Assembly (NCBI RefSeq): GCF_014644455.1 | Contig: NZ_BMKS01000011.1 | Coordinates: 1 to 64,000 of the forward strand | Source of the DNA: Caldovatus sediminis | GTDB taxonomy: Bacteria; Pseudomonadota; Alphaproteobacteria; Acetobacterales; Acetobacteraceae | Direction: 5' to 3' | DNA length: 64,000 bases | In this document: positions 1 to 64,000 of the stretch, one piece after another | How positions within the stretch are numbered: the first letter of the stretch is position 1 | Layout: the number at the start of each line of letters is the position of its first letter | Made by a program: the position numbers and the translations under genes | Notes under the pieces: model-generated | Told to the model about the DNA's origin: nothing | The model's input: only the letters and a program-made list of their open reading frames with translations | Database searches by the model: none

Positions 1-2
1 AC

Positions 3-707
3 CGGGTCGGGCCCTTCCCGGCGCGGGTGACGGGCTGGCGGCTGTCGCCGGACGGCGGCGTGGACCTGACGCTCGCCGAGGAGGACGCGGCGGTTTGGGA
101 CTGGGACCCGGCGGTGGACGAGCGCGCCACCGGCGACAGCCCCTCCGTCGTGCTGCCCAACCCCGGCGTCATCGCCGCGCCGGCGGCCATCACCGTCGAG
201 ACGCCGCTCGGCAGCGGGTTCGCCGCCCTGGCGGTGTCCTGGGCGGCGGTCCCGAGCGCGCACCTCGCCGGCTATGAGGTCGAGTTCCTGCCCGCCTCGG
301 TCGCCACCTGGCAGGGCTACGGGGCGGGGCTGGGCGCCACCGCGGCCGCGATCCCCTCCGCCGAGCCGACCGCCGTCCGGGCGCGCGCCGTGGCCCGAAG
401 CGGGGCGGTGTCGGGCTGGCGCACCGCCCCGGTGCCGGCCACCGTCTCGGTGCCGACGGCGACCGGCATTGCGGGCGGGGTGCGGATCTCCGGCGGCTTT
501 CCGGCCGACGCGGTGAAGCTGCAGATCTTCGAGGCCGCCTCGAACAGCCTGGCCGCCGCCAACAAGCTCCCGACCGAGCCGAACAGCCTGTTCTTCGACC
601 GCACCGGGCTCACTGCCGGCCAGACCCGCTGGTACTGGCTGCGCGCCGTCTCGGCCGAGGGGAACGTCTCGGCCCTCGCCGGGCCCGTCTCCGCCACCGC
701 CCTCTGA
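3..707 (+). CDS. Phage-type tail tip protein, C-terminal part (cut by window edge)
   Basis: The reading frame is open from the first bases of the window, so the GTG at 27 is probably internal and the gene starts further left. The visible part begins with a segment typical of the end of large phage or GTA tail-tip proteins (FPARVTGWRLSPDGGVDLTL, then a Trp/Asp-rich stretch). It continues into two fibronectin-type-III-like beta domains (roughly residues 50-140 and 145-226) rich in Ala, Val and Ser. Such proteins form the distal tail and contact the host surface. A tailspike-like gene follows 12 nt after the stop, which supports a tail module. Whether this is a prophage, a GTA or a tailocin cannot be told from the C-terminus alone. 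Confidence 0.7.
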   Translation, partial: RVGPFPARVTGWRLSPDGGVDLTLAEEDAAVWDWDPAVDERATGDSPSVVLPNPGVIAAPAAITVETPLGSGFAALAVSWAAVPSAHLAGYEVEFLPASVATWQGYGAGLGATAAAIPSAEPTAVRARAVARSGAVSGWRTAPVPATVSVPTATGIAGGVRISGGFPADAVKLQIFEAASNSLAAANKLPTEPNSLFFDRTGLTAGQTRWYWLRAVSAEGNVSALAGPVSATAL

Positions 708-719
708 TCTGGAGGCGCC

Positions 720-2549
720 ATGCCCGCCCGCATCGACGACCTGCTGGTGCTGAACCAGCACATCTCCAAGACCGAGCTCGGAAAATACCTGCGCGACCGC
801 GAGGCGGTGCTGCCCCGCGACTTCGGCGGGCTCGGGGACGGCGTGGCCGACGACCGCGCCGCCATCCAGGCCGCCTTCGACCGGGCCGCCGCGGACGGCA
901 AGATGGCGGTGATCCCGCCCGGCACCTGGAACGTCTCCGGCGGTGTCACGCTCGGCGGCGGCGCCCGCGGCCTGATCATGCGCGGGGTGCTCCGCTACAC
1001 CGGCACCGCGCCCGCGACGGTGCTGACCCTCGGCGATGGCGGCACCATCCGCAACGGCGAGAAGCTCTATGCCAACCTGCAGGTGGTGCGGCAGACCCAG
1101 TCCGACTGGAGCAGCGAGGCCGACATCGGCATCCTGGCCCGCAACCTGGATGCCAGCGTGCTCGATGTCCGCCTGGTGCAGGGCTTCACCATCGGCCTGC
1201 GAACCCTCGGGGACGGCCGCGGCTTCGAGGACAGCACGCTCCATCTGCACCGCTTCCTCAACAACAGGATCGGGCTCGACGTCCACTGCGCGACCGCGAC
1301 CGCCTGGAACACCTCGGTCCGCTACTACGGCGGGCACTTCGCCTGCGCGACCGGCATCAACCTCAGCCTGGACCGCTTCGGCATCCGCCTCTCGGCGGAG
1401 CCGGGGGCCTACACGAACCACAACCGGCACGTCTTCGACGCGCCGAACTTCGAGCTGCGCCAGCTCGATCCCAATATCGCCATCCCCTTCCTGAACGAGA
1501 CCAATGGCAGCGCCATCATCGGCCGGGCGCTGCGGATGGAGGCCTGCTCGCCCATCGTCGCCCGGCACACCGGCGCGGCGCAGGACTGCGAGTACGAGGT
1601 CGCCTGGGCCAACACCTATCAGGTCGGCATCGACTACGCCGCGACCGCCACCCGCTGCGGCAACGCCGTCCTCAACCGCCACCGCGCCCCGGCCTCGCGC
1701 CACCTCCGCCTGCTCGGCGGCGTGCCGAACCTCCGCGCCGCCGCCTTCCGCCACAGCGCCACCGAGGTCGGGGTGGAGGGCCTGGCCGCGGTTGCCACCT
1801 CGACCACCGCCGCCACCACCCTGGCCGGGCTGTCCTTCAACGGCCTGGACGACATCACGCCGACCGGCCGCGGGCTGCGGCTGGAGGCGCAGCGGGGGCT
1901 GGCCTTCGTGGTGGACTGCTCGCAGGCGAAGGAGTTCGCGCTCGCCCACTGGCTGGTCGGCGGCGCCGATGGCGGGCGGCTGTTCGTGCGCTGCTTCGAC
2001 GCCGGCATGGCCGTCCGGGAGAACATCGCCGGCGACGTGCTGGCCTCGCTGACCACCATGCAGTGGAACACCCCCTCCAAGGCCTGGACCGGCGGCGCGG
2101 TGATGGCGGACGCCTCGCTGAACCGGCGCATGACGGTGCGCCTGGCCGAGCCAGTCGCCTTTGCCCAGATCGGCATCGTCGGCTTCGACGGCCAGATCGA
2201 GCTCGAGGCGCTGCGCCTCTACGGCCTGCCGGAGCACGCCCCGGCGCTGCTCTGCGGCACGCCCGCCCTGCCGGTCGGACAGCGGGAGTTCGTCGCGGAG
2301 ACCAGCTGGGACCTGCCCTCGCTCGCGCCGGGTGCAACCAGCCTGCTCGACGTCACGATCACCGGCTGCCGGCAGGGCGACCTGGCCGACGCGGCGCTGG
2401 CCTCCTCGACGCGCTTCATCGAGCTCGACGCCGCCGCCTGGACCACCAACACGGTCCGGGTGATGGCGCGCAACATCTCGCCCTCCGCCACCTTCGACCT
2501 CACCGCGGCGACGCTCTCCGTCGCGGTGACGAAGCGGCGGATGCCGTAG
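720..2549 (+). CDS. Tailspike-like protein with pectate-lyase-type beta-helix
   Basis: 609 aa, starting 12 nt after the tail gene with GGAGG upstream of the ATG. Around residues 38-80 it has the signature of Pectate_lyase_3 or tailspike N-termini: FGGLGDGVADDRAAIQAAFD, then an IPPGTW turn. This is followed by a long region of short beta repeats expected of a right-handed parallel beta-helix. Phage tailspikes with this fold bind or cleave host polysaccharide; no catalytic residues can be assigned here. The last ~100 residues look like a separate beta-sandwich. It is convergent with dnaE2, 36 bp away, and no lysis gene follows inside the window, so the phage-like module ends here. Confidence 0.75.
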   Translation: MPARIDDLLVLNQHISKTELGKYLRDREAVLPRDFGGLGDGVADDRAAIQAAFDRAAADGKMAVIPPGTWNVSGGVTLGGGARGLIMRGVLRYTGTAPATVLTLGDGGTIRNGEKLYANLQVVRQTQSDWSSEADIGILARNLDASVLDVRLVQGFTIGLRTLGDGRGFEDSTLHLHRFLNNRIGLDVHCATATAWNTSVRYYGGHFACATGINLSLDRFGIRLSAEPGAYTNHNRHVFDAPNFELRQLDPNIAIPFLNETNGSAIIGRALRMEACSPIVARHTGAAQDCEYEVAWANTYQVGIDYAATATRCGNAVLNRHRAPASRHLRLLGGVPNLRAAAFRHSATEVGVEGLAAVATSTTAATTLAGLSFNGLDDITPTGRGLRLEAQRGLAFVVDCSQAKEFALAHWLVGGADGGRLFVRCFDAGMAVRENIAGDVLASLTTMQWNTPSKAWTGGAVMADASLNRRMTVRLAEPVAFAQIGIVGFDGQIELEALRLYGLPEHAPALLCGTPALPVGQREFVAETSWDLPSLAPGATSLLDVTITGCRQGDLADAALASSTRFIELDAAAWTTNTVRVMARNISPSATFDLTAATLSVAVTKRRMP

Positions 2550-2584
2550 CCGGCAGTCACGCCCCTGGCCCTCTCCGGCGACCA

Positions 2585-5500
2585 CTACCGGAAGTCGCGG
2601 CTCGCCGGCAGCCTGGCGCGGGGTGGCCGGCGCGCGCCGGGCTCGGGGCGCCGGACCTCGTCCGCGCGCCCCAGGCTGCGCGCCGCCCAGGCGGCGTCCC
2701 CGCGCTCCGGGGCCTCCTCCCCCTGCGGCAGGCCGTCCAGCAGATCGGAGCGGTCGGTCAGCCGGCGGACGATGAGGTGGATGATCGGCACCTCGGCGTG
2801 CTCCGCCTCCCGCTCCACCCGCCCCTCGACCAGCAGCAGGCGGGCCGAGACCAGCGCCGCCCGGTCGCGCGCCGCCACGTCCGGATAGACGACGAGATTG
2901 CCGATCCCGTGCTCGTCCTCGACGGTGACGAAGACGATGCCCTTCGCCGTGCCCGGCCGCTGGCGGATCAGCACCAGCCCGGGCAGCCGGAGCCGCGCCC
3001 CCGGCCGCGCCGCCTGCAGCCGCCGCGTGTCGGCGCAGCCCAGGCGGTCGAGCATGGGCCGCAGCAGCGCCAGCGGGTGCCGCCGCAGGCTCAGCCCGGT
3101 GGCCAGGTAGTCGTCCACCACCGCCTCCCCCTCGGACTGGGCGGGCAGGGTGACGGCGGGCTCCGGGAGCAGCGGGGAGCGGTCCGCCATCGCCGCCTCC
3201 GCCGCGCCGCCGGCGATGGCGAAGAGCGGCAGGTCCCGCGGGCCGCCGGCCACGCCGCGCGCCTCCCACCCGGCGCGCCGGCGGTCGGCGCCCAGGCCGG
3301 CGAAGGCGTCCGCCGCGGCCAGCGCCTCCAGGGCGCGGCGGCCGACGCCGGCGCGCAGGGCGACCTCCTCCACCGCGCCGAAGGGCACGCCGTTGCGCGC
3401 GCGCCGGGCGGCGACGATGGCCCGCGCCTCCGCCTCCGGCAGCCCCGCCACCAGCCGCAGGCCGAGCCGCAACGCCAGGCCGCCGGCGCTGTCCGCAGCG
3501 TCCTCCAGCGTGCAGTCCCACTCGCTGGCGTTCACGTCCACCGGGCGGACTTCCACCCCGTGCGCGCGCGCGTCGCGCACGATCTGCGCCGGCGCGTAGA
3601 AGCCCATCGGCTGGGAGTTCAGCAGCGCGCAGGCGAACACCGCCGGGTGGTGGCACTTGATCCAGGCCGAGGCGTAGACGAGGTGGGCGAAGCTCGCCGC
3701 GTGGCTCTCCGGGAAGCCGTAGGCGCCGAAGCCCTCGATCTGGGCGAAGACCCGCTCGGCGAAGGCCGGCTCGTAGCCGCGCCGGACCATGCCCTTCACC
3801 AGCTTGTCGCGGTAGCGGCTCACGCCGCCCGCCCGCCGGAAGGTGGCCATCGCGCGGCGGAGCTGGTCGGCCTCCTCCGGCGTGAAGCCGGCGGCGACGA
3901 TGGCCAGGCGCATCGCCTGCTCCTGGAACAGCGGCACGCCGAGCGTCTTGCCGAGCACCCGCTCCAGCTCGTCGGCCGGGCCATGCTCCGGGGCGGGGGA
4001 TGGGTAGTCGGGCTGCTCCAGCCCCTGCCGCCGACGCAGGTAGGGGTGCACCATCGCGCCCTGGATCGGCCCAGGACGGACGATCGCCACCTCGACCACC
4101 AGGTCGTAGAAGGTCTCGGGCCTGAGGCGCGGCAGCATCGCCATCTGCGCCCGGCTCTCCACCTGGAACACGCCGAGGCTGTCGGCCCGGCGCAGCATGG
4201 CGTAGGTCGCGGGGCAGTCGCGCGGCAGCGCGGCGAGGTCGAGATCGAGCCGCGCGTGCCGCCGCAGCAGGTCGAAGGCGCGGCGCAGGCAGGACAGCAT
4301 GCCGAGGCCCAGCACGTCCACCTTCAGGATGCCGAGCGCGTCGATGTCGTCCTTGTCCCATTCCAGGACTGTGCGGCTTTCCATCGCCGCGTTCGTGACC
4401 ACCGCCAGCTTGGTGAGAGGGCCGCGGGTGATGACGAAGCCGCCGACATGGGTGGCGAGATGGCGGGGGAAGTCGAGCAGCTCCTCGGCCAACTCCAGCG
4501 TCATGGCCAGGCGCGGATCCGCGACGTCCAGCCCTTCGGCTTTGGCCAGTGCGGCGAGGCTCATCTCCCGCCCCGGTCCCCAGCTCGCCTTGGCGAGGCG
4601 CGCCGTGATGTCCTCGGTGAGGCCCATGGCCTTGCCGACCTCGCGGATGGCGCTGCGCGGGCGGTAGCGGATGACGGTGGCGCAGATCGCCGCGCGGTCG
4701 CGGCCGTAGCGCTCGTAGAGGTGCTGGATCACCTCCTCGCGCCGCTCGTGCTCGAAGTCGATGTCGATGTCGGGCGGTTCGCCGCGGGAGGCCGAGACGA
4801 AGCGCTCGAACAGCAGGTCGTGCCTGGCCGGGTCCACCGCGGTGACGCCGAGGACGTAGCAGACGGCGGAGTTCGCCGCCGAGCCGCGGCCCTGGCAGAG
4901 GATGCCCCGCGTCCGCGCGAAGCGGACGATCTCGTGCACGGTCAGGAAGTAGGGCGCGTAGCCGAGTTCGCGGATGAGGCGCAGTTCGTGCGCGACGCGG
5001 CCACGGATGTCCTCCGGGGCGCCGTGCGGCCAGCGTTCGGCCAAGGCCTGCTCGACCCGCGCCTCCAGCGTCTCCTGCGCGCTGCGGCCGGGCTCCAGCA
5101 CTTCTTCTGGGTATTCGTAGCGCAATTGATCCAGCGAGAAGCCGGACGCCGCCTCCAGCACCCGCAGGGTGTTCGTCACGGCCTGCGGGTGCCGGGCGAA
5201 GAGCCGCGCCATCTCGGCGGGCGGCTTCAGATGCCGCTCGGCATTCGGCTCGGCGGCATGGCCCAGCGCGTCCACGGGGGTGCGCAGCCGAATGGCGGTG
5301 AGCACATCGGCGAGCCGCCGCCGCGCGGGGTGATGGTAGCGCACATCGCCGGTGGCGAGCAGCCAAGTGCCGGCCCGGGCTGCCATCTGCGCCAGCCGAT
5401 CCAGCCGCCGCTGGTCGTCCCCCCGGTAGGTGCAGGCGACGGCCAGCAGCAGCGGCAGGGCCAGGCGGCCCCGCAGCGCCATGGCATCGGCGCGCAGCCG

Positions 5501-5908
5501 GACGGCGAAGGCGGCGTCCGGCTCCGCGGGCGGCACGGCCGCCAGCGCCCAGCCCGCGGCGGCGGCGAGCAGGTCGTCGCGCCCGAGCCGGCATTCGCCC
5601 TTGGGGGCCTGCATGCGCCCGTGCGAGAGCAGGGCGGTCAGCCGGCCATAGGCCGCTCGGTCCGTGGGCCAGGCGAGCCAGGTGCTGCCGTCCCGCAGGA
5701 CCAGGCGGCAGCCGACCACGAAGCGCAGCCTGGCCGCCTTGGCGGCGACATGGCCGCGCACCACCCCGGCCAGCGAATTGCTGTCGCAGAGCCCGAGCCC
5801 GGCGAGGCCGAGCGCCTGAGCGGTCTGCACCAGCTCCTCCGGATGCGAGGCCCCGTCGAGGAAGGAGAAGTTGGAGCGGGCGGCGAGTTCGGCAAAGGCG
5901 ATGGTCAT
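2585..5908 (-). CDS. dnaE2: Error-prone DNA polymerase III alpha subunit DnaE2
   Basis: 1107 aa, the usual length for DnaE2. The start is the ATG at 5908, which overlaps the imuB stop (ATGA) and gives the canonical N-terminus of the PHP domain (FAELAARSNFSFLDGASHPE). The polymerase core carries the acidic PDIDIDFEHERREE motif, followed by the helix-hairpin-helix region and an OB domain near the C-terminus (GLVLIRQRPGTAKG, EDEHG). DnaE2 is the catalytic subunit of the ImuA-ImuB-DnaE2 translesion mutasome, which bypasses lesions and causes damage-induced mutation. It is the last gene of an SOS operon. Upstream in-frame codons to 6097 lie inside imuB and do not match the family. Confidence 0.95.
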   Translation of the reverse strand: MTIAFAELAARSNFSFLDGASHPEELVQTAQALGLAGLGLCDSNSLAGVVRGHVAAKAARLRFVVGCRLVLRDGSTWLAWPTDRAAYGRLTALLSHGRMQAPKGECRLGRDDLLAAAAGWALAAVPPAEPDAAFAVRLRADAMALRGRLALPLLLAVACTYRGDDQRRLDRLAQMAARAGTWLLATGDVRYHHPARRRLADVLTAIRLRTPVDALGHAAEPNAERHLKPPAEMARLFARHPQAVTNTLRVLEAASGFSLDQLRYEYPEEVLEPGRSAQETLEARVEQALAERWPHGAPEDIRGRVAHELRLIRELGYAPYFLTVHEIVRFARTRGILCQGRGSAANSAVCYVLGVTAVDPARHDLLFERFVSASRGEPPDIDIDFEHERREEVIQHLYERYGRDRAAICATVIRYRPRSAIREVGKAMGLTEDITARLAKASWGPGREMSLAALAKAEGLDVADPRLAMTLELAEELLDFPRHLATHVGGFVITRGPLTKLAVVTNAAMESRTVLEWDKDDIDALGILKVDVLGLGMLSCLRRAFDLLRRHARLDLDLAALPRDCPATYAMLRRADSLGVFQVESRAQMAMLPRLRPETFYDLVVEVAIVRPGPIQGAMVHPYLRRRQGLEQPDYPSPAPEHGPADELERVLGKTLGVPLFQEQAMRLAIVAAGFTPEEADQLRRAMATFRRAGGVSRYRDKLVKGMVRRGYEPAFAERVFAQIEGFGAYGFPESHAASFAHLVYASAWIKCHHPAVFACALLNSQPMGFYAPAQIVRDARAHGVEVRPVDVNASEWDCTLEDAADSAGGLALRLGLRLVAGLPEAEARAIVAARRARNGVPFGAVEEVALRAGVGRRALEALAAADAFAGLGADRRRAGWEARGVAGGPRDLPLFAIAGGAAEAAMADRSPLLPEPAVTLPAQSEGEAVVDDYLATGLSLRRHPLALLRPMLDRLGCADTRRLQAARPGARLRLPGLVLIRQRPGTAKGIVFVTVEDEHGIGNLVVYPDVAARDRAALVSARLLLVEGRVEREAEHAEVPIIHLIVRRLTDRSDLLDGLPQGEEAPERGDAAWAARSLGRADEVRRPEPGARRPPRARLPASRDFR

Positions 5909-7455
5909 GGCAGGTGGCCATGCAGCAGCCAGCGCGCCGCCTCCGGCGGACCGGTGCGGCAGACCCAGAGCCGCACACCGGAGGCAAGCTCCACCCGGTA
6001 GTAGTCGCGCCGCCGCAGATCGGGGCGAGCCCGCCACCACTCCGGCTCCAGCCGCAGCGGCCCTTCCGCCCAGTGCAGGCGGTGCGCCATGCCGCACCAG
6101 CGCAGCAGTGAGGGCGGATCATCCGACAACAGGGCCATGGCCTCCAGCGGCTCCGGCTGACGCCGCAGCAGGACTGGCAGCCCCGGCGTTGCCCATCCCG
6201 CCGGCATGGCCGGGACGGGCGCGTGCGGGTCGAGGGCGGCGACCGCGCGTTCCGGCCAATGGCTGGCGACGGGCGCGACCCGGTGCACCCGCAGCCGCTG
6301 CGCCAGGCGATCGAGCAGTTGCGCCAGGGCCTCGGCCATTGCTGCCGCATCGTGCCGGCCGCCGATCTCGAGACCAGTCTGCGTGCCCGCCGCCATCGGC
6401 TCCGTCGCCCGCGCCTCGAGCATCATTCGCTCGAAGCCGAGACCGGGCTCCAGCTGCTCCAGCCGCTCGGCAAAGAGCCGGCGGAGATGCGCCGGCGCAC
6501 GCGTCGGCTGGCCGGTGCCGATCGCCACCTCCTGCACCACGCCATCCACCCTCCAGGCCGAGAGCACGATGCGCCGCGCGCCCAGCCCCGTCTGCCGCAG
6601 CCGGGCGCAAAGCGCCGCGAGCAGCCGGTCGAGCACCGCGTCGATGCTGGCGCGGGTGATGATCGGCTCCAGCAGATCCCGGGCGACGGTGAGGTCTGGC
6701 GGTGCGGTCGCAGGCCGGATGGCGGTCCGCCGCTGCCCGGTCACCGCATCGAGCCGGTCCATCAGCTCCGGCCCGAAGCGCCGGACAAGCGGGGCGCGGG
6801 GCTGGTCGAGCAGGTCGCGCACCCGGCGCAGGCCCAGGCGGGCGAGGTCCGCCAGCATGGCCGGGGGCAGCCGCAGGGCAGGCCCGAGCGGCAGCGGCGC
6901 CGCCACCGCTGCCTCGATGCCGGAGACCACCACCGGATTGTCCAGCCGGGCCCGTGCCAGGGCGGCGCTGGTCGCGGCGGCGCCGGCCACCGCACCGCGG
7001 GTGGCGATGCCCGCCCGCTGCAGCCGGGCCAGCGCGTCGCGCAGCAGGTCTGCCTCGCCGCCGAGCAGATGGGCGCAGCCGGTGATGTCGAGTAGCAGCC
7101 CATCAGGCGGATCAGTGGCAGCGAGCGGGGTATAGCGCCGCGCCCACAGCGCGAGAGCCTGCAGCGCCTGGGCATCGCCATCCGGGTCGGCAGGACGGAG
7201 CACCAGATCGGGCGCGATCGCCTCGGCATCGGCCAGCGCCTGCCCGGGCCGGAGGCCGATGGCTGCCGCGGCTTGGTCCACGGCCACCAGCACGCGACGG
7301 CTGCCGGAGGCCGCCCAGGTGGCGAGCGGCTGGTCGGTGGGCAGATCCGGCTCTGCCCGGCGGATCCGGTCGGTGGCGAGGCAGGGCAGGTGCAGCGCCA
7401 GGAAGCGGCGCGATCCCGGTCCGCCCGCCGGCAGAAGGCAGGGCTGGCCCGTCAT
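5905..7455 (-). CDS. imuB: ImuB, Y-family-like mutasome protein
   Basis: 516 aa. The start ATG overlaps the imuA stop by 4 nt, and its own stop overlaps the dnaE2 start by 4 nt, so the three genes are translationally coupled. The N-terminus (RRFLALHLPCLATDRIRR) aligns with the first strand of Y-family polymerases but lacks the catalytic DMD acidic pair, as is known for ImuB. Helix-hairpin-helix-like and little-finger-like regions follow. ImuB is thought to link ImuA and DnaE2 to the beta clamp and has no polymerase activity itself. Gene order and the missing catalytic acids make the assignment firm. Confidence 0.93.
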   Translation of the reverse strand: MTGQPCLLPAGGPGSRRFLALHLPCLATDRIRRAEPDLPTDQPLATWAASGSRRVLVAVDQAAAAIGLRPGQALADAEAIAPDLVLRPADPDGDAQALQALALWARRYTPLAATDPPDGLLLDITGCAHLLGGEADLLRDALARLQRAGIATRGAVAGAAATSAALARARLDNPVVVSGIEAAVAAPLPLGPALRLPPAMLADLARLGLRRVRDLLDQPRAPLVRRFGPELMDRLDAVTGQRRTAIRPATAPPDLTVARDLLEPIITRASIDAVLDRLLAALCARLRQTGLGARRIVLSAWRVDGVVQEVAIGTGQPTRAPAHLRRLFAERLEQLEPGLGFERMMLEARATEPMAAGTQTGLEIGGRHDAAAMAEALAQLLDRLAQRLRVHRVAPVASHWPERAVAALDPHAPVPAMPAGWATPGLPVLLRRQPEPLEAMALLSDDPPSLLRWCGMAHRLHWAEGPLRLEPEWWRARPDLRRRDYYRVELASGVRLWVCRTGPPEAARWLLHGHLP

Positions 7456-8222
7456 GCGGAGGCGCCGCGGCTGGCCCTGGCGGCGGAGGCCGTCTCCTCC
7501 CGCTCGAGATCCAGCCGCCCCTCGGCCGCGCGCCAGGTCACCGCCCAGGGGCCGCCCGGCGTCCCGCCGCGGACCCGCAGCAGTTCCAGCTGCCAGCGCG
7601 GCTCATCCAGGCCAGCCCCAGCCTGCGCCGTGGGCAGCGGCCCGATCCGCCAGCGTGTCACCGCCGCGGTGGGCGCCGGATGGGCGGTGTCCGGCCGCAG
7701 CAATAGGCCGAGCGCTCCGCCCGCCTCGGCCGCCAGTTGCAGCCGGCGGGTCGCCGTCAGGTCCAGCCTATTGTCGCCCTCCGGATTTGGCTCCCAGGTC
7801 AGGGCCAGCACCGCGCCGGTCACCGCGGGGCAGCGCAGCGCCTCCTCCATCGCCCAGAGCGCGTCCGGCCATCGCTCGGCCCGGACCAGGATCAGGTTGG
7901 CAGGGACCAATCCGCAGCGCGCGAGGCCCGGTGGCCAGGCCAGCAGTTCGTCCCTCCTGCCGGCGATCCAGAGGACGGTCCCGCCGGTGCGGGCCAGCAG
8001 CAGGGCGCAGAAGGCAGCGCCGCAGCCCGGGGCCATGGCCAGCACCTCATGCACCGCGGCGCGCGCCAGCCCGCCGCCGGGCAGCGGCAGGTCGTCGCAG
8101 ACCGGGATGGGGCGGGCCTCCTGCGGCGCTCGGCCCGTGCCTTCAAGTCGCGCCACGCGAGCGCGCAGGGTGGCGAGGATGGCAGCCTGATCGAGCGGGG
8201 CGTCGGGGGCGGCTGAGGACAT
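7452..8222 (-). CDS. imuA: ImuA, RecA/SulA-like mutasome protein
   Basis: 256 aa from the ATG at 8222 (MSSAAPDAPLDQAAILATLR). Longer in-frame extensions to 8723 have no family-like sequence and would run through the upstream small gene and the LexA box. The protein has a degenerate RecA-like core (ELLAWPPGLARCGLVPANLILVR and a C-terminal RWRIGP region) without a proper Walker A motif. ImuA is required with ImuB for DnaE2-dependent induced mutagenesis. The stop overlaps the imuB start (ATGA). Confidence 0.9.
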   Translation of the reverse strand: MSSAAPDAPLDQAAILATLRARVARLEGTGRAPQEARPIPVCDDLPLPGGGLARAAVHEVLAMAPGCGAAFCALLLARTGGTVLWIAGRRDELLAWPPGLARCGLVPANLILVRAERWPDALWAMEEALRCPAVTGAVLALTWEPNPEGDNRLDLTATRRLQLAAEAGGALGLLLRPDTAHPAPTAAVTRWRIGPLPTAQAGAGLDEPRWQLELLRVRGGTPGGPWAVTWRAAEGRLDLEREETASAARASRGASA

Positions 8223-8308
8223 CGGTGGTGCGTCCGCGAGGCCAGTGCGAATCTCCCGGCAGGATGAGGCCAAGCCTGTCGCCGCCTGGTGAGCGAGCGG
8301 GAAGCCGT

Positions 8309-8587
8309 CTATCCGGCGCCGTGCGGCGGCTGCGGTGCCTTGCGCATGACCACGAAATTCGCCCGCTCCAACTGCGCCGCGAGCTGCTCGGCCAGCAATG
8401 CGGCGGCCATCTCCCACACGCTGCCTCGGCGCGGCCGGCCCCGCTCGTCGAAGCGGAGCGCATAGGCCAGGGCCGAGGCGACGTCCGCTGGGTCCGCTGG
8501 CACCAAGGGCGTTGTCAGCGGGCCAGGAGCCGCAACCGTGCTGCTGCCTGGGGGTGGTTCGGGGTCGGGAGAATCGGACGGGCGCAT
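8309..8587 (-). CDS. Small protein at head of the imu operon
   Basis: 92 aa. It is the first gene downstream of the LexA box, which lies 26 bp before its ATG, and it sits 86 bp upstream of imuA. The N-terminal third is Pro/Ser-rich. The rest is a helical domain (ADVASALAYALRFDERGRPR, then WEMAAALLAEQLAAQLERAN) ending in FVVMRK. I do not recognise a named family. Position and strand indicate that it is co-induced with the mutasome genes. It may be an accessory or regulatory factor, but that is inference. Confidence 0.6.
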   Translation of the reverse strand: MRPSDSPDPEPPPGSSTVAAPGPLTTPLVPADPADVASALAYALRFDERGRPRRGSVWEMAAALLAEQLAAQLERANFVVMRKAPQPPHGAG

Positions 8588-8613
8588 GGCGGCCGACGAT
8601 GGCGAAGCAGAGC

Positions 8614-8628
8614 GAACGAATCAAGAAC
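8614..8628 (-). promoter_or_regulatory. LexA (SOS) box
   Basis: On the minus strand the sequence reads GTTCTTGATTCGTTC, a perfect direct repeat GTTC-N7-GTTC. This is the LexA operator known from Alphaproteobacteria, unlike the palindromic boxes of Gamma-proteobacteria and Gram-positives. It ends 26 bp before the first gene of the orf92-imuA-imuB-dnaE2 operon. It predicts SOS induction of all four genes. Confidence 0.85.
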
Positions 8629-9058
8629 AAACCACCGCGCCGCTGTTGCTCGCGAAGCAGACTGCATACTGAATCGCTTTGCTGGGCTGAGTGGGAGCGT
8701 ATGGGGGCACATCTCACCATCATGAACAGCAGCAGTGGGAACCTTCAGCAGGACGGCCTGGTCCAAGCATGTCCTCGAACACGTCAGCGGCCATCGGCTT
8801 CTGGGAAGAGGGCGTGCCGACACTCGGCCGTGCTGGGGTTCGTGGCATGGCACCGGCACGCCCTTCTCACCCGGGCCTGCCGTCTCATGGCAGCCCGCCG
8901 GCCGGGCCTATGCCGCCCGGCCTGGTGGGCTCCGCGCGGGTTCGCCGCCATCCCCACCACCGCGCTTGATCCGTCCCTCGTGCGGCGTCTCCCGCGGTCC
9001 CCGCGCTTATCGGGTCCGGGTCCCCATCCTGATGGCCGGCCCCGCCCGACCAACCGGC
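8629..9058. other. Non-coding boundary region with an inverted repeat
   Basis: No convincing gene. Open frames here are GC-driven and overlap each other. It holds a 10-bp inverted repeat (GGGCGTGCCG at 8810-8819 and its complement at 8854-8863, 34-bp spacer). It separates the SOS operon from the accessory island. Confidence 0.4.
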
Positions 9059-9958
9059 TCAGGCCGCGGCGATGTCCGTCTCCGCGATCTTCCGGAACTC
9101 TGTCAGCATCTCGGGCTGATGCTGCTGAAGCCAGCGCGCGACGCGGGCATTGGCCACGAGCTTCGCCACGTAGCCGCGCGCCAGGACGAGCCGCAGGTGG
9201 TCGGGCCCGTAGGACTGCTCGGCGGCCTTGATCTCGCGGTCGAGCTGCGCCGTCTCCCGTTCCATCAGCGCCACCTGCTCGGCGCTCAGGCCCTTGACCG
9301 CCTTCGGCTTCGCGTCCGGCACGAGCTGCGCCTCCGGCGTCGCCGCGAGGATGGCCCGGACGTAGCCCTTCGAGTAGCGGTTCATGCCCGCCATCGTCTC
9401 CGCGGCCTCGATCTGCCGCAGCGGAACCATCCGCTTCAGCAGCGCGAAGACGCCGAGCGAGACCGGCTTGTCCTTCAGGATCTCGATCGCCTCGGGGCAG
9501 ACTCCGTGGAGGGCACGCTTCTTCTGCCGCAGCGTGCCGATGTCGATGTTGAGGGCGCGCGCCAGCCGTTCCTCCGGCACCTTGCGGTCGATCGCCTGCA
9601 GGATCATGCGGTGTTCCTGCACCGCCGCCAGCCGACTGATGCGCTTGTTGTAGGTGAAGGCCTCGTCGTCGGTCGCGATCAGGCAGAGCACGTCCGTCTC
9701 GCCCCCGTCGCGCAGGACCTCGACGCGCAGATGCCCGTCGAGCAGCAGGAAGCGCCCGCGCTCGGTCGGGTGCCGGGCCACGACCGGCGGCTCGATGACG
9801 CCGACCTCCGCGATCGAGGCTGCGATCTGGGCATACTTCGACGACCGTCGGGTCTTCGCGCCGACCACGCGGAGGGGCTGGATGCGGTCGAGCGGCACGC
9901 GCAATCCCGTTGCCTCGAAGGCGCTTCCGACCGTGCGGCGTTCTTCCTTCCCGCCCAT
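9059..9958 (-). CDS. RepB-like partition protein (second ParB-family protein of the module)
   Basis: 299 aa from the ATG at 9958. That start has GGAGG 8 nt upstream and lies 1 nt after the previous stop, and I prefer it to the upstream GTG at 9976. The N-terminus has a ParB-like nuclease/partition fold (VPLDRIQPLR, then SKYAQIAASIAEVGVIEPPV and LLDGHLRVEVLRD). An HTH-like middle follows (VPEERLARALNIDIGTLRQK), then a C-terminal region resembling the plasmid RepB partition domain (MNRYSKGYVRAILAATP, WLQQHQPEMLTEF). It is the last gene of a recombinase-ParB-RepB unit on the minus strand. No ParA ATPase or replication initiator is present, so a role in plasmid segregation is doubtful; it may act with the recombinase. 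Confidence 0.75.
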   Translation of the reverse strand: MGGKEERRTVGSAFEATGLRVPLDRIQPLRVVGAKTRRSSKYAQIAASIAEVGVIEPPVVARHPTERGRFLLLDGHLRVEVLRDGGETDVLCLIATDDEAFTYNKRISRLAAVQEHRMILQAIDRKVPEERLARALNIDIGTLRQKKRALHGVCPEAIEILKDKPVSLGVFALLKRMVPLRQIEAAETMAGMNRYSKGYVRAILAATPEAQLVPDAKPKAVKGLSAEQVALMERETAQLDREIKAAEQSYGPDHLRLVLARGYVAKLVANARVARWLQQHQPEMLTEFRKIAETDIAAA

Positions 9959-9959
9959 G

Positions 9960-10850
9960 TCAACCGCCTCCTGCACCGCTCCCGACGCGCTCGGCCAGCT
10001 TGGCCGGCATCGTGAGCAGGCCCTCGGCGCGCAGCAGCGTCACGAAGCCCTCGTCGGCCATCAGGGCGCGCAGCGCCTCCACCACGAAGAGCAGCCGCCC
10101 CCGGGTCGCGGCCGCGTCGCGCACGATCAGCCGCTTCTTGTCGACGTCCTGGCGGTAGGTCCGCACCAGCGCGTCCACGGACAGGGGCCGGGCTTTCCGT
10201 CCATCGGCCGGCTTGACACGCCGGCCCTGGCTGCGCCGCACCTCGATCAGTCGCTTCGCGGCGAGCAGGCTCTGGCCGCGCAGCAGGTTGCGTTCATAAG
10301 CCTCATGCAGAACCTGCTGCACATCGGCGTCTTCCGCCTCGGCGATTTCGACCGCGACGCTCACCGGGATCTGGCCCACCTCCACGGCGCGGAGCAGGCG
10401 CGTCTCGCCGCCCGTCAGCAGCCGCAGGACGCCCTTCACGTATTCCAGGGAAAGGCCGGTCTTGCGGGCGATGTCGGCATCCGAGTGGCCGCGCTGCCGC
10501 ATGCCGTCGATGTCGTGCAGCAGGTCGAGGGCCTGGTGCTGCCGTCGGGCCACGTTCTCGACGAGGCTCATCACCAGGCAGTCCTCGCCGGCGGCCTCGA
10601 TGACCACGGCCGGAATCGTCGCCTGCCCGAGCTCCCGGAACGCCTCGAGGCGGCCCCGGCCGCAGACGAGGTCATAGCGCAGGCCCTCTGGCCCCCGGCG
10701 GGCCGCGACGGTGATCGGCCGCTTGAGGCCGACGGCGGCGATGCTGTCCACGATCTCCTGGAACACCCGGCGATTGCGGGCACGGGGGTTCACGACGTCG
10801 ATGGCATCGACCGGGATATGCTGGACCGTGGGGACGGGAGCATGGGTCAT
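9960..10850 (-). CDS. ParB/RepB/Spo0J family protein
   Basis: 296 aa from the ATG at 10850, whose A is shared with the TGA of the recombinase (TGATG coupling). It has a ParB N-terminal domain (IPVDAIDVVNPRARNRRVFQ, then the box-II-like CGRGRLEAFRELG and ENVARR) followed by an HTH (HSDADIARKTGLSLEYVKGV). ParB-family proteins bind DNA and use CTP in segregation, but this one is not next to parA. Tight coupling to a serine recombinase gene on one side and a RepB-like gene on the other suggests one three-protein system on the island. Its function is not known to me. Confidence 0.8.
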   Translation of the reverse strand: MTHAPVPTVQHIPVDAIDVVNPRARNRRVFQEIVDSIAAVGLKRPITVAARRGPEGLRYDLVCGRGRLEAFRELGQATIPAVVIEAAGEDCLVMSLVENVARRQHQALDLLHDIDGMRQRGHSDADIARKTGLSLEYVKGVLRLLTGGETRLLRAVEVGQIPVSVAVEIAEAEDADVQQVLHEAYERNLLRGQSLLAAKRLIEVRRSQGRRVKPADGRKARPLSVDALVRTYRQDVDKKRLIVRDAAATRGRLLFVVEALRALMADEGFVTLLRAEGLLTMPAKLAERVGSGAGGG

Positions 10851-12383
10851 CACGAGGCCTCCAGGATGTCGGTGCGGGCGGCGAGGTCGAAGAGCGCGTC
10901 CAGGCCATCGAAGCGGAAGGCGTCGAGGAGGAGGCCGTTGACCTCGCCGAGCCGGAGCCTCGGCAAGGACGCGTCCCGGCGCGGCAGGAGGCAGTAGTCG
11001 CGCACCGCATCGTTGCCTGGCGCCATGCGGATCGCGACCGTGATGTCCGGCGCCAGTCCTGTGTCCATCCGGATATGCCAGCGTAGGGAGCCGGCAGCCG
11101 TCTGCTGGCAGCGCGCCAGCACCACCGAGGCGGTGAACTCACCGTTGACCGTCAGGAGGTCGGTGGCGGGATCCTGGACCACCTCGCCACCGGCACGGCG
11201 GATGCCTTCCACCGCCTCCGCGACGATGCCGGGGTGCAGCGCCCGCAAGGCGCGGTTCACCTCGATGTAGCGGTAGTCCCGATCCGGGGTGAAGCCGACG
11301 AGCTGATAGGCGCGCAGCAGGCTGCCGAAGCGGGACTGGTAGGCCCCGCTCGAGGGCGTGTCCTCGGCCTCGTCGATCACCAGCCCGGACAGGTAGCCGC
11401 GGCGCGCGAGCAGCCGGCGAAGGGCCTCCAGCATCTCCTCGTTCGTCAGGCGCCGGGAGCGCTCATGGATGATCACCTGCGCCGCGTCGAAGAGAAGCCG
11501 GTCCACCACCGCCTCGAAGGCACCGTCCCGGCGCACCCACATGTCGCGGCCGTTCCGCACCCGCGCACCCTGCAGCTTGCAGGAGACGCGGTTCCAGACA
11601 TTGTCCCCGGCGTATTTCTCGTTGATCAGCACCTGGTGCACGGTGCCACGCGTCCAGGGCCGACCGAGGTCGGTGCGGATCCCGCGGCCATTCAGGATGT
11701 CGGCGATCTCGCGCTCCGGGCGCCCCTCTTCGACGAAGGCGCGGTAGATCCAGCGCACCGTCTCGACCTCCTCGGGTGGCCCGGGCACGAGCACGACGCG
11801 GTCGGTCTGGATGCTCTTCTGCTCGCCGCGGGACAGGTCGCCCTTCGGTGCGCCCGCGCCGTCGACCAGACGTCGGCGCAGCCCGTAGCCGGCCGGCCCG
11901 CCTTGGCGGAAGCCGAGCTCGATGAGACGGCACTGCCCGGCGAACACCCGCACGGAGAGCAGACGGCTGGACTCGCCGGCGAGGGCACGCTTGACCCCCC
12001 TTCACGATCGTCGCGACGGGGCTGCCGTCGTTATCGAAGCCGTCGATGCAGTACTCGACGGAGATGCCGGCGCGCCGGCACTGGTATTCGTAGAAGGCGC
12101 TCTCGTCGGCGTCCTGGAACCGCCCCCAGCGGCTCACGTCGTAGACCAGGATCACGCTGAAGTCGGCGCGGCCCGAGCGCACGTCGTCGAGCAGGCGCTG
12201 CAGGCCGGCTCGTCCCGCGATGCTGAGGCCACTCTTGCCGTGGTCCGCGTAGGTGCGGACGATCTCGATGCCGCGCGCCTCGGCGTAGCGCCGGATCGCG
12301 TCCGACTGGTTCTCCGTCGAATAGCGCTGGTGGTCGGTCGACATCCGGACGTACTCGGCGGCGCGACCGGCCCGCTCCTTGGT
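10850..12383 (-). pseudogene. Large serine recombinase, frameshifted and lacking an obvious start
   Basis: The first part (12344 down to ~12000) encodes the resolvase catalytic domain: MSTDHQRYSTENQSDAIRRY, then YADHGKSGLS and VYDVSRWGRF. The second part (~11995 to 10850) encodes the Recombinase domain (RQGGPAGYGLRR, EREIADILNGRGI, LINEKYAGDN) and a long C-terminal tail. The two parts join only if one base is removed from the run of six C at 11995-12000; five would read VKGVKRALAGESSRLL in frame. The N-terminal strand that carries the catalytic Ser (AAEYVRMS) lies upstream of the only ATG. The frame closes at a TAA (12384-12386) with no ATG, GTG or TTG between, so the normal start may be lost. 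It is either a real pseudogene or partly a homopolymer error. Confidence 0.8.
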
Positions 12384-12556
12384 TTACCCGCAATGCCGGC
12401 CGGTTGTCGTCCCACGCGGCTGCCCTCTCGCTGGCGAGCCGCGTCGCGCTCCAGTGCCGGCCTTCCCCGCCCGATCCAGGGACGGCACTGCGGCGCCATC
12501 CGTGCCGCACCCTACCGCGCACCCTACAACGGCGGAGGCGGCGGGTGCGGACGAAA

Positions 12557-12598
12557 AAGGGCAGGATTCTGCACTCGAAGGGCAGAAAACTGCCCTTC
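12557..12598. promoter_or_regulatory. Tandem palindromic operator candidate
   Basis: Two related palindromes lie 21 bp apart. The first is GGGCAG-GATT-CTGC (12559-12572). The second is a perfect 9-bp inverted repeat GAAGGGCAG-AAAA-CTGCCCTTC (12577-12598). The second ends 12 bp before the ATG of the HTH gene, and both lie in the divergent region shared with the recombinase-ParB unit. The two-turn spacing suits cooperative binding of a dimeric regulator, most likely the HTH protein itself. Confidence 0.6.
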
Positions 12599-12610
12599 AA
12601 CGGCGAGGAC

Positions 12611-12931
12611 ATGGGACCGCCGGTGGACTACGCTGCTGAGTTGGCTGCGGCCCTCCGGCGCGAGATGGAGAGGCGGCGTGTGGCGGCCAAGACCGTCATG
12701 CGCTGGACGGGTGCGAGCGAGCGGACGGTGAAGGCATGGCTGAGCGGGATCAGCGTCCCGAGCGGGGAGCGTCTGATCGCGCTGATGCGCCATTCGGACG
12801 AGGTGTTCGTCACCGTCCTGCGACTTTCAGCGCGGCTCGACGGCGAGTGCGCTGGGCATCTCGACGACGTCCGGCGTCACCTTGCCGCAGCCTCCACATC
12901 GCTTGAGAAGGCGAGATCGTGGTTGAAATGA
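12611..12931 (+). CDS. Small HTH DNA-binding protein
   Basis: 106 aa from the ATG at 12611 (MGPPVDYAAELAAALRREME). A longer in-frame extension to 12404 would code through the operator palindromes and is rejected. Residues ~15-60 form a helix-turn-helix (KTVMRWTGASERTVKAWLSG) followed by an amphipathic helical C-terminus (RLIALMRHSDEVFVTVLRLS). It is divergent from the recombinase-ParB-RepB unit. With the tandem palindromes at its 5' end it is a likely repressor of itself and perhaps of that unit. No named family is recognised beyond the HTH. Confidence 0.7.
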   Translation: MGPPVDYAAELAAALRREMERRRVAAKTVMRWTGASERTVKAWLSGISVPSGERLIALMRHSDEVFVTVLRLSARLDGECAGHLDDVRRHLAAASTSLEKARSWLK

Positions 12932-12961
12932 TCCGGGTATCCTCGGAACCCTGAACGCAGG

Positions 12962-13384
12962 TCAGGACGAGGCGGACTCGAAGGGATTCAGCACCCGGAC
13001 CCCGAGCCCCTCGACGTCGGTGGTGTTGCGGGTGACGAGCACGAGATCATGCACGCGCGCGGTCGCCGCGAGGAGGGCATCGACGACGGGAACGGACCGC
13101 AGCGCCGACATCCGGCCCCAGGCCTCGGCCACCGCCGTGTCGACGTCGAGCACGCGCGGTCCGAAGGCCTCGGCGACCTCGGCGAGCCAGCCTTCCAGCG
13201 CGGCGGCCTTCGCCGGGTCGCGGGGCCGGATCCCCTCGACGCCCTTGCGGATCTCGCCGAGCGTGAGGGCGCTGAGGAACAGGTCCCGGTCCTCGACGCC
13301 CGCCCACCAGGCGGCGACGGCGGGGTGGCAGCGAGGTCCCTTGCGGACCTCGGAGATGATGTTGGTGTCGATCAGCCAGGTCAC
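12962..13384 (-). CDS. vapC: PIN-domain toxin, VapC/FitB-like
   Basis: 140 aa from a GTG at 13384 that overlaps the antitoxin stop (GTGA), giving MTWLIDTNIISEVRKG, the normal PIN start with the first catalytic Asp. Further PIN landmarks are LTLGEIRKGVEGI with an acidic residue, and PVVDALLAATARVHDLVLVTRNTTDVEG with the later Asp residues. PIN toxins are metal-dependent RNases that inhibit translation when freed from the antitoxin. The longer frame to 13729 runs through the antitoxin gene and is not real. All expected acidic residues appear present, so the toxin looks intact. Confidence 0.9.
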   Translation of the reverse strand: MTWLIDTNIISEVRKGPRCHPAVAAWWAGVEDRDLFLSALTLGEIRKGVEGIRPRDPAKAAALEGWLAEVAEAFGPRVLDVDTAVAEAWGRMSALRSVPVVDALLAATARVHDLVLVTRNTTDVEGLGVRVLNPFESASS

Positions 13385-13671
13385 AGGTCGACGGCGCGCC
13401 CGAGATCGCGGGAGCGATCGAGCTCGACGCCGTCGAGGGGGGCGGAGGCGAGGAGCTCCTTCAGGCTGCGCGCGGGCGCGGGGGCGAAGCGGCCGCGCAG
13501 CAGCGCGCGCGCCTCGGCCGCCCGCTCGGGGTCGGCCAGCGCCGCGGCCACGGCGCGGACCAGCGGCGCGTCCTCGCCACGCACCTGCACCTCGACCCGC
13601 TGCAGGCCGCGGCTGCGCAGCCGGCGGCGGTGCTCCGCGAGGGCAGACCTGGGCTTGGGCTTCGTCGGCAC
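13381..13671 (-). CDS. Antitoxin of the PIN toxin pair
   Basis: 96 aa from a GTG at 13671, chosen because GGAGG lies 7 nt upstream. It gives a start (MPTKPKPRSALAEHRRRLRS) like other antitoxins of this type. An ATG at 13704 would put the start inside the upstream palindrome. The N-terminal half (GLQRVEVQVRGEDAPLVRAV) resembles a ribbon-helix-helix-type strand and helix. The C-terminal half (AEARALLRGRF, LKELLASAPLDGVELDRSR) would bind the toxin. It couples to the toxin gene by a 4-nt overlap and probably autoregulates through the palindrome at 13689-13716. Confidence 0.75.
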   Translation of the reverse strand: MPTKPKPRSALAEHRRRLRSRGLQRVEVQVRGEDAPLVRAVAAALADPERAAEARALLRGRFAPAPARSLKELLASAPLDGVELDRSRDLGRAVDL

Positions 13672-13688
13672 GAGCAGGCCTCCGATGA

Positions 13689-13716
13689 AGATTTCCGGAA
13701 ACATATCCGGAAATCT
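13689..13716. promoter_or_regulatory. Antitoxin operator candidate
   Basis: A perfect 11-bp inverted repeat, AGATTTCCGGA-AACATA-TCCGGAAATCT, centred about 30 bp upstream of the chosen antitoxin start. This is the usual place for the operator bound by an antitoxin or toxin-antitoxin complex. The flanks are AT-richer than the surroundings. Confidence 0.65.
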
Positions 13717-14058
13717 GCTTGGTTTTCAAGTTGGCACGCGGCCACTCGCGCCGGCCCCAGAGAGCGTTCCTTCCCGGTTCCCTTTCCTACGCCACTTCCA
13801 TGCACCGCGAATCGTCTCCCTGCTGGTGGGCCGCGCCGTGAGGCGCAGGTTTTCCGCGGTTCTCGCGCATAGGCTGGCGCCGAGCGGTCCTCGAACGCCC
13901 CCCGAAACCCTCTCTCGCAGGCCGGATTTCTCTGAACCTGGCGACTTCCCCGATTATGCCGCCAGCCCGAACGCTCGCCTCTTCAAGGGCTTGACAGGCA
14001 GCACCCGACCGCGAGTTGGTGAACCCGACGCCCCACCAAAGGTTGCCCGACGCCGAAT
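13717..14058. other. Non-coding gap in the island
   Basis: I see no supported gene here. Short open frames on both strands lack family-like sequence. The region is less GC-rich than its surroundings and separates the toxin-antitoxin pair from the HsdR remnant. Confidence 0.4.
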
Positions 14059-14838
14059 CTATCGCGGATCGGCACCAGCCCCCGGCTCCTCCCCCTTCCG
14101 CAGCCCCTCCCACAGCGCTCCCGGACCGAGCAGCACGGCCAGCAGCCCGGCCTGAACCGCCTCCGAGTTCAGCGCCTGACGGCTCATGCTGCCGTGTGCC
14201 TCCATCGTCGCGATGATCGCGTTCAGCAGCTCCTCCCGCAGGTTCGGCGAGTTGCCGAACTGCTCGCGCGTGTTCGCCGCCGCCTGGGCGCGCAGGGTGG
14301 CGCTCTCCATCATCTTGGACCGGATGCTCTCGGCGAAGGCGACCCGGTCGCCGTCCGTCAACTCACCCTCGAAGAGATCGTTCAGCGCCCGGATGATCTC
14401 CCCGAGCCGCTGCTTCTGCCGGTCCTGCACCTGGCCGGAGCCGACATCGGTCGGCGGCTTCAGCCCCTCGGCGGGCTCGCCGCCGGCAAGGTTCAGCCGC
14501 TGCTGGCCGAGGTCGCGCATCCGGTGGTGCGTCAGCCGCAGCGCCGAGAGGTCCACCCCCTCCCGCTCCCGCCCGTAGTCCAAGAGCGGCAGCAGCAGCT
14601 TGCCGAACAGGTAGAGCTTCTCGAACTCGGTGTTCCCGTAGTCGAACATCTGCCCGAGGAACTCGTACAGCCGGACATAGCTGCCGAGGTCGCGCTTGAA
14701 GAGCAGCAGCACATCCATCTCGGCCTTTGCCGCCTCGCGCGCCTTCGTCCCGTCCGCCCCGGCCCGCCAGGCCTGCTGCGCCTGCCGGAAGCGCGTCAGC
14801 AGCCGGTTGCTCACCGGACCGATGGCGGCGTCCAGATC
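14059..14838 (-). pseudogene. Remnant of type I restriction enzyme HsdR (C-terminal end only)
   Basis: About 255 residues match the helical C-terminal domain of HsdR: LLLFKRDLGSYVRLYEFLGQ, MFDYGNTEFEKLYLFGK, LPLLDYGREREGVDLSAL and DRVAFAESIRSKMMESATL, ending in a natural TAG. The catalytic nuclease and helicase domains are missing. At ~14840 the sequence switches to the transposase remnant on the other strand. Upstream in-frame residues to 15096 are antisense to that transposase and are not HsdR. No hsdM or hsdS is nearby, so this is a dead relic of a restriction system. Confidence 0.8.
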
Positions 14839-14839
14839 C

Positions 14840-15099
14840 ACGTCCACTTCACGCCGACCTCGTTGATCCCCTTCGGGGCTCAACCCTGGATCAAGGCCGT
14901 CGAGGGCCTGTTCGCCACCCTGACCAGGCGCCGCCCGAAGCGCGGCGTCTTCCGCTCCGTCATCGAGCCGAGCCAGGCCATCCGCGCCTACCTCGACGCC
15001 CACAACGCCGACCCGAAGCCCTTCCGCTGGACCGCGCCCGCCGACACCATCCTTGCCAAGCACCAGCGCGGGAAACGTCTGCTGGAATCGCTCCATTAG
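14840..15099 (+). pseudogene. IS630-family transposase, 3' remnant
   Basis: The frame on the plus strand reads the C-terminal end of an IS630 transposase: IHVHFTPTS, KAVEGLFATLTRRRPKRGVF, then DPKPFRWTAPADTILAKHQR to a natural stop. Where the family has a short Trp-Leu-Asn motif there are instead about nine odd residues (LIPFGAQPW), encoded over a TTGATCC...GGATCAA inverted repeat, so even the fragment is altered. The 5' part, with the first catalytic acids, is missing at the HsdR junction. Confidence 0.7.
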
Positions 15100-15114
15100 G
15101 CGGTGTGGCGGGCG

Positions 15115-16518
15115 TCAGAGACTGAAGCGGATAGGCACGCGCAGGATGATGCGCGCGCTCGGGGCGTTCTCCGTCGCGCCGACGCTGGCGCCGAGGCTGA
15201 CGCTGACGCGATCGGACGCGCGATAGGAAAGGCCGAAGTTGAACGAGCCGATGTCCAGCCCCGAACCGGGAATGGAGCGACCACCGGCACGGGACGACAG
15301 GACGAACACGTGATCATAGCCGAGGCTGAGCGAGGTGCGCTCGTTCAGGGCAAAGCCGACGCCGAAGTTCAGGCCGATGCCGTCGCCCGGATCGAGGCTG
15401 GTCGGCACGGCCGGGCCGCCCGTCGGATCCTGCAGGCCGACGGTGCGGCCGATGTTCCAGATGTAGCGCGCGCCCCCGAAGAACACCGCCGGGTCGGAGG
15501 CCCAGGCGACGGTGATGCCCGGCTCGATCGACCAGAAGCCGGTCCCCGTGGGGAGTTCCCGCTCCAGCCCGCGCAGGAACCCGCCCCGGGGATCGCTGAC
15601 GAGGTAGATCGGCACCTCGAAGGGGCTGCGGCCGGTATCGCTCTTGACCCGGAGGTTGGCGACGAAGACCGGCCAGTCGTCGAGGCCGGAATTGAGCTGG
15701 TAGCTCGCGCCGAACTCGATGTCGCCGAGGCCGCTGCCGGTCGGGCCGATGGTGATGGGCGAGGCGCTGATGTCGGCGGGCGCGGTCTGGATGGTGTCGC
15801 TCCGGTAGACCCACGGGATGCGCGCGTTGACCTCGAGGCGGTCGGTGATGCCGTAGCGCAGCGTCAACGCCGCGATGGCGGTGCGCCGCGTGGCGCGGCG
15901 GATGTCCACGGTGCCGAAGGTGATGCCGGGGATGATGGAGAAGCCGTTGACCACGGCCTGGGTGCTCTGCGCGTAGTTGTATTCGAGCGACGTCTCGACC
16001 GAGACCATTCCGCGCGGGGTCAGCACGCCGCCAACCCGCGCCAGGGTGGGATCGGTCGCCAGCACGCGCTGCTCCTCCCGCCGTCGCGCGGCGGCGGCCT
16101 CCGCGGCGGTGGAGGGCGCCTGCGGATCGCGCGGGGCAGCGGTCACGGCCGGCGGTGCAGCGGGCGCCGCCGGCGCAGCGACGGTGGGCGCCGGCGGCGG
16201 GGAGGGAGAGGCGACCGCAGACGGCCGCGGGGGCGCGGCGGCGCGCGCCGGCGCCGGGAGGGCGCGCCGTAGCCCTTCGATCTCGCGCGCCTGCGCCTCG
16301 ATCAGACGCTGCTGGCGGACCAGCTGGGCGCCCTGCTCCTCGAGCCGGCGGCGTTGCTGTTCGAGCATCGCCCGCAGCTCGTGCAGGGCCTCCGTCGCGA
16401 CGGCATCCTGTGCGCGCGCGAGCGGCGACGCGACGACCAGCGAGACGACGGCGATCCCCAGCGCGAACGGCCGGACGAAGCGGTCGCGGGCCGCGCGGTG
16501 GCGGGCCGGCGCGGGCAT
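15115..16518 (-). CDS. Outer-membrane beta-barrel with N-terminal coiled coil (FapF-like exporter)
   Basis: 467 aa from the ATG at 16518, with GGAG 9 nt upstream and a signal peptide ending about residue 36 (VVASPLARA). An ATG at 16566 overlapping the regulator stop is an alternative. Residues ~40-87 form a coiled coil (ELRAMLEQQRRRLEEQGAQL). An Ala/Pro-rich linker follows to ~135, then a ~300-residue region of alternating strands ending in Leu (RIILRVPIRFSL). Barrel sequences such as ITDRLEVNARIPWVYRS and GLGDIEFGASYQL resemble the PF13557-type (phenol MetA) barrel family. FapF, the outer-membrane channel of Pseudomonas Fap amyloid, has the same coiled coil-linker-barrel order. With an amyloid-like protein and a C39 peptidase nearby, it is the likely secretion pore. 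Confidence 0.75.
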   Translation of the reverse strand: MPAPARHRAARDRFVRPFALGIAVVSLVVASPLARAQDAVATEALHELRAMLEQQRRRLEEQGAQLVRQQRLIEAQAREIEGLRRALPAPARAAAPPRPSAVASPSPPPAPTVAAPAAPAAPPAVTAAPRDPQAPSTAAEAAAARRREEQRVLATDPTLARVGGVLTPRGMVSVETSLEYNYAQSTQAVVNGFSIIPGITFGTVDIRRATRRTAIAALTLRYGITDRLEVNARIPWVYRSDTIQTAPADISASPITIGPTGSGLGDIEFGASYQLNSGLDDWPVFVANLRVKSDTGRSPFEVPIYLVSDPRGGFLRGLERELPTGTGFWSIEPGITVAWASDPAVFFGGARYIWNIGRTVGLQDPTGGPAVPTSLDPGDGIGLNFGVGFALNERTSLSLGYDHVFVLSSRAGGRSIPGSGLDIGSFNFGLSYRASDRVSVSLGASVGATENAPSARIILRVPIRFSL

Positions 16519-16562
16519 CGGTTCCCGCTCCCGAAGGAGCGCGCGCCCTTCGACAAGGCGGC

Positions 16563-17771
16563 TCATGCGCGCGCACCGGTCATCCGGCGCGGGGGCGCGA
16601 TCCCGTTGCGCCGAAGCATGCGGTACAAGGTCACCCTGGACACTCCGAGGATGCGCGCCGCGGCCGCGACGCAGTGGTTGCCCTGCTGCAGCGCCGAGGC
16701 GAGGAGTTCCTTCTCCTCCTCCGAACCGACCGCCGGGCTTCGTCCGCCTCGCCTGGCCGGGAGCGGCGCATCGTTGGCGGCGGCGTCGGCCGGATCGAGC
16801 GCCAGGTCCCGGAGGCGGATCCGAGGCCCGTTCGCCATCACCACCGCCCGCCTGATGACGGCCACGAGCTGGCGGACGTTGCCCGGCCAGCGGTAGGTGC
16901 GCATCGCCTCCAGCGCCTCCGGCTCGAAGCCTTCGATCCCGCGCTTGGTCTCGCCCGCGATCCGACGCAGGAACGCGTGGGCGAGCAGCTCGATGTCCGA
17001 CCCGCGGGCGCGCAGCGGCGGCAGCTCCAGGGTCAGCACCGCCAGGCGGTAGTAGAGGTCCTCGCGGAAGCGGCGCTCGCGGATGGCGGCGAGCAGCGGC
17101 ACGTTGGTGGCGGCGATGACGCGCACGTCCACCGCGATGGGCTCGCGCCCGCCGACCCGTATCACGCGCCGGTCCTGAAGGAAGCGCAGGAGGTGTCCCT
17201 GGATCTCGAAGGGCAGGTCGCCGATCTCGTCGAGGAAGAGGGTGCCGCCGCGCGCCATCTCGATGTGGCCGATGCGGCGCTCCACGGCGCCGGTGAAGGC
17301 GCCCCTCTCGTGGCCGAAGAGCTCGGCGCTGACGAGGCTCGGCGGAAGCCCCGCGCAGTTGATGGCGACGAAGGGACCCGTGGCCCGCGCGGAGCGTTCG
17401 TGGATGGCGCGTGCCGCCAGTTCCTTGCCGGTGCCGCTCTCGCCGCAGAGCAGGACCGGCGCATCCACGGTGGCGAAGCGGCGCAGCTTCTCGAACACGT
17501 CGAGCATGACCGGGCTGGCGCCGATCATGAATTCGTCCTCGCCGACGGGCTCGGCCTCGGCCGAGGGATCGGCCACCGGCCGCTTGCGCCGCGGCGTGTG
17601 GTTCCGCAGGGCTTCCTCGAGTTCGCGGAGCAGCGCCGCATCCTTGCGGGCGGCGGAAACCAGCATGTCGGCCAGCAGGCGCCGCGGCAGCCATTCGACG
17701 ACGGACGCATCGACGTCGGCGAAGGCGGCGCTGGCCGCCGAACGCACCGGGAGAGCGGCGGGGCTCGGCAA
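16563..17771 (-). CDS. Sigma-54-dependent transcriptional activator
   Basis: 402 aa from a TTG at 17771 that has GGAGG 6 nt upstream. An ATG at 17897 has no ribosome site and adds unlikely sequence. The AAA+ core is complete: Walker A GESGTGKE (110-117), the sigma-54 contact loop GAFTGA (157-162) and Walker B TLFLDE (177-182). The C-terminus has a Fis-type HTH ([19 protein letters not shown]). There is no receiver or GAF domain, only an 80-residue N-terminus of unknown role, so it may be constitutively competent or controlled by another protein. It sits between the pore gene and the amyloid operon, and the amyloid gene has a -24/-12 promoter, so it probably switches amyloid expression on. Confidence 0.88.
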
Positions 17772-18400
17772 CACGTTCCTCCAGACGCATCCGATTCGGT
17801 GGGGCCCAGTGGTATCGCCGATCCCGGCGCCCCCTCGCGGGTCGTGCCCGCCGTTCAAAACGTTACTCGGCGACGCCCAATCGCACAAGATGAACACATT
17901 CCTAACAAGAGTGCTGCCGCGGTAACCAAACCGAGAGGCGATATCACTCGTGAATTTTCGAACGGGGCTTCTAACTTTTGTTATTAACTTTTGTTGGGGT
18001 GCGCCGCGCGGCTTCCGGCCCGCTCGTGCCTTTGTGGCCGAGGATCACGCAGCGACCTGGAAACGCCGGCACGACGCTGACCCCGTGCCCTCCCCGGACG
18101 CGCCGGTGGCGGAGTGTCCCCCGCGAGCGCGCTGACGCCGGCAATGGACATCGCCATCCCCGCGACCTCCTCCGGCTCGAGGAACCGCGTCGCGGTCCCG
18201 TCAGGCAGCCGGAACGGGCGACGCCCCCCTGTCCTTCGCGCCGCTGCCGCACGAGTGGCCATGCGCATCTTGCGGGACGGCGCGCCCTCCTCGTCGCGGC
18301 AGCGCGGTTCTCGCCGGCCGGCATGCCAGCGGACGGGCCGGCCCGCGCGGTCGAGCGGCGCTCCCCGACGGGGATGGCGCCCATACCGCGATGCCGCGCC
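17772..18400. other. Intergenic region with AT-rich tandem repeat, inside the amyloid locus
   Basis: 629 bp without a supported gene. Between ~17870 and 17995 the GC content falls sharply. The 11-mer TAACTTTTGTT occurs twice, at 17972-17982 and 17985-17995 (period 13), as expected for a promoter or regulator site of the activator gene. On the minus strand, ~18085-18268 has a coding-like stretch (RPFRLPDGTATRFLEPEEVA, then MAMSIAGVSALAG) with no clear start or end. It may be a gene fragment, but I cannot support it as a gene. Confidence 0.4.
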
Positions 18401-18910
18401 TCAGATGCGTTCTGGGTTCCCGGGCAGAAGCTCGAAGCGGGTCGGGCTGATCGTCCCCGACACGTCGATCGCCACCAGGGATTCGCCGAGCCGGAACCAG
18501 GCGAAGCAGGTCGGCCGGCCTTCCTGGATCCTCTCCCAGCTCGAGCAGACCTCGTCGCCCTGAAGGACGAGCCGCCCGCGGTCGGTCGCCGCCTGGCCGT
18601 CCACGCCCACGAGCCGCAGCCGCTGCGAGCCGTCGGCAGCGACGTGCATGGTCAGCCGGCTGCCGTTCGGCAGCCGCCGGTCGAGGGTGTTCCCGAATAC
18701 GAGCTGGCGGAACTCGTCGCCGGAAAGGCGGCGGCCTCCGACCACCTGGGGGACCGGTCGCGACGGGCGGGCCGGTGCGGCGGCGACCGCATCCGGCACC
18801 TCGGATGTGGCGGGCCGGGCGGCCGAAGCCGTGCCCGGCTCCGGCGGCGCGGCGCAGCCGGACGCCGCAAGCGCAAGCGCGCCGCTCAGCCGAAGAAGGA
18901 AACGGTGCAT
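18401..18910 (-). CDS. Lipoprotein of the amyloid locus
   Basis: 169 aa. The N-terminus is a lipoprotein signal (FLLRLSGALALAASGCAAP; Cys19 is the lipidation site), followed by an Ala/Pro-rich linker to ~57. A compact domain follows (LSGDEFRQLVFGNTLDRRL, PNGSRLTMHVAADGSQRLRL, VCSSWERIQEGRPTCFAWF) with two Cys that could pair. A similar NG...dG...C..W layout is seen in small periplasmic proteins of unknown function. It is the last gene of the minus-strand run starting at the amyloid gene, so it may anchor or assist assembly in the periplasm. No precise role can be assigned. Confidence 0.7.
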   Translation of the reverse strand: MHRFLLRLSGALALAASGCAAPPEPGTASAARPATSEVPDAVAAAPARPSRPVPQVVGGRRLSGDEFRQLVFGNTLDRRLPNGSRLTMHVAADGSQRLRLVGVDGQAATDRGRLVLQGDEVCSSWERIQEGRPTCFAWFRLGESLVAIDVSGTISPTRFELLPGNPERI

Positions 18911-18931
18911 GGCCTCATTGGTCTCCTGGGG

Positions 18932-19318
18932 TCATCGCAGCACGCGGGAGGTCGAGCTCACGACGCCGTCCCGGGGCGGAAGCGGCTGCGGCGGGCGACC
19001 GATCTCGTCCCAGAAGCGGACGCGCGCGTTCACGCCGGACGGCGCGACCTGGTTCGGCGCGTCCTGCCCGCCGCGCATGCGCCCGAGCATCGCGGGCGCC
19101 AGGGGCTCCAGCCCCTCGAAGGCATCCGGGGCCGCGCGGCCGGCCCAGGCGGGGGCCAGGACCGGGACAGCCGCGTCCGGCGAGACGGAGACGCGGATGG
19201 GGAGCAGAGCGCGGGGCGCCTCCTCCGCACGCAGGGCACCGCCCGCGCCGCCGAGGGGAAGACCCAGCGCCAGCGCGGCGCCGAGCCCAAGAAGGCGAAG
19301 GGACCGTCCGACTCTCAT
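18932..19318 (-). CDS. Small exported protein with Gly-Gly motif
   Basis: 128 aa. The start overlaps the stop of the preceding gene (ATGA). A signal peptide is clear (LLGLGAALALGLPLGGAGGA). The middle contains LAPAMLGRMRGGQ (73-85), a Leu-rich run before a Gly-Gly that resembles the double-glycine sites cut by C39 peptidases. The C-terminus is short and Pro-rich (EIGRPPQPLPPRDG). The gene lies two places downstream of the C39-type peptidase, so it may be a substrate or minor subunit. I know no named family. Confidence 0.65.
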   Translation of the reverse strand: MRVGRSLRLLGLGAALALGLPLGGAGGALRAEEAPRALLPIRVSVSPDAAVPVLAPAWAGRAAPDAFEGLEPLAPAMLGRMRGGQDAPNQVAPSGVNARVRFWDEIGRPPQPLPPRDGVVSSTSRVLR

Positions 19319-19947
19319 CGTCCGAATCTCGACCGGGCCATGAGGGCACTCTCGAGCGCGAGCCGTGCCGCCGTGTTGTTCAGTAGCGACCGCATGCCGG
19401 CGATGTCGAGTGTCACGTTGGTGGTAACGCCGATGGCCTGCCCGTTCGCGCGGTTCTGCACGACGCCGACGATGCCGCCGCCTCCGACCGTGGTCCCGAT
19501 CCGGGTTGCGCCGCCGTTGAGGACGCTCTCGACGACGATCGGGCTCGCGGCGGAAAGCGGCACCCTGCTGGTCCGGCCCTGCGCGTCGGTGACCGTCAGG
19601 TCGGGCGCCGGTCCCGCGCCGATGACGGTGGTGGGCAGGACGACCCGCTGCACCAGGTCGGCGCCGAGGCGCGCCTCGGTCTCGAAGCCGAACGCGACCG
19701 AGATCCCGTTCGGCAGCCGGAAGCCCGCGCGCATCGCGCCCAGGGCCTCGTCCGGCAGCGGATCGGCGCCGAGGGCGAGCGCCTGTGCCGCGGGGCCGAC
19801 GCGCACCCCGAGCGCGTGCGCGTAGGCGGCGACGAGATCCCGGCCCGGCTCTCCCGCTTCCGCCCGATCGGCGGCGCGGGCCGGGCCGGGAAGCAGGCAG
19901 AGCCCCAGGGCCAGTGCGGAGACGCTGCGAAGGAGGGGGCCGTGCAT
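19315..19947 (-). CDS. Exported Fap-associated-type protein
   Basis: 210 aa with a signal peptide (VSALALGLCLLPGPARA, cut near residue 25). Residues 64-76 read LPDEALGAMRAGF, close to the Gly-Gly-like motif in the next gene. A beta-rich section follows (LPNGISVAFGFETEARLG), and the C-terminal third has GIVGVVQNRANGQAI and VTTNVTLDIAGM (159-185). That Q-N-x-x-N-x-Q-x-I then T-N-V-x-L-D-I pattern is the kind seen in accessory proteins of Fap clusters. It lies 19 nt downstream of the peptidase stop and couples to the next gene by ATGA. Likely a periplasmic or surface assembly factor; family name uncertain. Confidence 0.65.
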   Translation of the reverse strand: MHGPLLRSVSALALGLCLLPGPARAADRAEAGEPGRDLVAAYAHALGVRVGPAAQALALGADPLPDEALGAMRAGFRLPNGISVAFGFETEARLGADLVQRVVLPTTVIGAGPAPDLTVTDAQGRTSRVPLSAASPIVVESVLNGGATRIGTTVGGGGIVGVVQNRANGQAIGVTTNVTLDIAGMRSLLNNTAARLALESALMARSRFGR

Positions 19948-19966
19948 CGGTTGTCTCCCTGCGCGC

Positions 19967-20734
19967 TCAGAAGAACCACCGCGTCGGCGGCTCGCCGCCG
20001 TTGAGGAGGATCGGCGAAGGCATGCCGAGCCCGTGGAGACCGCGATCCATCGCCTCGCGGACCAGCGATCCGGGCGCCCGCGGCCGCACGTTCCAGTCCT
20101 CGCCGAGGTTGAAGCTCGCCTGGGCGATCTCGGGGTGGTCGAGGATCACGAACAGCACGCCGCTCCACGCCTCCTCGAAGCGGACGCGCGGCATGGTGCG
20201 GGTACCGAGGTTGGGGTCGGCGATCAGGACGCGGTCCTCCGACAATCCCCGCACGACGACGAAATGGCGATAGCCGTTGTTGTCGATCAGGGCGATTCCC
20301 GGGATGCGCGCCTGCGCGAGCCGCGCCAGGGGCAGGCGGTAGCCGTTCGACCGCAGGCCGCGCCGCGCCAGGTAGTCGCGCATGTCGAGGAGCGAGAAGC
20401 CGGCGCTGCGGATCCGCTCGGCGTCGCCGTGCGTCATCATGTCGCGCAGCACCTCCTCCTCCGACGTCGGCATCCCGTAGTGGTACGTGAGCAGGGTCGC
20501 GAGCGCCGCCGAGCCGCAGGAGTAGTCGAAACGCTGCCGGACCGTGCGGGCGAACCGGCGCGAGCGGAAATCCTGCACCGGCAGCGTCAGGCTGGCGCCG
20601 CCGGTGGCGGTCTCGGTCAGCGCCACGCGCCCCGGCGCCGCCGCGCCGTCGCGCCCCGGCACGTCCGTGGCGCATCCGGCGAGCAGCGCCGCGGCAACGA
20701 CCGCGACCCGGGCCATGGACCGGTGCTTCGACAT
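19967..20734 (-). CDS. C39-type peptidase lipoprotein (FapD-like)
   Basis: 255 aa. The N-terminal lipobox is VVAAALLAGC (Cys21). The C39 peptidase fold is complete: oxyanion Gln67, Cys73 in QRFDYSCGSAALATLLTYH, His157 in NNGYRHFVVVRG and Asp173 in VLIADPNLG. In Pseudomonas Fap clusters FapD is a C39-type peptidase required for fibre export. Here the catalytic residues are all present, so it could cleave. Its neighbours carry Gly-Gly-like motifs that such enzymes recognise. The gene starts 6 nt after the stop of the small companion gene. An internal ATG at 20716 is a possible alternative start. Confidence 0.85.
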   Translation of the reverse strand: MSKHRSMARVAVVAAALLAGCATDVPGRDGAAAPGRVALTETATGGASLTLPVQDFRSRRFARTVRQRFDYSCGSAALATLLTYHYGMPTSEEEVLRDMMTHGDAERIRSAGFSLLDMRDYLARRGLRSNGYRLPLARLAQARIPGIALIDNNGYRHFVVVRGLSEDRVLIADPNLGTRTMPRVRFEEAWSGVLFVILDHPEIAQASFNLGEDWNVRPRAPGSLVREAMDRGLHGLGMPSPILLNGGEPPTRWFF

Positions 20735-20740
20735 GCGGCT

Positions 20741-21076
20741 TCAGCGCAGGGTGATGTTGATCGCGGTCGCGGCCTGGAAGACGGAGTTGTTGCCGGTGTT
20801 CTGGAAGACGGTCGTGACGCCCGCCGTGCCGTTGAGCGAGCCCGTGATGGTGTTGTTGCCGGTGACGCTGTTCGCGCCGACCTGGTTGTCCCGGAGCAGG
20901 GCGACGTTCGCGCCCTCGGGGCCGAGTCCGGCGCGCCCGGAGGCGCGCGCGAGCTCGGCGGCGTCCATCGGTGCGACGCCGGCGAAAGCCTCGCCGATGC
21001 CCTGCGGCTCGGAAGCGTCGGCGGCGCGGACGAGGGCGAGGGCGCCGAAGGCAAGCGCGAGCAGGCCGTACTTCAT
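20741..21076 (-). CDS. Small secreted amyloid-companion protein
   Basis: 111 aa from the ATG at 21076 (MKYGLLALAFGALALVRAAD), with a signal peptide of ~20 residues. The C-terminal half is Asn/Thr/Gly-rich: VGANSVTGNNTITGSLNG, then TTVFQNTGNNSVFQAAT, ending INITLR. This looks like one beta-strand repeat of an amyloid-type protein with an aliphatic beta C-terminus. It could be a nucleator or minor subunit that caps or seeds fibres of the large repeat protein upstream. The upstream ORF extension to 21577 overlaps the amyloid gene and is rejected. Between the two genes lies a strong hairpin. Confidence 0.75.
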   Translation of the reverse strand: MKYGLLALAFGALALVRAADASEPQGIGEAFAGVAPMDAAELARASGRAGLGPEGANVALLRDNQVGANSVTGNNTITGSLNGTAGVTTVFQNTGNNSVFQAATAINITLR

Positions 21077-21135
21077 GGTGCGCAGTCCTTGCGTTCCCTG
21101 GCGGAGTCGCGACACGTGGCGGGTGTTCCAGAGCA

Positions 21136-21159
21136 CGCCGGCGGCCGAGGCCGCCGGCG
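21136..21159. terminator. Strong hairpin after the amyloid gene
   Basis: A perfect 11-bp inverted repeat, CGCCGGCGGCC-GA-GGCCGCCGGCG, 13 nt after the amyloid stop and 60 nt before the next start. There is no T-tract on the minus strand. It is better explained as a partial terminator or an mRNA-stabilising 3' hairpin that would raise the amyloid gene's level over the downstream export genes. Confidence 0.55.
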
Positions 21160-21171
21160 CCTCGGGACGTG

Positions 21172-22173
21172 TCAGCGGTTGTAGATGGCGCCGACCGCCA
21201 CCGCGTTCTGCATCAGGCTGTTGGCGCCCGCATTCTGCGAGACCTGCGCCACGCCGGTGAGACCGTTGAAGGAGTTGGACATCCCGGCCTGGGCCGAGCC
21301 CCAGCTGGCGGTCGCGGCGTTGCCCCAGACGGCGCCGACATTGCCCGCCGCCGCGATCGTCGTGGAGAGATCCTCGGCCGCGCAGTTGCAGTAGGTGATC
21401 GCCGAGAGGGCGGTCGCGTTCTGCTGCAGGCTGTTCGCGCCGACGTTCTGGTTGACGTTGGCCGAGCCGGTGAAGCCGTTGAACGAGTTGGACATGCTGG
21501 CCGCGCTCTGGTGGCCGTGGTCGGCGGACAGGTTCCCCGAGCCGGTCACGATGCCGGCGTTCCCGGCGATCGCCCACGCGTCGCGGTCCTGCTGCCGCCC
21601 GCGGACGTTGTCCACCATCGCGACCGCCGTCGCGTTCTGCTGCAGGCTGTTCGCGCCCGCGTTCTGGTTGGCCTGCGCGATGCCCGTCGAGGAGTTGAAG
21701 GAGCCGTCCATCGACGCGCTCGCCGAGCTGCCCATGTTGCTGCTGGTGTTGCCGATCACGCCGCCGGCGTTGACCGCCACCGCATTGGCGTTGGCCTCGC
21801 CCGTGCTGCCTTGGTGCGGCGATCCCGGGGGAGCGATCACGCAGTCGCAGCCCTCGACATAGGCGACGGCGACCGCGTTCTGCTGCTGGCTATTCGCGCC
21901 GGCGTTCTGGTTCGCGTTGGCGACGCCGCGCAGGTTGCCGAAGCTGCCGCTCATGGACACGCGGTTGCTCTGGAAGTGGCCGGTGGCCGAGCTGTTGTTC
22001 TCGGTCGAGCCGAGGTTCACCGCGAGGGCCGCCGCGTAGTAGTCCTCGACGGTCGTCGGGACGTGGGGGGACGGATTGCCATGGCCATGGCCGCCGCCAT
22101 GGCCCCCGCCGCTGGCGAAGGCCGTGCCGCCGAGGGCGATGACGCCGACCGAGGCGAGGAGAAGCGCACGCAT
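21172..22173 (-). CDS. Gln/Asn-rich repeat protein, functional-amyloid subunit (FapB/FapC-like)
   Basis: 333 aa from the ATG at 22173, with AAGGGG 8 nt upstream. A signal peptide (cut after ~Ala20) is followed by a Gly/His-rich stretch (21-32). Four repeats follow, about 72 residues apart, each with the core NQNAGANSLQQNATAVA or a close variant (88-104, 169-185, 241-257, 313-329). Each core is preceded by an SFN..TG turn and separated by Ala/Gly linkers. The core matches the N-x-A-x-G-x-N-x-x-Q-Q-N pattern of Fap amyloid repeats. Two linkers carry a C-x-C pair (109/111 and 262/264). The gene is first behind a sigma-54-type promoter and is followed by a hairpin, as expected for an abundant structural subunit. 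Probably the main surface fibre protein. Confidence 0.85.
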   Translation of the reverse strand: MRALLLASVGVIALGGTAFASGGGHGGGHGHGNPSPHVPTTVEDYYAAALAVNLGSTENNSSATGHFQSNRVSMSGSFGNLRGVANANQNAGANSQQQNAVAVAYVEGCDCVIAPPGSPHQGSTGEANANAVAVNAGGVIGNTSSNMGSSASASMDGSFNSSTGIAQANQNAGANSLQQNATAVAMVDNVRGRQQDRDAWAIAGNAGIVTGSGNLSADHGHQSAASMSNSFNGFTGSANVNQNVGANSLQQNATALSAITYCNCAAEDLSTTIAAAGNVGAVWGNAATASWGSAQAGMSNSFNGLTGVAQVSQNAGANSLMQNAVAVGAIYNR

Positions 22174-22312
22174 GTATCGAACCCCTTGGTGTTGCGGTTT
22201 CCGGGCGGCCGATCGCCACCGCGCATCGACCGTCGCTGCCAGTGCGGCGGGGGAGACCGGAGGCATGGCGACGTCGCTCCCGCCCCACGCGCCTGACGCG
22301 CGCCTCCGGAAC

Positions 22313-22328
22313 AGCAACGGCCATGCCA
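22313..22328 (-). promoter_or_regulatory. Sigma-54 (-24/-12) promoter of the amyloid operon
   Basis: On the minus strand the sequence is TGGCATGGCCGTTGCT. It has the invariant GG and GC with exactly 10 bp between them, and it differs from the TGGCAC-N5-TTGC consensus at one base. The predicted start is near 22302, giving a ~130-nt leader before the amyloid ATG. The sigma-54 activator in the same locus supports it. Confidence 0.75.
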
Positions 22329-22492
22329 GCCCCCGCGCTCACGGCCGGCGGTCGCCGCAAAGCCGCCGCCTTCCTCGGGTTCACGATGCCGTGCGCAACC
22401 TGCGCGTCCATTAGGTATGCGGCTTTGAAATCGTCGCGGGCGGATCCGCCGGCCGAGGACGAGACGGTTTACGTATCGTTAACAGGACCGGT

Positions 22493-22508
22493 GACACGCG
22501 CGCGTGTC
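22493..22508. promoter_or_regulatory. Perfect 16-bp palindrome, candidate enhancer site
   Basis: GACACGCGCGCGTGTC is a perfect palindrome about 200 bp upstream of the predicted sigma-54 start. That is a normal distance for the upstream site bound by a sigma-54 activator with a Fis-type HTH. I see no second copy in the window. Confidence 0.5.
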
Positions 22509-22509
22509 G

Positions 22510-22809
22510 CGATGCTGCGCGGCGGGGATCGGCAGCCGCATGCGGCCCCATCCGTGGCGAATGCGGGCCGGCGCGCGCACGCGGGCGATCGCCACAGGGA
22601 CCGAACCGCACCGGGTCCGACGGCGGCTCCGACCGTTGGGGGGATGGAGCGAAGGCGGTGGAAAAGTCGGCGGCTAGAGGCTCAGGAGCGTGCGGTGCCT
22701 CCGGTGCTGCGTGGCGCCAGAGGCACGGCCCGCAAGGGACGGCGATCGGCCCGATCGCCGCGAAGATCGGCCGCACGGCGGAGACGCCGCGCCCGGTACC
22801 GCCGGCGCC
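22510..22809. other. Non-coding region between amyloid locus and ABC operon
   Basis: No supported gene. Open frames on both strands are GC-driven. It carries the far-upstream part of the amyloid control region and the end of the convergent or tandem ABC operon. Confidence 0.35.
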
Positions 22810-23628
22810 TCAACCCCCGCGCCGCCGGCAGAGCGCCCGCGCGGCGGCATCGAGCGCGAAGCCGAGCGCGCCGACCAGCAGCACCAGCGCCGTCAGCTCC
22901 GCATAGGCGAGCCGGTCGCGCGCATCGAGGATGGCGTAGCCGAGGCCCGCCGAGACGCCGAGCATCTCGCAGGGCACCAGCACCACCCACAGAATGCCGA
23001 TGGCCAGGCGCACCCCGGTCAGCACATGGCCGAGCACGCCCGGCAGCACCACGCGCCACAACGTCTCCCGCCGGCTGGCCGCGAGGCTCCGCGCAAGCAT
23101 GATCCAGCGCGGATCGAGCGCGCGCACGCCGGCGGCGGTGTTCAGCATCACCGGCCAGACCGCGGCGAAGCCGAGCAGCACATGCACCGGCGCATCGCCC
23201 ACGCCGAAGGCCATGACCGCGATCGGCATCCAGGACAGCGGCGAGATCATGCGCAGGAACTGGAAGGCCGGCCCCGTCGCCCGCTCGAGCCCGCGCCAGG
23301 CGCCGAGGGCGAGCCCGAGCGGCACGCCGATCAGGAGCGCCGCGCCGAGCCCGACCAGCACGCGGCGCAGGCTGACCCCGGCATGGATCAGCACCTCGCC
23401 CTCCGCGAGCAGCCGCGCGAGGGCCGCGGCCCCCTCCACGGGCCCGAAGGCACGCGCGATGCTGCCCGGCGCGGTCAGCAGCGCGATTCCCGCCCACCAC
23501 AGCAGGACCAGCACGAGAAGCCCCGCGATCCCCGCCCCGGCGCGCGCCGTGGCGGCGCGCCAGCGCGGCGGCAGGGAGGGCCATCGCGCCGCCCCGGCCG
23601 CGGGCGGGGCGAGCACGCTGGCGCTCAT
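22810..23628 (-). CDS. ABC transporter permease, NitT/TauT type
   Basis: 272 aa from the ATG at 23628, which overlaps the stop of the binding-protein gene (ATGA). It has six likely membrane segments and the permease EAA-type loop (ARSLAASRRETLWRVVLPGVL) that contacts the ATPase. The family includes SsuC, TauC and NrtB. It is the last gene of a five-gene operon (AhpD-like, acyl-CoA-dehydrogenase-like, ATPase, binding protein, permease). The substrate is not visible from the sequence. Confidence 0.9.
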   Translation of the reverse strand: MSASVLAPPAAGAARWPSLPPRWRAATARAGAGIAGLLVLVLLWWAGIALLTAPGSIARAFGPVEGAAALARLLAEGEVLIHAGVSLRRVLVGLGAALLIGVPLGLALGAWRGLERATGPAFQFLRMISPLSWMPIAVMAFGVGDAPVHVLLGFAAVWPVMLNTAAGVRALDPRWIMLARSLAASRRETLWRVVLPGVLGHVLTGVRLAIGILWVVLVPCEMLGVSAGLGYAILDARDRLAYAELTALVLLVGALGFALDAAARALCRRRGG

Positions 23629-24800
23629 GGCGCGATCGTCTCCGCGCGGGTGAAGGAGTCCGGCAGGCCGAAGGCGGCCATGCCACCCACCGCCGCCAGC
23701 GCCTGCCGCACCGGCCGCTCCTCCACCAGTTCGGCGGCGGCCGCCGCCGGATCGAGCGCCTCGAGGAAGCCGCGCTCGCCCTCGACCAGCGTGGATCTGA
23801 GCCGCCGGATGAGTTCCTCGGTGTAGCCGGGGAAGGGATAGGGCTGGAAATCGATGCGCGCATCGCGCCATTCCGCATGGCGCAGTGCGCCCGAGGCGAG
23901 GTAGGCGTCGCGGTCCGCCGCATCCGGGGCGAGCACGCGCGCGAGCACCGCCGGGGCATGCGGCGTGTAGCGGTTGGGATCCTCGCGCGAGAGGAGGCGC
24001 GCGGCCTCGGCGCGATTGCCGCGCAGCCAGAGCTGCGCCTTGACGATCGCCGTCACCACGGCCTGCGACCAGGCGGGGCGGGATTCGAGGTCGCGCTGGT
24101 GCATCACGACCACGCAGCAGGCGTGGTTGCGCCAGACATCGCCGGTGAAGCGCAGCACGCGACCGACGCCGAGCGCCTCGGCGGCGGCGACGAATGGCTC
24201 GGCGACGATGTAGCCGGCGATCTGCCGCGCCGCGAGCGCGGGCGGCATGTCGGAGGGCGGCATCACCACGAGGCCCACCTCGTCCGGAGCGAGGCCGCCG
24301 CGGCGGCGGATCACCGGCTTCAGCCCGGCCTCGGCGAGCAGCGCCTGCAGCACGACATTGTGGATCGAATACCAGAAGGGGACGGCCACCGTCCGGCCGC
24401 CGAGATCGGCGACGCGCGCGACATCGGGCGCGACCGCGAGCCCCGATCCGCCGACATGGTTCCAGGCCACCACCTTCAGCGGCACGCGGCTGCCGAAGCG
24501 CGCCCAGACCGCCATCGGCGCCAGCAGATGCACCACCTCCACCTGGCCGGCCACGAAGGCCTCGATCACCTGCGCCCAGGAGCGCAGCAGCGTCGGCTTC
24601 TCGGCGCCGATCCCCTCGGCCTCGAACAGGCCGCGGGCATGGGCGACGAGCAGCGGCGCGGCGTCGGTGATCGGCAGGTAGCCGATGCGCAGCGGCGCCG
24701 CCTGCGCACGCGCCGCGCGCGCGGCCGGCAGCGCGGCGGTTCCGGCGAGCATCGCCGGCAGCCCGAACAGGGCGCGGCGGGAGAAGCAGTGCAGGCACAT
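23625..24800 (-). CDS. ABC transporter substrate-binding protein, NitT/TauT type
   Basis: 391 aa from the ATG at 24800. The N-terminus MCLHCFSRRALFGLPAM has a twin-arginine-like signal and an unusual pair of Cys before it. The mature part begins LRIGYLPITDAAPLLVAHARGLFEAEG, the standard start of NMT1/SsuA-type binding proteins. Later blocks are GGRTVAVPFWYSIHN and GYIVAEPFVAAAEALG. It would bind a small ligand such as a sulfonate, nitrate-like or thiamine-precursor-like compound in the periplasm. Co-transcription with a flavin dehydrogenase suggests an organosulfur or nitrogen source, which is inference. Confidence 0.88.
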   Translation of the reverse strand: MCLHCFSRRALFGLPAMLAGTAALPAARAARAQAAPLRIGYLPITDAAPLLVAHARGLFEAEGIGAEKPTLLRSWAQVIEAFVAGQVEVVHLLAPMAVWARFGSRVPLKVVAWNHVGGSGLAVAPDVARVADLGGRTVAVPFWYSIHNVVLQALLAEAGLKPVIRRRGGLAPDEVGLVVMPPSDMPPALAARQIAGYIVAEPFVAAAEALGVGRVLRFTGDVWRNHACCVVVMHQRDLESRPAWSQAVVTAIVKAQLWLRGNRAEAARLLSREDPNRYTPHAPAVLARVLAPDAADRDAYLASGALRHAEWRDARIDFQPYPFPGYTEELIRRLRSTLVEGERGFLEALDPAAAAAELVEERPVRQALAAVGGMAAFGLPDSFTRAETIAP

Positions 24801-24814
24801 GGCGGGCGGTCCGT

Positions 24815-25579
24815 TCAGTGGCGGCGGAGGGTGGTGCGCAGGGTGCGCAGGATCTCCACGCGCAGCGCGCCGAGCTCGGCGAGCAGATCCTCGCGCGGGC
24901 GCGGCAGATCCACCGTCCAGCTCCCGGCGATGCGCGCGGGGGCGCCGCCGAGCAGGATCACGCGGTCGGCGAGCAGCAGCGCCTCGTCGATGTCGTGGGT
25001 GACGAGCAGCGCGGCGACGCCCGAGGCGGCGACGAGCCTGCCGAGCAGACGCTGCATCTCGCCGCGCGTCACCTCGTCCAGCGCGCCGAAGGGTTCGTCG
25101 AGCAGCAGCACCTCGGGCGCGCGGGCGAGGCAGCGGGCCAGCGCGGCGCGGCTCGCCATGCCGCCCGAGAGTTCGGCCGGCCGGCGGCGGCGCGCGGCGG
25201 ACAGGCCGACCGCGGCGATTGCGGCCGCCACCCGGGCCGCGCGCTCGGCGCGGCTGCGCCGTTCCTGGCCGCGGAAGTCGAGCCCGAAGGCGACATTCTC
25301 CTCCAGGGTGAGCCAAGGCAGCAGGCAGGGGTCCTGGAAGGCGATGGCCACGCGCGGATGCGGCGCGACGAGCGGCACGCCACCCACCAGCACCCGCCCC
25401 GCGCTCGGCGGCACGAGGCCGGCCAGGGCGCGCAGCAGGCTCGACTTGCCGACCCCGCTCGGCCCCAGCACCGCCACCACCTCGCCGCGGGCGAGGCCGA
25501 GATCGAAGTCCGCGAGCACCGGCTGCGCCTGGCCCGGATGATGCAATGCGAGGCCCTCGGCGCGCAGCGCCTCGCTCAT
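24815..25579 (-). CDS. ABC transporter ATP-binding protein, NitT/TauT type
   Basis: 254 aa. The start overlaps the stop of the dehydrogenase-like gene (ATGA). Walker A is GPSGVGKSS (~40), the signature LSGGMASRAALARC, Walker B EVLLLDEPFGALDE, and the switch His in LLVTHDIDEA. It provides energy for the importer encoded by the two following genes. It lies 14 nt upstream of the binding-protein start. Confidence 0.93.
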   Translation of the reverse strand: MSEALRAEGLALHHPGQAQPVLADFDLGLARGEVVAVLGPSGVGKSSLLRALAGLVPPSAGRVLVGGVPLVAPHPRVAIAFQDPCLLPWLTLEENVAFGLDFRGQERRSRAERAARVAAAIAAVGLSAARRRRPAELSGGMASRAALARCLARAPEVLLLDEPFGALDEVTRGEMQRLLGRLVAASGVAALLVTHDIDEALLLADRVILLGGAPARIAGSWTVDLPRPREDLLAELGALRVEILRTLRTTLRRH

Positions 25580-26658
25580 GCCGCCCGCTCCCGGCGGCCC
25601 TCGGCGGCGGCGAGCGCGGCCTCGAGCTGCGTCAGGCTCGGCGTGATCACCGGCACGAAGGCGGCCTCGCGCCAGCGGCGGGCGAAGCCCTCGCCCTGCG
25701 GCCGCAGATAGGCGCGCCCGCCCGAAGCCTGGAGTTCGAGCCGCACCGCCTCGGCCACGAGGCCGGCGAGCGCGATGCGGATGCGGAACAGCGCCGCCGC
25801 ATCGGCGTGGAACAGCCCCTGCGCGAGCCCCTCGCGCAGCGCGCGCTCCTGCCCCGCGAGCGCCGCGGCGAGGCCTTCGCGCGCGGGGCGCAGCACCTCC
25901 CGCGCCGGGCCGGCATGGCCCGCGGCCTCGGCCAGGGCGCGGCGGGCGAGGCCGATCGCCATGCCGCATTGCAGGCCGAGAAAGGCCGGGCGCACCTGCG
26001 GCAGCCAGCGCACGGCATCCGCATGCAGCACGTGCTGGGGGCCGACCGGTGTCCCGTGCAGCGCGATCGCCGCGGTGGCGGTGGCGCGCATGCCCATCAG
26101 CTCGAGATCGGGAGAGCGGACCAGGCCCGGCAGGTCGTGCGGCAGCGCGGCGATGAAGGGCGCCGCACCCGGCAGCGCGACGGCGGCGGCGACATGGAAG
26201 CCGCCGGGGGCAAGGTTCGTCACCCAGGGCAGCCGGCCCTCGATCCGCCATCCCGCGGCTTCGGGGCGGGCCGTGACCTGCAGCTCCTCGAGGCCCGAGA
26301 GGAATTTCATGGCGTTGGACAGGCCGGTCGCGCCGGCGACGCGGCCGGCGAGCAGGTCGGGCAGCAGGCGCACGCGCAGCGCCGCGTTCGGGCTCTGCAG
26401 CAGGTATTCGATGAAGGTCCGCTGGCTCCAGAAGAGGAAGCCGGCGGCCATGGAGTGCCAGGAGACGGCAGCGATGGCCTCCACCGCCTCGGTCACCGAC
26501 CCGCCGGCGCCGCCCTCGGCGCGCGGCACGCCGAGCGCGAAGAGCCCCGCCCCCGCAAGCCGGCGCAGCACCGCCTCCGGATCGGCCGAGCCGTCATCGA
26601 GGCCGGGTGCGGCCGCCGCCAGCCAGCCGCCGAGCGCGGGATCGAGCGTGACGCCCAT
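25576..26658 (-). CDS. Acyl-CoA-dehydrogenase-like flavoprotein (SfnB-type family)
   Basis: 360 aa from the ATG at 26658. The layout is that of the acyl-CoA dehydrogenase fold: an N-terminal helical domain (FALGVPRAEGGAGGS), a beta middle domain (GLEELQVTARPEAAGWRIEG, PWVTNLA) and a helical C-terminus (SGGRAYL). Family members linked to sulfur-compound ABC importers (SfnB, DszC-like) act as FMN or FAD monooxygenases or dehydrogenases, not beta-oxidation enzymes. Its position before the ATPase gene points to processing of the imported compound. Substrate unknown. Confidence 0.75.
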   Translation of the reverse strand: MGVTLDPALGGWLAAAAPGLDDGSADPEAVLRRLAGAGLFALGVPRAEGGAGGSVTEAVEAIAAVSWHSMAAGFLFWSQRTFIEYLLQSPNAALRVRLLPDLLAGRVAGATGLSNAMKFLSGLEELQVTARPEAAGWRIEGRLPWVTNLAPGGFHVAAAVALPGAAPFIAALPHDLPGLVRSPDLELMGMRATATAAIALHGTPVGPQHVLHADAVRWLPQVRPAFLGLQCGMAIGLARRALAEAAGHAGPAREVLRPAREGLAAALAGQERALREGLAQGLFHADAAALFRIRIALAGLVAEAVRLELQASGGRAYLRPQGEGFARRWREAAFVPVITPSLTQLEAALAAAEGRRERAA

Positions 26659-26663
26659 TCCGC

Positions 26664-27236
26664 CTACTCCGCGGCGAGGCGCGGCACGCCGGCCCAGCGG
26701 AAGGCCTCGAGCTCGGCGTTCAGCGGCGGATCGGCGAGGTTGTTGGCGAAATTGCAGAGGGTGGCGAGCGCCACGCCGAGCACGACCTCGAGCGCATGGG
26801 CCTCGGTGAAGCCGGCGGCGCGGAAGGCGGCAAGCTCGGCCTCGGTCACGCGGCCGCGGCGGCGGATCACCGCGGCGGTGAAGGCGGCGACGGCGGCGAG
26901 GCGCGGATCGGCCGGGGGAGCGAGGACGCGCAGCGCCTCGATATCGGCGGCGTCGAGCCCGGCCTTCCTGGTGGCGATGGCGGTGTGGCCGGCGACGCAG
27001 AAGCCGCAGCCATGGGTGGCGGCGGCGGTGATCTGCACCGCCTCGCGCTCCGCAAGCGAGAGGCCGGCGCGGGCATTGATGCCCGAGAGGGTCTGATAGG
27101 CCTCGAGCGCCACCGGCGCATTGGCGAGCACTCGCAGCAGGTTGGGCAGGAAGCCGTTGGCCTGTTCGGCGGCGGCGAGGCGCTCGCGCGCCTCGGCGGG
27201 GGCATCGGCGGGGCCGAGGAGGGGCAGGCGGGGCAT
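26664..27236 (-). CDS. AhpD/carboxymuconolactone-decarboxylase-like protein
   Basis: 190 aa from the ATG at 27236. It carries the redox motif of AhpD-like proteins, CxxCxxxH, in THGCGFCVAGHT (~80). Helical flanks include INARAGLSLAEREAVQITAA and ALEVVLGVALATLCNFANN. Such proteins reduce peroxides or act in redox steps. It is the first gene of the five-gene operon, 5 nt before the dehydrogenase-like gene, and may protect or support that flavoenzyme. Confidence 0.85.
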   Translation of the reverse strand: MPRLPLLGPADAPAEARERLAAAEQANGFLPNLLRVLANAPVALEAYQTLSGINARAGLSLAEREAVQITAAATHGCGFCVAGHTAIATRKAGLDAADIEALRVLAPPADPRLAAVAAFTAAVIRRRGRVTEAELAAFRAAGFTEAHALEVVLGVALATLCNFANNLADPPLNAELEAFRWAGVPRLAAE

Positions 27237-27340
27237 GGGCGTCTCCGTCGCGGCAGGGGAGCCTCTGGAAATAGAATCTTTTTCTAAGACCGGGCAATCG
27301 TTCAGGACAAAAAACGAAACTTTTTCATGATTTGCCCGAC
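27237..27340 (-). promoter_or_regulatory. AT-rich promoter region of the ABC/flavoprotein operon
   Basis: About 90 bp of markedly AT-rich DNA upstream of the AhpD-like start. It contains a 7-bp inverted pair CGGGCAA (27291-27297) and TTGCCCG (27332-27338), and a smaller pair TAGAA (27272-27276) and TTCTA (27282-27286). These are plausible operator sites, but no regulator is encoded next to the operon. Confidence 0.4.
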
Positions 27341-27440
27341 TCCCGACAGCCCCGTCGCCCCGGCGGCGAGGCGCGGAGCACGCCGTCGCCCGCTGGGCGG
27401 CCACACGTCAGCAGCACGGCAGCCGCCGGAGCGGGCAGCG

Positions 27441-27519
27441 CCGTTCTGCTCGGCCGCGCTCGCCGCAACGGCCCTCGCCCGCCGTTTGTCGAGCCGATCC
27501 GCGCTCCCGGCCGTCCGGC
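27441..27519 (+). repeat. Dispersed 3'-end repeat, copy A
   Basis: CCGTTCTGCTCGGCCGCGCT, then CGCCGCAACGGCCCTCGCCC, GCCGTTTGTCGAGCCGATCC and GCGCTCCCGGCCGTCC. It aligns with the copies at 34561, 41957, 49287 and 53121. This copy abuts the decayed TonB receptor 3' end in opposite orientation. Confidence 0.7.
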
Positions 27520-27524
27520 ATCGG

Positions 27525-28350
27525 CGCATCGCCGAGGTTCAGCGCCTTGCGCCGGAAGCGCAGGCCGCGCATCGGTCCGTCCCCCCTCCCAGGGGACGGC
27601 GGCGTCGTAGCGGAGATAGCTTGGCACTCGGACCGCGTTGGTCGTGTTGCCGTCGCGACGGTCCACGAAGGTGCGCCGCCACCGATCTGCACGCCATGGG
27701 GCAGGTTGCAAGTGGTCCGGGGCGAGAGGGTGTCGGGGGCGACATCGGCGAACTGGCGCCCCGCCTCGGCGCGGTTTTTCGAACGGACGATCTCCGATTC
27801 GAGCCGCGTGTAGTCCGCGATCAGGTTCCGGTTCTCGGGGATGCGGCCGGTAGCCGAGACCTCGAACCCATCCACCCGCACGATGCCGTCTCGGGCGCCA
27901 GGTTGGCGTCGTTGGCCGGGAGGGCGAGGGATTCGGCCGAAGGGTTGAAGGAGGTGCCCGCCGCGGCATCGGTGCGGACGGTGCTGGTGGGCTTGAAGAC
28001 GAAGGCGGCGCGCCAGGCGAACTCGATATCGGTGCGCCCGAAGCGCTGGCGGGTGGCGCGGTTGTGGTGCTCGGCCTCGAAGTTGTCCCGGCGGCCGCCG
28101 AGGACAAGCTCGAACATCCTGCCGACATGGATGCGGTCCACGGCATGGAAGGCGAGGGTATTGGCCACCGTCCTGGTGTCAGAAGTGACGGTCTGCACGA
28201 TGTTGCCGGTGGCGCAGCGGTCCGGGAACGGCAGGTTGGCGTTGGGCCCGCCGGTCTGGCCGAGGCGCACGGCTTCGGAGGATCCGCGGCCATCTCGAAG
28301 CCGGCGAGCAGTTCGTGGCGCAGGCCGAAGGTCTCGAAGCGGCCGAGCCC
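27525..28350 (-). pseudogene. TonB-dependent siderophore receptor, decayed 3' part
   Basis: Recognisable receptor barrel pieces lie in order but in different frames: FETFGLRHELLAGFEMA (~28340-28290), then GRMFELVLGGRRDNFEAEHH and TSFNPSAESLALPANDANLA (~28130-27890), VDGFEVSATGRIPENRNLIA and SEIVRS (~27875-27780), FVDRRDGNTTNAVRVPSYLR (~27650), and a final LNLGD (~27540). At least three frameshifts and many Trp/Tyr-to-Arg changes show that it no longer makes a barrel. The plug domain is missing. Function before decay: ferric-siderophore uptake. Confidence 0.75.
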
Positions 28351-28354
28351 GTCG

Positions 28355-28635
28355 GGCAGCGCCTCGCCCGCCATCGCGACGCGGGGCAACCGCTCGCCGG
28401 GGTGGTTGCGGGTGCGCAGGTCGAAGCCGGCGCGCCGCAGCCGGCCGATCGCCAGGTCCTCGAAGGCATGCCCGACCGCGAAGATGCGCAGCGTCTGCCC
28501 GAAGACGCCGGCATCGGGGGTGGGCGGGACCTCCGGGAACTCGTACTGCAGGCGCCGCGCGACGACGCCGGTCATGTCGCGGAGGAGGGTCGCATCGAAG
28601 CCCTTCTCCGCCATCTCGCGAAGGGCGATCCCGTC
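28355..28635 (-). pseudogene. Fragment resembling a phage-type conserved protein
   Basis: One minus-strand frame reads DATLLRDMTGVVARRLQYEF, then PEVPPTPDAGVFGQTLRIFA and GHAFEDLAIGRLRRAGFDLR before running into the receptor remnant. The FEDLAIGRLRRAGFDL block resembles phage exonuclease-like proteins. There is no clear start, and the end is lost in the receptor fragment, so this looks like a second broken gene fused by deletion. Family assignment is tentative. Confidence 0.35.
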
Positions 28636-28639
28636 GCCG

Positions 28640-29211
28640 GTCGTCGTGGCCGAGCCACGGTCCCGGGCCGCAGGCCGCGACAACCCAACCCTGCCTATGC
28701 CACAGGTTCGGTCCGAGACACGCTGGTGCCTGCGCCACGGCGCGAGGCTTACGCGCACGCCTCTTCGACCCTTCGCATCGTGTTCGGGGCCTTGCATCGC
28801 GCCGCCGGTCGCGCAACGGGCCGGGCCAAAGCGGCCGCGTCGCCCTCCCGCCGATACGGCGTCGGGCGGGCGCGACGGGCCGGGGGCGATATCGCCCTAG
28901 GGCCGTCGCGCCGGCATCGGCGAGGCGTGGGGCAGCCCGGCCACCACGCGCCGCGCCCGGCCAGGAGGCGGTGCCGGCAGGAGGAGGCCGCCCCTCGCGC
29001 CCGGCGGCGCGCGCCGATGGCGGCCAGGCCTCGCCGGCTCCGCGATCCGGTTCCGGATGCGCTCGGCGCGGCCGTCGAAGGCGCCGGGGAACGGCCGGAC
29101 GATCGCCGGGCCGCCCGCCTTCGCGGCCGGCCGCGATCGGCCGTCCCCGTCGCGGCCCGCCACCCGGGGCAGCCGCCGCCCGGCACCGCGCCCGACCGCA
29201 GTCCGGCCGGC
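28640..29211. other. Stretch without a supported gene
   Basis: I see no gene here. Several GC-driven open frames (for instance 28897-29163 minus) are Arg/Pro-rich without recognisable motifs. It probably represents decayed DNA next to the receptor remnant. Confidence 0.4.
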
Positions 29212-29724
29212 TCATGTCACCCGGTCGAGCTCCTTGTCGTCCAGCGTCCCCGGCACGATGGTCATCGGCACGGTCAGCCGGCTCGCATAGCGGCCGGTCA
29301 GCGCGGTGATCAGCGGGTCCTTCCCGCCGAGCCCCGCGCCGCTCGCCAGCACCAGCACGGAGATGCGGGGGTCCTCCTCGAGCAGCGCCAGCAGCTCCTC
29401 GCGCGGATCGCCCTCGCGGATCAGCAGGATCGGGTAGCCGCCGGTGATCTCCTGCACCTCGGCGGCGAGGGCGGAGAGCAGCTTCTCCGCCTCGGCGCGG
29501 CGCTCCTCCTGCATCATCGCGCCGACGCCGGCCCATTCGACGAGGCCGACCGGCTCGATCACGCGGAGCAGCGCGACGCGCCCTCCGCCCTTGCGGGCGC
29601 GCAGGCAGGCGTACTTCAGGGCCACCGCGCGCTCGGGGCTGTCGTCCACCACCACCAGGAACACCCGGTCGCGCTTCGCCGGCTCGCGGGCGGCGACGGC
29701 CTCCTCGGTCGGTTCGGCGGGCAT
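29212..29724 (-). CDS. UspA-family universal stress protein
   Basis: 170 aa from the ATG at 29724. Residues ~20-160 are one Usp domain: VFLVVVDDSPERAVALKYAC at the start, LIREGDPREELLALLEEDP in the middle and VLVLASG...LITALTGRYASRLTVPMTIVPG at the end. The C-terminus lacks a perfect G-2x-G-9x-G(S/T) ATP site, so nucleotide binding is uncertain. It lies 5 nt after the TIGR02186 gene and completes a three-gene cassette with a TauE-type permease. Confidence 0.88.
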   Translation of the reverse strand: MPAEPTEEAVAAREPAKRDRVFLVVVDDSPERAVALKYACLRARKGGGRVALLRVIEPVGLVEWAGVGAMMQEERRAEAEKLLSALAAEVQEITGGYPILLIREGDPREELLALLEEDPRISVLVLASGAGLGGKDPLITALTGRYASRLTVPMTIVPGTLDDKELDRVT

Positions 29725-29729
29725 GGGTC

Positions 29730-30515
29730 TCAGCTCCTCCGGAACAGCACGCTGCCGAGCCACCCGGCCAGCCCAGCGAGCACGATGCAGGTCAGACCGT
29801 AGAGCAGCGGGGCGGTGTCCGCGACATCGGCGATGCGCGCCGCCGCGCCCACGCGCACCACCTCGAAGTCGAGCTCCTGGCGGGCGACGATGCGGCGGGC
29901 GCGCACCAGCAGGACCTCGACCCGGTAGGTGCCGGGCGTCACGGTCGCCGGCAGCGGCACCCGCACGTGGAACAGCCGTCCGCCCGAAACCTCGACCGGC
30001 GCCGTGTCCTCGACCCAAAGCCCGGCGCCCTTCTTGAGTTCCAGCAGCGCGGCACGGAACGCCGGACCCTGGGCGCCGAGCGCGCGCAGCGGCAGCGCAT
30101 CGAGGCCGAGCCGGCCCGACTGGCGCACGTCCTCGGGCAGCATCTGCCAGGCCGGGCGGGTGCCGGCGATGGCGTAGAAGCCCGGCACCTGGGGGAAGGT
30201 CGCCGAGGGCCCGTTCATCCAGAAGCCGAGGACCCTGATCTTGCGCCGCACCACCATCGGCTGCGGCGGGCCGGTGGCGACCACCAGCACCTCGTCGGAG
30301 GCCTCGCCGATCAGCCGTTCGGTGCTGCCGAAGACGAGGATGTCGGCGCCGGTGAAGCCCGTGGTGATCTCGATCCGGCGCTGCGACAGCTCCGCCACCA
30401 GCGGCGGCACCGCGAGGGCGGGCGCCGCGGGGGGCTGCGCCCGCGCGATCGGCGGCGCGAGCCCCCCCAGCGCGGCGCCGAGCAGGAGCGCCAGCCCGAT
30501 CGCCGCGCGCCTCAT
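29730..30515 (-). CDS. TIGR02186-family exported membrane-anchored protein
   Basis: 261 aa. The start overlaps the stop of the TauE-type gene (ATGA). A signal peptide (LALLLGAALGGLAPPIARA) is followed by a beta-rich periplasmic domain (RRIEITTGFTGADILVFGST, LGFWMNGPSATFPQVPGFYA). A single C-terminal membrane helix (LLYGLTCIVLAGLAGWLGSV) follows. This matches the TIGR02186 family, which is regularly found beside TauE/SafE exporters. It is probably an accessory of the exporter; the biochemical role is unknown. Confidence 0.85.
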   Translation of the reverse strand: MRRAAIGLALLLGAALGGLAPPIARAQPPAAPALAVPPLVAELSQRRIEITTGFTGADILVFGSTERLIGEASDEVLVVATGPPQPMVVRRKIRVLGFWMNGPSATFPQVPGFYAIAGTRPAWQMLPEDVRQSGRLGLDALPLRALGAQGPAFRAALLELKKGAGLWVEDTAPVEVSGGRLFHVRVPLPATVTPGTYRVEVLLVRARRIVARQELDFEVVRVGAAARIADVADTAPLLYGLTCIVLAGLAGWLGSVLFRRS

Positions 30516-31420
30516 GGCAGCGGCGCGATCGCGAACAGGCTCGGCGGCGGGCGCACGAGGTCCCAGAGCAGGCTCCCCGCCACCGCGAGCACCATCAGCC
30601 CGAGCAGGGCGCGCGTCTCCTCGCCGCGCAGCCGCGTGCCCATGGCGGCGCCGAACTGCGCGCCCGCCACGCCGCCGGCGAGCAGGATCAGCACCAGCAC
30701 GATGTCCACCGCGCCGGTCTGCACGGCGTGCAGCAGCGTCGCGTTGGCCGTGACGAACACCACCTGGAACAGCGAGGTGCCGATCACCACCCCGGTCGGC
30801 ATGCCGAGCACGTAGATCATCGCCGGCACCAGCATGAACCCGCCGCCCACGCCCATCACGGCCGAGAGCACGCCGATCGCGAAGCCCACCACCAGCGGCG
30901 GCACGACCGAGATGTAGAGCCGCGACTTGCGGAACCGCATCTTGAACGGCAGGCCGTGCAGCCAGGTGTGCTCGTGCAGCCGGGCCGGGGCGGCGCGGCG
31001 CCGGCGCAGGATCGCGCGCACGCTCTCCATCACCATCAGCGCGCCGACGGTGCCGAGCACGACGATGTAGAACAGCGCCACCACCAGATCGACCTGGCCG
31101 AGCCGGCGCAGCAGCACGAAGAACTGCACGCCGGCCGCCGACCCGGCGAAGCCGCCGGCGACCAGCACCAGCCCCATGCGCCAGTCCACGTTGCCGCGCC
31201 GCCACTGCGCGATCAGCCCGGAGACCGAGGCGCCGAGCGTCTGGTTGGCGCCCGAGGCCACCGCCACCGCCGACGGGATGCCGATCAGGATCAGCAGCGG
31301 CGTCAGCAGGAAGCCGCCGCCGACGCCGAACATGCCGGACAGCCAGCCCACGCCGAAGCCGATGCCGAGCAGGAGCAGGGCATCCACCGACATCTCGGCG
31401 ATCGGCAGGTAGACCTGCAT
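30512..31420 (-). CDS. TauE/SafE-family anion exporter
   Basis: 302 aa with eight or so membrane helices. The two TSUP repeat signatures are visible: GVGWLSGMFGVGGGFLLTPLLI near residue 30 and SAVMGVGGGFMLVPAMIYVL in the second half. Members export sulfite or sulfonate-derived anions. It is translationally coupled to the TIGR02186 gene and then to uspA. The start ATG at 31420 gives MQVYLPIAEMSVDAL, usual for this subgroup. Confidence 0.9.
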   Translation of the reverse strand: MQVYLPIAEMSVDALLLLGIGFGVGWLSGMFGVGGGFLLTPLLILIGIPSAVAVASGANQTLGASVSGLIAQWRRGNVDWRMGLVLVAGGFAGSAAGVQFFVLLRRLGQVDLVVALFYIVVLGTVGALMVMESVRAILRRRRAAPARLHEHTWLHGLPFKMRFRKSRLYISVVPPLVVGFAIGVLSAVMGVGGGFMLVPAMIYVLGMPTGVVIGTSLFQVVFVTANATLLHAVQTGAVDIVLVLILLAGGVAGAQFGAAMGTRLRGEETRALLGLMVLAVAGSLLWDLVRPPPSLFAIAPLP

Positions 31421-31640
31421 CGCGCGCGCCTTCTCGCCCGCTGTTCCGGCTTCGCTTCGGTTCGGGGTGGCGGCCGGGGTTTGGCCCGGGACGCCACCCC
31501 GCGCAAGGGGCGGCGGCGCCGCGCGACGGCGCGCCCGCCGCGATTCCGCGCGGGCGTTGCCGAGGCGCCGCGACGCCGCGCCCCAGGATGCGCGCGATTG
31601 TGGCGACGGCGCGGCCGCGCGGCGCTACCATCGCCGCGCC

Positions 31641-33290
31641 ATGACGAGCCCGTCCGTCACGCCGCCCACGCGCCGCGCGCTGCTCCGCGGCGCCGCCGCG
31701 GCCGCCGCGCTCGCCCTGCCGGCGATCCGGCGCCCCGCCGCGGAGGCCGCCGCGCGCGTGTCGCTGATCCACCTCAACGACTTCCATTCGCGCCACGAGC
31801 CGGTGGAAGCGCGGAGCGCCGCGGGCTGCCGGGCCGACGCGGACGCCGCCGCCTGCCTCGGCGGCAGCCCGCGGCTGGCCGGCGCCGTCGCCGCCGCGCG
31901 CCGCGCCGCCGCGGCGGAGGGGCGCGCGCCGCTCGCCTTCGACGCGGGCGACCAGTTCATGGGCAGCCTGTTCTACACCCACTACCGCGGCGAGGCGGAG
32001 CTCGCGGTGATGCGGGCCTGGGGCTGCGAGGCGATGGCGCCCGGCAACCACGAGTTCGACAACGGGCCCGAGAACCTCGCCCGCTTCGCCGCCGCCGCGC
32101 CCTTCCCGCTGCTCGCCGCCAACCTCGACACCGGCGCCGAGCCGGCGCTCGACGGGCGGATCCAAGCCGGGCGGCTGTTCGGGCGCGGCGGCGCCCGCAT
32201 CGCCCTGATCGGCCTGATCACCGAGGACACGCCGAACATCTCCTCCCCCGGTCCGCGGCTGCGCTTCACCGATCCGGAGGCGGCGGCCGAGCGCGCGGCG
32301 GCCATGGCGCGCTCGGCCGGCGGCGCGGGGCCGGTCACGGTGGTGCTGCTGTCGCACTGCGGCCTCGCCGCGGATCGGCGTCTCGCCGGGCGGGTGCGCG
32401 GGATCGACGTGATCATCGGCGGACATTCCCACACCCTGCTCGCCGACGGGCTGCCGGAGGCGGCGGGACCGCATCCGCTGGTGGTGGACGGGCCGGACCG
32501 CCCGGTGCGCATCGTCCAGGCCGGCGCCTTCGGGCGCTGGCTCGGTCGGCTCGACCTCGACCTGGCGCCGGACGGCAGGGTGGCGGCGCATGGCGGGGCG
32601 TGCCGGCCGGTCGGCCCGGACGCGCCGGAGGACGCCGCGGTCGCCGGCCTCGTCGCCCGGCTTGCCGCGCCGCTCGAGGAGACGCGGCGGCGGCCCGTCG
32701 CGCGCACGGCCGCCGCCTTCGGCATCGGCGGCTGCCGCAGTGGCGAGTGCGCGCTCGGCGACCTGCTCGCCGAGGCGATGCTTGCCGCCGCGCCGACCGC
32801 CGAGGTTGCCCTCCACAACGGCGGCGGGATGCGTGCCGGGCTGCCGGAAGGCGCGGTGAGCCTCGGCGACCTGCTGACCGTGCTGCCCTTCGGCAACACG
32901 CTGGCGGTGTTGCGCCTGCGCGGCGCCGACCTGCGCGCCGCGCTGGAGAACGGCCTCTCCGGCGCGCCGGCCCCCTCCGGCCGGTTCCCGCAGGTCGCGG
33001 GGCTGCGCCTCCGCTGGAACCCCGCGGCGCCCCCGGGGCGGCGGGTCGAGGCGGTGGAGGTCGCCGAGCGGGGGACCGGCCGCTTCGTCCCGCTCGACCC
33101 GGAGCGGGTCTACCGCATCGTCACCCACAGCTACTTGCGCCGGGGCGGCGACGGCTACGCCGTTCTGCGCGACCGCGCCCTCGACGCCTACGACGACGGG
33201 CCGCCGATGAAGGAGGCGGTGGCGCCCTACCTCGCCGCGCGCTCGCCGCTGGCGCCGCGCACGGACGGGCGGATCGCGGCGTCGCGCTGA
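31641..33290 (+). CDS. Exported 5'-nucleotidase/UshA-type metallophosphatase
   Basis: 549 aa from the ATG at 31641. The N-terminus has a twin-arginine signal (TRRALLRGAAAAAALALPAI). The metallophosphatase motifs are in order: IHLNDFHSRHEP, AFDAGDQFMGS, GNHEFDNG, VLLSHCG and IIGGHSHT. The C-terminal 5'-nucleotidase substrate domain follows (ALHNGGGMRAGLPEG, THSYLRRGGDGY). It would release phosphate from nucleotides in the periplasm. It stands alone on the plus strand, divergent from the TauE-type cassette. Confidence 0.92.
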   Translation: MTSPSVTPPTRRALLRGAAAAAALALPAIRRPAAEAAARVSLIHLNDFHSRHEPVEARSAAGCRADADAAACLGGSPRLAGAVAAARRAAAAEGRAPLAFDAGDQFMGSLFYTHYRGEAELAVMRAWGCEAMAPGNHEFDNGPENLARFAAAAPFPLLAANLDTGAEPALDGRIQAGRLFGRGGARIALIGLITEDTPNISSPGPRLRFTDPEAAAERAAAMARSAGGAGPVTVVLLSHCGLAADRRLAGRVRGIDVIIGGHSHTLLADGLPEAAGPHPLVVDGPDRPVRIVQAGAFGRWLGRLDLDLAPDGRVAAHGGACRPVGPDAPEDAAVAGLVARLAAPLEETRRRPVARTAAAFGIGGCRSGECALGDLLAEAMLAAAPTAEVALHNGGGMRAGLPEGAVSLGDLLTVLPFGNTLAVLRLRGADLRAALENGLSGAPAPSGRFPQVAGLRLRWNPAAPPGRRVEAVEVAERGTGRFVPLDPERVYRIVTHSYLRRGGDGYAVLRDRALDAYDDGPPMKEAVAPYLAARSPLAPRTDGRIAASR

Positions 33291-33422
33291 GCCCCCGCGC
33301 CGCCGCCCCGGGGCGGGCCCCGCGGGGCGGCCGCGGCGGACCGGCCGGAGGATGCGGTCGCGGTCCAAACCTTGCGCGCAACGCCGCGTTGCGGGCTCGA
33401 GTCCGGACCGGAGGATCGAGCC

Positions 33423-34391
33423 ATGCAGAACCGTATCGGCGCCGGCACGACGACGCCGGGGCAGGGGCCCGCCACGGCGGAGGTGGCGGTGCCGGAGGGG
33501 GCGCCCAGCCTGCCGTCGCGGATCTCTTGGGGGGCCGTGTTCGCCGGGGCCGTCGTCGCCGTCGCCGTCGGCGCGATGCTGAACATCCTCGGCCTCGCGG
33601 TCGGCGTCAGCGCGATCGACGCGATGGTGCCCGGCGAGACCCCCGCGGCCGCCACTTTCGGCATCGCCACCGGCGTCTGGCTGCTGCTCGCCAATCTGAT
33701 CGGCCTTGCCGTCGGCGGCTATGTCGCGGCGCGGCTCTCCGGCACCGCGGACGACACCGACGGCGTGCTGCACGGGCTGTCGGTCTGGGCGGTCGCCTAC
33801 CTGATCTCGGCGGTGCTGCTCGGCAACGTCGTCGCCGGCACGGCAGGCACTGCGTTCCAGGGCGTGACCACCGTGCTCGGCGGCGCGGCGCGCGGCGCCG
33901 GGGTGGCGGTCGGCGAGACGGCGCGGGCGCTCGCCGACGAGACCGCCCTCGACCCGCGGCGCGTCGTCGAGCGCGCGCATGCGGCGCTGCGCGGCGCCGG
34001 CGGCGACCCCGCGCAGATGACGAGCGAGCAGCGCAACGCGGAGATCGCGCAGATCCTCATGCGCAGCGCCACGACGGCCGGGCCGCTGCCGCAGGCCGAC
34101 CGCGACCGCCTCGCCCGACTCGTCGCCGCCGAATACAACCTCAGCCTTGAGGAGGCGCAGGCGCGTCTGCAGGAGGCGGAGCGCCAGGTCGCCCAGACCG
34201 CGGGCGAGGCCGAGCGGCTGGCGCGCGAGGCGGCCGACGTCGCGGCCACCGGGACCGCGATCGCCGCCTACTGGATCTTCGCCGCCATGCTGCTCGGCGC
34301 CGCGGCGGCGGTGATCGGCGCACGGATCGGCACCCGCAACGTCCGCTGGATCCTGGCGCGGCGCCAGGCGCCCGCCGCCCCTGCCGTCTGA
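33423..34391 (+). CDS. Membrane protein of unknown function with long amphipathic helix
   Basis: 322 aa from the ATG at 33423, with GGAGG 8 nt upstream. There are three or four N-terminal membrane segments (WGAVFAGAVVAVAVGAMLNI, LLLANLIGLAVGGYVAARLS), a helical cytosolic or periplasmic domain with heptad-like Ala/Glu/Gln (EEAQARLQEAERQVAQTAGE), and a last membrane helix (IAAYWIFAAMLLGAAAAVIG). This architecture is common in uncharacterised alphaproteobacterial proteins near envelope genes. I cannot name a function. Confidence 0.8.
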   Translation: MQNRIGAGTTTPGQGPATAEVAVPEGAPSLPSRISWGAVFAGAVVAVAVGAMLNILGLAVGVSAIDAMVPGETPAAATFGIATGVWLLLANLIGLAVGGYVAARLSGTADDTDGVLHGLSVWAVAYLISAVLLGNVVAGTAGTAFQGVTTVLGGAARGAGVAVGETARALADETALDPRRVVERAHAALRGAGGDPAQMTSEQRNAEIAQILMRSATTAGPLPQADRDRLARLVAAEYNLSLEEAQARLQEAERQVAQTAGEAERLAREAADVAATGTAIAAYWIFAAMLLGAAAAVIGARIGTRNVRWILARRQAPAAPAV

Positions 34392-34560
34392 TGAGGCCCG
34401 CGCGGCGGGCTTGCGGGGTGCGGTTGACGCCGATCCCATGGCCGCGGCGGCATGACGCACCGTGACGCCGCGCCGCGTGAGCGGCGCGGAGAGGCCGAGG
34501 ATGGGCCAGGCCCCTCGCGGCGGCGCGACGCCGGAACGCCGGCCGCCCCGAGCGGCCGGC

Positions 34561-34636
34561 GGCCGGGAGCGCGGATCTGCCCCAAACAACGAGCCGTAGC
34601 CGCGCAGCGAGCGCAGCCGAGCGGGAAACGGCCCTA
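34561..34636 (-). repeat. Dispersed 3'-end repeat, copy B
   Basis: On the minus strand it begins CTAGGGCCGTTTCCCGCTCG, exactly at the serB stop (TAG is shared), and ends with GCGCTCCCGGCC. It is related to copies at 27441, 41957, 49287 and 53121. It has lost the clean 9-bp arms seen in copy C. Confidence 0.7.
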
Positions 34637-35527
34637 GCGGCGCAACTCTTCCGCGCGGTATCCCTGCGCGAACAGCAGCGCGCGCAGGTCCGCGTGGTCC
34701 ACCCGCGCCCGCGCCGCGGCGGCCACCATCGGCTTGGCGCGGAACGCCACGCCGAGGCCGGCGGCCGCAAGCATGTCGAGGTCGTTCGCGCCGTCGCCCA
34801 CCGCGAGCGTCGCGCTCAGCGGCAGGCCCTGCTCCGCGGCGACCCGCTTCAGCGTCGCGAGCTTGGCCTCGCGCCCGAGGATCGGCTCGGCGACCTGCCC
34901 CGTCAGCGCCCGGCCGTCGTCGAGCAGGGTGTTGGCGACGTGCTCGTGGAAACCGAGCTTCCGGGCGACGCGGCTCGTGAAGTAGGTGAAGCCGCCGGAG
35001 ACCAGCACGCAGCGTGCCCCGTGCGCACGCATGGTGGCGACCAGCTCCCGCGCCCCCGGCGTCATCGCGGTGGCCTTCCAGGTGCGCTCGAGGGCCGAGA
35101 GCGGCAGCCCCGCCAGCATCGCCACGCGCTCGACCAGCGCGGCCCGGAAGTCGAGCTCGCCGTTCATCGCGCGCCGCGTGATCTCCGCGACGCGCTCCTT
35201 GAGGCCGGCATGGGCGGCGAGCTCGTCCAGCGTCTCGGTGGTGACGATGGTGCTGTCCATGTCGGCCACCAGCAGGCGCTTGCGCCGGCCCTCGGCAGGC
35301 TGCGCGATCGCGTCCACCGGAGCCGCAGCGAGCGCCCGGCGCGCCGCGGCGGTCGCCTGCTCGGCGGCGAGCTTCTCGAAGGGCAGGTCGGCGGCCTCGT
35401 CCGGCGCGAGCCAGACCGGCCCGTCCGTCTCGGCGCCGAGGGCGCGGAGCGCCTCGCGCACCTGTGCGATGTGGGCCGCCGCGAGGCCGCCGGGCGGCGC
35501 GACGAGGGTGAGGACTTGGGGCGTCAT
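34634..35527 (-). CDS. serB: Phosphoserine phosphatase SerB
   Basis: 297 aa. The HAD phosphatase motifs are present: motif I DMDST (89-93), motif II VLVSGG and motif III with the GDGANDLDML acid cluster. It dephosphorylates O-phosphoserine in the last step of serine synthesis. The N-terminal ~80 residues form the small ACT-like cap of the alphaproteobacterial type. It is divergent from miaA with a 26-bp gap that must hold both promoters. The stop codon is the first three bases of a dispersed repeat. Confidence 0.95.
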   Translation of the reverse strand: MTPQVLTLVAPPGGLAAAHIAQVREALRALGAETDGPVWLAPDEAADLPFEKLAAEQATAAARRALAAAPVDAIAQPAEGRRKRLLVADMDSTIVTTETLDELAAHAGLKERVAEITRRAMNGELDFRAALVERVAMLAGLPLSALERTWKATAMTPGARELVATMRAHGARCVLVSGGFTYFTSRVARKLGFHEHVANTLLDDGRALTGQVAEPILGREAKLATLKRVAAEQGLPLSATLAVGDGANDLDMLAAAGLGVAFRAKPMVAAAARARVDHADLRALLFAQGYRAEELRR

Positions 35528-35553
35528 GCGGCCGGGGGTATGCCCGTCCCCGA

Positions 35554-36525
35554 ATGGGCGATCAACAACTTCCCTTCGCGCTCCTGATCGCCGGCCCGAC
35601 GGCGAGCGGCAAGTCGGCGCTGGCTCTCGCGCTGGCGGAACGTCTCGGGGGCGTCGTGATCAATGCGGACTCGATGCAGCTCTACCGCGAGCTGCGCATC
35701 CTCACCGCCCGCCCGACCGCCGAGGAGGAGGCGCGCGTGCCGCATCGCCTCTACGGCGTGCGCCCGGCGGCCGAGCCGGCGAGCGTCGCCTGGTGGCGCC
35801 GCACCGCCCTCGCCGAGATGGAGGCGGCGCGGTCGGCCGGGCGGCTGCCGATGCTGTGCGGCGGAACGGGGCTGTTCTTCCACGCGCTGACCGCGGGGCT
35901 CGCCGAGATCCCCCCGATCCCCGACGAGGCGCGGGCCGAGGCGCGCCGGCTGCTCGCCGCGATCGGGCCGCGGGCGCTGCACGCCCGGCTGGCGGCGGAG
36001 GACCCGGAGACGGCGGCGCGGCTGCGTCCCACCGACAGCCAGCGGATCGCCCGCGCCTGGGAGGTCTGGCGCGGCACCGGCCGGGGCCTCGTCGCCTGGC
36101 AGCGGGAAGGGACGACGACCGGTCCGGCGCCCTGGCGCTTCGCCGCGCTGCTCCTCGACCCGCCGCGTCCGGCGCTGCGCGCGGCGATCACGGCGCGCTG
36201 GGAGGCGATGCTGGCGGCGGGCGCGGTCGAGGAGGTGCGCGCGCTGCTCGCGCTCGGGCCCGATCCCGCGCTGCCGGCGATGCGGGCGCACGGCGTGCCG
36301 GAACTCGCCGCCCATCTGGCCGGACGGATCACGCTCGAGGAGGCCGGGCGGCGGGCGGTGCTGGCGATGGGGCGGTACACCAAGCGGCAGGCGACCTGGT
36401 TCCGCCACCACCCGCTGGCCGCTCCGTCCGATACGCATACGATCCATGCGCGATTCACCGATCTGGAGCAATTTTCGGAAAGCAAATGGCGCGAGGTCGT
36501 GCAATTTATTGACGCGCGGCGTTGA
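35554..36525 (+). CDS. miaA: tRNA dimethylallyltransferase MiaA
   Basis: 323 aa. The P-loop GPTASGKS is at 14-21. VVINADSMQLYREL and LCGGTGLFFHALTAGL are family landmarks, and the C-terminus has RYTKRQATWFRHH. MiaA adds the dimethylallyl group to A37 of tRNAs reading UNN codons, and MiaB (45077 onwards) acts on its product. The last ~30 residues, where codon use is less GC-rich, match the usual C-terminus. Confidence 0.95.
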   Translation: MGDQQLPFALLIAGPTASGKSALALALAERLGGVVINADSMQLYRELRILTARPTAEEEARVPHRLYGVRPAAEPASVAWWRRTALAEMEAARSAGRLPMLCGGTGLFFHALTAGLAEIPPIPDEARAEARRLLAAIGPRALHARLAAEDPETAARLRPTDSQRIARAWEVWRGTGRGLVAWQREGTTTGPAPWRFAALLLDPPRPALRAAITARWEAMLAAGAVEEVRALLALGPDPALPAMRAHGVPELAAHLAGRITLEEAGRRAVLAMGRYTKRQATWFRHHPLAAPSDTHTIHARFTDLEQFSESKWREVVQFIDARR

Positions 36526-36559
36526 CGCGCCGCAGCAAGGAGGATAAGGCTCTTGCCGC

Positions 36560-36581
36560 CGGCCGGGGCGCGTCCCGGCCG
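36560..36581 (+). terminator. Hairpin between miaA and ilvB
   Basis: CGGCCGGG-GCGCGT-CCCGGCCG, a perfect 8-bp stem, followed after ~8 nt by a short T run (GTTTTG). It may terminate miaA transcription or attenuate entry into ilvB. The small open frame over it (from 36522) has no Leu/Ile/Val run, so classical ilv attenuation is not supported. Confidence 0.45.
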
Positions 36582-36611
36582 CACGCCGTTTTGAGGAAAG
36601 CCGGAACCCCC

Positions 36612-38408
<1,797 letters not shown>

Positions 38409-38487
38409 GCGGCGCCGCCGCCCGCCCGCCGCGGGGCGGCTTGCCCGCCCCGCGCCTTTTCCCTACACGCCCCCCGCGATCCGTCCC

Positions 38488-39012
38488 ATGCCCGATCCCG
38501 CCGACACCGCCCCGCGCGCCGCCACCATCGCCGTCCTCGTCGAGAACGAGGCGGGCATCCTCGCCCGCGTCGTCGGCCTGTTCTCCGGCCGCGGTTACAA
38601 CATCGAGAGCCTGACCGTCGCCCCGGTGGACGAGGCGAAGCGGATCTCGCGCATCACCATCGTCACCTCGGGGACCGAGATGGTGATCGAGCAGATCAAG
38701 GCGCAGCTCGACCGCCTGGTGCCGGTGCACAAGGTCGCGGACCTGACGCTCGAGGGGCCGCACGTCGCGCGCGAGATGGCGCTGATCAAGGTGGTGGGGC
38801 GGGGCGAGAACCGGCTGGAGGCGCTGCGCCTCGCCGACGCCTTCCGCGCCTCGGTGGTGGACGCCACGATCGGGAGCTTCGTCTTCGAGCTGACGGGATC
38901 GAGCGACAAGCTCGACGCCTTCATCGCGCTGATGCGCCCGCTGGGTCTGGCGGAGGTGTCGCGCACCGGCGTGGTCGCGATCGCGCGCGGCCCCGCCAGC
39001 ATCCATTCCTGA
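38488..39012 (+). CDS. ilvN: Acetolactate synthase small (regulatory) subunit
   Basis: 174 aa. The N-terminal ACT domain is clear (TIAVLVENEAGILARVVGLF, then RGYNIESLTVAP), which binds valine for feedback control. The C-terminal half is the IlvH/N domain (LEGPHVAREMALIKVVGRGE and a final TGVVAIARG). The length equals the long-type bacterial IlvH. It lies 79 nt after the large-subunit stop and 33 nt before ilvC. Confidence 0.95.
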   Translation: MPDPADTAPRAATIAVLVENEAGILARVVGLFSGRGYNIESLTVAPVDEAKRISRITIVTSGTEMVIEQIKAQLDRLVPVHKVADLTLEGPHVAREMALIKVVGRGENRLEALRLADAFRASVVDATIGSFVFELTGSSDKLDAFIALMRPLGLAEVSRTGVVAIARGPASIHS

Positions 39013-40062
<1,050 letters not shown>

Positions 40063-40074
40063 GGCTCCGCCCCG

Positions 40075-40109
40075 CCGGGCCTCCCCCTCCGCGGGGCGGG
40101 GAGGCCCGG
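40075..40109 (+). terminator. Terminator-like hairpin after ilvC
   Basis: A perfect 12-bp stem, CCGGGCCTCCCC (40075-40086) and GGGGAGGCCCGG (40098-40109), with an 11-nt loop, 13 nt after the ilvC stop. There is no clear T-tract, as is common in such GC-rich genomes. It likely ends the ilv transcript and separates it from leuA. Confidence 0.65.
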
Positions 40110-40180
40110 TCCGCCGGGCGGCGCGCTCCGCCCGCTCCGCGCTTGCCCCGCGCGCCGCCTCGCGTTACCCTCCCGCCACG

Positions 40181-40291
40181 ATGTCTCCGCGCGCCACCCT
40201 CGCCGGCCTGCCCGCCGGGCTTCCCGTCCGGCGCCCGGTCTCGCGCGCCCTCCTTCCCCTCCTCCTTCGACTTAGCCGCCCCTGGGCGTGA
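40181..40291 (+). promoter_or_regulatory. Putative leuA leader peptide (attenuator)
   Basis: A 36-codon frame (ATG at 40181, stop at 40291) ends with a Leu run, ALLPLLLRLSRPWA. Six of its eight Leu codons fall within codons 24-31, just before the stop. It is followed by two small inverted repeats (CCGGC-CGCGT-GCCGG, and CAGGGG...CCCCTG around 40317-40338) before leuA. This is the layout of ribosome-mediated attenuation, reported for leu and ilv operons in several Alphaproteobacteria. No ribosome site precedes the ATG, which weakens it. Confidence 0.45.
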
Positions 40292-40376
40292 CGTCCGGCC
40301 GCGTGCCGGCACCGCTCAGGGGAACCTGGGAACCCCTGCGTTCACTCAGACGGCAAGTCGCGAAGGACCGCCACCC

Positions 40377-41956
<1,580 letters not shown>

Positions 41957-41960
<4 letters not shown>

Positions 41961-42064
41961 AGCCGTTTTCGCTCGGCCGTGCTCGCTGCAACGGCTCTCG
42001 CTCGTCGTCTGCCGAGCCGATTCACGCTCCCGGCTGTTCCCGGCCGTCCGCGATCGGCTCTAGG
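41957..42064 (+). repeat. Dispersed 3'-end repeat, copy C (best preserved)
   Basis: 108 bp with perfect 10-bp terminal inverted repeats CCTAGAGCCG and CGGCTCTAGG. Inside, AGAGCCGTT...AACGGCTCT is another perfect 9-bp hairpin arm pair. The leuA stop codon TAG lies within the left end. Its right end is 37 bp from the convergent dapB stop, so it could act as a bidirectional terminator. Confidence 0.8.
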
Positions 42065-42100
42065 GCTGCCGCGCGGGGCGAAGCCCGGCCGGCCCGGGCT

Positions 42101-42880
42101 TCACCCCATCTCGAGCACGTCCATCATCCCGTAGAGGCCGGGCGGCTTCCCGATCAGCCAGAGCGCCGCGCGCACCGCGCCCGTCGCGTAGACCCGCCGG
42201 TCGAAGCTGCGGTGGCTGAGGGCGATGTGCTCGCTCGTCCCGGCGAAGAGCAGCGTGTGCTCGCCCACCACCTGGCCGCCGCGCAGCGCCGCGAAGCCGA
42301 TCGCGCCCGTCCGGCGCGCGCCGGTGTGGCCGTCGCGCCCGCTCTCCCGGCCCACCTCCTCGAGCGTCGTCCCGCGCCCGCGCGCCACGGCGCGGCCGAG
42401 CGCGATCGCGGTGCCGGAGGGCGCGTCCACCTTCTGGCGGTGGTGCATCTCGACGATCTCGGCGTCGTACTGCTCCGCCGGCAGGGCGGCCGCCATCCGC
42501 TCGGCGATGGCGAGAACCAGGTTCACGCCCGGGGCGAAGTTCGCCGCGTAGCAGATCGGGGCGCGCCGCGCCGCCTCGACCACCGCCGCCTCGTCCGCCG
42601 CCGAGAGGCCGGAGGTGCCGAGCACCAGCGGCCGGCCGGTGCGGGCGGCCAGCGCGGCGTGGGTGGCGGCGGCGGAGCCGTGGGTGAAGTCGATCACCGC
42701 CTCGCTCGCCGCGAACAGCGCCTCCGCGTCGGGCAGCACCGTGATCCCCGGCGGCGGCGCCTGCGTCGAGCCCGGACGCATCGTGCCCCCGACCAGCGTC
42801 GCGCCGGCGGCGACCACCTCCTCGGCCAGCAGCCTGCCCATGCGGCCGGCGATGCCGGCGATGCCGATGCGGACGGACAT
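42101..42880 (-). CDS. dapB: 4-hydroxy-tetrahydrodipicolinate reductase DapB
   Basis: 259 aa from the ATG at 42880. The N-terminal GIAGIAGRMGRLLAEEV is the dinucleotide-binding start, and the catalytic block is EMHHRQKVDAPSGTAIALG. VIDFTH and NFAPGVNLVL are further landmarks. It makes tetrahydrodipicolinate for lysine and peptidoglycan. It is convergent with leuA. The longer frame to 42958 adds unlikely residues. Confidence 0.96.
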   Translation of the reverse strand: MSVRIGIAGIAGRMGRLLAEEVVAAGATLVGGTMRPGSTQAPPPGITVLPDAEALFAASEAVIDFTHGSAAATHAALAARTGRPLVLGTSGLSAADEAAVVEAARRAPICYAANFAPGVNLVLAIAERMAAALPAEQYDAEIVEMHHRQKVDAPSGTAIALGRAVARGRGTTLEEVGRESGRDGHTGARRTGAIGFAALRGGQVVGEHTLLFAGTSEHIALSHRSFDRRVYATGAVRAALWLIGKPPGLYGMMDVLEMG

Positions 42881-43057
42881 GGCGGGACGGGCCTCCCCGT
42901 GCTGGTGCTGATCGCTCGGTCGAGGCGCGACACTCCGCGCCGGCCCGCCCCCGGTCAAGCCGCCGCCGCGGGCGCGATCAACTCTTCTTCATGGCGGGAC
43001 GCGAAAGGGGCGGGCCCGCCCGGGCCCGCCCCCGCCAGCCGATCCCGGACCGGCCGC

Positions 43058-43498
43058 TCAGGCCGCGTCCCAGTAGGGCCGCGTGCCGTAGTAGTCGGAC
43101 ACGCGCTGGCCCCAGGCGCGGTCGTTCCAGTCGATGTCCTCGTTCGCCGCGTAGCTCGGCGCGCCCTCGAGCCGGCGGCGGTCGAGGTCCACCACGTAGC
43201 CGCCCAGGGCGGTGTCGCAGTCGAGGACCGACCACGGCAGCGGGTGGTAGCGCTCGCCGATGCCGAGGAAGCCGCCGAAGCTCATCACGGCATAGGCGAC
43301 CTTGCCCGAGACCTTGTCGATCATGACGTCGTACACGGTGCCGAGCCGCTCGCCGGCGCGGTCGTAGACCGCCGTGCCGTTGACCTTGTCGGCGGCGATC
43401 AGGCGGGCGGTCTCGTCGCGGGCCACGTCGCCGCGGGCGTCGCGGGGGGCGTCGGCGGCATGCGCGCCGCCGGCCCCGGACCTTGTCCGGTCGCTCAT
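43058..43498 (-). CDS. PRC-barrel domain protein
   Basis: 146 aa. Residues ~32-115 are a PRC-barrel (LIAADKVNGTAVYDRAGERL, GTVYDVMIDKVSGKVAYAVM, then LGIGERYHPLPWSVL). Other family members bind tRNA or ribosomal proteins or sit in photosynthetic reaction centres. Here, with a disordered N-terminus and acidic C-terminus, it is of the stand-alone stress-related kind found in alphaproteobacteria. No operon partner. Confidence 0.88.
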   Translation of the reverse strand: MSDRTRSGAGGAHAADAPRDARGDVARDETARLIAADKVNGTAVYDRAGERLGTVYDVMIDKVSGKVAYAVMSFGGFLGIGERYHPLPWSVLDCDTALGGYVVDLDRRRLEGAPSYAANEDIDWNDRAWGQRVSDYYGTRPYWDAA

Positions 43499-43915
43499 GG
43501 GGGTCTCCTGTCGGGATGGGGGGAGAGGGGGGCGGGCGGCGGCACGGATGGGACCGCTTCCGCACCGCCGCCTGCCGAGACCGCCGCTGGGGGGATGCGG
43601 CGGATGCCACGCAAACGCCGCATCCCCGCCAGGGTTCCGGATGGCCGAATCGGCCGGAACGGCGGAGGCCCGCGCCGAAGGCGCAGCAGGGGCCGGGGGA
43701 CATCCCCACCGCTCCGGCCGCAGCCTTCACCGCCCTGTCACGGTCCGGTCATTGCCGCGTCACCCCGACGGCGGTAGAGCGGATCCGGCCGACGGGGCCG
43801 GCGGGGGATGGATTGGCGGGCCTGCGTCTCTGCCCGATCGCGCCTTCGCCGGCCGGTCCACTCCGCGGCCGCCCGCCGCTACCCACCGCGCCACGCCAAG
43901 ACCCGCACCGCCGAG
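43499..43915. other. Intergenic region
   Basis: 417 bp with no supported gene. It must hold the promoters for both the PRC-barrel gene (minus strand) and the acyltransferase (plus strand). I see no recognisable operator or RNA gene. Confidence 0.35.
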
Positions 43916-44887
43916 ATGGACGCCGCCGCCCGCATCTCGCCCGAGGAGGCCCTCCGGCCCCGCCGGCTGCGCCGGCGCAAGCCGCTGCGCTTCACCCCCT
44001 GGCTGCCCGGCGCCGCCTGGTCGGACGTGCTCGATGTGCGGCCGCAGGGCGGGCGGCTGCGCGCGGTGCGGCGCATCGCCCTCGCGCTGGCGCTGACCGC
44101 CCTCTGCATCCCCGTCCAGGCCCTCCTCCTCCTGCTGCCGGGGCGCGGGCGGATCGTCTTCCCCCGGCTCTACTGGGCGGGGATGTGCCGCGCGATCGGG
44201 CTGAAGGTGCGGGTCGTCGGCCGCCCCGCGGCGGAGGCGCGGCCGGTGCTCTACCTCGCCAACCATTCCTCCTGGCTCGACATCCTGGTGCTCGGCGGCG
44301 TGCTGGAGGCCTGCTTCGTGGCGAAGACCGAGGTCGGGACCTGGCCGCTGGTCAGCACCGTCGCCAGGCTCGGCCGCACCGTCTTCGTCAGCCGCAACCG
44401 CAGGCGGACCGGCACGGAGGCGGAGCAGATGCGCGCCCGTCTCGCCGCCGGCGACAGCCTGATCCTCTTCCCCGAGGGGACGAGCAGCGACGGCACGCGC
44501 GTCCTGCCCTTCCGCTCCTCCTTCCTCGCCGTCGCCGACGCGGCGCGGCAGGTCCAGCCGGTCTCGCTCGTCTACGACCGGCTGGGCGGGCTGCCGGCCT
44601 GCCGGCGCGACCGGCCGCTCTTCGCCTGGTACGGCGACATGGACATCGCCACCCATCTCTGGCGCCTGGCGCGGCGCAGCGGCGCGCGCGCGACGGTGCT
44701 GCTGCACGAGCCGGTGGACCCCCGCGCCTTCCCCGACCGCAAGGCCCTGACCACCGCGGTCGCCGAGGTGGTGGCCGAGGGCGCCGCGGCGCTGCGCCAG
44801 AACCGCGCCGTCGCCCCGCTGCGCCCGACGCCGCCGGTCGCCGGCCGCCCGGCGCCGGCCGGGCTCGTCGCCGAAGCGGCGCAATGA
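43916..44887 (+). CDS. 1-acylglycerol-3-phosphate acyltransferase (PlsC family)
   Basis: 323 aa from the ATG at 43916, chosen because earlier residues are Arg-rich and unlike the family. A membrane helix (IALALALTALCIPVQALLLL) precedes the catalytic HX4D in NHSSWLDI. A later conserved block is FPEGTSSDGTRVLPF. It transfers an acyl chain to lysophosphatidate in phospholipid synthesis or remodelling. An ornithine-lipid OlsA-like role is an alternative, as the family is not separable here. Confidence 0.85.
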   Translation: MDAAARISPEEALRPRRLRRRKPLRFTPWLPGAAWSDVLDVRPQGGRLRAVRRIALALALTALCIPVQALLLLLPGRGRIVFPRLYWAGMCRAIGLKVRVVGRPAAEARPVLYLANHSSWLDILVLGGVLEACFVAKTEVGTWPLVSTVARLGRTVFVSRNRRRTGTEAEQMRARLAAGDSLILFPEGTSSDGTRVLPFRSSFLAVADAARQVQPVSLVYDRLGGLPACRRDRPLFAWYGDMDIATHLWRLARRSGARATVLLHEPVDPRAFPDRKALTTAVAEVVAEGAAALRQNRAVAPLRPTPPVAGRPAPAGLVAEAAQ

Positions 44888-45076
44888 CCGAGGAGCCGCG
44901 GCCGGCGACGGCCGCGCAATTCGGCGCTTGACCGGGGCGGGCCGCATCCCCGAGGATTCGCGCCATGGGACGCCGCCACGCCCCGCGCCGGATCGCTTGA
45001 CCCGGGCCCGTGCGGAACGCATCTCCCCCGTCGTGACCCGCCCCCTCGGAGGCGGTCGGGCGGAGCTTTCCCCGGC

Positions 45077-46510
45077 ATGACCGAATCCCTCGCCGGCGCC
45101 CCCGCGCGGATGCGGCGCCTGTTCGTCCGCACCTGGGGCTGCCAGATGAACGTCTACGACAGCGCCCGCATGGCGGACGTGCTGGCCCCCCTCGGCTACG
45201 CGCCGGCGGAGGCGCCCGAGGGCGCCGACATGGTGATCCTCAACACCTGCCACATCCGCGAGAAGGCGGCCGAGAAGGTGTTCTCCGAGCTCGGCCGGCT
45301 GCGCGCGCTCAAGGAGCGGCGCGCCGCCGAGGGCGGGCGGATGGTGATCGCCGTCGCCGGCTGCGTCGCCCAGGCCGAGGGGGCGGAGATCACCGCCCGC
45401 GCCCCCTGGGTGGACATCGTCCTGGGGCCGCAGACCTACCACCGCCTGCCGGAGATGGTGGCGCGCGCCGCCCGCGCCGCCGGCGCCGTCGTCGAGACCG
45501 ACTTCCCGGTCGAGGACAAGTTCGACCACCTGCCGGAGCAGGCCGCGCCGCAGGGGGCGACCGCCTTCCTCACCGTGCAGGAGGGCTGCGACAAGTTCTG
45601 CTCCTTCTGCGTCGTCCCCTACACGCGCGGCGCCGAGTTCTCCCGCCCCGCCGCCGCGGTGATCGCCGAGGCGCGGCGCCTGGTCGCGCAGGGCGCGCGC
45701 GAGATCACGCTGCTCGGCCAGAACGTGAACGCCTGGCATGGCGAGGCGCCGGACGGCGCCGGGGAATGGCGGCTCGGGCGGCTGCTGCGGGCGCTGGCGG
45801 AGATCCCGGGCCTCGCGCGCCTGCGCTACACCACCTCCCACCCGCGCGACGTGGACGCGGAGCTGGTCGCGGCCCATCGCGACCTCCCCGGGCTCATGCC
45901 GTTCCTGCACCTTCCCGTGCAGTCGGGCTCGGACCGCATCCTGCGCGCGATGAACCGCGGCCACACGGCCGCGGACTACCTCCGCCTGGTCGAGCGGCTG
46001 CGCGCGGCGCGGCCCGACCTCGCGCTCTCCTCCGACTTCATCGTCGGCCACCCCGGCGAGACGGAGGCGGATTTCCGCGCCACGCTCGATCTCGTGCGCG
46101 CGGTCGGCTTCGCCCAGGCCTTCTCCTTCAAGTACTCGGCGCGGCCTGGAACTCCGGCCGCGGCGGCGCCACATCAGGTGCCGGAGCCGGCCAAGGAGGC
46201 GCGCCTGGCCGAGCTCCAGGCGCTGCTCAGGGAGCAGCAGCAGGCCTTCAACCGCTCGCGCGTCGGCATGGGCTTCGATGTCCTGTTCACCGGTCCCGGC
46301 CGCCATCCGGGCCAGATCGTCGGGCGCTCGCCCTGGCTGCAGCCCGTCCACGTCCGCGGACCGGCCGCGCTGATCGGCCGCGTCGCGCCGGTGACCGTGC
46401 TCGCCGCCCATCCCAACTCCCTCTCGGCCGCGCTGCGGGACCAGCACGAGGCGGCCGCGGAGACCACCCGCCACCCCAACCCGGAGGAAGAGGAGCGCAT
46501 CAGCGCTTGA
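45077..46510 (+). CDS. miaB: tRNA-2-methylthio-N6-dimethylallyladenosine synthase MiaB
   Basis: 477 aa. The N-terminal MTTase domain supplies the first cluster Cys in [18 protein letters not shown] and AGCVAQAEG. The radical-SAM cluster is in [17 protein letters not shown]. The C-terminal TRAM domain follows ([20 protein letters not shown]). It adds the methylthio group to i6A37, the product of MiaA. It overlaps the start of phoH by 4 nt and leads a conserved operon. Confidence 0.97.
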
Positions 46511-47628
46511 CCACCATCCCCGCCATCCCGCTGCGCAACCCCGCGGAGGCCCGGCTGTCGCCGCGCCCCGCCCCCGTCGCCCCCCTCGCCGACCACCAGC
46601 ACCGTTCCGTCACCCTGCAGTTCGACGACAACGCGCTGCTGCCGATGCTCTACGGGGAGCACGACCGCCACCTCGCCCGCATCGAGCAGGCGCTCGGCGT
46701 CCGCCTGGCCTCGCGCGGCAACCGGCTCTCCATCGCCGGCAGCCCGGAGCGGACGGAACTCGCCGAGGCGGCGCTGCTCGCCCTGTGGAAGCGGCTCGAG
46801 CGCGGCCAGCCGGTCGGCACCGCCGAGGTCGAGGCGGCGCTCCGCCTCGCCGAGGGCGGCGCCGAGCAGGGCGAGCCGCGCCTGCCGCTCGCCGACCTGC
46901 CGGCGATCCGCACGCGCAAGGGCGCGATCGCGCCGCGCAGCGCCGGCCAGGCCGCCTACATCGAGATGCTGGCGCGCCACGAGATGGTCTTCGGCATCGG
47001 CCCGGCCGGCACCGGCAAGACCTACCTCGCCGTGGCGCAGGGCGTGGCGCTGCTGCAGACCGGGCGGGTGGACCGCATCGTGCTCAGCCGGCCGGCGGTC
47101 GAGGCGGGCGAGCGGCTCGGCTTCCTGCCGGGCGACATGAAGGAGAAGGTGGACCCCTACCTCCGCCCGCTCTACGACGCGCTGCACGACATGCTCCCCG
47201 CCGAGCAGGTCGCGCGCCGCATCGCCTCGGGCGAGATCGAGATCGCGCCGCTCGCCTTCATGCGCGGCCGCACCCTCGCGCACTGCTACGCCATCCTCGA
47301 CGAGGCGCAGAACACCACGCCGGCGCAGATCAAGATGTTCCTCACCCGGATGGGCGAGGGCTCGCGCATGGTGATCACCGGCGACCCGAGCCAGGTGGAC
47401 CTGCCCCCCGGCCAGCCGAGCGGCCTCGCCGAGGCGCTGCGGACGCTGGAGGGGGTGGAGGGCATCGCCGTCGCGCGCTTCGGCGACCGCGACGTGGTGC
47501 GGCATCCCCTGGTGGCGCGCATCGTCGCGGCCTATGACCGGGCCGAGGCGGGCCGCGGCCCGTCGGAGTTCGACCGGCGCCCGGGCGGAGGGGGCGCGAA
47601 GAAGGAGAGGGATGGAACCGCGAAGTAG
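46507..47628 (+). CDS. ybeZ: PhoH-like ATPase
   Basis: 373 aa from a TTG at 46507 that overlaps the miaB stop (TTGA), with GAGGAG upstream. The N-terminal KH-like region is followed by the PhoH core: Walker [16 protein letters not shown], then [20 protein letters not shown], Walker B-type [19 protein letters not shown] and TGDPSQVDL. It is probably an RNA-linked NTPase acting with YbeY in rRNA maturation. The ybeY start lies 17 nt inside its 3' end. Confidence 0.92.
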
Positions 47629-48145
47629 CCGTCCCGGCCGCGCGCCCGCGGAGACGCGGGCGGTGACGGCCGGGCCCCGGAGGGAGGCGCCGCCGGAGGT
47701 GGACGTCTCCGTGATCCTCGCGGCGCCGGGCTGGCGCGCCGCGGTGCCCCGCGTCGAGCGCCTGGCCCGGCGGGCGGCCGAGGCCGCGCTCCGCGAGGCC
47801 GGGCGGGGCGGGGCGATCACCGTGCTCCTCGCCGGCGACCGCGAGTTGCGCCGCCTGAACGGGCGCCACCGCGGCAAGGCGAAGCCCACCAACGTGCTGA
47901 GCTTCCCGGGCGCGGCGCCGCCGCATCTCGGCGACCTCGCGCTCGCGCTCGGCGTGGTGCGCCGCGAGGCGCGGGCGAACCGCCGGCCGACGCACGCCCA
48001 CCTCGCGCACCTCGTCGCCCACGGCGCGCTGCACCTCGCCGGCCACGACCACCTGCACGCCGGCGAGGCGCGGCGGATGGAACGCGCCGAGGCGCGGGTG
48101 ATGCGCCGCCTCGGCCTGCCCAACCCCTGGCGGGGGGCGACGTGA
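47612..48145 (+). CDS. ybeY: rRNA maturation endoribonuclease YbeY
   Basis: 177 aa from the ATG at 47612, with GGAGAGGG just upstream inside phoH. The zinc site [11 protein letters not shown] and the [12 protein letters not shown] motif are intact. It processes the 16S rRNA 3' end and takes part in ribosome quality control. Its stop overlaps the corC ATG (TGATG). Confidence 0.95.
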
Positions 48146-49152
48146 TGGGCGAGGACGGACCGCACCCGCCGCGCGACGGCGGCGGCAGTCCCACCGGGCC
48201 GGAGCGCGGCCTGTTCTGGCGCCTCCAGGGCCTGCTGCGCCGGCGCGAGGCCGAGAGCGTCCGCGACCGCGTCGAGGAGCTGATCGAGGGCCGCGCCGAG
48301 GACGCGAACGGCGGCCGCCGCGCCGCGGCCGAGGAGCTCGACGCGCACGAGCGGGTGCTGCTGCGCAACGTGCTGCGCCTGCGCGGCAAGACCGCCTACG
48401 ACGTGATGGTGCCGCGCGCCGACATCACGGCGATGCCGGAGAACCTGACGCTCGACCAGGCGATCCGCCTGATCCAGCGCGAGGGCCACAGCCGCTACCC
48501 GGTGTTCCGCGAGAACCTCGACGACATCGTCGGCATGGTCCACATCAAGGACGTCTTCGCCGCGATCGGGCGCGAGCAGCAGGGCCAGCCCTTCAGCCTG
48601 AAGGCGATCCTGCGCAAGCCGCTCTTCGTCGTCCCCTCGGTGCCGGTGCTCGACCTGCTGCTGCAGATGCGCCAGGCGCGCATCCACATGGCCCTGGTGG
48701 TGGACGAGTACGGCGGCATTGACGGCCTGATCACCATCGAGGACCTGGTCGAGACCATCGTCGGCGACATCAGCGACGAGCACGACGAGCCGGCGCCGCC
48801 GCAGATCGTCGAGCGGCCGGACGGCACGCTGGAGCTCGACGCGCGCACCCCGGTCGAGCTGTTCGAGAGCCGGCTCGGCGCGGTGCTGACCGCCGAGGAG
48901 CGCGCCGCCGACATCGACACGGTGGGCGGGCTCGTCTTCACCCTCGCCGGCCGCGTGCCGGCGCGGGGCGAGCTGATCTCGCACCCCTCCGGGCTGGAGT
49001 TCCAGGTGCTGGAGGCCGATCCGCGGCGCATCCGCCGGCTGCGGGTGCGCCGCCCGGGCATGGGGCCGCCCGCCGGCGCGCCGCAGCCGGGTTCCCTGCC
49101 CCCGGGCGCCTCGCCGCCGCCGCCGGACTCGATGCCGCGGGCGGCGGAGTAG
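48145..49152 (+). CDS. CorC/HlyC-family CBS-domain protein
   Basis: 335 aa from the ATG at 48145. A GTG at 48142 is possible. Two CBS motifs are in TAYDVMVPRADITAMPENLT and FSLKAILRKPLFVVPSVPVL, with the YPVFRENLDDIVGMVHIKDV block between. The C-terminal CorC/HlyC domain follows (LGAVLTAEERAADIDTVGGL). It belongs to a group linked to Mg2+/Co2+ transport. In most relatives lnt (apolipoprotein N-acyltransferase) comes next, but it is absent here. The last ~25 residues are Pro/Gly-rich. Confidence 0.92.
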   Translation: MGEDGPHPPRDGGGSPTGPERGLFWRLQGLLRRREAESVRDRVEELIEGRAEDANGGRRAAAEELDAHERVLLRNVLRLRGKTAYDVMVPRADITAMPENLTLDQAIRLIQREGHSRYPVFRENLDDIVGMVHIKDVFAAIGREQQGQPFSLKAILRKPLFVVPSVPVLDLLLQMRQARIHMALVVDEYGGIDGLITIEDLVETIVGDISDEHDEPAPPQIVERPDGTLELDARTPVELFESRLGAVLTAEERAADIDTVGGLVFTLAGRVPARGELISHPSGLEFQVLEADPRRIRRLRVRRPGMGPPAGAPQPGSLPPGASPPPPDSMPRAAE

Positions 49153-49286
49153 GCGGCCCGCCCACCGGCGCCCCGCCGCGTCCGTTCCGGACCGGGGAGG
49201 TCCGCACGGGACGGGTGGACGCGACGGGGCGGCCTCGAGGGGCGCTCGGCAATCCGGGCATGCCGGTCTGGCTCGGCCTCCTGCGT

Positions 49287-49392
49287 TAGGAGGGCAGATC
49301 GCGGACGGCTGGAACGGCCGGAAGCGCGACCCTGCTCGGCCAACGACGAGCGGGAGCCGTGCAGCGAGCACGGCCAAGCGAAAACGGCGCCA
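49287..49392 (-). repeat. Dispersed 3'-end repeat, copy D
   Basis: On the minus strand GGCGCCGTTTTCGCTTGGCC, then GTGCTCGCTGCACGGCTCCC, to a right end near GCGGACGGC/GATCTGCCCTCC. It starts about 8-10 nt after the dsbD-like stop (TAG at 49400-49402). It is near full length relative to copy C but without its terminal 10-bp palindromes. Confidence 0.7.
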
Positions 49393-49399
49393 GCGAGCG

Positions 49400-51571
49400 C
49401 TATCGCCGCGCCGCCGCCTCCGCGACCGGGGCCGACCCCCCGACGCCGGCCGCCGCCAGCGCGCGCAGCACGATGCCCTCGGTGAGGATCTGCGGCAGCA
49501 CCTCAGGCGGCCCGCCGTCGGCGGGATAGATCAGGTAGAGCGGCACGCCCTCGCGCCCATGCGCGCGCAGCAGGGCGCCGACCGCCGGATCGCCGCGCGT
49601 CCAGTCGGCCTTCAGGTAGGCGACGCGGCCGGCGGCGAAGGCCGCGCGCACCGCCGCGGCGCGCAGCGCCACGCGTTCGTTGACCTGGCAGCTGAGGCAC
49701 CAAGCGGCGGTGGCGTTGACGAAGACCGGCCGGCCCTCCGCGCGCAGCGCGGCGAGGCGGGCCTCGGACCAGGGTTCGGCGCCGTCCGCCGCGTCCGGGG
49801 CGGCGGCGGAGGCCGCGGCGGAAGCGGAAGGGGCGACGGTCAGGCCGGGCAGCAGGGCAGTGGCGGCGAGCGCGGCGGCGAGCGCGAGGCCGGCACCGAT
49901 CCGGCCGGCGCGGACCCCGCCCGCGCGCTGCGCCGCGCCGAGCGCCCAGGCGCCGAAGCCGACCAGCACGCCGCCGAGCAGCGCGACCAGCACCCCGTCC
50001 GGCCCCGCCTGCTGCGCCAGCACCCAGACGAGCCAGGCCGCCGCGCCGAACATCGGGAAGGCGAGGCCCTGGCGCAGCCGCTCCATCCACGGCCCGGGCC
50101 GCGGCAGGGCGCGGGCGAGCCCGGGCGCGGCCGCCAGCGCCGCCGAGGGCGCGGCGAGGCCGAGGCCGAGGGCGAGGAACACCGCGAGCGTCGCCGCCGG
50201 GTCCATCGCCAGCGCCGCGCCGATCGCGGCGGCCATGAAGGGCGCGGTGCAGGGCGTGGCGAGCAGCACCGCGAGCACGCCGGTCGCGGCGCTGCCGAGC
50301 AGCGTGCCGTGGCGGCGCGCGGCGATCCCGCCCGCAACGTTGGCCGCGGCGGCCACCGGCGCCCCGCCATGGCCCAGCGCATAGACGCCGGCGAGGTTGA
50401 GCCCGACGGCGAGCATCAGCCAGGCCATGCCGGCGACGAAGGCCGGGGCGGTGAACTGGAAGCCCCAGCCGGCCGCCGCCCCGGCCGCGCGCAGCCCGAG
50501 CAGCAGCCCGCCGAGCGCCGCGAAGGCGGCGACGACGCCGAGCGTGTAGCCCATCGCCTCGCGCCGCACCGCGCCGCGCGCCGCGCCGGCGAGCCGCGCC
50601 AGCCCCAGCGCCTTCATCGCCAGCACCGGGAAGACGCAGGGCATCAGGTTGAGCAGCAGGCCGCCGAGCAGCGCCAGGCCGATCGCCTGCCACAGCGCCG
50701 ACGCAGCCGCGGGCGCCGCCGCGGCGGCCGCGACGGGGGCGGCCAGGGCGAAGGCGGCGCGCCGCCCGCCGCCATCGGTGATCGCCAGCACGCCGGAGAG
50801 GGATCCGGGGAGGGCGGCGGCGCTCTCGGCGCGGGTGAGGGCGAGGGCGAGGCCGCCCACGCGCACCGTCAGGCGCTGCGGCGCGGCGTGGTCGAGCGCG
50901 TCGGGCGCGTCGGGGAAGAAGAAGGCCTCGCGCACCGTGGCCGGCGACAGGCCGGGGCCGTCGAGGAGGAGCCGCGCCGCCCGGCCGGGCCCGGCCTCGA
51001 CGCGTGCCGCCCAGGGCGCGGGGCGGGGCTGCGCCGCCTCGGCGGCGGCGAAGAGCGGCGCGAGGGCGGGATCGGGGCGGGCCGCGGCCGCGACCGGGAG
51101 GTCGAGACGGAACCGGCCCGTCTCCGGGATGCAGATCTGCTCGCAGACGAGCCAGGTGGCCTCGGCCTCGACCGGAAGCGAGCCGCCGGGGGCGAGCCCC
51201 GCCGGCGGGGTGACGCGCAGCGGCAGCAGGACCTCGCCCTGGTAACCGAAGTTCACGAGCGGGCCGTAGGGGATGCGCTGCGGGGCGGGCCACTCGATCG
51301 GGCCGGCGGCGGCGCCTTCCGGCAGGCGCAGCATGATCTCGGGCGGGGCGCCGGCGTCGCCGGCGTTCTTCCAGTAGGTGTGCCAGCCGGGGGCGAGGCG
51401 CAGGCGCAGCCCGATCCGGAACGGTTCGTCCGGCGCGACGGCCGCGGCCTCCGCCGCCAGGGTGGCGGTGGCGCGCGGCGAGACGACGGGCGCGCTCTCG
51501 AGCGCCAGGGCGGGCGGCGGGACGGCGCCGAGGGCGGCGAGCAGGGCCAGGGCGGCGAGGAAGAGGCGCAT
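49400..51571 (-). CDS. Thiol:disulfide interchange protein, DsbD/ScsB-like
   Basis: 723 aa from the ATG at 51571. Signal peptide, then an N-terminal DsbD-alpha-like beta domain (PGWHTYWKNAGDAGAPPEIM, TWLVCEQICIPETG). Eight or so membrane helices follow with the two transmembrane Cys in LNLMPCVFPVL and LLATPCTAPFM. The C-terminal thioredoxin domain has WCLSC (NATAAWCLSCQVNERVAL). It moves electrons from the cytosol to periplasmic thiol proteins. A copper-linked ScsB role is a common alternative for the long N-terminal type. Confidence 0.92.
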   Translation of the reverse strand: MRLFLAALALLAALGAVPPPALALESAPVVSPRATATLAAEAAAVAPDEPFRIGLRLRLAPGWHTYWKNAGDAGAPPEIMLRLPEGAAAGPIEWPAPQRIPYGPLVNFGYQGEVLLPLRVTPPAGLAPGGSLPVEAEATWLVCEQICIPETGRFRLDLPVAAAARPDPALAPLFAAAEAAQPRPAPWAARVEAGPGRAARLLLDGPGLSPATVREAFFFPDAPDALDHAAPQRLTVRVGGLALALTRAESAAALPGSLSGVLAITDGGGRRAAFALAAPVAAAAAAPAAASALWQAIGLALLGGLLLNLMPCVFPVLAMKALGLARLAGAARGAVRREAMGYTLGVVAAFAALGGLLLGLRAAGAAAGWGFQFTAPAFVAGMAWLMLAVGLNLAGVYALGHGGAPVAAAANVAGGIAARRHGTLLGSAATGVLAVLLATPCTAPFMAAAIGAALAMDPAATLAVFLALGLGLAAPSAALAAAPGLARALPRPGPWMERLRQGLAFPMFGAAAWLVWVLAQQAGPDGVLVALLGGVLVGFGAWALGAAQRAGGVRAGRIGAGLALAAALAATALLPGLTVAPSASAAASAAAPDAADGAEPWSEARLAALRAEGRPVFVNATAAWCLSCQVNERVALRAAAVRAAFAAGRVAYLKADWTRGDPAVGALLRAHGREGVPLYLIYPADGGPPEVLPQILTEGIVLRALAAAGVGGSAPVAEAAARR

Positions 51572-51817
51572 CGCGGCCGGATAGAACGGGACGGGAGGCG
51601 CCCCGGACAAGCCCCGATCGGCGCGGGACTGCCGCGCCCGCGCCGCACCCCGCCCGGGGCGGCCGGCAGCGCCGTCCGGGGCCTGCCATGCCGGTCGCCG
51701 TGCCTGCCGGCGATCGTGCGCGCGAGCGGAACCCCTGCCCGCGGCCGGTCCCGCCGCCGCGCCAGGCGCGCGGGCGCAGGGGTCGGCCGCCGGTGCGATC
51801 GCGCCCCCGGCCGGCGG

Positions 51818-52690
51818 CTACTCCCCGCCGAGGAAGTCGCGGGTCCAGGCGGCGTAGCGCTCCTCCCGCATCAGGCGCGCCATGAAGCCGGAGGGCGGCA
51901 GGCCGGGGAGGTCCGCCGGCTTCACGCCCTCGCGCAGCGCCTTCAGCGTCGCGTGCACCGCCTGCGCCGCGGCGGCGATTCCCTGGTGCCCCTGCAGCGC
52001 GATCCGCACCCGGTGCGCGGCGAGGAGCGCGCGGTCGGCCAGCTCGCCCTCGATGCTGCCGAGGATCAGCGGCAGCCGCGTCGCCTCGGCGATCGCGGCG
52101 AGCTGCGCCCGCGTCTTCACGCCGGTGAAGAAGAGCGCGTCGGCGCCCGCCGCCTCGTAGGCCCGGGCGCGGGCGATCGCCTCCTCGACGCCGGCGATCT
52201 GCACCGCCCCGGTGCGGGCGACGACGAGGAAGGCCGGATCGTCCCGCCCGGCCAGCGCGGCGCGGATCTTGCCGAGCCCCTCCTCGCGCGAGACGAGCTG
52301 CGGCTTGGCGGCGCCGTGGGGCTGGGGGAGCAGCGTGTCCTCGATGGTGGCGGCGGCGATGCCGGCGGCCTCGACCTCCTGGATCGTGCGCATGGCGTTG
52401 AGCGCGTTGCCGTAGCCGTGGTCCGCGTCCACCAGCACCGGCAGGTCGGGGGCGGCGCGGCAGATGCGGCGGCACTGCTCGGCGAACTCGGAGAGCGTCA
52501 CCAGGATCAGGTCGGGCGCGCCGAGCACCGCGAGCGAGGCGGTGGAGCCGGCGAACATGCCGAGCTCGAAGCCGATGTCCTGCGCGATGCGCGCCGAGAG
52601 CGGATCGTACACCGACGCGGGATGGTGGCACGCCGCGCCGGCGAGGAGGGCGCGCACGCGCTCGCGGCGGCGGGTGGCGGTGGTGGACAT
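51818..52690 (-). CDS. PEP mutase/isocitrate lyase family enzyme (oxaloacetate decarboxylase-type)
   Basis: 290 aa from the ATG at 52690. The N-terminus (HHPASVYDPLSARIAQDIGF, then ELGMFAGSTASLAVLGAPDL) and VDADHGYGNALNAMRTIQEV with IEDTLLPQPHGA are typical of the PA4872-like branch of the isocitrate lyase/PEP mutase superfamily. Members of that branch were shown to decarboxylate oxaloacetate. The Asp/His/Glu metal site is present. Its partner genes are not obvious. Confidence 0.8.
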   Translation of the reverse strand: MSTTATRRRERVRALLAGAACHHPASVYDPLSARIAQDIGFELGMFAGSTASLAVLGAPDLILVTLSEFAEQCRRICRAAPDLPVLVDADHGYGNALNAMRTIQEVEAAGIAAATIEDTLLPQPHGAAKPQLVSREEGLGKIRAALAGRDDPAFLVVARTGAVQIAGVEEAIARARAYEAAGADALFFTGVKTRAQLAAIAEATRLPLILGSIEGELADRALLAAHRVRIALQGHQGIAAAAQAVHATLKALREGVKPADLPGLPPSGFMARLMREERYAAWTRDFLGGE

Positions 52691-52836
52691 CGGCGGCGTT
52701 TCCCCTGGCGGTCGGTCCGGCTGGCGCGCCACTCTGCCCGAGGGCGGGCCGGCCGGCGAGTGCCGCGGCGCCGGTTGCCCGCGGCGCGGCCAGGGCGCTT
52801 GATGCGGCTCCCCGCGTCTGCGACACAGGAAACGGA

Positions 52837-53121
52837 ATGAGCGGCAAGGTCGTCAGCCTCGTCCGGGCCAGCGGCTCCGACGACACGATGTGGGCGGTGG
52901 TGGCCCGGGTGGGGAAGGCAAGCCAGGTGGCCGAGATCTACCGGAGCCGCGCCGCCGCCCTCGCCGATCGCGACTGGCGCGAGCAGCAGGTGCGGGCCTA
53001 CGCGTCCTTCCTGCAGAGTTGCGGACGGCCGGTGCCGTTCTACAGCGTCGCGCCGATCCGGCGTGCCGACCTGCCCCGGCGCTGGCGGCCCCTGCCGGCG
53101 CTCGGCTTCCTCCAGGGCTGA
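52837..53121 (+). CDS. Small conserved-looking protein of unknown function
   Basis: 94 aa. A clear ribosome site (AGGAAACGGA) precedes the ATG. The N-terminus (MSGKVVSLVRASGSDDTMWA, then VVARVGKASQVAEIYRSRAA) is mixed alpha/beta, and the C-terminus is Arg/Pro-rich. It has a CysGly-Arg-Pro segment (LQSCGRPVPFYSVAP). The gene stands alone between two minus-strand genes, and its stop lies inside a dispersed repeat (copy E). I do not know the family. Confidence 0.6.
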   Translation: MSGKVVSLVRASGSDDTMWAVVARVGKASQVAEIYRSRAAALADRDWREQQVRAYASFLQSCGRPVPFYSVAPIRRADLPRRWRPLPALGFLQG

Positions 53122-53192
53122 GGGCCGCTTTCGCGCGGCCGTGCCCGCGGCAACGGCTCTCGCGCGTCGCTTGTCGAGCGCCAGTCCGCTGG
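53121..53192 (+). repeat. Dispersed 3'-end repeat, copy E
   Basis: It begins AGGGCCGCTTTCGCGCGGCC at the stop of the preceding gene, then GTGCCCGCGGCAACGGCTCT, CGCGCGTCGCTTGTCGAGCG. It is the most diverged copy, but the spacing of the palindromic parts is kept. Confidence 0.65.
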
Positions 53193-53246
53193 CGATTGGC
53201 CCCTTGCCGGTCGCGGGCAGACGGCACCAGGCCGCGCGGCGGTTCC

Positions 53247-53915
53247 TCAGGCGCCGCCTTGCCGGCCGGCCGGCGCGCCGCCGCCGTGCACGACGCCGAG
53301 CTCCAGCGCGGCGCGGTGCAGCCGGGCGGCGAATTCCCCCTCCGGCCCGAGGTCGGGCGGCGGCGGCAGGGCCCTCATCGCGTCGAGCAGCGCGGTGCTG
53401 GCCGGGATCAGCACGCCGCAGGCGACCGCGAACTCGGGATCGGCGTCCGCCACCCGCGCCGCGAAGGGCAGGCCCGGGCGGGCGATGGAGGCGAGCGTCT
53501 CGTCCATCAGCCGCACCGGGGCGCCCGCGCCCATCTCGTCGAGCAGGACGCCGCCTTCCGGGTGCCGGTCGCGGATCCGGAACAGCGACAGGCGCGAGGC
53601 GCGCAGCGCGGCGAGCAGGCGCGCGCGCTCGGAGCCCGCCTCCGGCCGCGGGCGGAGCTGCGCCGCGTAGCGGTCGATGCCGCGCGGCAGGCGCCCGACC
53701 GCGGCGTAGAGGCCGAGATCGTAGAGCAGCACCGCCGCCGCCTCGTGCGGCACCGCCGGCTGCCGCCCGTCCCAGAGGCCGAGGTAGCGGGCATGGGCGA
53801 CGACGCTCGGCCGCGGCACATGGGCGAGCGCGGCGGTCTGCATCTCCAGCCGCAACGCGGCGAGGCGGCGGTAGCGCTCGATCGGCGAGAGCGCGGGCGC
53901 GGCGGGATCAGACAG
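53247..53915 (-). CDS. Hypothetical protein at the end of the dehydrogenase operon, possible CTG start
   Basis: 222 aa if it starts at a CTG at 53915, which overlaps the end of the Ldh2 gene (CTGTCTGA) and gives SDPAAPALSPIERYRRLAAL, a natural-looking N-terminus. The first normal start codon is a TTG at 53855 that removes 20 coding-like residues. The protein is helical (YDLGLYAAVGRLPRGIDRYA, LFRIRDRHPEGGVLLDEMGA) with an Ala/Arg-rich composition. It is the last gene of the sugar-type operon. No family recognised. Confidence 0.55.
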   Translation of the reverse strand: MSDPAAPALSPIERYRRLAALRLEMQTAALAHVPRPSVVAHARYLGLWDGRQPAVPHEAAAVLLYDLGLYAAVGRLPRGIDRYAAQLRPRPEAGSERARLLAALRASRLSLFRIRDRHPEGGVLLDEMGAGAPVRLMDETLASIARPGLPFAARVADADPEFAVACGVLIPASTALLDAMRALPPPPDLGPEGEFAARLHRAALELGVVHGGGAPAGRQGGA

Positions 53916-54999
53916 GGGGCCTCACTCCGAGCCGCCGCGCCGTGGCGAGGATCGAGTCCCAGGTGTCGCGCTGCAGCGGCACGCCGTTGGCGAGGCGCTC
54001 GGCGCGGGTGCGGGCCTCCGGCTCGCCGGGGGCGAGGACCTCGCCGCCCGGCGTGGCGGGGCGGCTCGCCTTGACCCAGTCCACATAGGCGCGGCCGGCG
54101 CGCTGGAATTCCGCCTGCGTGCCGAAATGCGCGGGCGAGAGGTAGATCGAGAGCATGCCGTTGGCGATGCGCCCGCGCTCCTCGACGGGGCCGGAGGTGC
54201 CGCCGCCGGTCAGCGCGCCGGCGAGCAGCTCGCACATCAGGGCGAGGCCCGAGCCCTTGTGCTCGCCGAAGGCGCGGATCGCGCCCCGGCCGTTGGCGGG
54301 GCTGCGCGGGCCGACGCGCTCGTAGGGGCCGTAGAGGGTGTGGGGGTCGCCGGAGAGGCGGCCGTCGGGCTCGATCAGCGCATCGGGCGGCAGCGGCTTG
54401 CCGCCGTTGGAGGCGACGAGGACCTTGCCCTCGGCGACGAGGGAGGTGGCGAAGTCGAGCACGACGGGGCGGCCCTCGAGCGGGACGCCGATGGCGATCG
54501 GCGCGGTGGAGAAGCGCCGCTCCACGCCGCCGAAGGGGGCGACCAGGCAGGAGCCGGCGACGTTGACGAAGTGGATCGAGATCAGGCCGGCGGCGACGGC
54601 GCGCTCCGCGTAGTCGCCGACGCGGCCGATGTGGCCGGCGTTGCGCAGGCCGACGATGCAGGTGCCGTGCCGCTGCGCCCGCTCGATGCCGAGGGCGACG
54701 GCCTGGGGGGCGACGGTCTGGCCGAAGCCCCACTGGCCGTCGAGGAGGAGGAAGGTGCCGCCGTCGGTGACGGTCTCGACCGTCCGGCCCTTCACGACGT
54801 AGCCGGATTCCAGCCACTCGACGTAGCGCGGCACGCGGGCGACGCCGTGGCTGTCGTGGCCGGCGAGGTTGGCGCCGAGGAGGTGGGCGGCGATGCGCCC
54901 GGCCTCGGCGGCATCGCAGCCGGCGGCGAGGAAGATGTCGCGCACGAGGGATTCGAGCGCGTCGGCGCCGATCCGCACCGGGGCGGCCTGGCTGTCCAT
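53908..54999 (-). CDS. Malate/L-lactate/ureidoglycolate dehydrogenase family (Ldh2) enzyme
   Basis: 363 aa. The family motifs are DSHGVARVPRYVEWLESG, the catalytic-region LRNAGHIGRVGDYAERA, and VLDFATSLVAEGKVLVASNG with FGEHKGSGLALMCELLAGAL. Enzymes of this type are NAD(P)-dependent and oxidise or reduce 2-hydroxy acids or sugar acids. With an ABC sugar importer and an SDR upstream on the same strand, it probably acts on the imported compound or its product. Confidence 0.9.
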   Translation of the reverse strand: MDSQAAPVRIGADALESLVRDIFLAAGCDAAEAGRIAAHLLGANLAGHDSHGVARVPRYVEWLESGYVVKGRTVETVTDGGTFLLLDGQWGFGQTVAPQAVALGIERAQRHGTCIVGLRNAGHIGRVGDYAERAVAAGLISIHFVNVAGSCLVAPFGGVERRFSTAPIAIGVPLEGRPVVLDFATSLVAEGKVLVASNGGKPLPPDALIEPDGRLSGDPHTLYGPYERVGPRSPANGRGAIRAFGEHKGSGLALMCELLAGALTGGGTSGPVEERGRIANGMLSIYLSPAHFGTQAEFQRAGRAYVDWVKASRPATPGGEVLAPGEPEARTRAERLANGVPLQRDTWDSILATARRLGVRPPV

Positions 55000-55091
55000 G
55001 GGCAGGTGGTCCTGACTCGGTCCTTCGGCGTCCGGTTAGCAGGACGGGGCGGCGCCGTCATCCCGGCGCGGGCGTCGTCCGGCCCGCGCGC

Positions 55092-55865
55092 TCACGGCAT
55101 CGCCGCGATCTTCCGCGCGCCGGCGGCGAGGTGGCGCATGTAGGTCGGCGTGGTCAGCATCTCCGAGACGCAGACATGCGGCGGCAGGGTGGCGACGAAG
55201 ACCGCCATGGCGGCGAGGTCCTCGGGCTGGAGCAGCCGCGCGACGTCCTCCGGCGGCACCGGCTCGGGGCGGTTCTCGAGGATCGGGGTCGCGACCTCGC
55301 CCGGGCAGATGCAGGTGGAGCGGATGTTGTGGATGCCGTTCTCCTGGTTGATCGCCTCCGACAGCGCGACCAGGCCGTGCTTGGCGGCGATGTAGGCCGG
55401 GCCGGAGAGGAAGGAGACGCGCTTGCCGGCCATCGAGGCGATCTGGATGATCAGGCCCCCGCCCTTCGCCTTCATCCCCGGCAGCACCGCGACCGAGGTC
55501 ATGAAGGGCGCGGTGAGGTTGCCCTCGATCATCATCCGGATCGCGTCCGGCGTGAGCTGGTGCAGGTAGCGCCGCTTCAGGTTCACGCCGGCGTTGTTGA
55601 CCAGGATGTCGGGGGTGGCGCCGAGGGACTCCGCGATCGTCGCCAGCGCGCGCCCGATCTGCGCCGCGTCGGTCAGGTCGGCGGGCACGATCAGCGCGCT
55701 GCCGGCCGGCATCATCCCCGCAGTCTCGTGCAGCGGGGCCTCGCGCCGGCCTGTCAGCGCGACGCGCGCGCCCTCCCGCGCGAAGGCGACGGCGATGGCG
55801 CGGCCGATGCCGGAGCCGGCGCCGGTGACCCAGGCGATCCTGCCTTCCAGCCTTCCCCCGCTCAC
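55092..55865 (-). CDS. Short-chain dehydrogenase/reductase
   Basis: 257 aa. Cofactor motif TGAGSGIG (15-22), NNAG in ILVNNAGVN and the catalytic Ser/Tyr-Lys in [20 protein letters not shown]. The start overlaps the ABC ATPase stop (ATGA), so it is in that operon. It would oxidise the sugar, polyol or sugar acid brought in by the transporter. The residue pattern after the first strand (GRREAP) fits NADP or NAD use; not decidable. Confidence 0.9.
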
Positions 55866-56962
55866 AGCACGCGGCCCGTCCGCGGCTCGATCAGGTGCAT
55901 CTGGTTGAGGTCGGCGGCGAACGGCATCTTGCGCCCGCGCTCGGCCGGCACGGCGGGGTCGAGCCGCGCCGTCACCTCGTTGCCCTGCAGCGAGAAGATC
56001 ACCAGCGTCTCCATTCCCAGCGGCTCGATCACCTCGGGCGCCGCCTCGAAGGTGGCGATGTTCGGGCGGTCGAGGTTCTTCGGCTCCGTCAGGTGCTCCG
56101 GACGGATGCCGAACAGCACCTCGCCCCCGGCGAGGGGGGCGTAGCGCTGGGTGCGCTCCGCCGGCACCGGCAGCACGATGTCGCCGGGGAGGCGGAGGCG
56201 CAACGCCCCGGCGCCGTTCTCGAGCCGCGCCGGGATCATGTTCATCGCCGGCGAGCCGATGAAGCCGGCGACGAAGCGCGTCGCCGGACGATGGTAGAGC
56301 TCCTGCGGCGTGCCGACCTGCTCGATGATGCCCTGGTTCATCACCACCACGCGGTCGGCGAGGGTCATCGCCTCCACCTGGTCGTGGGTGACGTAGACCG
56401 TGGTGGTGCGGACCGTCTGGTGCACCTTCTTGATCTCGACGCGCATCTGCACGCGCAGCTTGGCGTCGAGGTTGGAGAGCGGCTCGTCGAACAGGAACAC
56501 CTTGGGGTCGCGCACGATGGCGCGGCCCATGGCGACGCGCTGGCGCTGCCCGCCGGAGAGCGCCTTGGGCTTGCGGTCGAGCAGCTCGCCGATGTCGAGG
56601 ATGCGCGCCGCGTTCTCCACCCGGCGGCGGATCTCGTCCTTCGGGAAGCGCCGCAGCGTGAGCCCGAAGGCCATGTTCTCGTACACCGTCATGTGCGGGT
56701 AGAGCGCGTAGTTCTGGAACACCATGGCGATGTCCCGGTCGCGCGGCGGGATGTCGTTGACCACCATGCCGCCGATCGCGATCTCGCCCGAGGAGATCTC
56801 CTCCAGCCCCGCGATCATGCGCAGCGTGGTGGACTTGCCGCAGCCCGAGGGGCCGACGAGGACGACGAACTCCTCGTCGGCGATCTCGAGGTCGATGCCC
56901 TTCACCGCCTGGACGCCGCCCTCGTACTCCTTGACGACCCTACGGAGCGATACCTGCGCCAT
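55862..56962 (-). CDS. Sugar ABC transporter ATP-binding protein (UgpC/MalK type)
   Basis: 366 aa. Walker [11 protein letters not shown], signature [16 protein letters not shown], Walker [14 protein letters not shown] and the switch His in VTHDQVEAM. The C-terminal TOBE-like regulatory domain ([14 protein letters not shown]) is the MalK/UgpC kind. It energises uptake through the two permeases encoded just before it. Its stop overlaps the SDR start. Confidence 0.95.
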
Positions 56963-56975
56963 CGTGGACTTGCCC

Positions 56976-57884
56976 CTAGCCCTTGGTTGCGCCGGCGGTC
57001 AGGCCGGCGATGTAGTAGTCCATCAGGAAGGCGTAGATCAGCAGCGGCGGCAGCGCCGCCATGATCGCGCCGGCCATGATCATGCCCCACTGGAAGGTGT
57101 CGCCCCGGATCAGGTCGGAGACGATGCCGACGGTGAGCACCATCTGCTCCGAGCTGACCAGGAACACCATCGGATAGAGGAACTGCGCCCAGGAGACGGT
57201 GAAGGCGAAGATCGTGGCCGCCAGGATCCCGGGCAGCGCCACGGGGATGAAGATCTTCCACAGCATCTGGAAGTGGTTCGCGCCGTCGATCAGCGCCGCC
57301 TCGTCCAGCTCCTTCGGTATGGAGCTGAAGTAGCCGATCATGATCCAGGTGCAGAACGGCACCGTGATCGTCGGGTAGAGCAGCACCATGGCCCAGAGGT
57401 TGTTGTAGAGGCCGAGGCTGCCGATGGTCTGGAACAGCGGGATGAACAGCAGCGTCTCCGGCACCAGGTAGGTGAGGAACACGCCGGTGGCGAGCGTGGC
57501 GCTGCCCCAGAAGCGCATGCGGGCCAGCGCGAAGGCGGCGAGCAGCGAGATCACCATGGTGATCGCCACCGTGGACAGCGTGACGATCACCGAGTTGAGG
57601 AAGTGCCGCGGGTAGCTGCCGTGGTTGAGCAGCGCCCAGTAGTTCTCGAGCGTCGGGCTCTGGACGATCCACGGGTTGTTCGACAGGTCGGCGATCTCCG
57701 CGCTGCTCTTCAGGCTGGTCATCAGCATGTGGAAGGGCGGCGTGAGGAAGAACACCACGAACACCGCGAGCGCGACGTAGGCGCCGATCAGCGCCCAGCG
57801 TCGCTCGCGCCGGATGCTGCCGACCTTGCGGTAGAGCGGGGCGGCCGGGGCCGCTGTCGCCTCGGCGGCGGCGGTGACGCTCAT
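56976..57884 (-). CDS. Sugar ABC permease, MalG/UgpE-like
   Basis: 302 aa from the ATG at 57884, which overlaps the stop of permease 1 (ATGA). Six membrane segments and the EAA loop [20 protein letters not shown] are clear. A 25-residue Ala-rich N-terminus precedes the first helix. It lies 13 nt upstream of the ATPase gene. The 629-aa frame extending to 58865 is an antisense-like artefact of permease 1 in another frame. Confidence 0.93.
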
Positions 57885-58831
57885 CCGGCCATCTCCCTGG
57901 AACGGCGGGTGACGTCGCGCAGCACGAACACCGCGAGCAGCGCGAGCACCGGGAACATGAACAGCGACACCGCGGCGCCGAGCGGGATGTCGCCCGACTG
58001 GATGCCGACCTGGAAGGCGTAGGTGCCGAAGATGTGCGTCCTGTCCTGCGGCCCGCCGTTGGTCAGGATCCGCACGATGTCGAAGTTGGCGAAGGTGACG
58101 ATCAGGCTGAACAGCACCGTGATGGCGATGATGTTCTTCATCATCGGCACCGTGACGTAGCGCAGCTTCTGCCACCCCGTCGCGCCGTCGATCGCCGCCG
58201 CCTCGTAGAGCTGGTCCGGCACGGACTTGAGCGCGGCGAGGTACATGATCATGAAGAAGGGCGCGCCGTACCAGACGTTGACCAGGATCACCGCGAAGCG
58301 CGCCCAGCCGGGCTCGCCGAGCCAGGCGACGGGCGGCGCGCCGATCCCCATCAGCATCCAGTTGATCGCGGAGTAGGAGGGATCGAACAGCCACCACCAG
58401 GCGAGCGTCGAGATCGCCGGCGGGATCACCCAGGGCACCAGCAGCATGCCGCGCCACTTGCGCTGCCCCTTGGCCGGCAGCGCGTGCAGCACATGCGCGA
58501 GGATGAACCCGATCAGCGCCTTCGCCACCACCGCGCCGACGGCGAAGATCACGCTCTGCATGATGACGAGCTGGAACGTCTCGCGCGAGAGCAGGAAGGC
58601 GAAGTTGTCGAGGCCGACGAAGCGCGTCATGCGCTTGTTCAGCATCGAGAGGTAGATCGCGTAGAAGAACGGCCAGACCACCAGCCCGCCGATCACCGTG
58701 AGCAGCGGCACGGTCAGCACGAAGGCGAGGGTCGAGCGCCGGCGCGCGAGCCTGCGCAGCGCCCCCGGCCGGGCAGGCGCGACGGCGGCCGGGGCAGGCG
58801 CCGGCGCCGCGAGGACGTTTCCGTCGGCCAT
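57881..58831 (-). CDS. Sugar ABC permease, MalF/UgpA-like
   Basis: 316 aa from the ATG at 58831, with GGGAGGG about 12 nt upstream. The EAA loop is EAAAIDGATGWQKLRYVTVP. The first helix (LAFVLTVPLLTVIGGLVVWP) follows an Ala/Pro-rich N-terminus. An upstream ATG at 58861 is a weaker start. It forms the inner-membrane channel with permease 2. Confidence 0.92.
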   Translation of the reverse strand: MADGNVLAAPAPAPAAVAPARPGALRRLARRRSTLAFVLTVPLLTVIGGLVVWPFFYAIYLSMLNKRMTRFVGLDNFAFLLSRETFQLVIMQSVIFAVGAVVAKALIGFILAHVLHALPAKGQRKWRGMLLVPWVIPPAISTLAWWWLFDPSYSAINWMLMGIGAPPVAWLGEPGWARFAVILVNVWYGAPFFMIMYLAALKSVPDQLYEAAAIDGATGWQKLRYVTVPMMKNIIAITVLFSLIVTFANFDIVRILTNGGPQDRTHIFGTYAFQVGIQSGDIPLGAAVSLFMFPVLALLAVFVLRDVTRRSREMAG

Positions 58832-58949
58832 GTGTCTCTCGGCCCTCCCTGAGACCTTCATTCATCCGGCCGCGACCCGGGGCGCCGCCGGTCGCCGGGG
58901 CCCGAGCGGAGCCGGGGAACAGCCGCCCGGGCCGGCGGCGGCCCCGCCG

Positions 58950-58986
58950 GCCCCGCCGGCGGGGCGAAGCGGGCGGCGCGCCGCCC
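58950..58986 (-). terminator. GC-rich palindromes after the binding-protein gene
   Basis: Two palindromes, GCCCCGCCGGCGGGGC (58950-58965) and GGGCGGCGCGCCGCCC (58971-58986), lie just after the binding-protein stop and before the permease genes. They would act as a partial terminator or a 3' stabiliser, so the binding protein is made in excess over the permeases, as is common in ABC operons. Confidence 0.5.
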
Positions 58987-58992
58987 GCGGCC

Positions 58993-60354
58993 TCAGCCGC
59001 GCTTGAAGCCCTCGACCTCCCGCTCGGCCCAGGCGAGCACGCGGTCCATCGGCTCCCGGTTCTGCACCAGCCGGGCGATCATCTTCGCCTGGATGCCCTG
59101 CTGGTACATCTGCACCGCGATCTCCGGCGGCGCCGGCGCGTAGGCGATGTTGGGCTCGGCGTTGTGGTGCGGCTTCACGGGGTAGTTGAACACCGTGCCG
59201 CGCGGCGGGCCGACGGTCGCCCAGGTGTCGAGGTCGGTCAGGGTGGCGAAGGGCGGGATGTCGTAGCCGTCGGAGGCGGCCACCATCTTCGCCACCTGAT
59301 CGCGCTGCGACAGGTGCTCGAGCAGCGCCTTCGCCGCCGGCTTGTTCTGGGCGAAGCTCCAGATGCCCCAGAAGAAGGGCAGATGCGGCACGAAGTGGCC
59401 GGCCGGCCCCTTCGGGCTCGGGAAGTGCCAGGTCTGCTCCGCCACCTGCGGCGCGTCGCGCTTGGCCACCGCCCAGGCGGAGGGCGGGTTGAAGATCAGC
59501 GCCGAGCGTCCCGCGATCAGCGCCCGGTTGTTGGTCGCGTCGTCGGCCGCGAACATCTCGTTCGGAATGTGCTGGAACAGCCGCACCGAGTACTCGAGCG
59601 CCTGCCTCAGCTTGTCGTTGTTGCGGATGGTGATGTTGCCGCGCGCGTCCACCATCTCGGCGCCGTAGCAGCGGAACAGCGCGCCGATCCAGTCGGTGGC
59701 GTCGGAGAAGGTGCCGGCCGGCAGCGCGAAGGGGAATCCCGCCTTGTTGCAGGCGTCGGCCGCGCGCAGGAACGTCTCCCAGTTCCACTGGTCCGCGCCG
59801 GGGCCGAGCCGCGTCTCGGCCGGGTACATGGCCTGCACGTCGATCCCCGCGTGCTGCTTCATCAGGTCGATGCGCGCGGCCGACCCCTTGTACTGGCTGC
59901 CCGAGGTCGCGGGGATGCCGTGCCAGCGCCCCTCGACCTTCGCCAGGTACTCGGAGGCCGGATTGACCGGGCCGTAGGCGCCGATCAGCCGGCCCATGAC
60001 GTCGTCCACCGGCTCCAGCAGCCGGTGGTGGTCGTGGATCAGCCAGGTCGAGAAGGCGAGGATGTCGTGGCCCCGGCGCGCCTGCGCCTCGGCGGCGATG
60101 GTCAGCAGCAGCTTGTTGCCGACCGAGGTGATGAACTCCAGCTGGACGTCGACGCGGTTCCTCTGCGCCCATTCGTTGACGATCTGGCGCATCGCGTCGT
60201 TGCCGGTCGGGACCCAGTGGTCCCAGAAGCCGACCGTGAGGCGTCCGCCCGCGGCCTGCCCGTGCACCGCCGGCGCCGCCAGGGCGGCGGCGGCGGCGCC
60301 CGCCACGCCCGCCCGCAGCACCTCGCGCCGTGTCGTTCCGCCGATTGCAGCCAT
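58993..60354 (-). CDS. Sugar ABC transporter substrate-binding protein
   Basis: 453 aa. Tat signal TTRREVLRAGVAGAAAAALA. The SBP family 1 pattern is visible (GRLTVGFWDHWVPTGNDAMR, then FSTWLIHDHHRLLEPVDDVM). A ribosome site (GGAGG) precedes the ATG by 10 nt. It captures the sugar or polyol in the periplasm for the permeases encoded downstream. It leads the operon; the ligand is unknown. Confidence 0.93.
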   Translation of the reverse strand: MAAIGGTTRREVLRAGVAGAAAAALAAPAVHGQAAGGRLTVGFWDHWVPTGNDAMRQIVNEWAQRNRVDVQLEFITSVGNKLLLTIAAEAQARRGHDILAFSTWLIHDHHRLLEPVDDVMGRLIGAYGPVNPASEYLAKVEGRWHGIPATSGSQYKGSAARIDLMKQHAGIDVQAMYPAETRLGPGADQWNWETFLRAADACNKAGFPFALPAGTFSDATDWIGALFRCYGAEMVDARGNITIRNNDKLRQALEYSVRLFQHIPNEMFAADDATNNRALIAGRSALIFNPPSAWAVAKRDAPQVAEQTWHFPSPKGPAGHFVPHLPFFWGIWSFAQNKPAAKALLEHLSQRDQVAKMVAASDGYDIPPFATLTDLDTWATVGPPRGTVFNYPVKPHHNAEPNIAYAPAPPEIAVQMYQQGIQAKMIARLVQNREPMDRVLAWAEREVEGFKRG

Positions 60355-60530
60355 TCTCGCACGTCCTCCCTGAGGGCTCTCCGGCCCTGGTTCAGTATGT
60401 CGGGAGGTTAGGCAGCGGCGCCGCCCGTTTGCAACACGATCCTATGACGTCCCCGGGATCCGGGCGGGCGCTTCCCGCGCGGCGTCCCGGCCCCTTGCCG
60501 GGACCCGCGCCCGGGCGGACGATGCGCCGC

Positions 60531-61673
60531 ATGAGCGAAACGCACCGCTTCGACGCCATCGTGATCGGCGCCGGCATCGCCGGCGCGGCCGCCGCCGCGC
60601 ACCTCGCCGAGACCCATCCGCGCCTCGTCCTCCTCGAGGCCGAGGAGAGCGCCGGCTACCATGCCACCGGCCGCTCCGCCGCGATCTGGATCCTCAACTA
60701 CGGCCCGCCCGACGTGCGGGCGATGAGCGCGGCGAGCCGCGGCTTCCTCGAATCCCCCCCGCCCGGGTTCGGCGAGGCGCCGCTGACGCGCCGCCGCGCC
60801 GTCGTCTTCCTCGCCCCCGCGGCGCAGCGCGCGCACCTCGCGGAGATGGTCGCCGCCGGGGAGGGGCTGGAATGGGCGGACCCGGCCGGGCTCCGCGCCG
60901 CCGTGCCGGCGCTCCGCCCGGACTACGCCGTCGCCGCGGCGATCGAGCGCGACGCCTTCGACATCGACGTCGCCGCGCTGCACCAGGGCTTCCTGCGCCA
61001 GGTCCGGGCGCGGGGCGGCACCCTCGCGCTGCGCCGTCGCGCCGCGCGGATCGCGCGCGCAGGCGGCGCGTGGCGGGTCGAGGCCGGCGGCGCCGTCTTC
61101 GCCGCGCCGCTCCTCGTCAACGCCGCCGGGGCCTGGGGCGACGAGGTGGCGCGGCTCGCCGGCCTCGCCCCGCTCGGGCTGCAGCCGAAGCGCCGCACGG
61201 CGCTGATCGTGGACCCCGGCCCCTACGACTGCGCCGACTGGCCGCTGCTCAACGACGCCGACCACACCTGGTACGTCCGCCCGGAGGCGCGGCGGAAGCT
61301 GCTCGTCAGCCCCGCCGACGAGACCGACATGGAGCCCTGCGACGCGCAGCCGGACGAGCTCGACGTCGCGATCGCGATCGAGCGCATGCGGCAGGCGCTC
61401 GACATCCCGGTGCGGCGCGTGGAGCACCGCTGGGCGGGCCTGCGCACCTTCACGCCGGACCGGAGCCTCGCGATTGGCCCGGGCGAGGCGGAGGGCTTCT
61501 TCTGGATGTGCGGGCAGGGCGGCTACGGCATCCAGACCGCGCCGGCGGCCGGGCGGCTGCTGGCGGCGCTGGTCGCGGGGCGCGATCCGGGGCCGGACCT
61601 GGCGCGCGTCGTGCCGCTGGTGGACCCGCGGCGGTTCGCGCCGGCCGGCGACGGGCGCCGAGGGGCCCGCTGA
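60531..61673 (+). CDS. DadA-like FAD-dependent amino-acid oxidoreductase
   Basis: 380 aa from the ATG at 60531 (a second ATG at 60522 is possible). FAD-binding GAGIAGAAAAAHLAE, then GYHATGRSAAIWILNYGPPD. The C-terminal substrate domain has RWAGLRTFTPDRSLAIGPGE and GQGGYGIQTAPAAGRLL. Relatives include D-arginine and D-amino-acid dehydrogenases, which pass electrons to the respiratory chain. It is divergent from the sugar ABC operon, so it may or may not belong to it. Confidence 0.88.
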   Translation: MSETHRFDAIVIGAGIAGAAAAAHLAETHPRLVLLEAEESAGYHATGRSAAIWILNYGPPDVRAMSAASRGFLESPPPGFGEAPLTRRRAVVFLAPAAQRAHLAEMVAAGEGLEWADPAGLRAAVPALRPDYAVAAAIERDAFDIDVAALHQGFLRQVRARGGTLALRRRAARIARAGGAWRVEAGGAVFAAPLLVNAAGAWGDEVARLAGLAPLGLQPKRRTALIVDPGPYDCADWPLLNDADHTWYVRPEARRKLLVSPADETDMEPCDAQPDELDVAIAIERMRQALDIPVRRVEHRWAGLRTFTPDRSLAIGPGEAEGFFWMCGQGGYGIQTAPAAGRLLAALVAGRDPGPDLARVVPLVDPRRFAPAGDGRRGAR

Positions 61674-61700
61674 CCGGGGCCGTCGCCCCGTGGCCCCGGC

Positions 61701-62255
61701 TCAGCGGCTGCGCGCCAGCACGGGGATCATGCGCGCCGCCACGTCGTCGCGCCGCACCAGCGCATGCCAGAGCGTCGCCAGCACGTGCAGCGCCACGAGG
61801 CCGAGCATCGCGTTCGAAAGCACCTCATGGACCCCCTTGAGGCTGCGGCGAAGACCGAGGGGGGCGAGCGGCGTCGGGATCTCGAACAGCCCCAGGACCG
61901 GCAGCGGGCGGCGGCCCGCCATCGCGGCGAGCAGGCCGGTGAGGGGCAGCAGCAGCATCAGGGCGTAGAGCGCGAGATGCACGGCCGGCGCCAGGCGTTC
62001 CTCCCAGGCCGGCCCGGTGGGGACCGGCTCCGCCGCGGCCGGACCAGCCGGCCGCGGCCACCGGCGCGCCAGGGCACGCGGCAGCACCAGCGCCAGCACC
62101 GCGAGGCCGATCAGGGCGTGGCTGCCGCTCAGCGTGACCTGCAGGAGCCCGCGGCCGACCTCGTCCATCACCTGCCCGAGCACCCAGGCGAGGCCGATGG
62201 CGGCGGCCATGGTCCAGTGCAGAGCGATGCTGAGGCGCGAGTAGCGTGGGGCCAT
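61701..62255 (-). CDS. Cytochrome b561 family protein
   Basis: 184 aa with four membrane helices. Haem-binding His residues are expected in SIALHWTMAAAIG, GSHALIGLAVLA, HLALYALMLLLPLTG and GLVALHVLATLWHAL. The Ala/Pro-rich loop at ~70-90 is longer than usual. It may carry electrons in the inner membrane. Stand-alone gene. Confidence 0.88.
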   Translation of the reverse strand: MAPRYSRLSIALHWTMAAAIGLAWVLGQVMDEVGRGLLQVTLSGSHALIGLAVLALVLPRALARRWPRPAGPAAAEPVPTGPAWEERLAPAVHLALYALMLLLPLTGLLAAMAGRRPLPVLGLFEIPTPLAPLGLRRSLKGVHEVLSNAMLGLVALHVLATLWHALVRRDDVAARMIPVLARSR

Positions 62256-62387
62256 CGGCGGGTCTCCTGCGCGCCGGGGGGCGGGCCCGGCGCGCAGGGT
62301 TATGGCCCGAGTCGCAGGCGCGCGTCCTTGATGTGATGCAACCCCGTGTGACGTATTGTCACGGCGGCGGCGCGGCGGGCGCGCCCG

Positions 62388-62594
62388 CTACGCTGCCGGC
62401 GGCGGCGGGCTCGCCGGCCGCCCGCGCTCGCTGCAGGCCCAGGCATGGCCATGGACGAGGCCTTCGTCGTAGGGCTCCCCGGCCGGCACGGCAGGCCCGA
62501 GGATCACCGGGGCGGGCCCGAGGCTTGGCCGCGCCTTCTCCCGCGCCCAGTCGTGGCCGTGCACCAGGCCCTCGTCGTAGCGGTCGTCCGCCAT
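62388..62594 (-). CDS. Small protein with two YDEGLVHGH repeats
   Basis: 68 aa. Two copies of the same short motif, RYDEGLVHGHDWA (residues ~5-17) and PYDEGLVHGHAWA (~41-53), are joined by a Pro/Ala-rich linker. The tail is Pro/Ala. It sits 41 nt after the isocitrate lyase stop on the same strand. I do not recognise the family. The paired His/Asp-rich motifs could bind a metal or act as a tandem docking sequence. Confidence 0.6.
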   Translation of the reverse strand: MADDRYDEGLVHGHDWAREKARPSLGPAPVILGPAVPAGEPYDEGLVHGHAWACSERGRPASPPPPAA

Positions 62595-62635
62595 GGTCCG
62601 TCCTCCTCGGTGCCCGTGATGCGCGCGGCGCGGCG

Positions 62636-63964
<1,329 letters not shown>

Positions 63965-64000
63965 CCGCGGTCTCCGTGATGGCGTGCGGTGCGTGAAGAA

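Follow-up and report, generated by a model that had tools for sequence, protein, structure and literature searches.

A conserved sigma-54 promoter and a candidate dedicated activator at a Fap-like amyloid locus of Caldovatus sediminis

The closest described precedent for the locus studied here comes from Pseudomonas fluorescens. The excerpted text of PMC9207406 describes a -24/-12 promoter for fapA that was mapped by 5'-RACE and depends on RpoN, states the GG and GC elements of sigma-54 promoters, and reports that deletion of rpoN or of brfA, a gene adjoining the cluster, results in lower fap transcripts. The excerpted text of PMC13101488 presents BrfA as an enhancer-binding protein that senses c-di-GMP, and states that factors of the BrfA type are widespread in Pseudomonas. 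A word search of the main text of three earlier papers on Fap (PMC6173800, PMC3684753 and PMC3792158) returned no mention of RpoN, and none of the matches listed from the open-licence literature dealt with Fap-like loci of Acetobacteraceae under sigma-54 control. An earlier note on the present DNA had regarded sigma-54 control of a Fap-type amyloid as a clear regulatory difference from Fap. This is wrong in the light of the RpoN and BrfA control of P. fluorescens fapA given in the excerpts of PMC9207406 and PMC13101488 and, because that control has been reported, our finding in Acetobacteraceae is one of a known regulatory arrangement. Judged by its sequence, the locus described below carries the RpoN/BrfA arrangement over to alphaproteobacteria, in a Fap-like system that has diverged.

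The window, meaning the whole stretch of 64,000 nucleotides that was analysed, derives from a Caldovatus sediminis genome of 4.8 Mb in 43 contigs. The gene order on its minus strand is an amyloid-like gene, which would encode a biofilm fibre, a gene for a 111-aa protein, a C39 peptidase gene, three conserved genes, an activator gene and the gene of a FapF-like transporter (Table 1). The FapC-, FapD- and FapF-like proteins are, on their model scores, relatives of the Fap components and not equivalogs, since none reaches its NCBIfam equivalog cut-off: the amyloid subunit scored 30 bits against FapC (cut-off 195), the C39 peptidase 150 bits against FapD (cut-off 330), and the transporter 165 bits against FapF across residues 89–386 (cut-off 700), the last with a truncated frame; the transporter query of the scripted comparisons began at a non-start codon. 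No Pfam or NCBIfam model matched the 111-aa amyloid-like subunit or the 210-, 128- and 169-aa operon proteins (18401–19947), relatives of the latter three existing in other loci, and neither fapA nor fapE had a model match at the locus in these two collections. The amyloid block of the window stands ahead of the activator and transporter genes (15115–22173); in C. aquaticus (L002 10001–16967) the activator and transporter genes stand ahead of the amyloid block, in a single direction. The third Caldovatus genome, G002 (78% complete, 760 contigs), returned no C39-protein or activator match at the thresholds applied. Elsewhere in the window, at 27325–29536, inspection by eye shows TonB-receptor-like stretches in overlapping minus-strand frames, which hint at a receptor gene that has been broken.

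Table 1. Coordinates of the features discussed, on the numbering of the window
Feature	Position	Strand	Remarks
FapF-like outer-membrane transporter	15115..16518	-	Start 16518 or 16566; PF13557
BrfA-type sigma-54 activator, 444 aa	16563..17897	-	AAA+ with GAFTGA, C-terminal Fis-type HTH; GTG start, uncertain
169-aa operon protein, lipoprotein-like (by eye)	18401..18910	-	Relatives in closer loci
128-aa operon protein	18932..19318	-	Relatives in L002, L110, L138-L140
210-aa conserved protein, exported (by eye)	19315..19947	-	FapE position from order alone; relatives in many family loci
C39 peptidase, FapD-like	19967..20734	-	PF03412
Second small amyloid-like subunit, 111 aa, FapB-like position	20741..21076	-	Relatives adjoin the C39 gene in most family loci
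Amyloid subunit, 333 aa, FapC-like	21175..22173	-	ATG 22173; NQNAGANSxQQNA-type repeats; has relatives
Sigma-54 -24/-12 promoter of the amyloid operon, TGGCATGGCCGTTGCT	22313..22328	-	GG-N10-GC; predicted start ~22302
Best enhancer candidate, CTGTTAACGATACGTAAACC	22466..22485	-	137 bp upstream of the box; unique in genome
Palindrome of the earlier note, GACACGCGCGCGTGTC	22493..22508	.	Exact, unique in genome; probably incidental

The earlier note had placed a minus-strand sigma-54 box, with exact GG-N10-GC spacing, about 140 bp upstream of the amyloid ATG. The box is present, the C at -12 lying 141 bp from the ATG, and TGGCATGGCCGTTGCT agrees at 12 of 12 scored positions, being exact to the sigma-54 consensus TGGCAY-G-N4-TTGCW. 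A single rpoN match was found in the genome (E 1.1e-64). A box of this kind could still be a chance match, with the amyloid operon read from an ordinary housekeeping promoter: GG-N10-GC is common in GC-rich DNA, and a loose scan of the window allowing two mismatches gave no excess (6 sites against 7.1 expected), so that GG-N10-GC alone means little. However, when the 400 bp ahead of the amyloid gene were put through 5000 dinucleotide shuffles, the full 12-of-12 score arose twice. The strict form of the consensus occurs six times in the whole genome, TGGCATGGCCGTTGCT included. Long ORFs chosen by hand downstream of the other five exact boxes, with provisional start codons, match HisKA/HATPase, SBP_bac_5 (twice), SLT and FlgI, genes that we take to be plausible sigma-54 targets. 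No second box scoring at least 9 was present ahead of the activator and transporter genes in 16291–18800.

Comparison across loci also speaks against a chance box. In C. aquaticus 18 bases including the box are identical, within an aligned stretch of 74% identity overall (210/284). We assembled 29 family loci from C39-protein searches of the bacterial family (found in 16 of 299 genomes, in 7 of 35 in one genus and in 23 of 396 from a draw that overlaps these), plus the window and L002. Boxes scoring at least 11 numbered 24 in the 61.9 kb upstream of the C39 genes, counted on the coding strand up to 2.3 kb ahead of C39, against 7 in the 838 kb elsewhere, counted on both strands. After exclusion of three loci whose upstream region is cut by a contig end (L113, L118 and L123), 26 loci were assessable, and the amyloid operon has a box in 23 of these: 22 score 11 or 12 of 12, two of them carrying two boxes, and L138 scores 10. 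No box precedes the amyloid gene in L141–L143, where L141 offers only 329 bp of upstream sequence and L143 has a 10-of-12 site inside the amyloid gene that was left uncounted. Outside the family, 12-of-12 boxes were found in two Halomonas loci and one Billgrantia locus, and an 11-of-12 box in the Pandoraea loci, which have no half-sites by eye; Nitrococcus, Amphritea and Aquificaceae loci were also scanned for boxes. Boxes scoring 11 or more clustered less strongly in 18 more distant loci, with 5 in 72 kb of upstream sequence and 7 in the other 409 kb, and eight loci of group f66 gave coding-strand candidates of only 9 or 10 of 12. The conservation supports the sigma-54 promoter that had been proposed for the amyloid gene, and at the sequence level confirms it as real and conserved.

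The same note had placed a GAFTGA-type activator in the locus, and one is encoded there. The GAFTGA motif was read directly in the protein, which matches PF00158, PF25601 and PF02954 (sigma-54 AAA+ domain, lid and Fis-type HTH); its N-terminal part had no Pfam domain match. In a tree of 62 activator rows, rooted at the midpoint only and with the PF07 BrfA sequence absent, the window activator belongs to a 45-row group (support 99/96). Of the 42 rows with a Fap-linked label this group takes in 41, and of the 20 with an unlinked label it takes in 4. The other 16 unlinked rows fall outside the group, as does the linked row L021 (Aquificaceae); on the labels, L194 is scored as unlinked although its locus has an activator-like gene, and L124 comes from a short contig. 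Included in the group are the eight f66 genomes, which appear to be Pseudomonas-like: their FapD lies above the curated cut-off and their activator gene is reversed after a fapF-like gene, which is the layout described for brfA in the excerpted text of PMC9207406. One genome in our collection, G380, has two diverged amyloid loci (L147 and L150), each with its own activator and box.

We then compared the distribution of boxes and activators. Among the 23 boxed loci the activator lies in the locus in 18 and elsewhere in the genome in four (G260, G280, G164 and G219, at 50–61% identity, G219 reaching only 50%; all four lie outside the tree sample). None was found for one: G331, an assembly of 770 contigs, has a perfect box and no activator match at 1e-75. 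The genomes of the box-less loci L141, L142 and L143 (G348, G336 and G324, all of one genus) likewise had no activator match at 1e-75, and have kept rpoN and the amyloid and C39 genes. The co-absence of box and activator has a Fisher p of 0.0015 by rows, or 0.08 when the three congeners are counted as one event. Tree grouping and co-absence support the link between local activator and promoter that had been suggested, and with it the view of the GAFTGA protein as a probable dedicated activator of the amyloid locus. A chance sigma-54 match was rejected on the cross-locus enrichment and the shuffle test; with the co-absence added, transcription of the operon from a housekeeping promoter alone seems to us hardly credible.

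For the enhancer, attention had been drawn to a perfect palindrome about 200 bp above the box. GACACGCGCGCGTGTC is indeed an exact palindrome, at the shorter distance of 164 bp from the box. That this palindrome is the enhancer of the sigma-54 promoter, or a second site of the same activator, has some appeal, as it is the only copy in the genome, is well placed at 173 bp from the -24 element and 7 bp off the conserved block discussed below, and L110 likewise has an ACACG-N3-CGTGT repeat upstream. Yet such palindromes have roughly the frequency that chance predicts: the window holds eight perfect 16-bp palindromes, GACACGCGCGCGTGTC counted, where 60 shuffles averaged 7.0, and at least one appeared in 154 of 3000 shuffles of the 400-bp upstream region. 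Furthermore, GACACGCGCGCGTGTC is absent from the C. aquaticus locus and 25 other upstream stretches scanned (26 including the window), despite a C. aquaticus activator whose C-terminal HTH is near-identical by eye to that of the window activator. Comparison of upstream regions in relatives, by which the earlier note had proposed that both elements be checked, shows the box conserved and the palindrome missing. On its chance frequency, single genome occurrence and absence from the relatives scanned, we rejected the palindrome as enhancer; either role for it strikes us as improbable, and it is probably a chance sequence beside a better candidate block.

That block, CTGTTAACGATACGTAAACC, is most likely the better enhancer candidate on the sequence patterns that follow. 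The arrangement CTGTTAA-N5-CGTWAA is common to the window, L002, L110, L139 and L140, with a half-site variant in L138. The top three over-represented six-mers upstream in 12 family loci were CTGTTA, GTTACA and GTAAAC. In 10 loci fetched later, which include congeners of the first 12, these six-mers occurred 21 times at -190 to -85 against 2.8 expected, a count as high being reached in 0 of 2000 shuffles, and 2 and 0 times in the stretches flanking this one; the words were fixed beforehand, and the -190 to -85 stretch was picked after the held-out sequences had been seen. Across the 22 family stretches used for half-site counts, which omit L117 as a near-copy of L116, five boxed loci (L111, L115, L122, L147 and L150) lack all six listed half-site words between -190 and -85.

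A different half-site characterises the distant loci. In 12 of the 18, TGTWWCA was counted 21 times at -200 to -80 against 0.43 expected and occurred in 12 of 12, though the flanks of these loci were also raised (3 against 0.29 and 6 against 0.38) and the 12 include several closely related loci. In this count the box of L181, L186 and L188 is the best 9-of-12 candidate; L191, L195 and L196 are omitted for having no placed box, and the omission of L194, L197 and L198 (boxes 10, 10 and 11), seen beforehand to have one or no listed half-site, favours the TGTWWCA pattern. Throughout L181–L193, TGTWWCA pairs, often 11 bp apart (TGTTTCA-N4-TGAAACA), lie upstream of the candidate fap promoter. Such pairs in Pseudomonas-like loci look like a candidate BrfA binding site. 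The 320 bp upstream of the box in the window contain no TGTNNCA half-site, and the CTGTTAACGATACGTAAACC block was for this reason assigned through footprinting and not through resemblance to this motif.

The block also contains TTAA-N7-TWAAC, which resembles the CtrA consensus TTAA-N7-TTAAC, and it might serve a global response regulator, as a site of CtrA type, instead of being the local activator's enhancer. TTAA-N7-TTAA stands at the same place in L110, L139 (followed by C) and L140 (followed by G), and TTAA pairs occur at other places in L112 and L144. Three results point the other way. First, the genome has two copies of TTAA-N7-TWAAC, the number also obtained with the reversed pattern as control, so that no regulon of such sites is seen; on this count of relaxed sites CtrA control was rejected. 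Second, many farther family loci have GTTACA or GTAAAC half-sites at a similar distance instead. Lastly, the block was not found upstream in L141–L143, from the genomes without an activator match, where each locus has one GTTAC near -73 relative to the gene. We regard CtrA control of the block as unlikely.

We postulate that the box at 22328–22313 is very probably a working sigma-54 promoter that drives a Fap-like operon for amyloid secretion, and on which a BrfA-type activator acts from upstream half-sites, most likely those of the CTGTTAACGATACGTAAACC block. RNA polymerase with sigma-54 would sit on the box as a closed complex, and the activator (17897–16563) would occupy half-sites some 140–160 bp upstream, most likely CTGTTAACGATACGTAAACC and not the palindrome. 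From there it would loop to the polymerase via its GAFTGA loop and open the promoter through ATP hydrolysis, the fibre genes being on only while the activator is active. This proposal builds on what sequence comparison yields directly, namely the box, rpoN, the activator grouping, the conservation, the co-absence of box and activator and the half-site enrichment; from these we infer that transcription does start here, that the activator binds the CTGTTAACGATACGTAAACC block and that a signal governs it. Cyclic-di-GMP would be a plausible signal, BrfA serving as the analogy.

A wider reading is that one dedicated sigma-54 activator travelled with Fap-type loci across Pseudomonadota while its enhancer drifted and box and activator were lost jointly, for and against which we find the case evenly balanced. 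In this reading the range would stretch from the alphaproteobacterial family studied here as far as loci of the Halomonas and Pseudomonas types; TGTWWCA pairs (often TGTTTCA-N4-TGAAACA) would have given way to CTGTTAA-N5-CGTWAA in the lineage of Caldovatus; and the amyloid genes would stay while box and activator go together. Our results indicate that the switch of Pseudomonas Fap, sigma-54 with a dedicated activator, is common in the diverged alphaproteobacterial Fap-like family too. They name CTGTTAACGATACGTAAACC as a testable candidate binding block for the activator, remove the palindrome as a wrong lead, and provide a natural contrast in the relatives that have amyloid genes but neither box nor activator.

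Several known systems share parts of this locus. NifA, NtrC and the PEP-CTERM response-regulator activators have the AAA+ and HTH architecture of the window activator, for which the top NCBIfam model is the PEP-CTERM one, all models shown being below their cut-offs. The putative FilB/FilC pilus system is a weaker match, with 114 and 54 bits for the C39 peptidase and transporter against 150 and 165 bits for FapD and FapF. Like the Fap system (fapABCDEF), the window has FapC-like repeats, a FapD-like C39 peptidase and a FapF-like transporter in one locus, although its scores are far below the equivalog cut-offs and the 128- and 169-aa genes are additional. The RpoN/BrfA system that controls fapA-E of P. 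fluorescens PF07 differs in that its activator gene is reversed after fapF, whereas the activator gene of the window runs in the direction of the operon, has the fapF-like gene behind it, and encodes an N-terminal part without a domain match; the half-sites also differ, CTGTTA/GTAAAC in the window and TGTWWCA in the Pseudomonas-like loci. Both nevertheless have a -24/-12 promoter before the first amyloid gene and a Fis-type sigma-54 activator at the locus, and the activators of loci with the PF07 layout group with that of the window.
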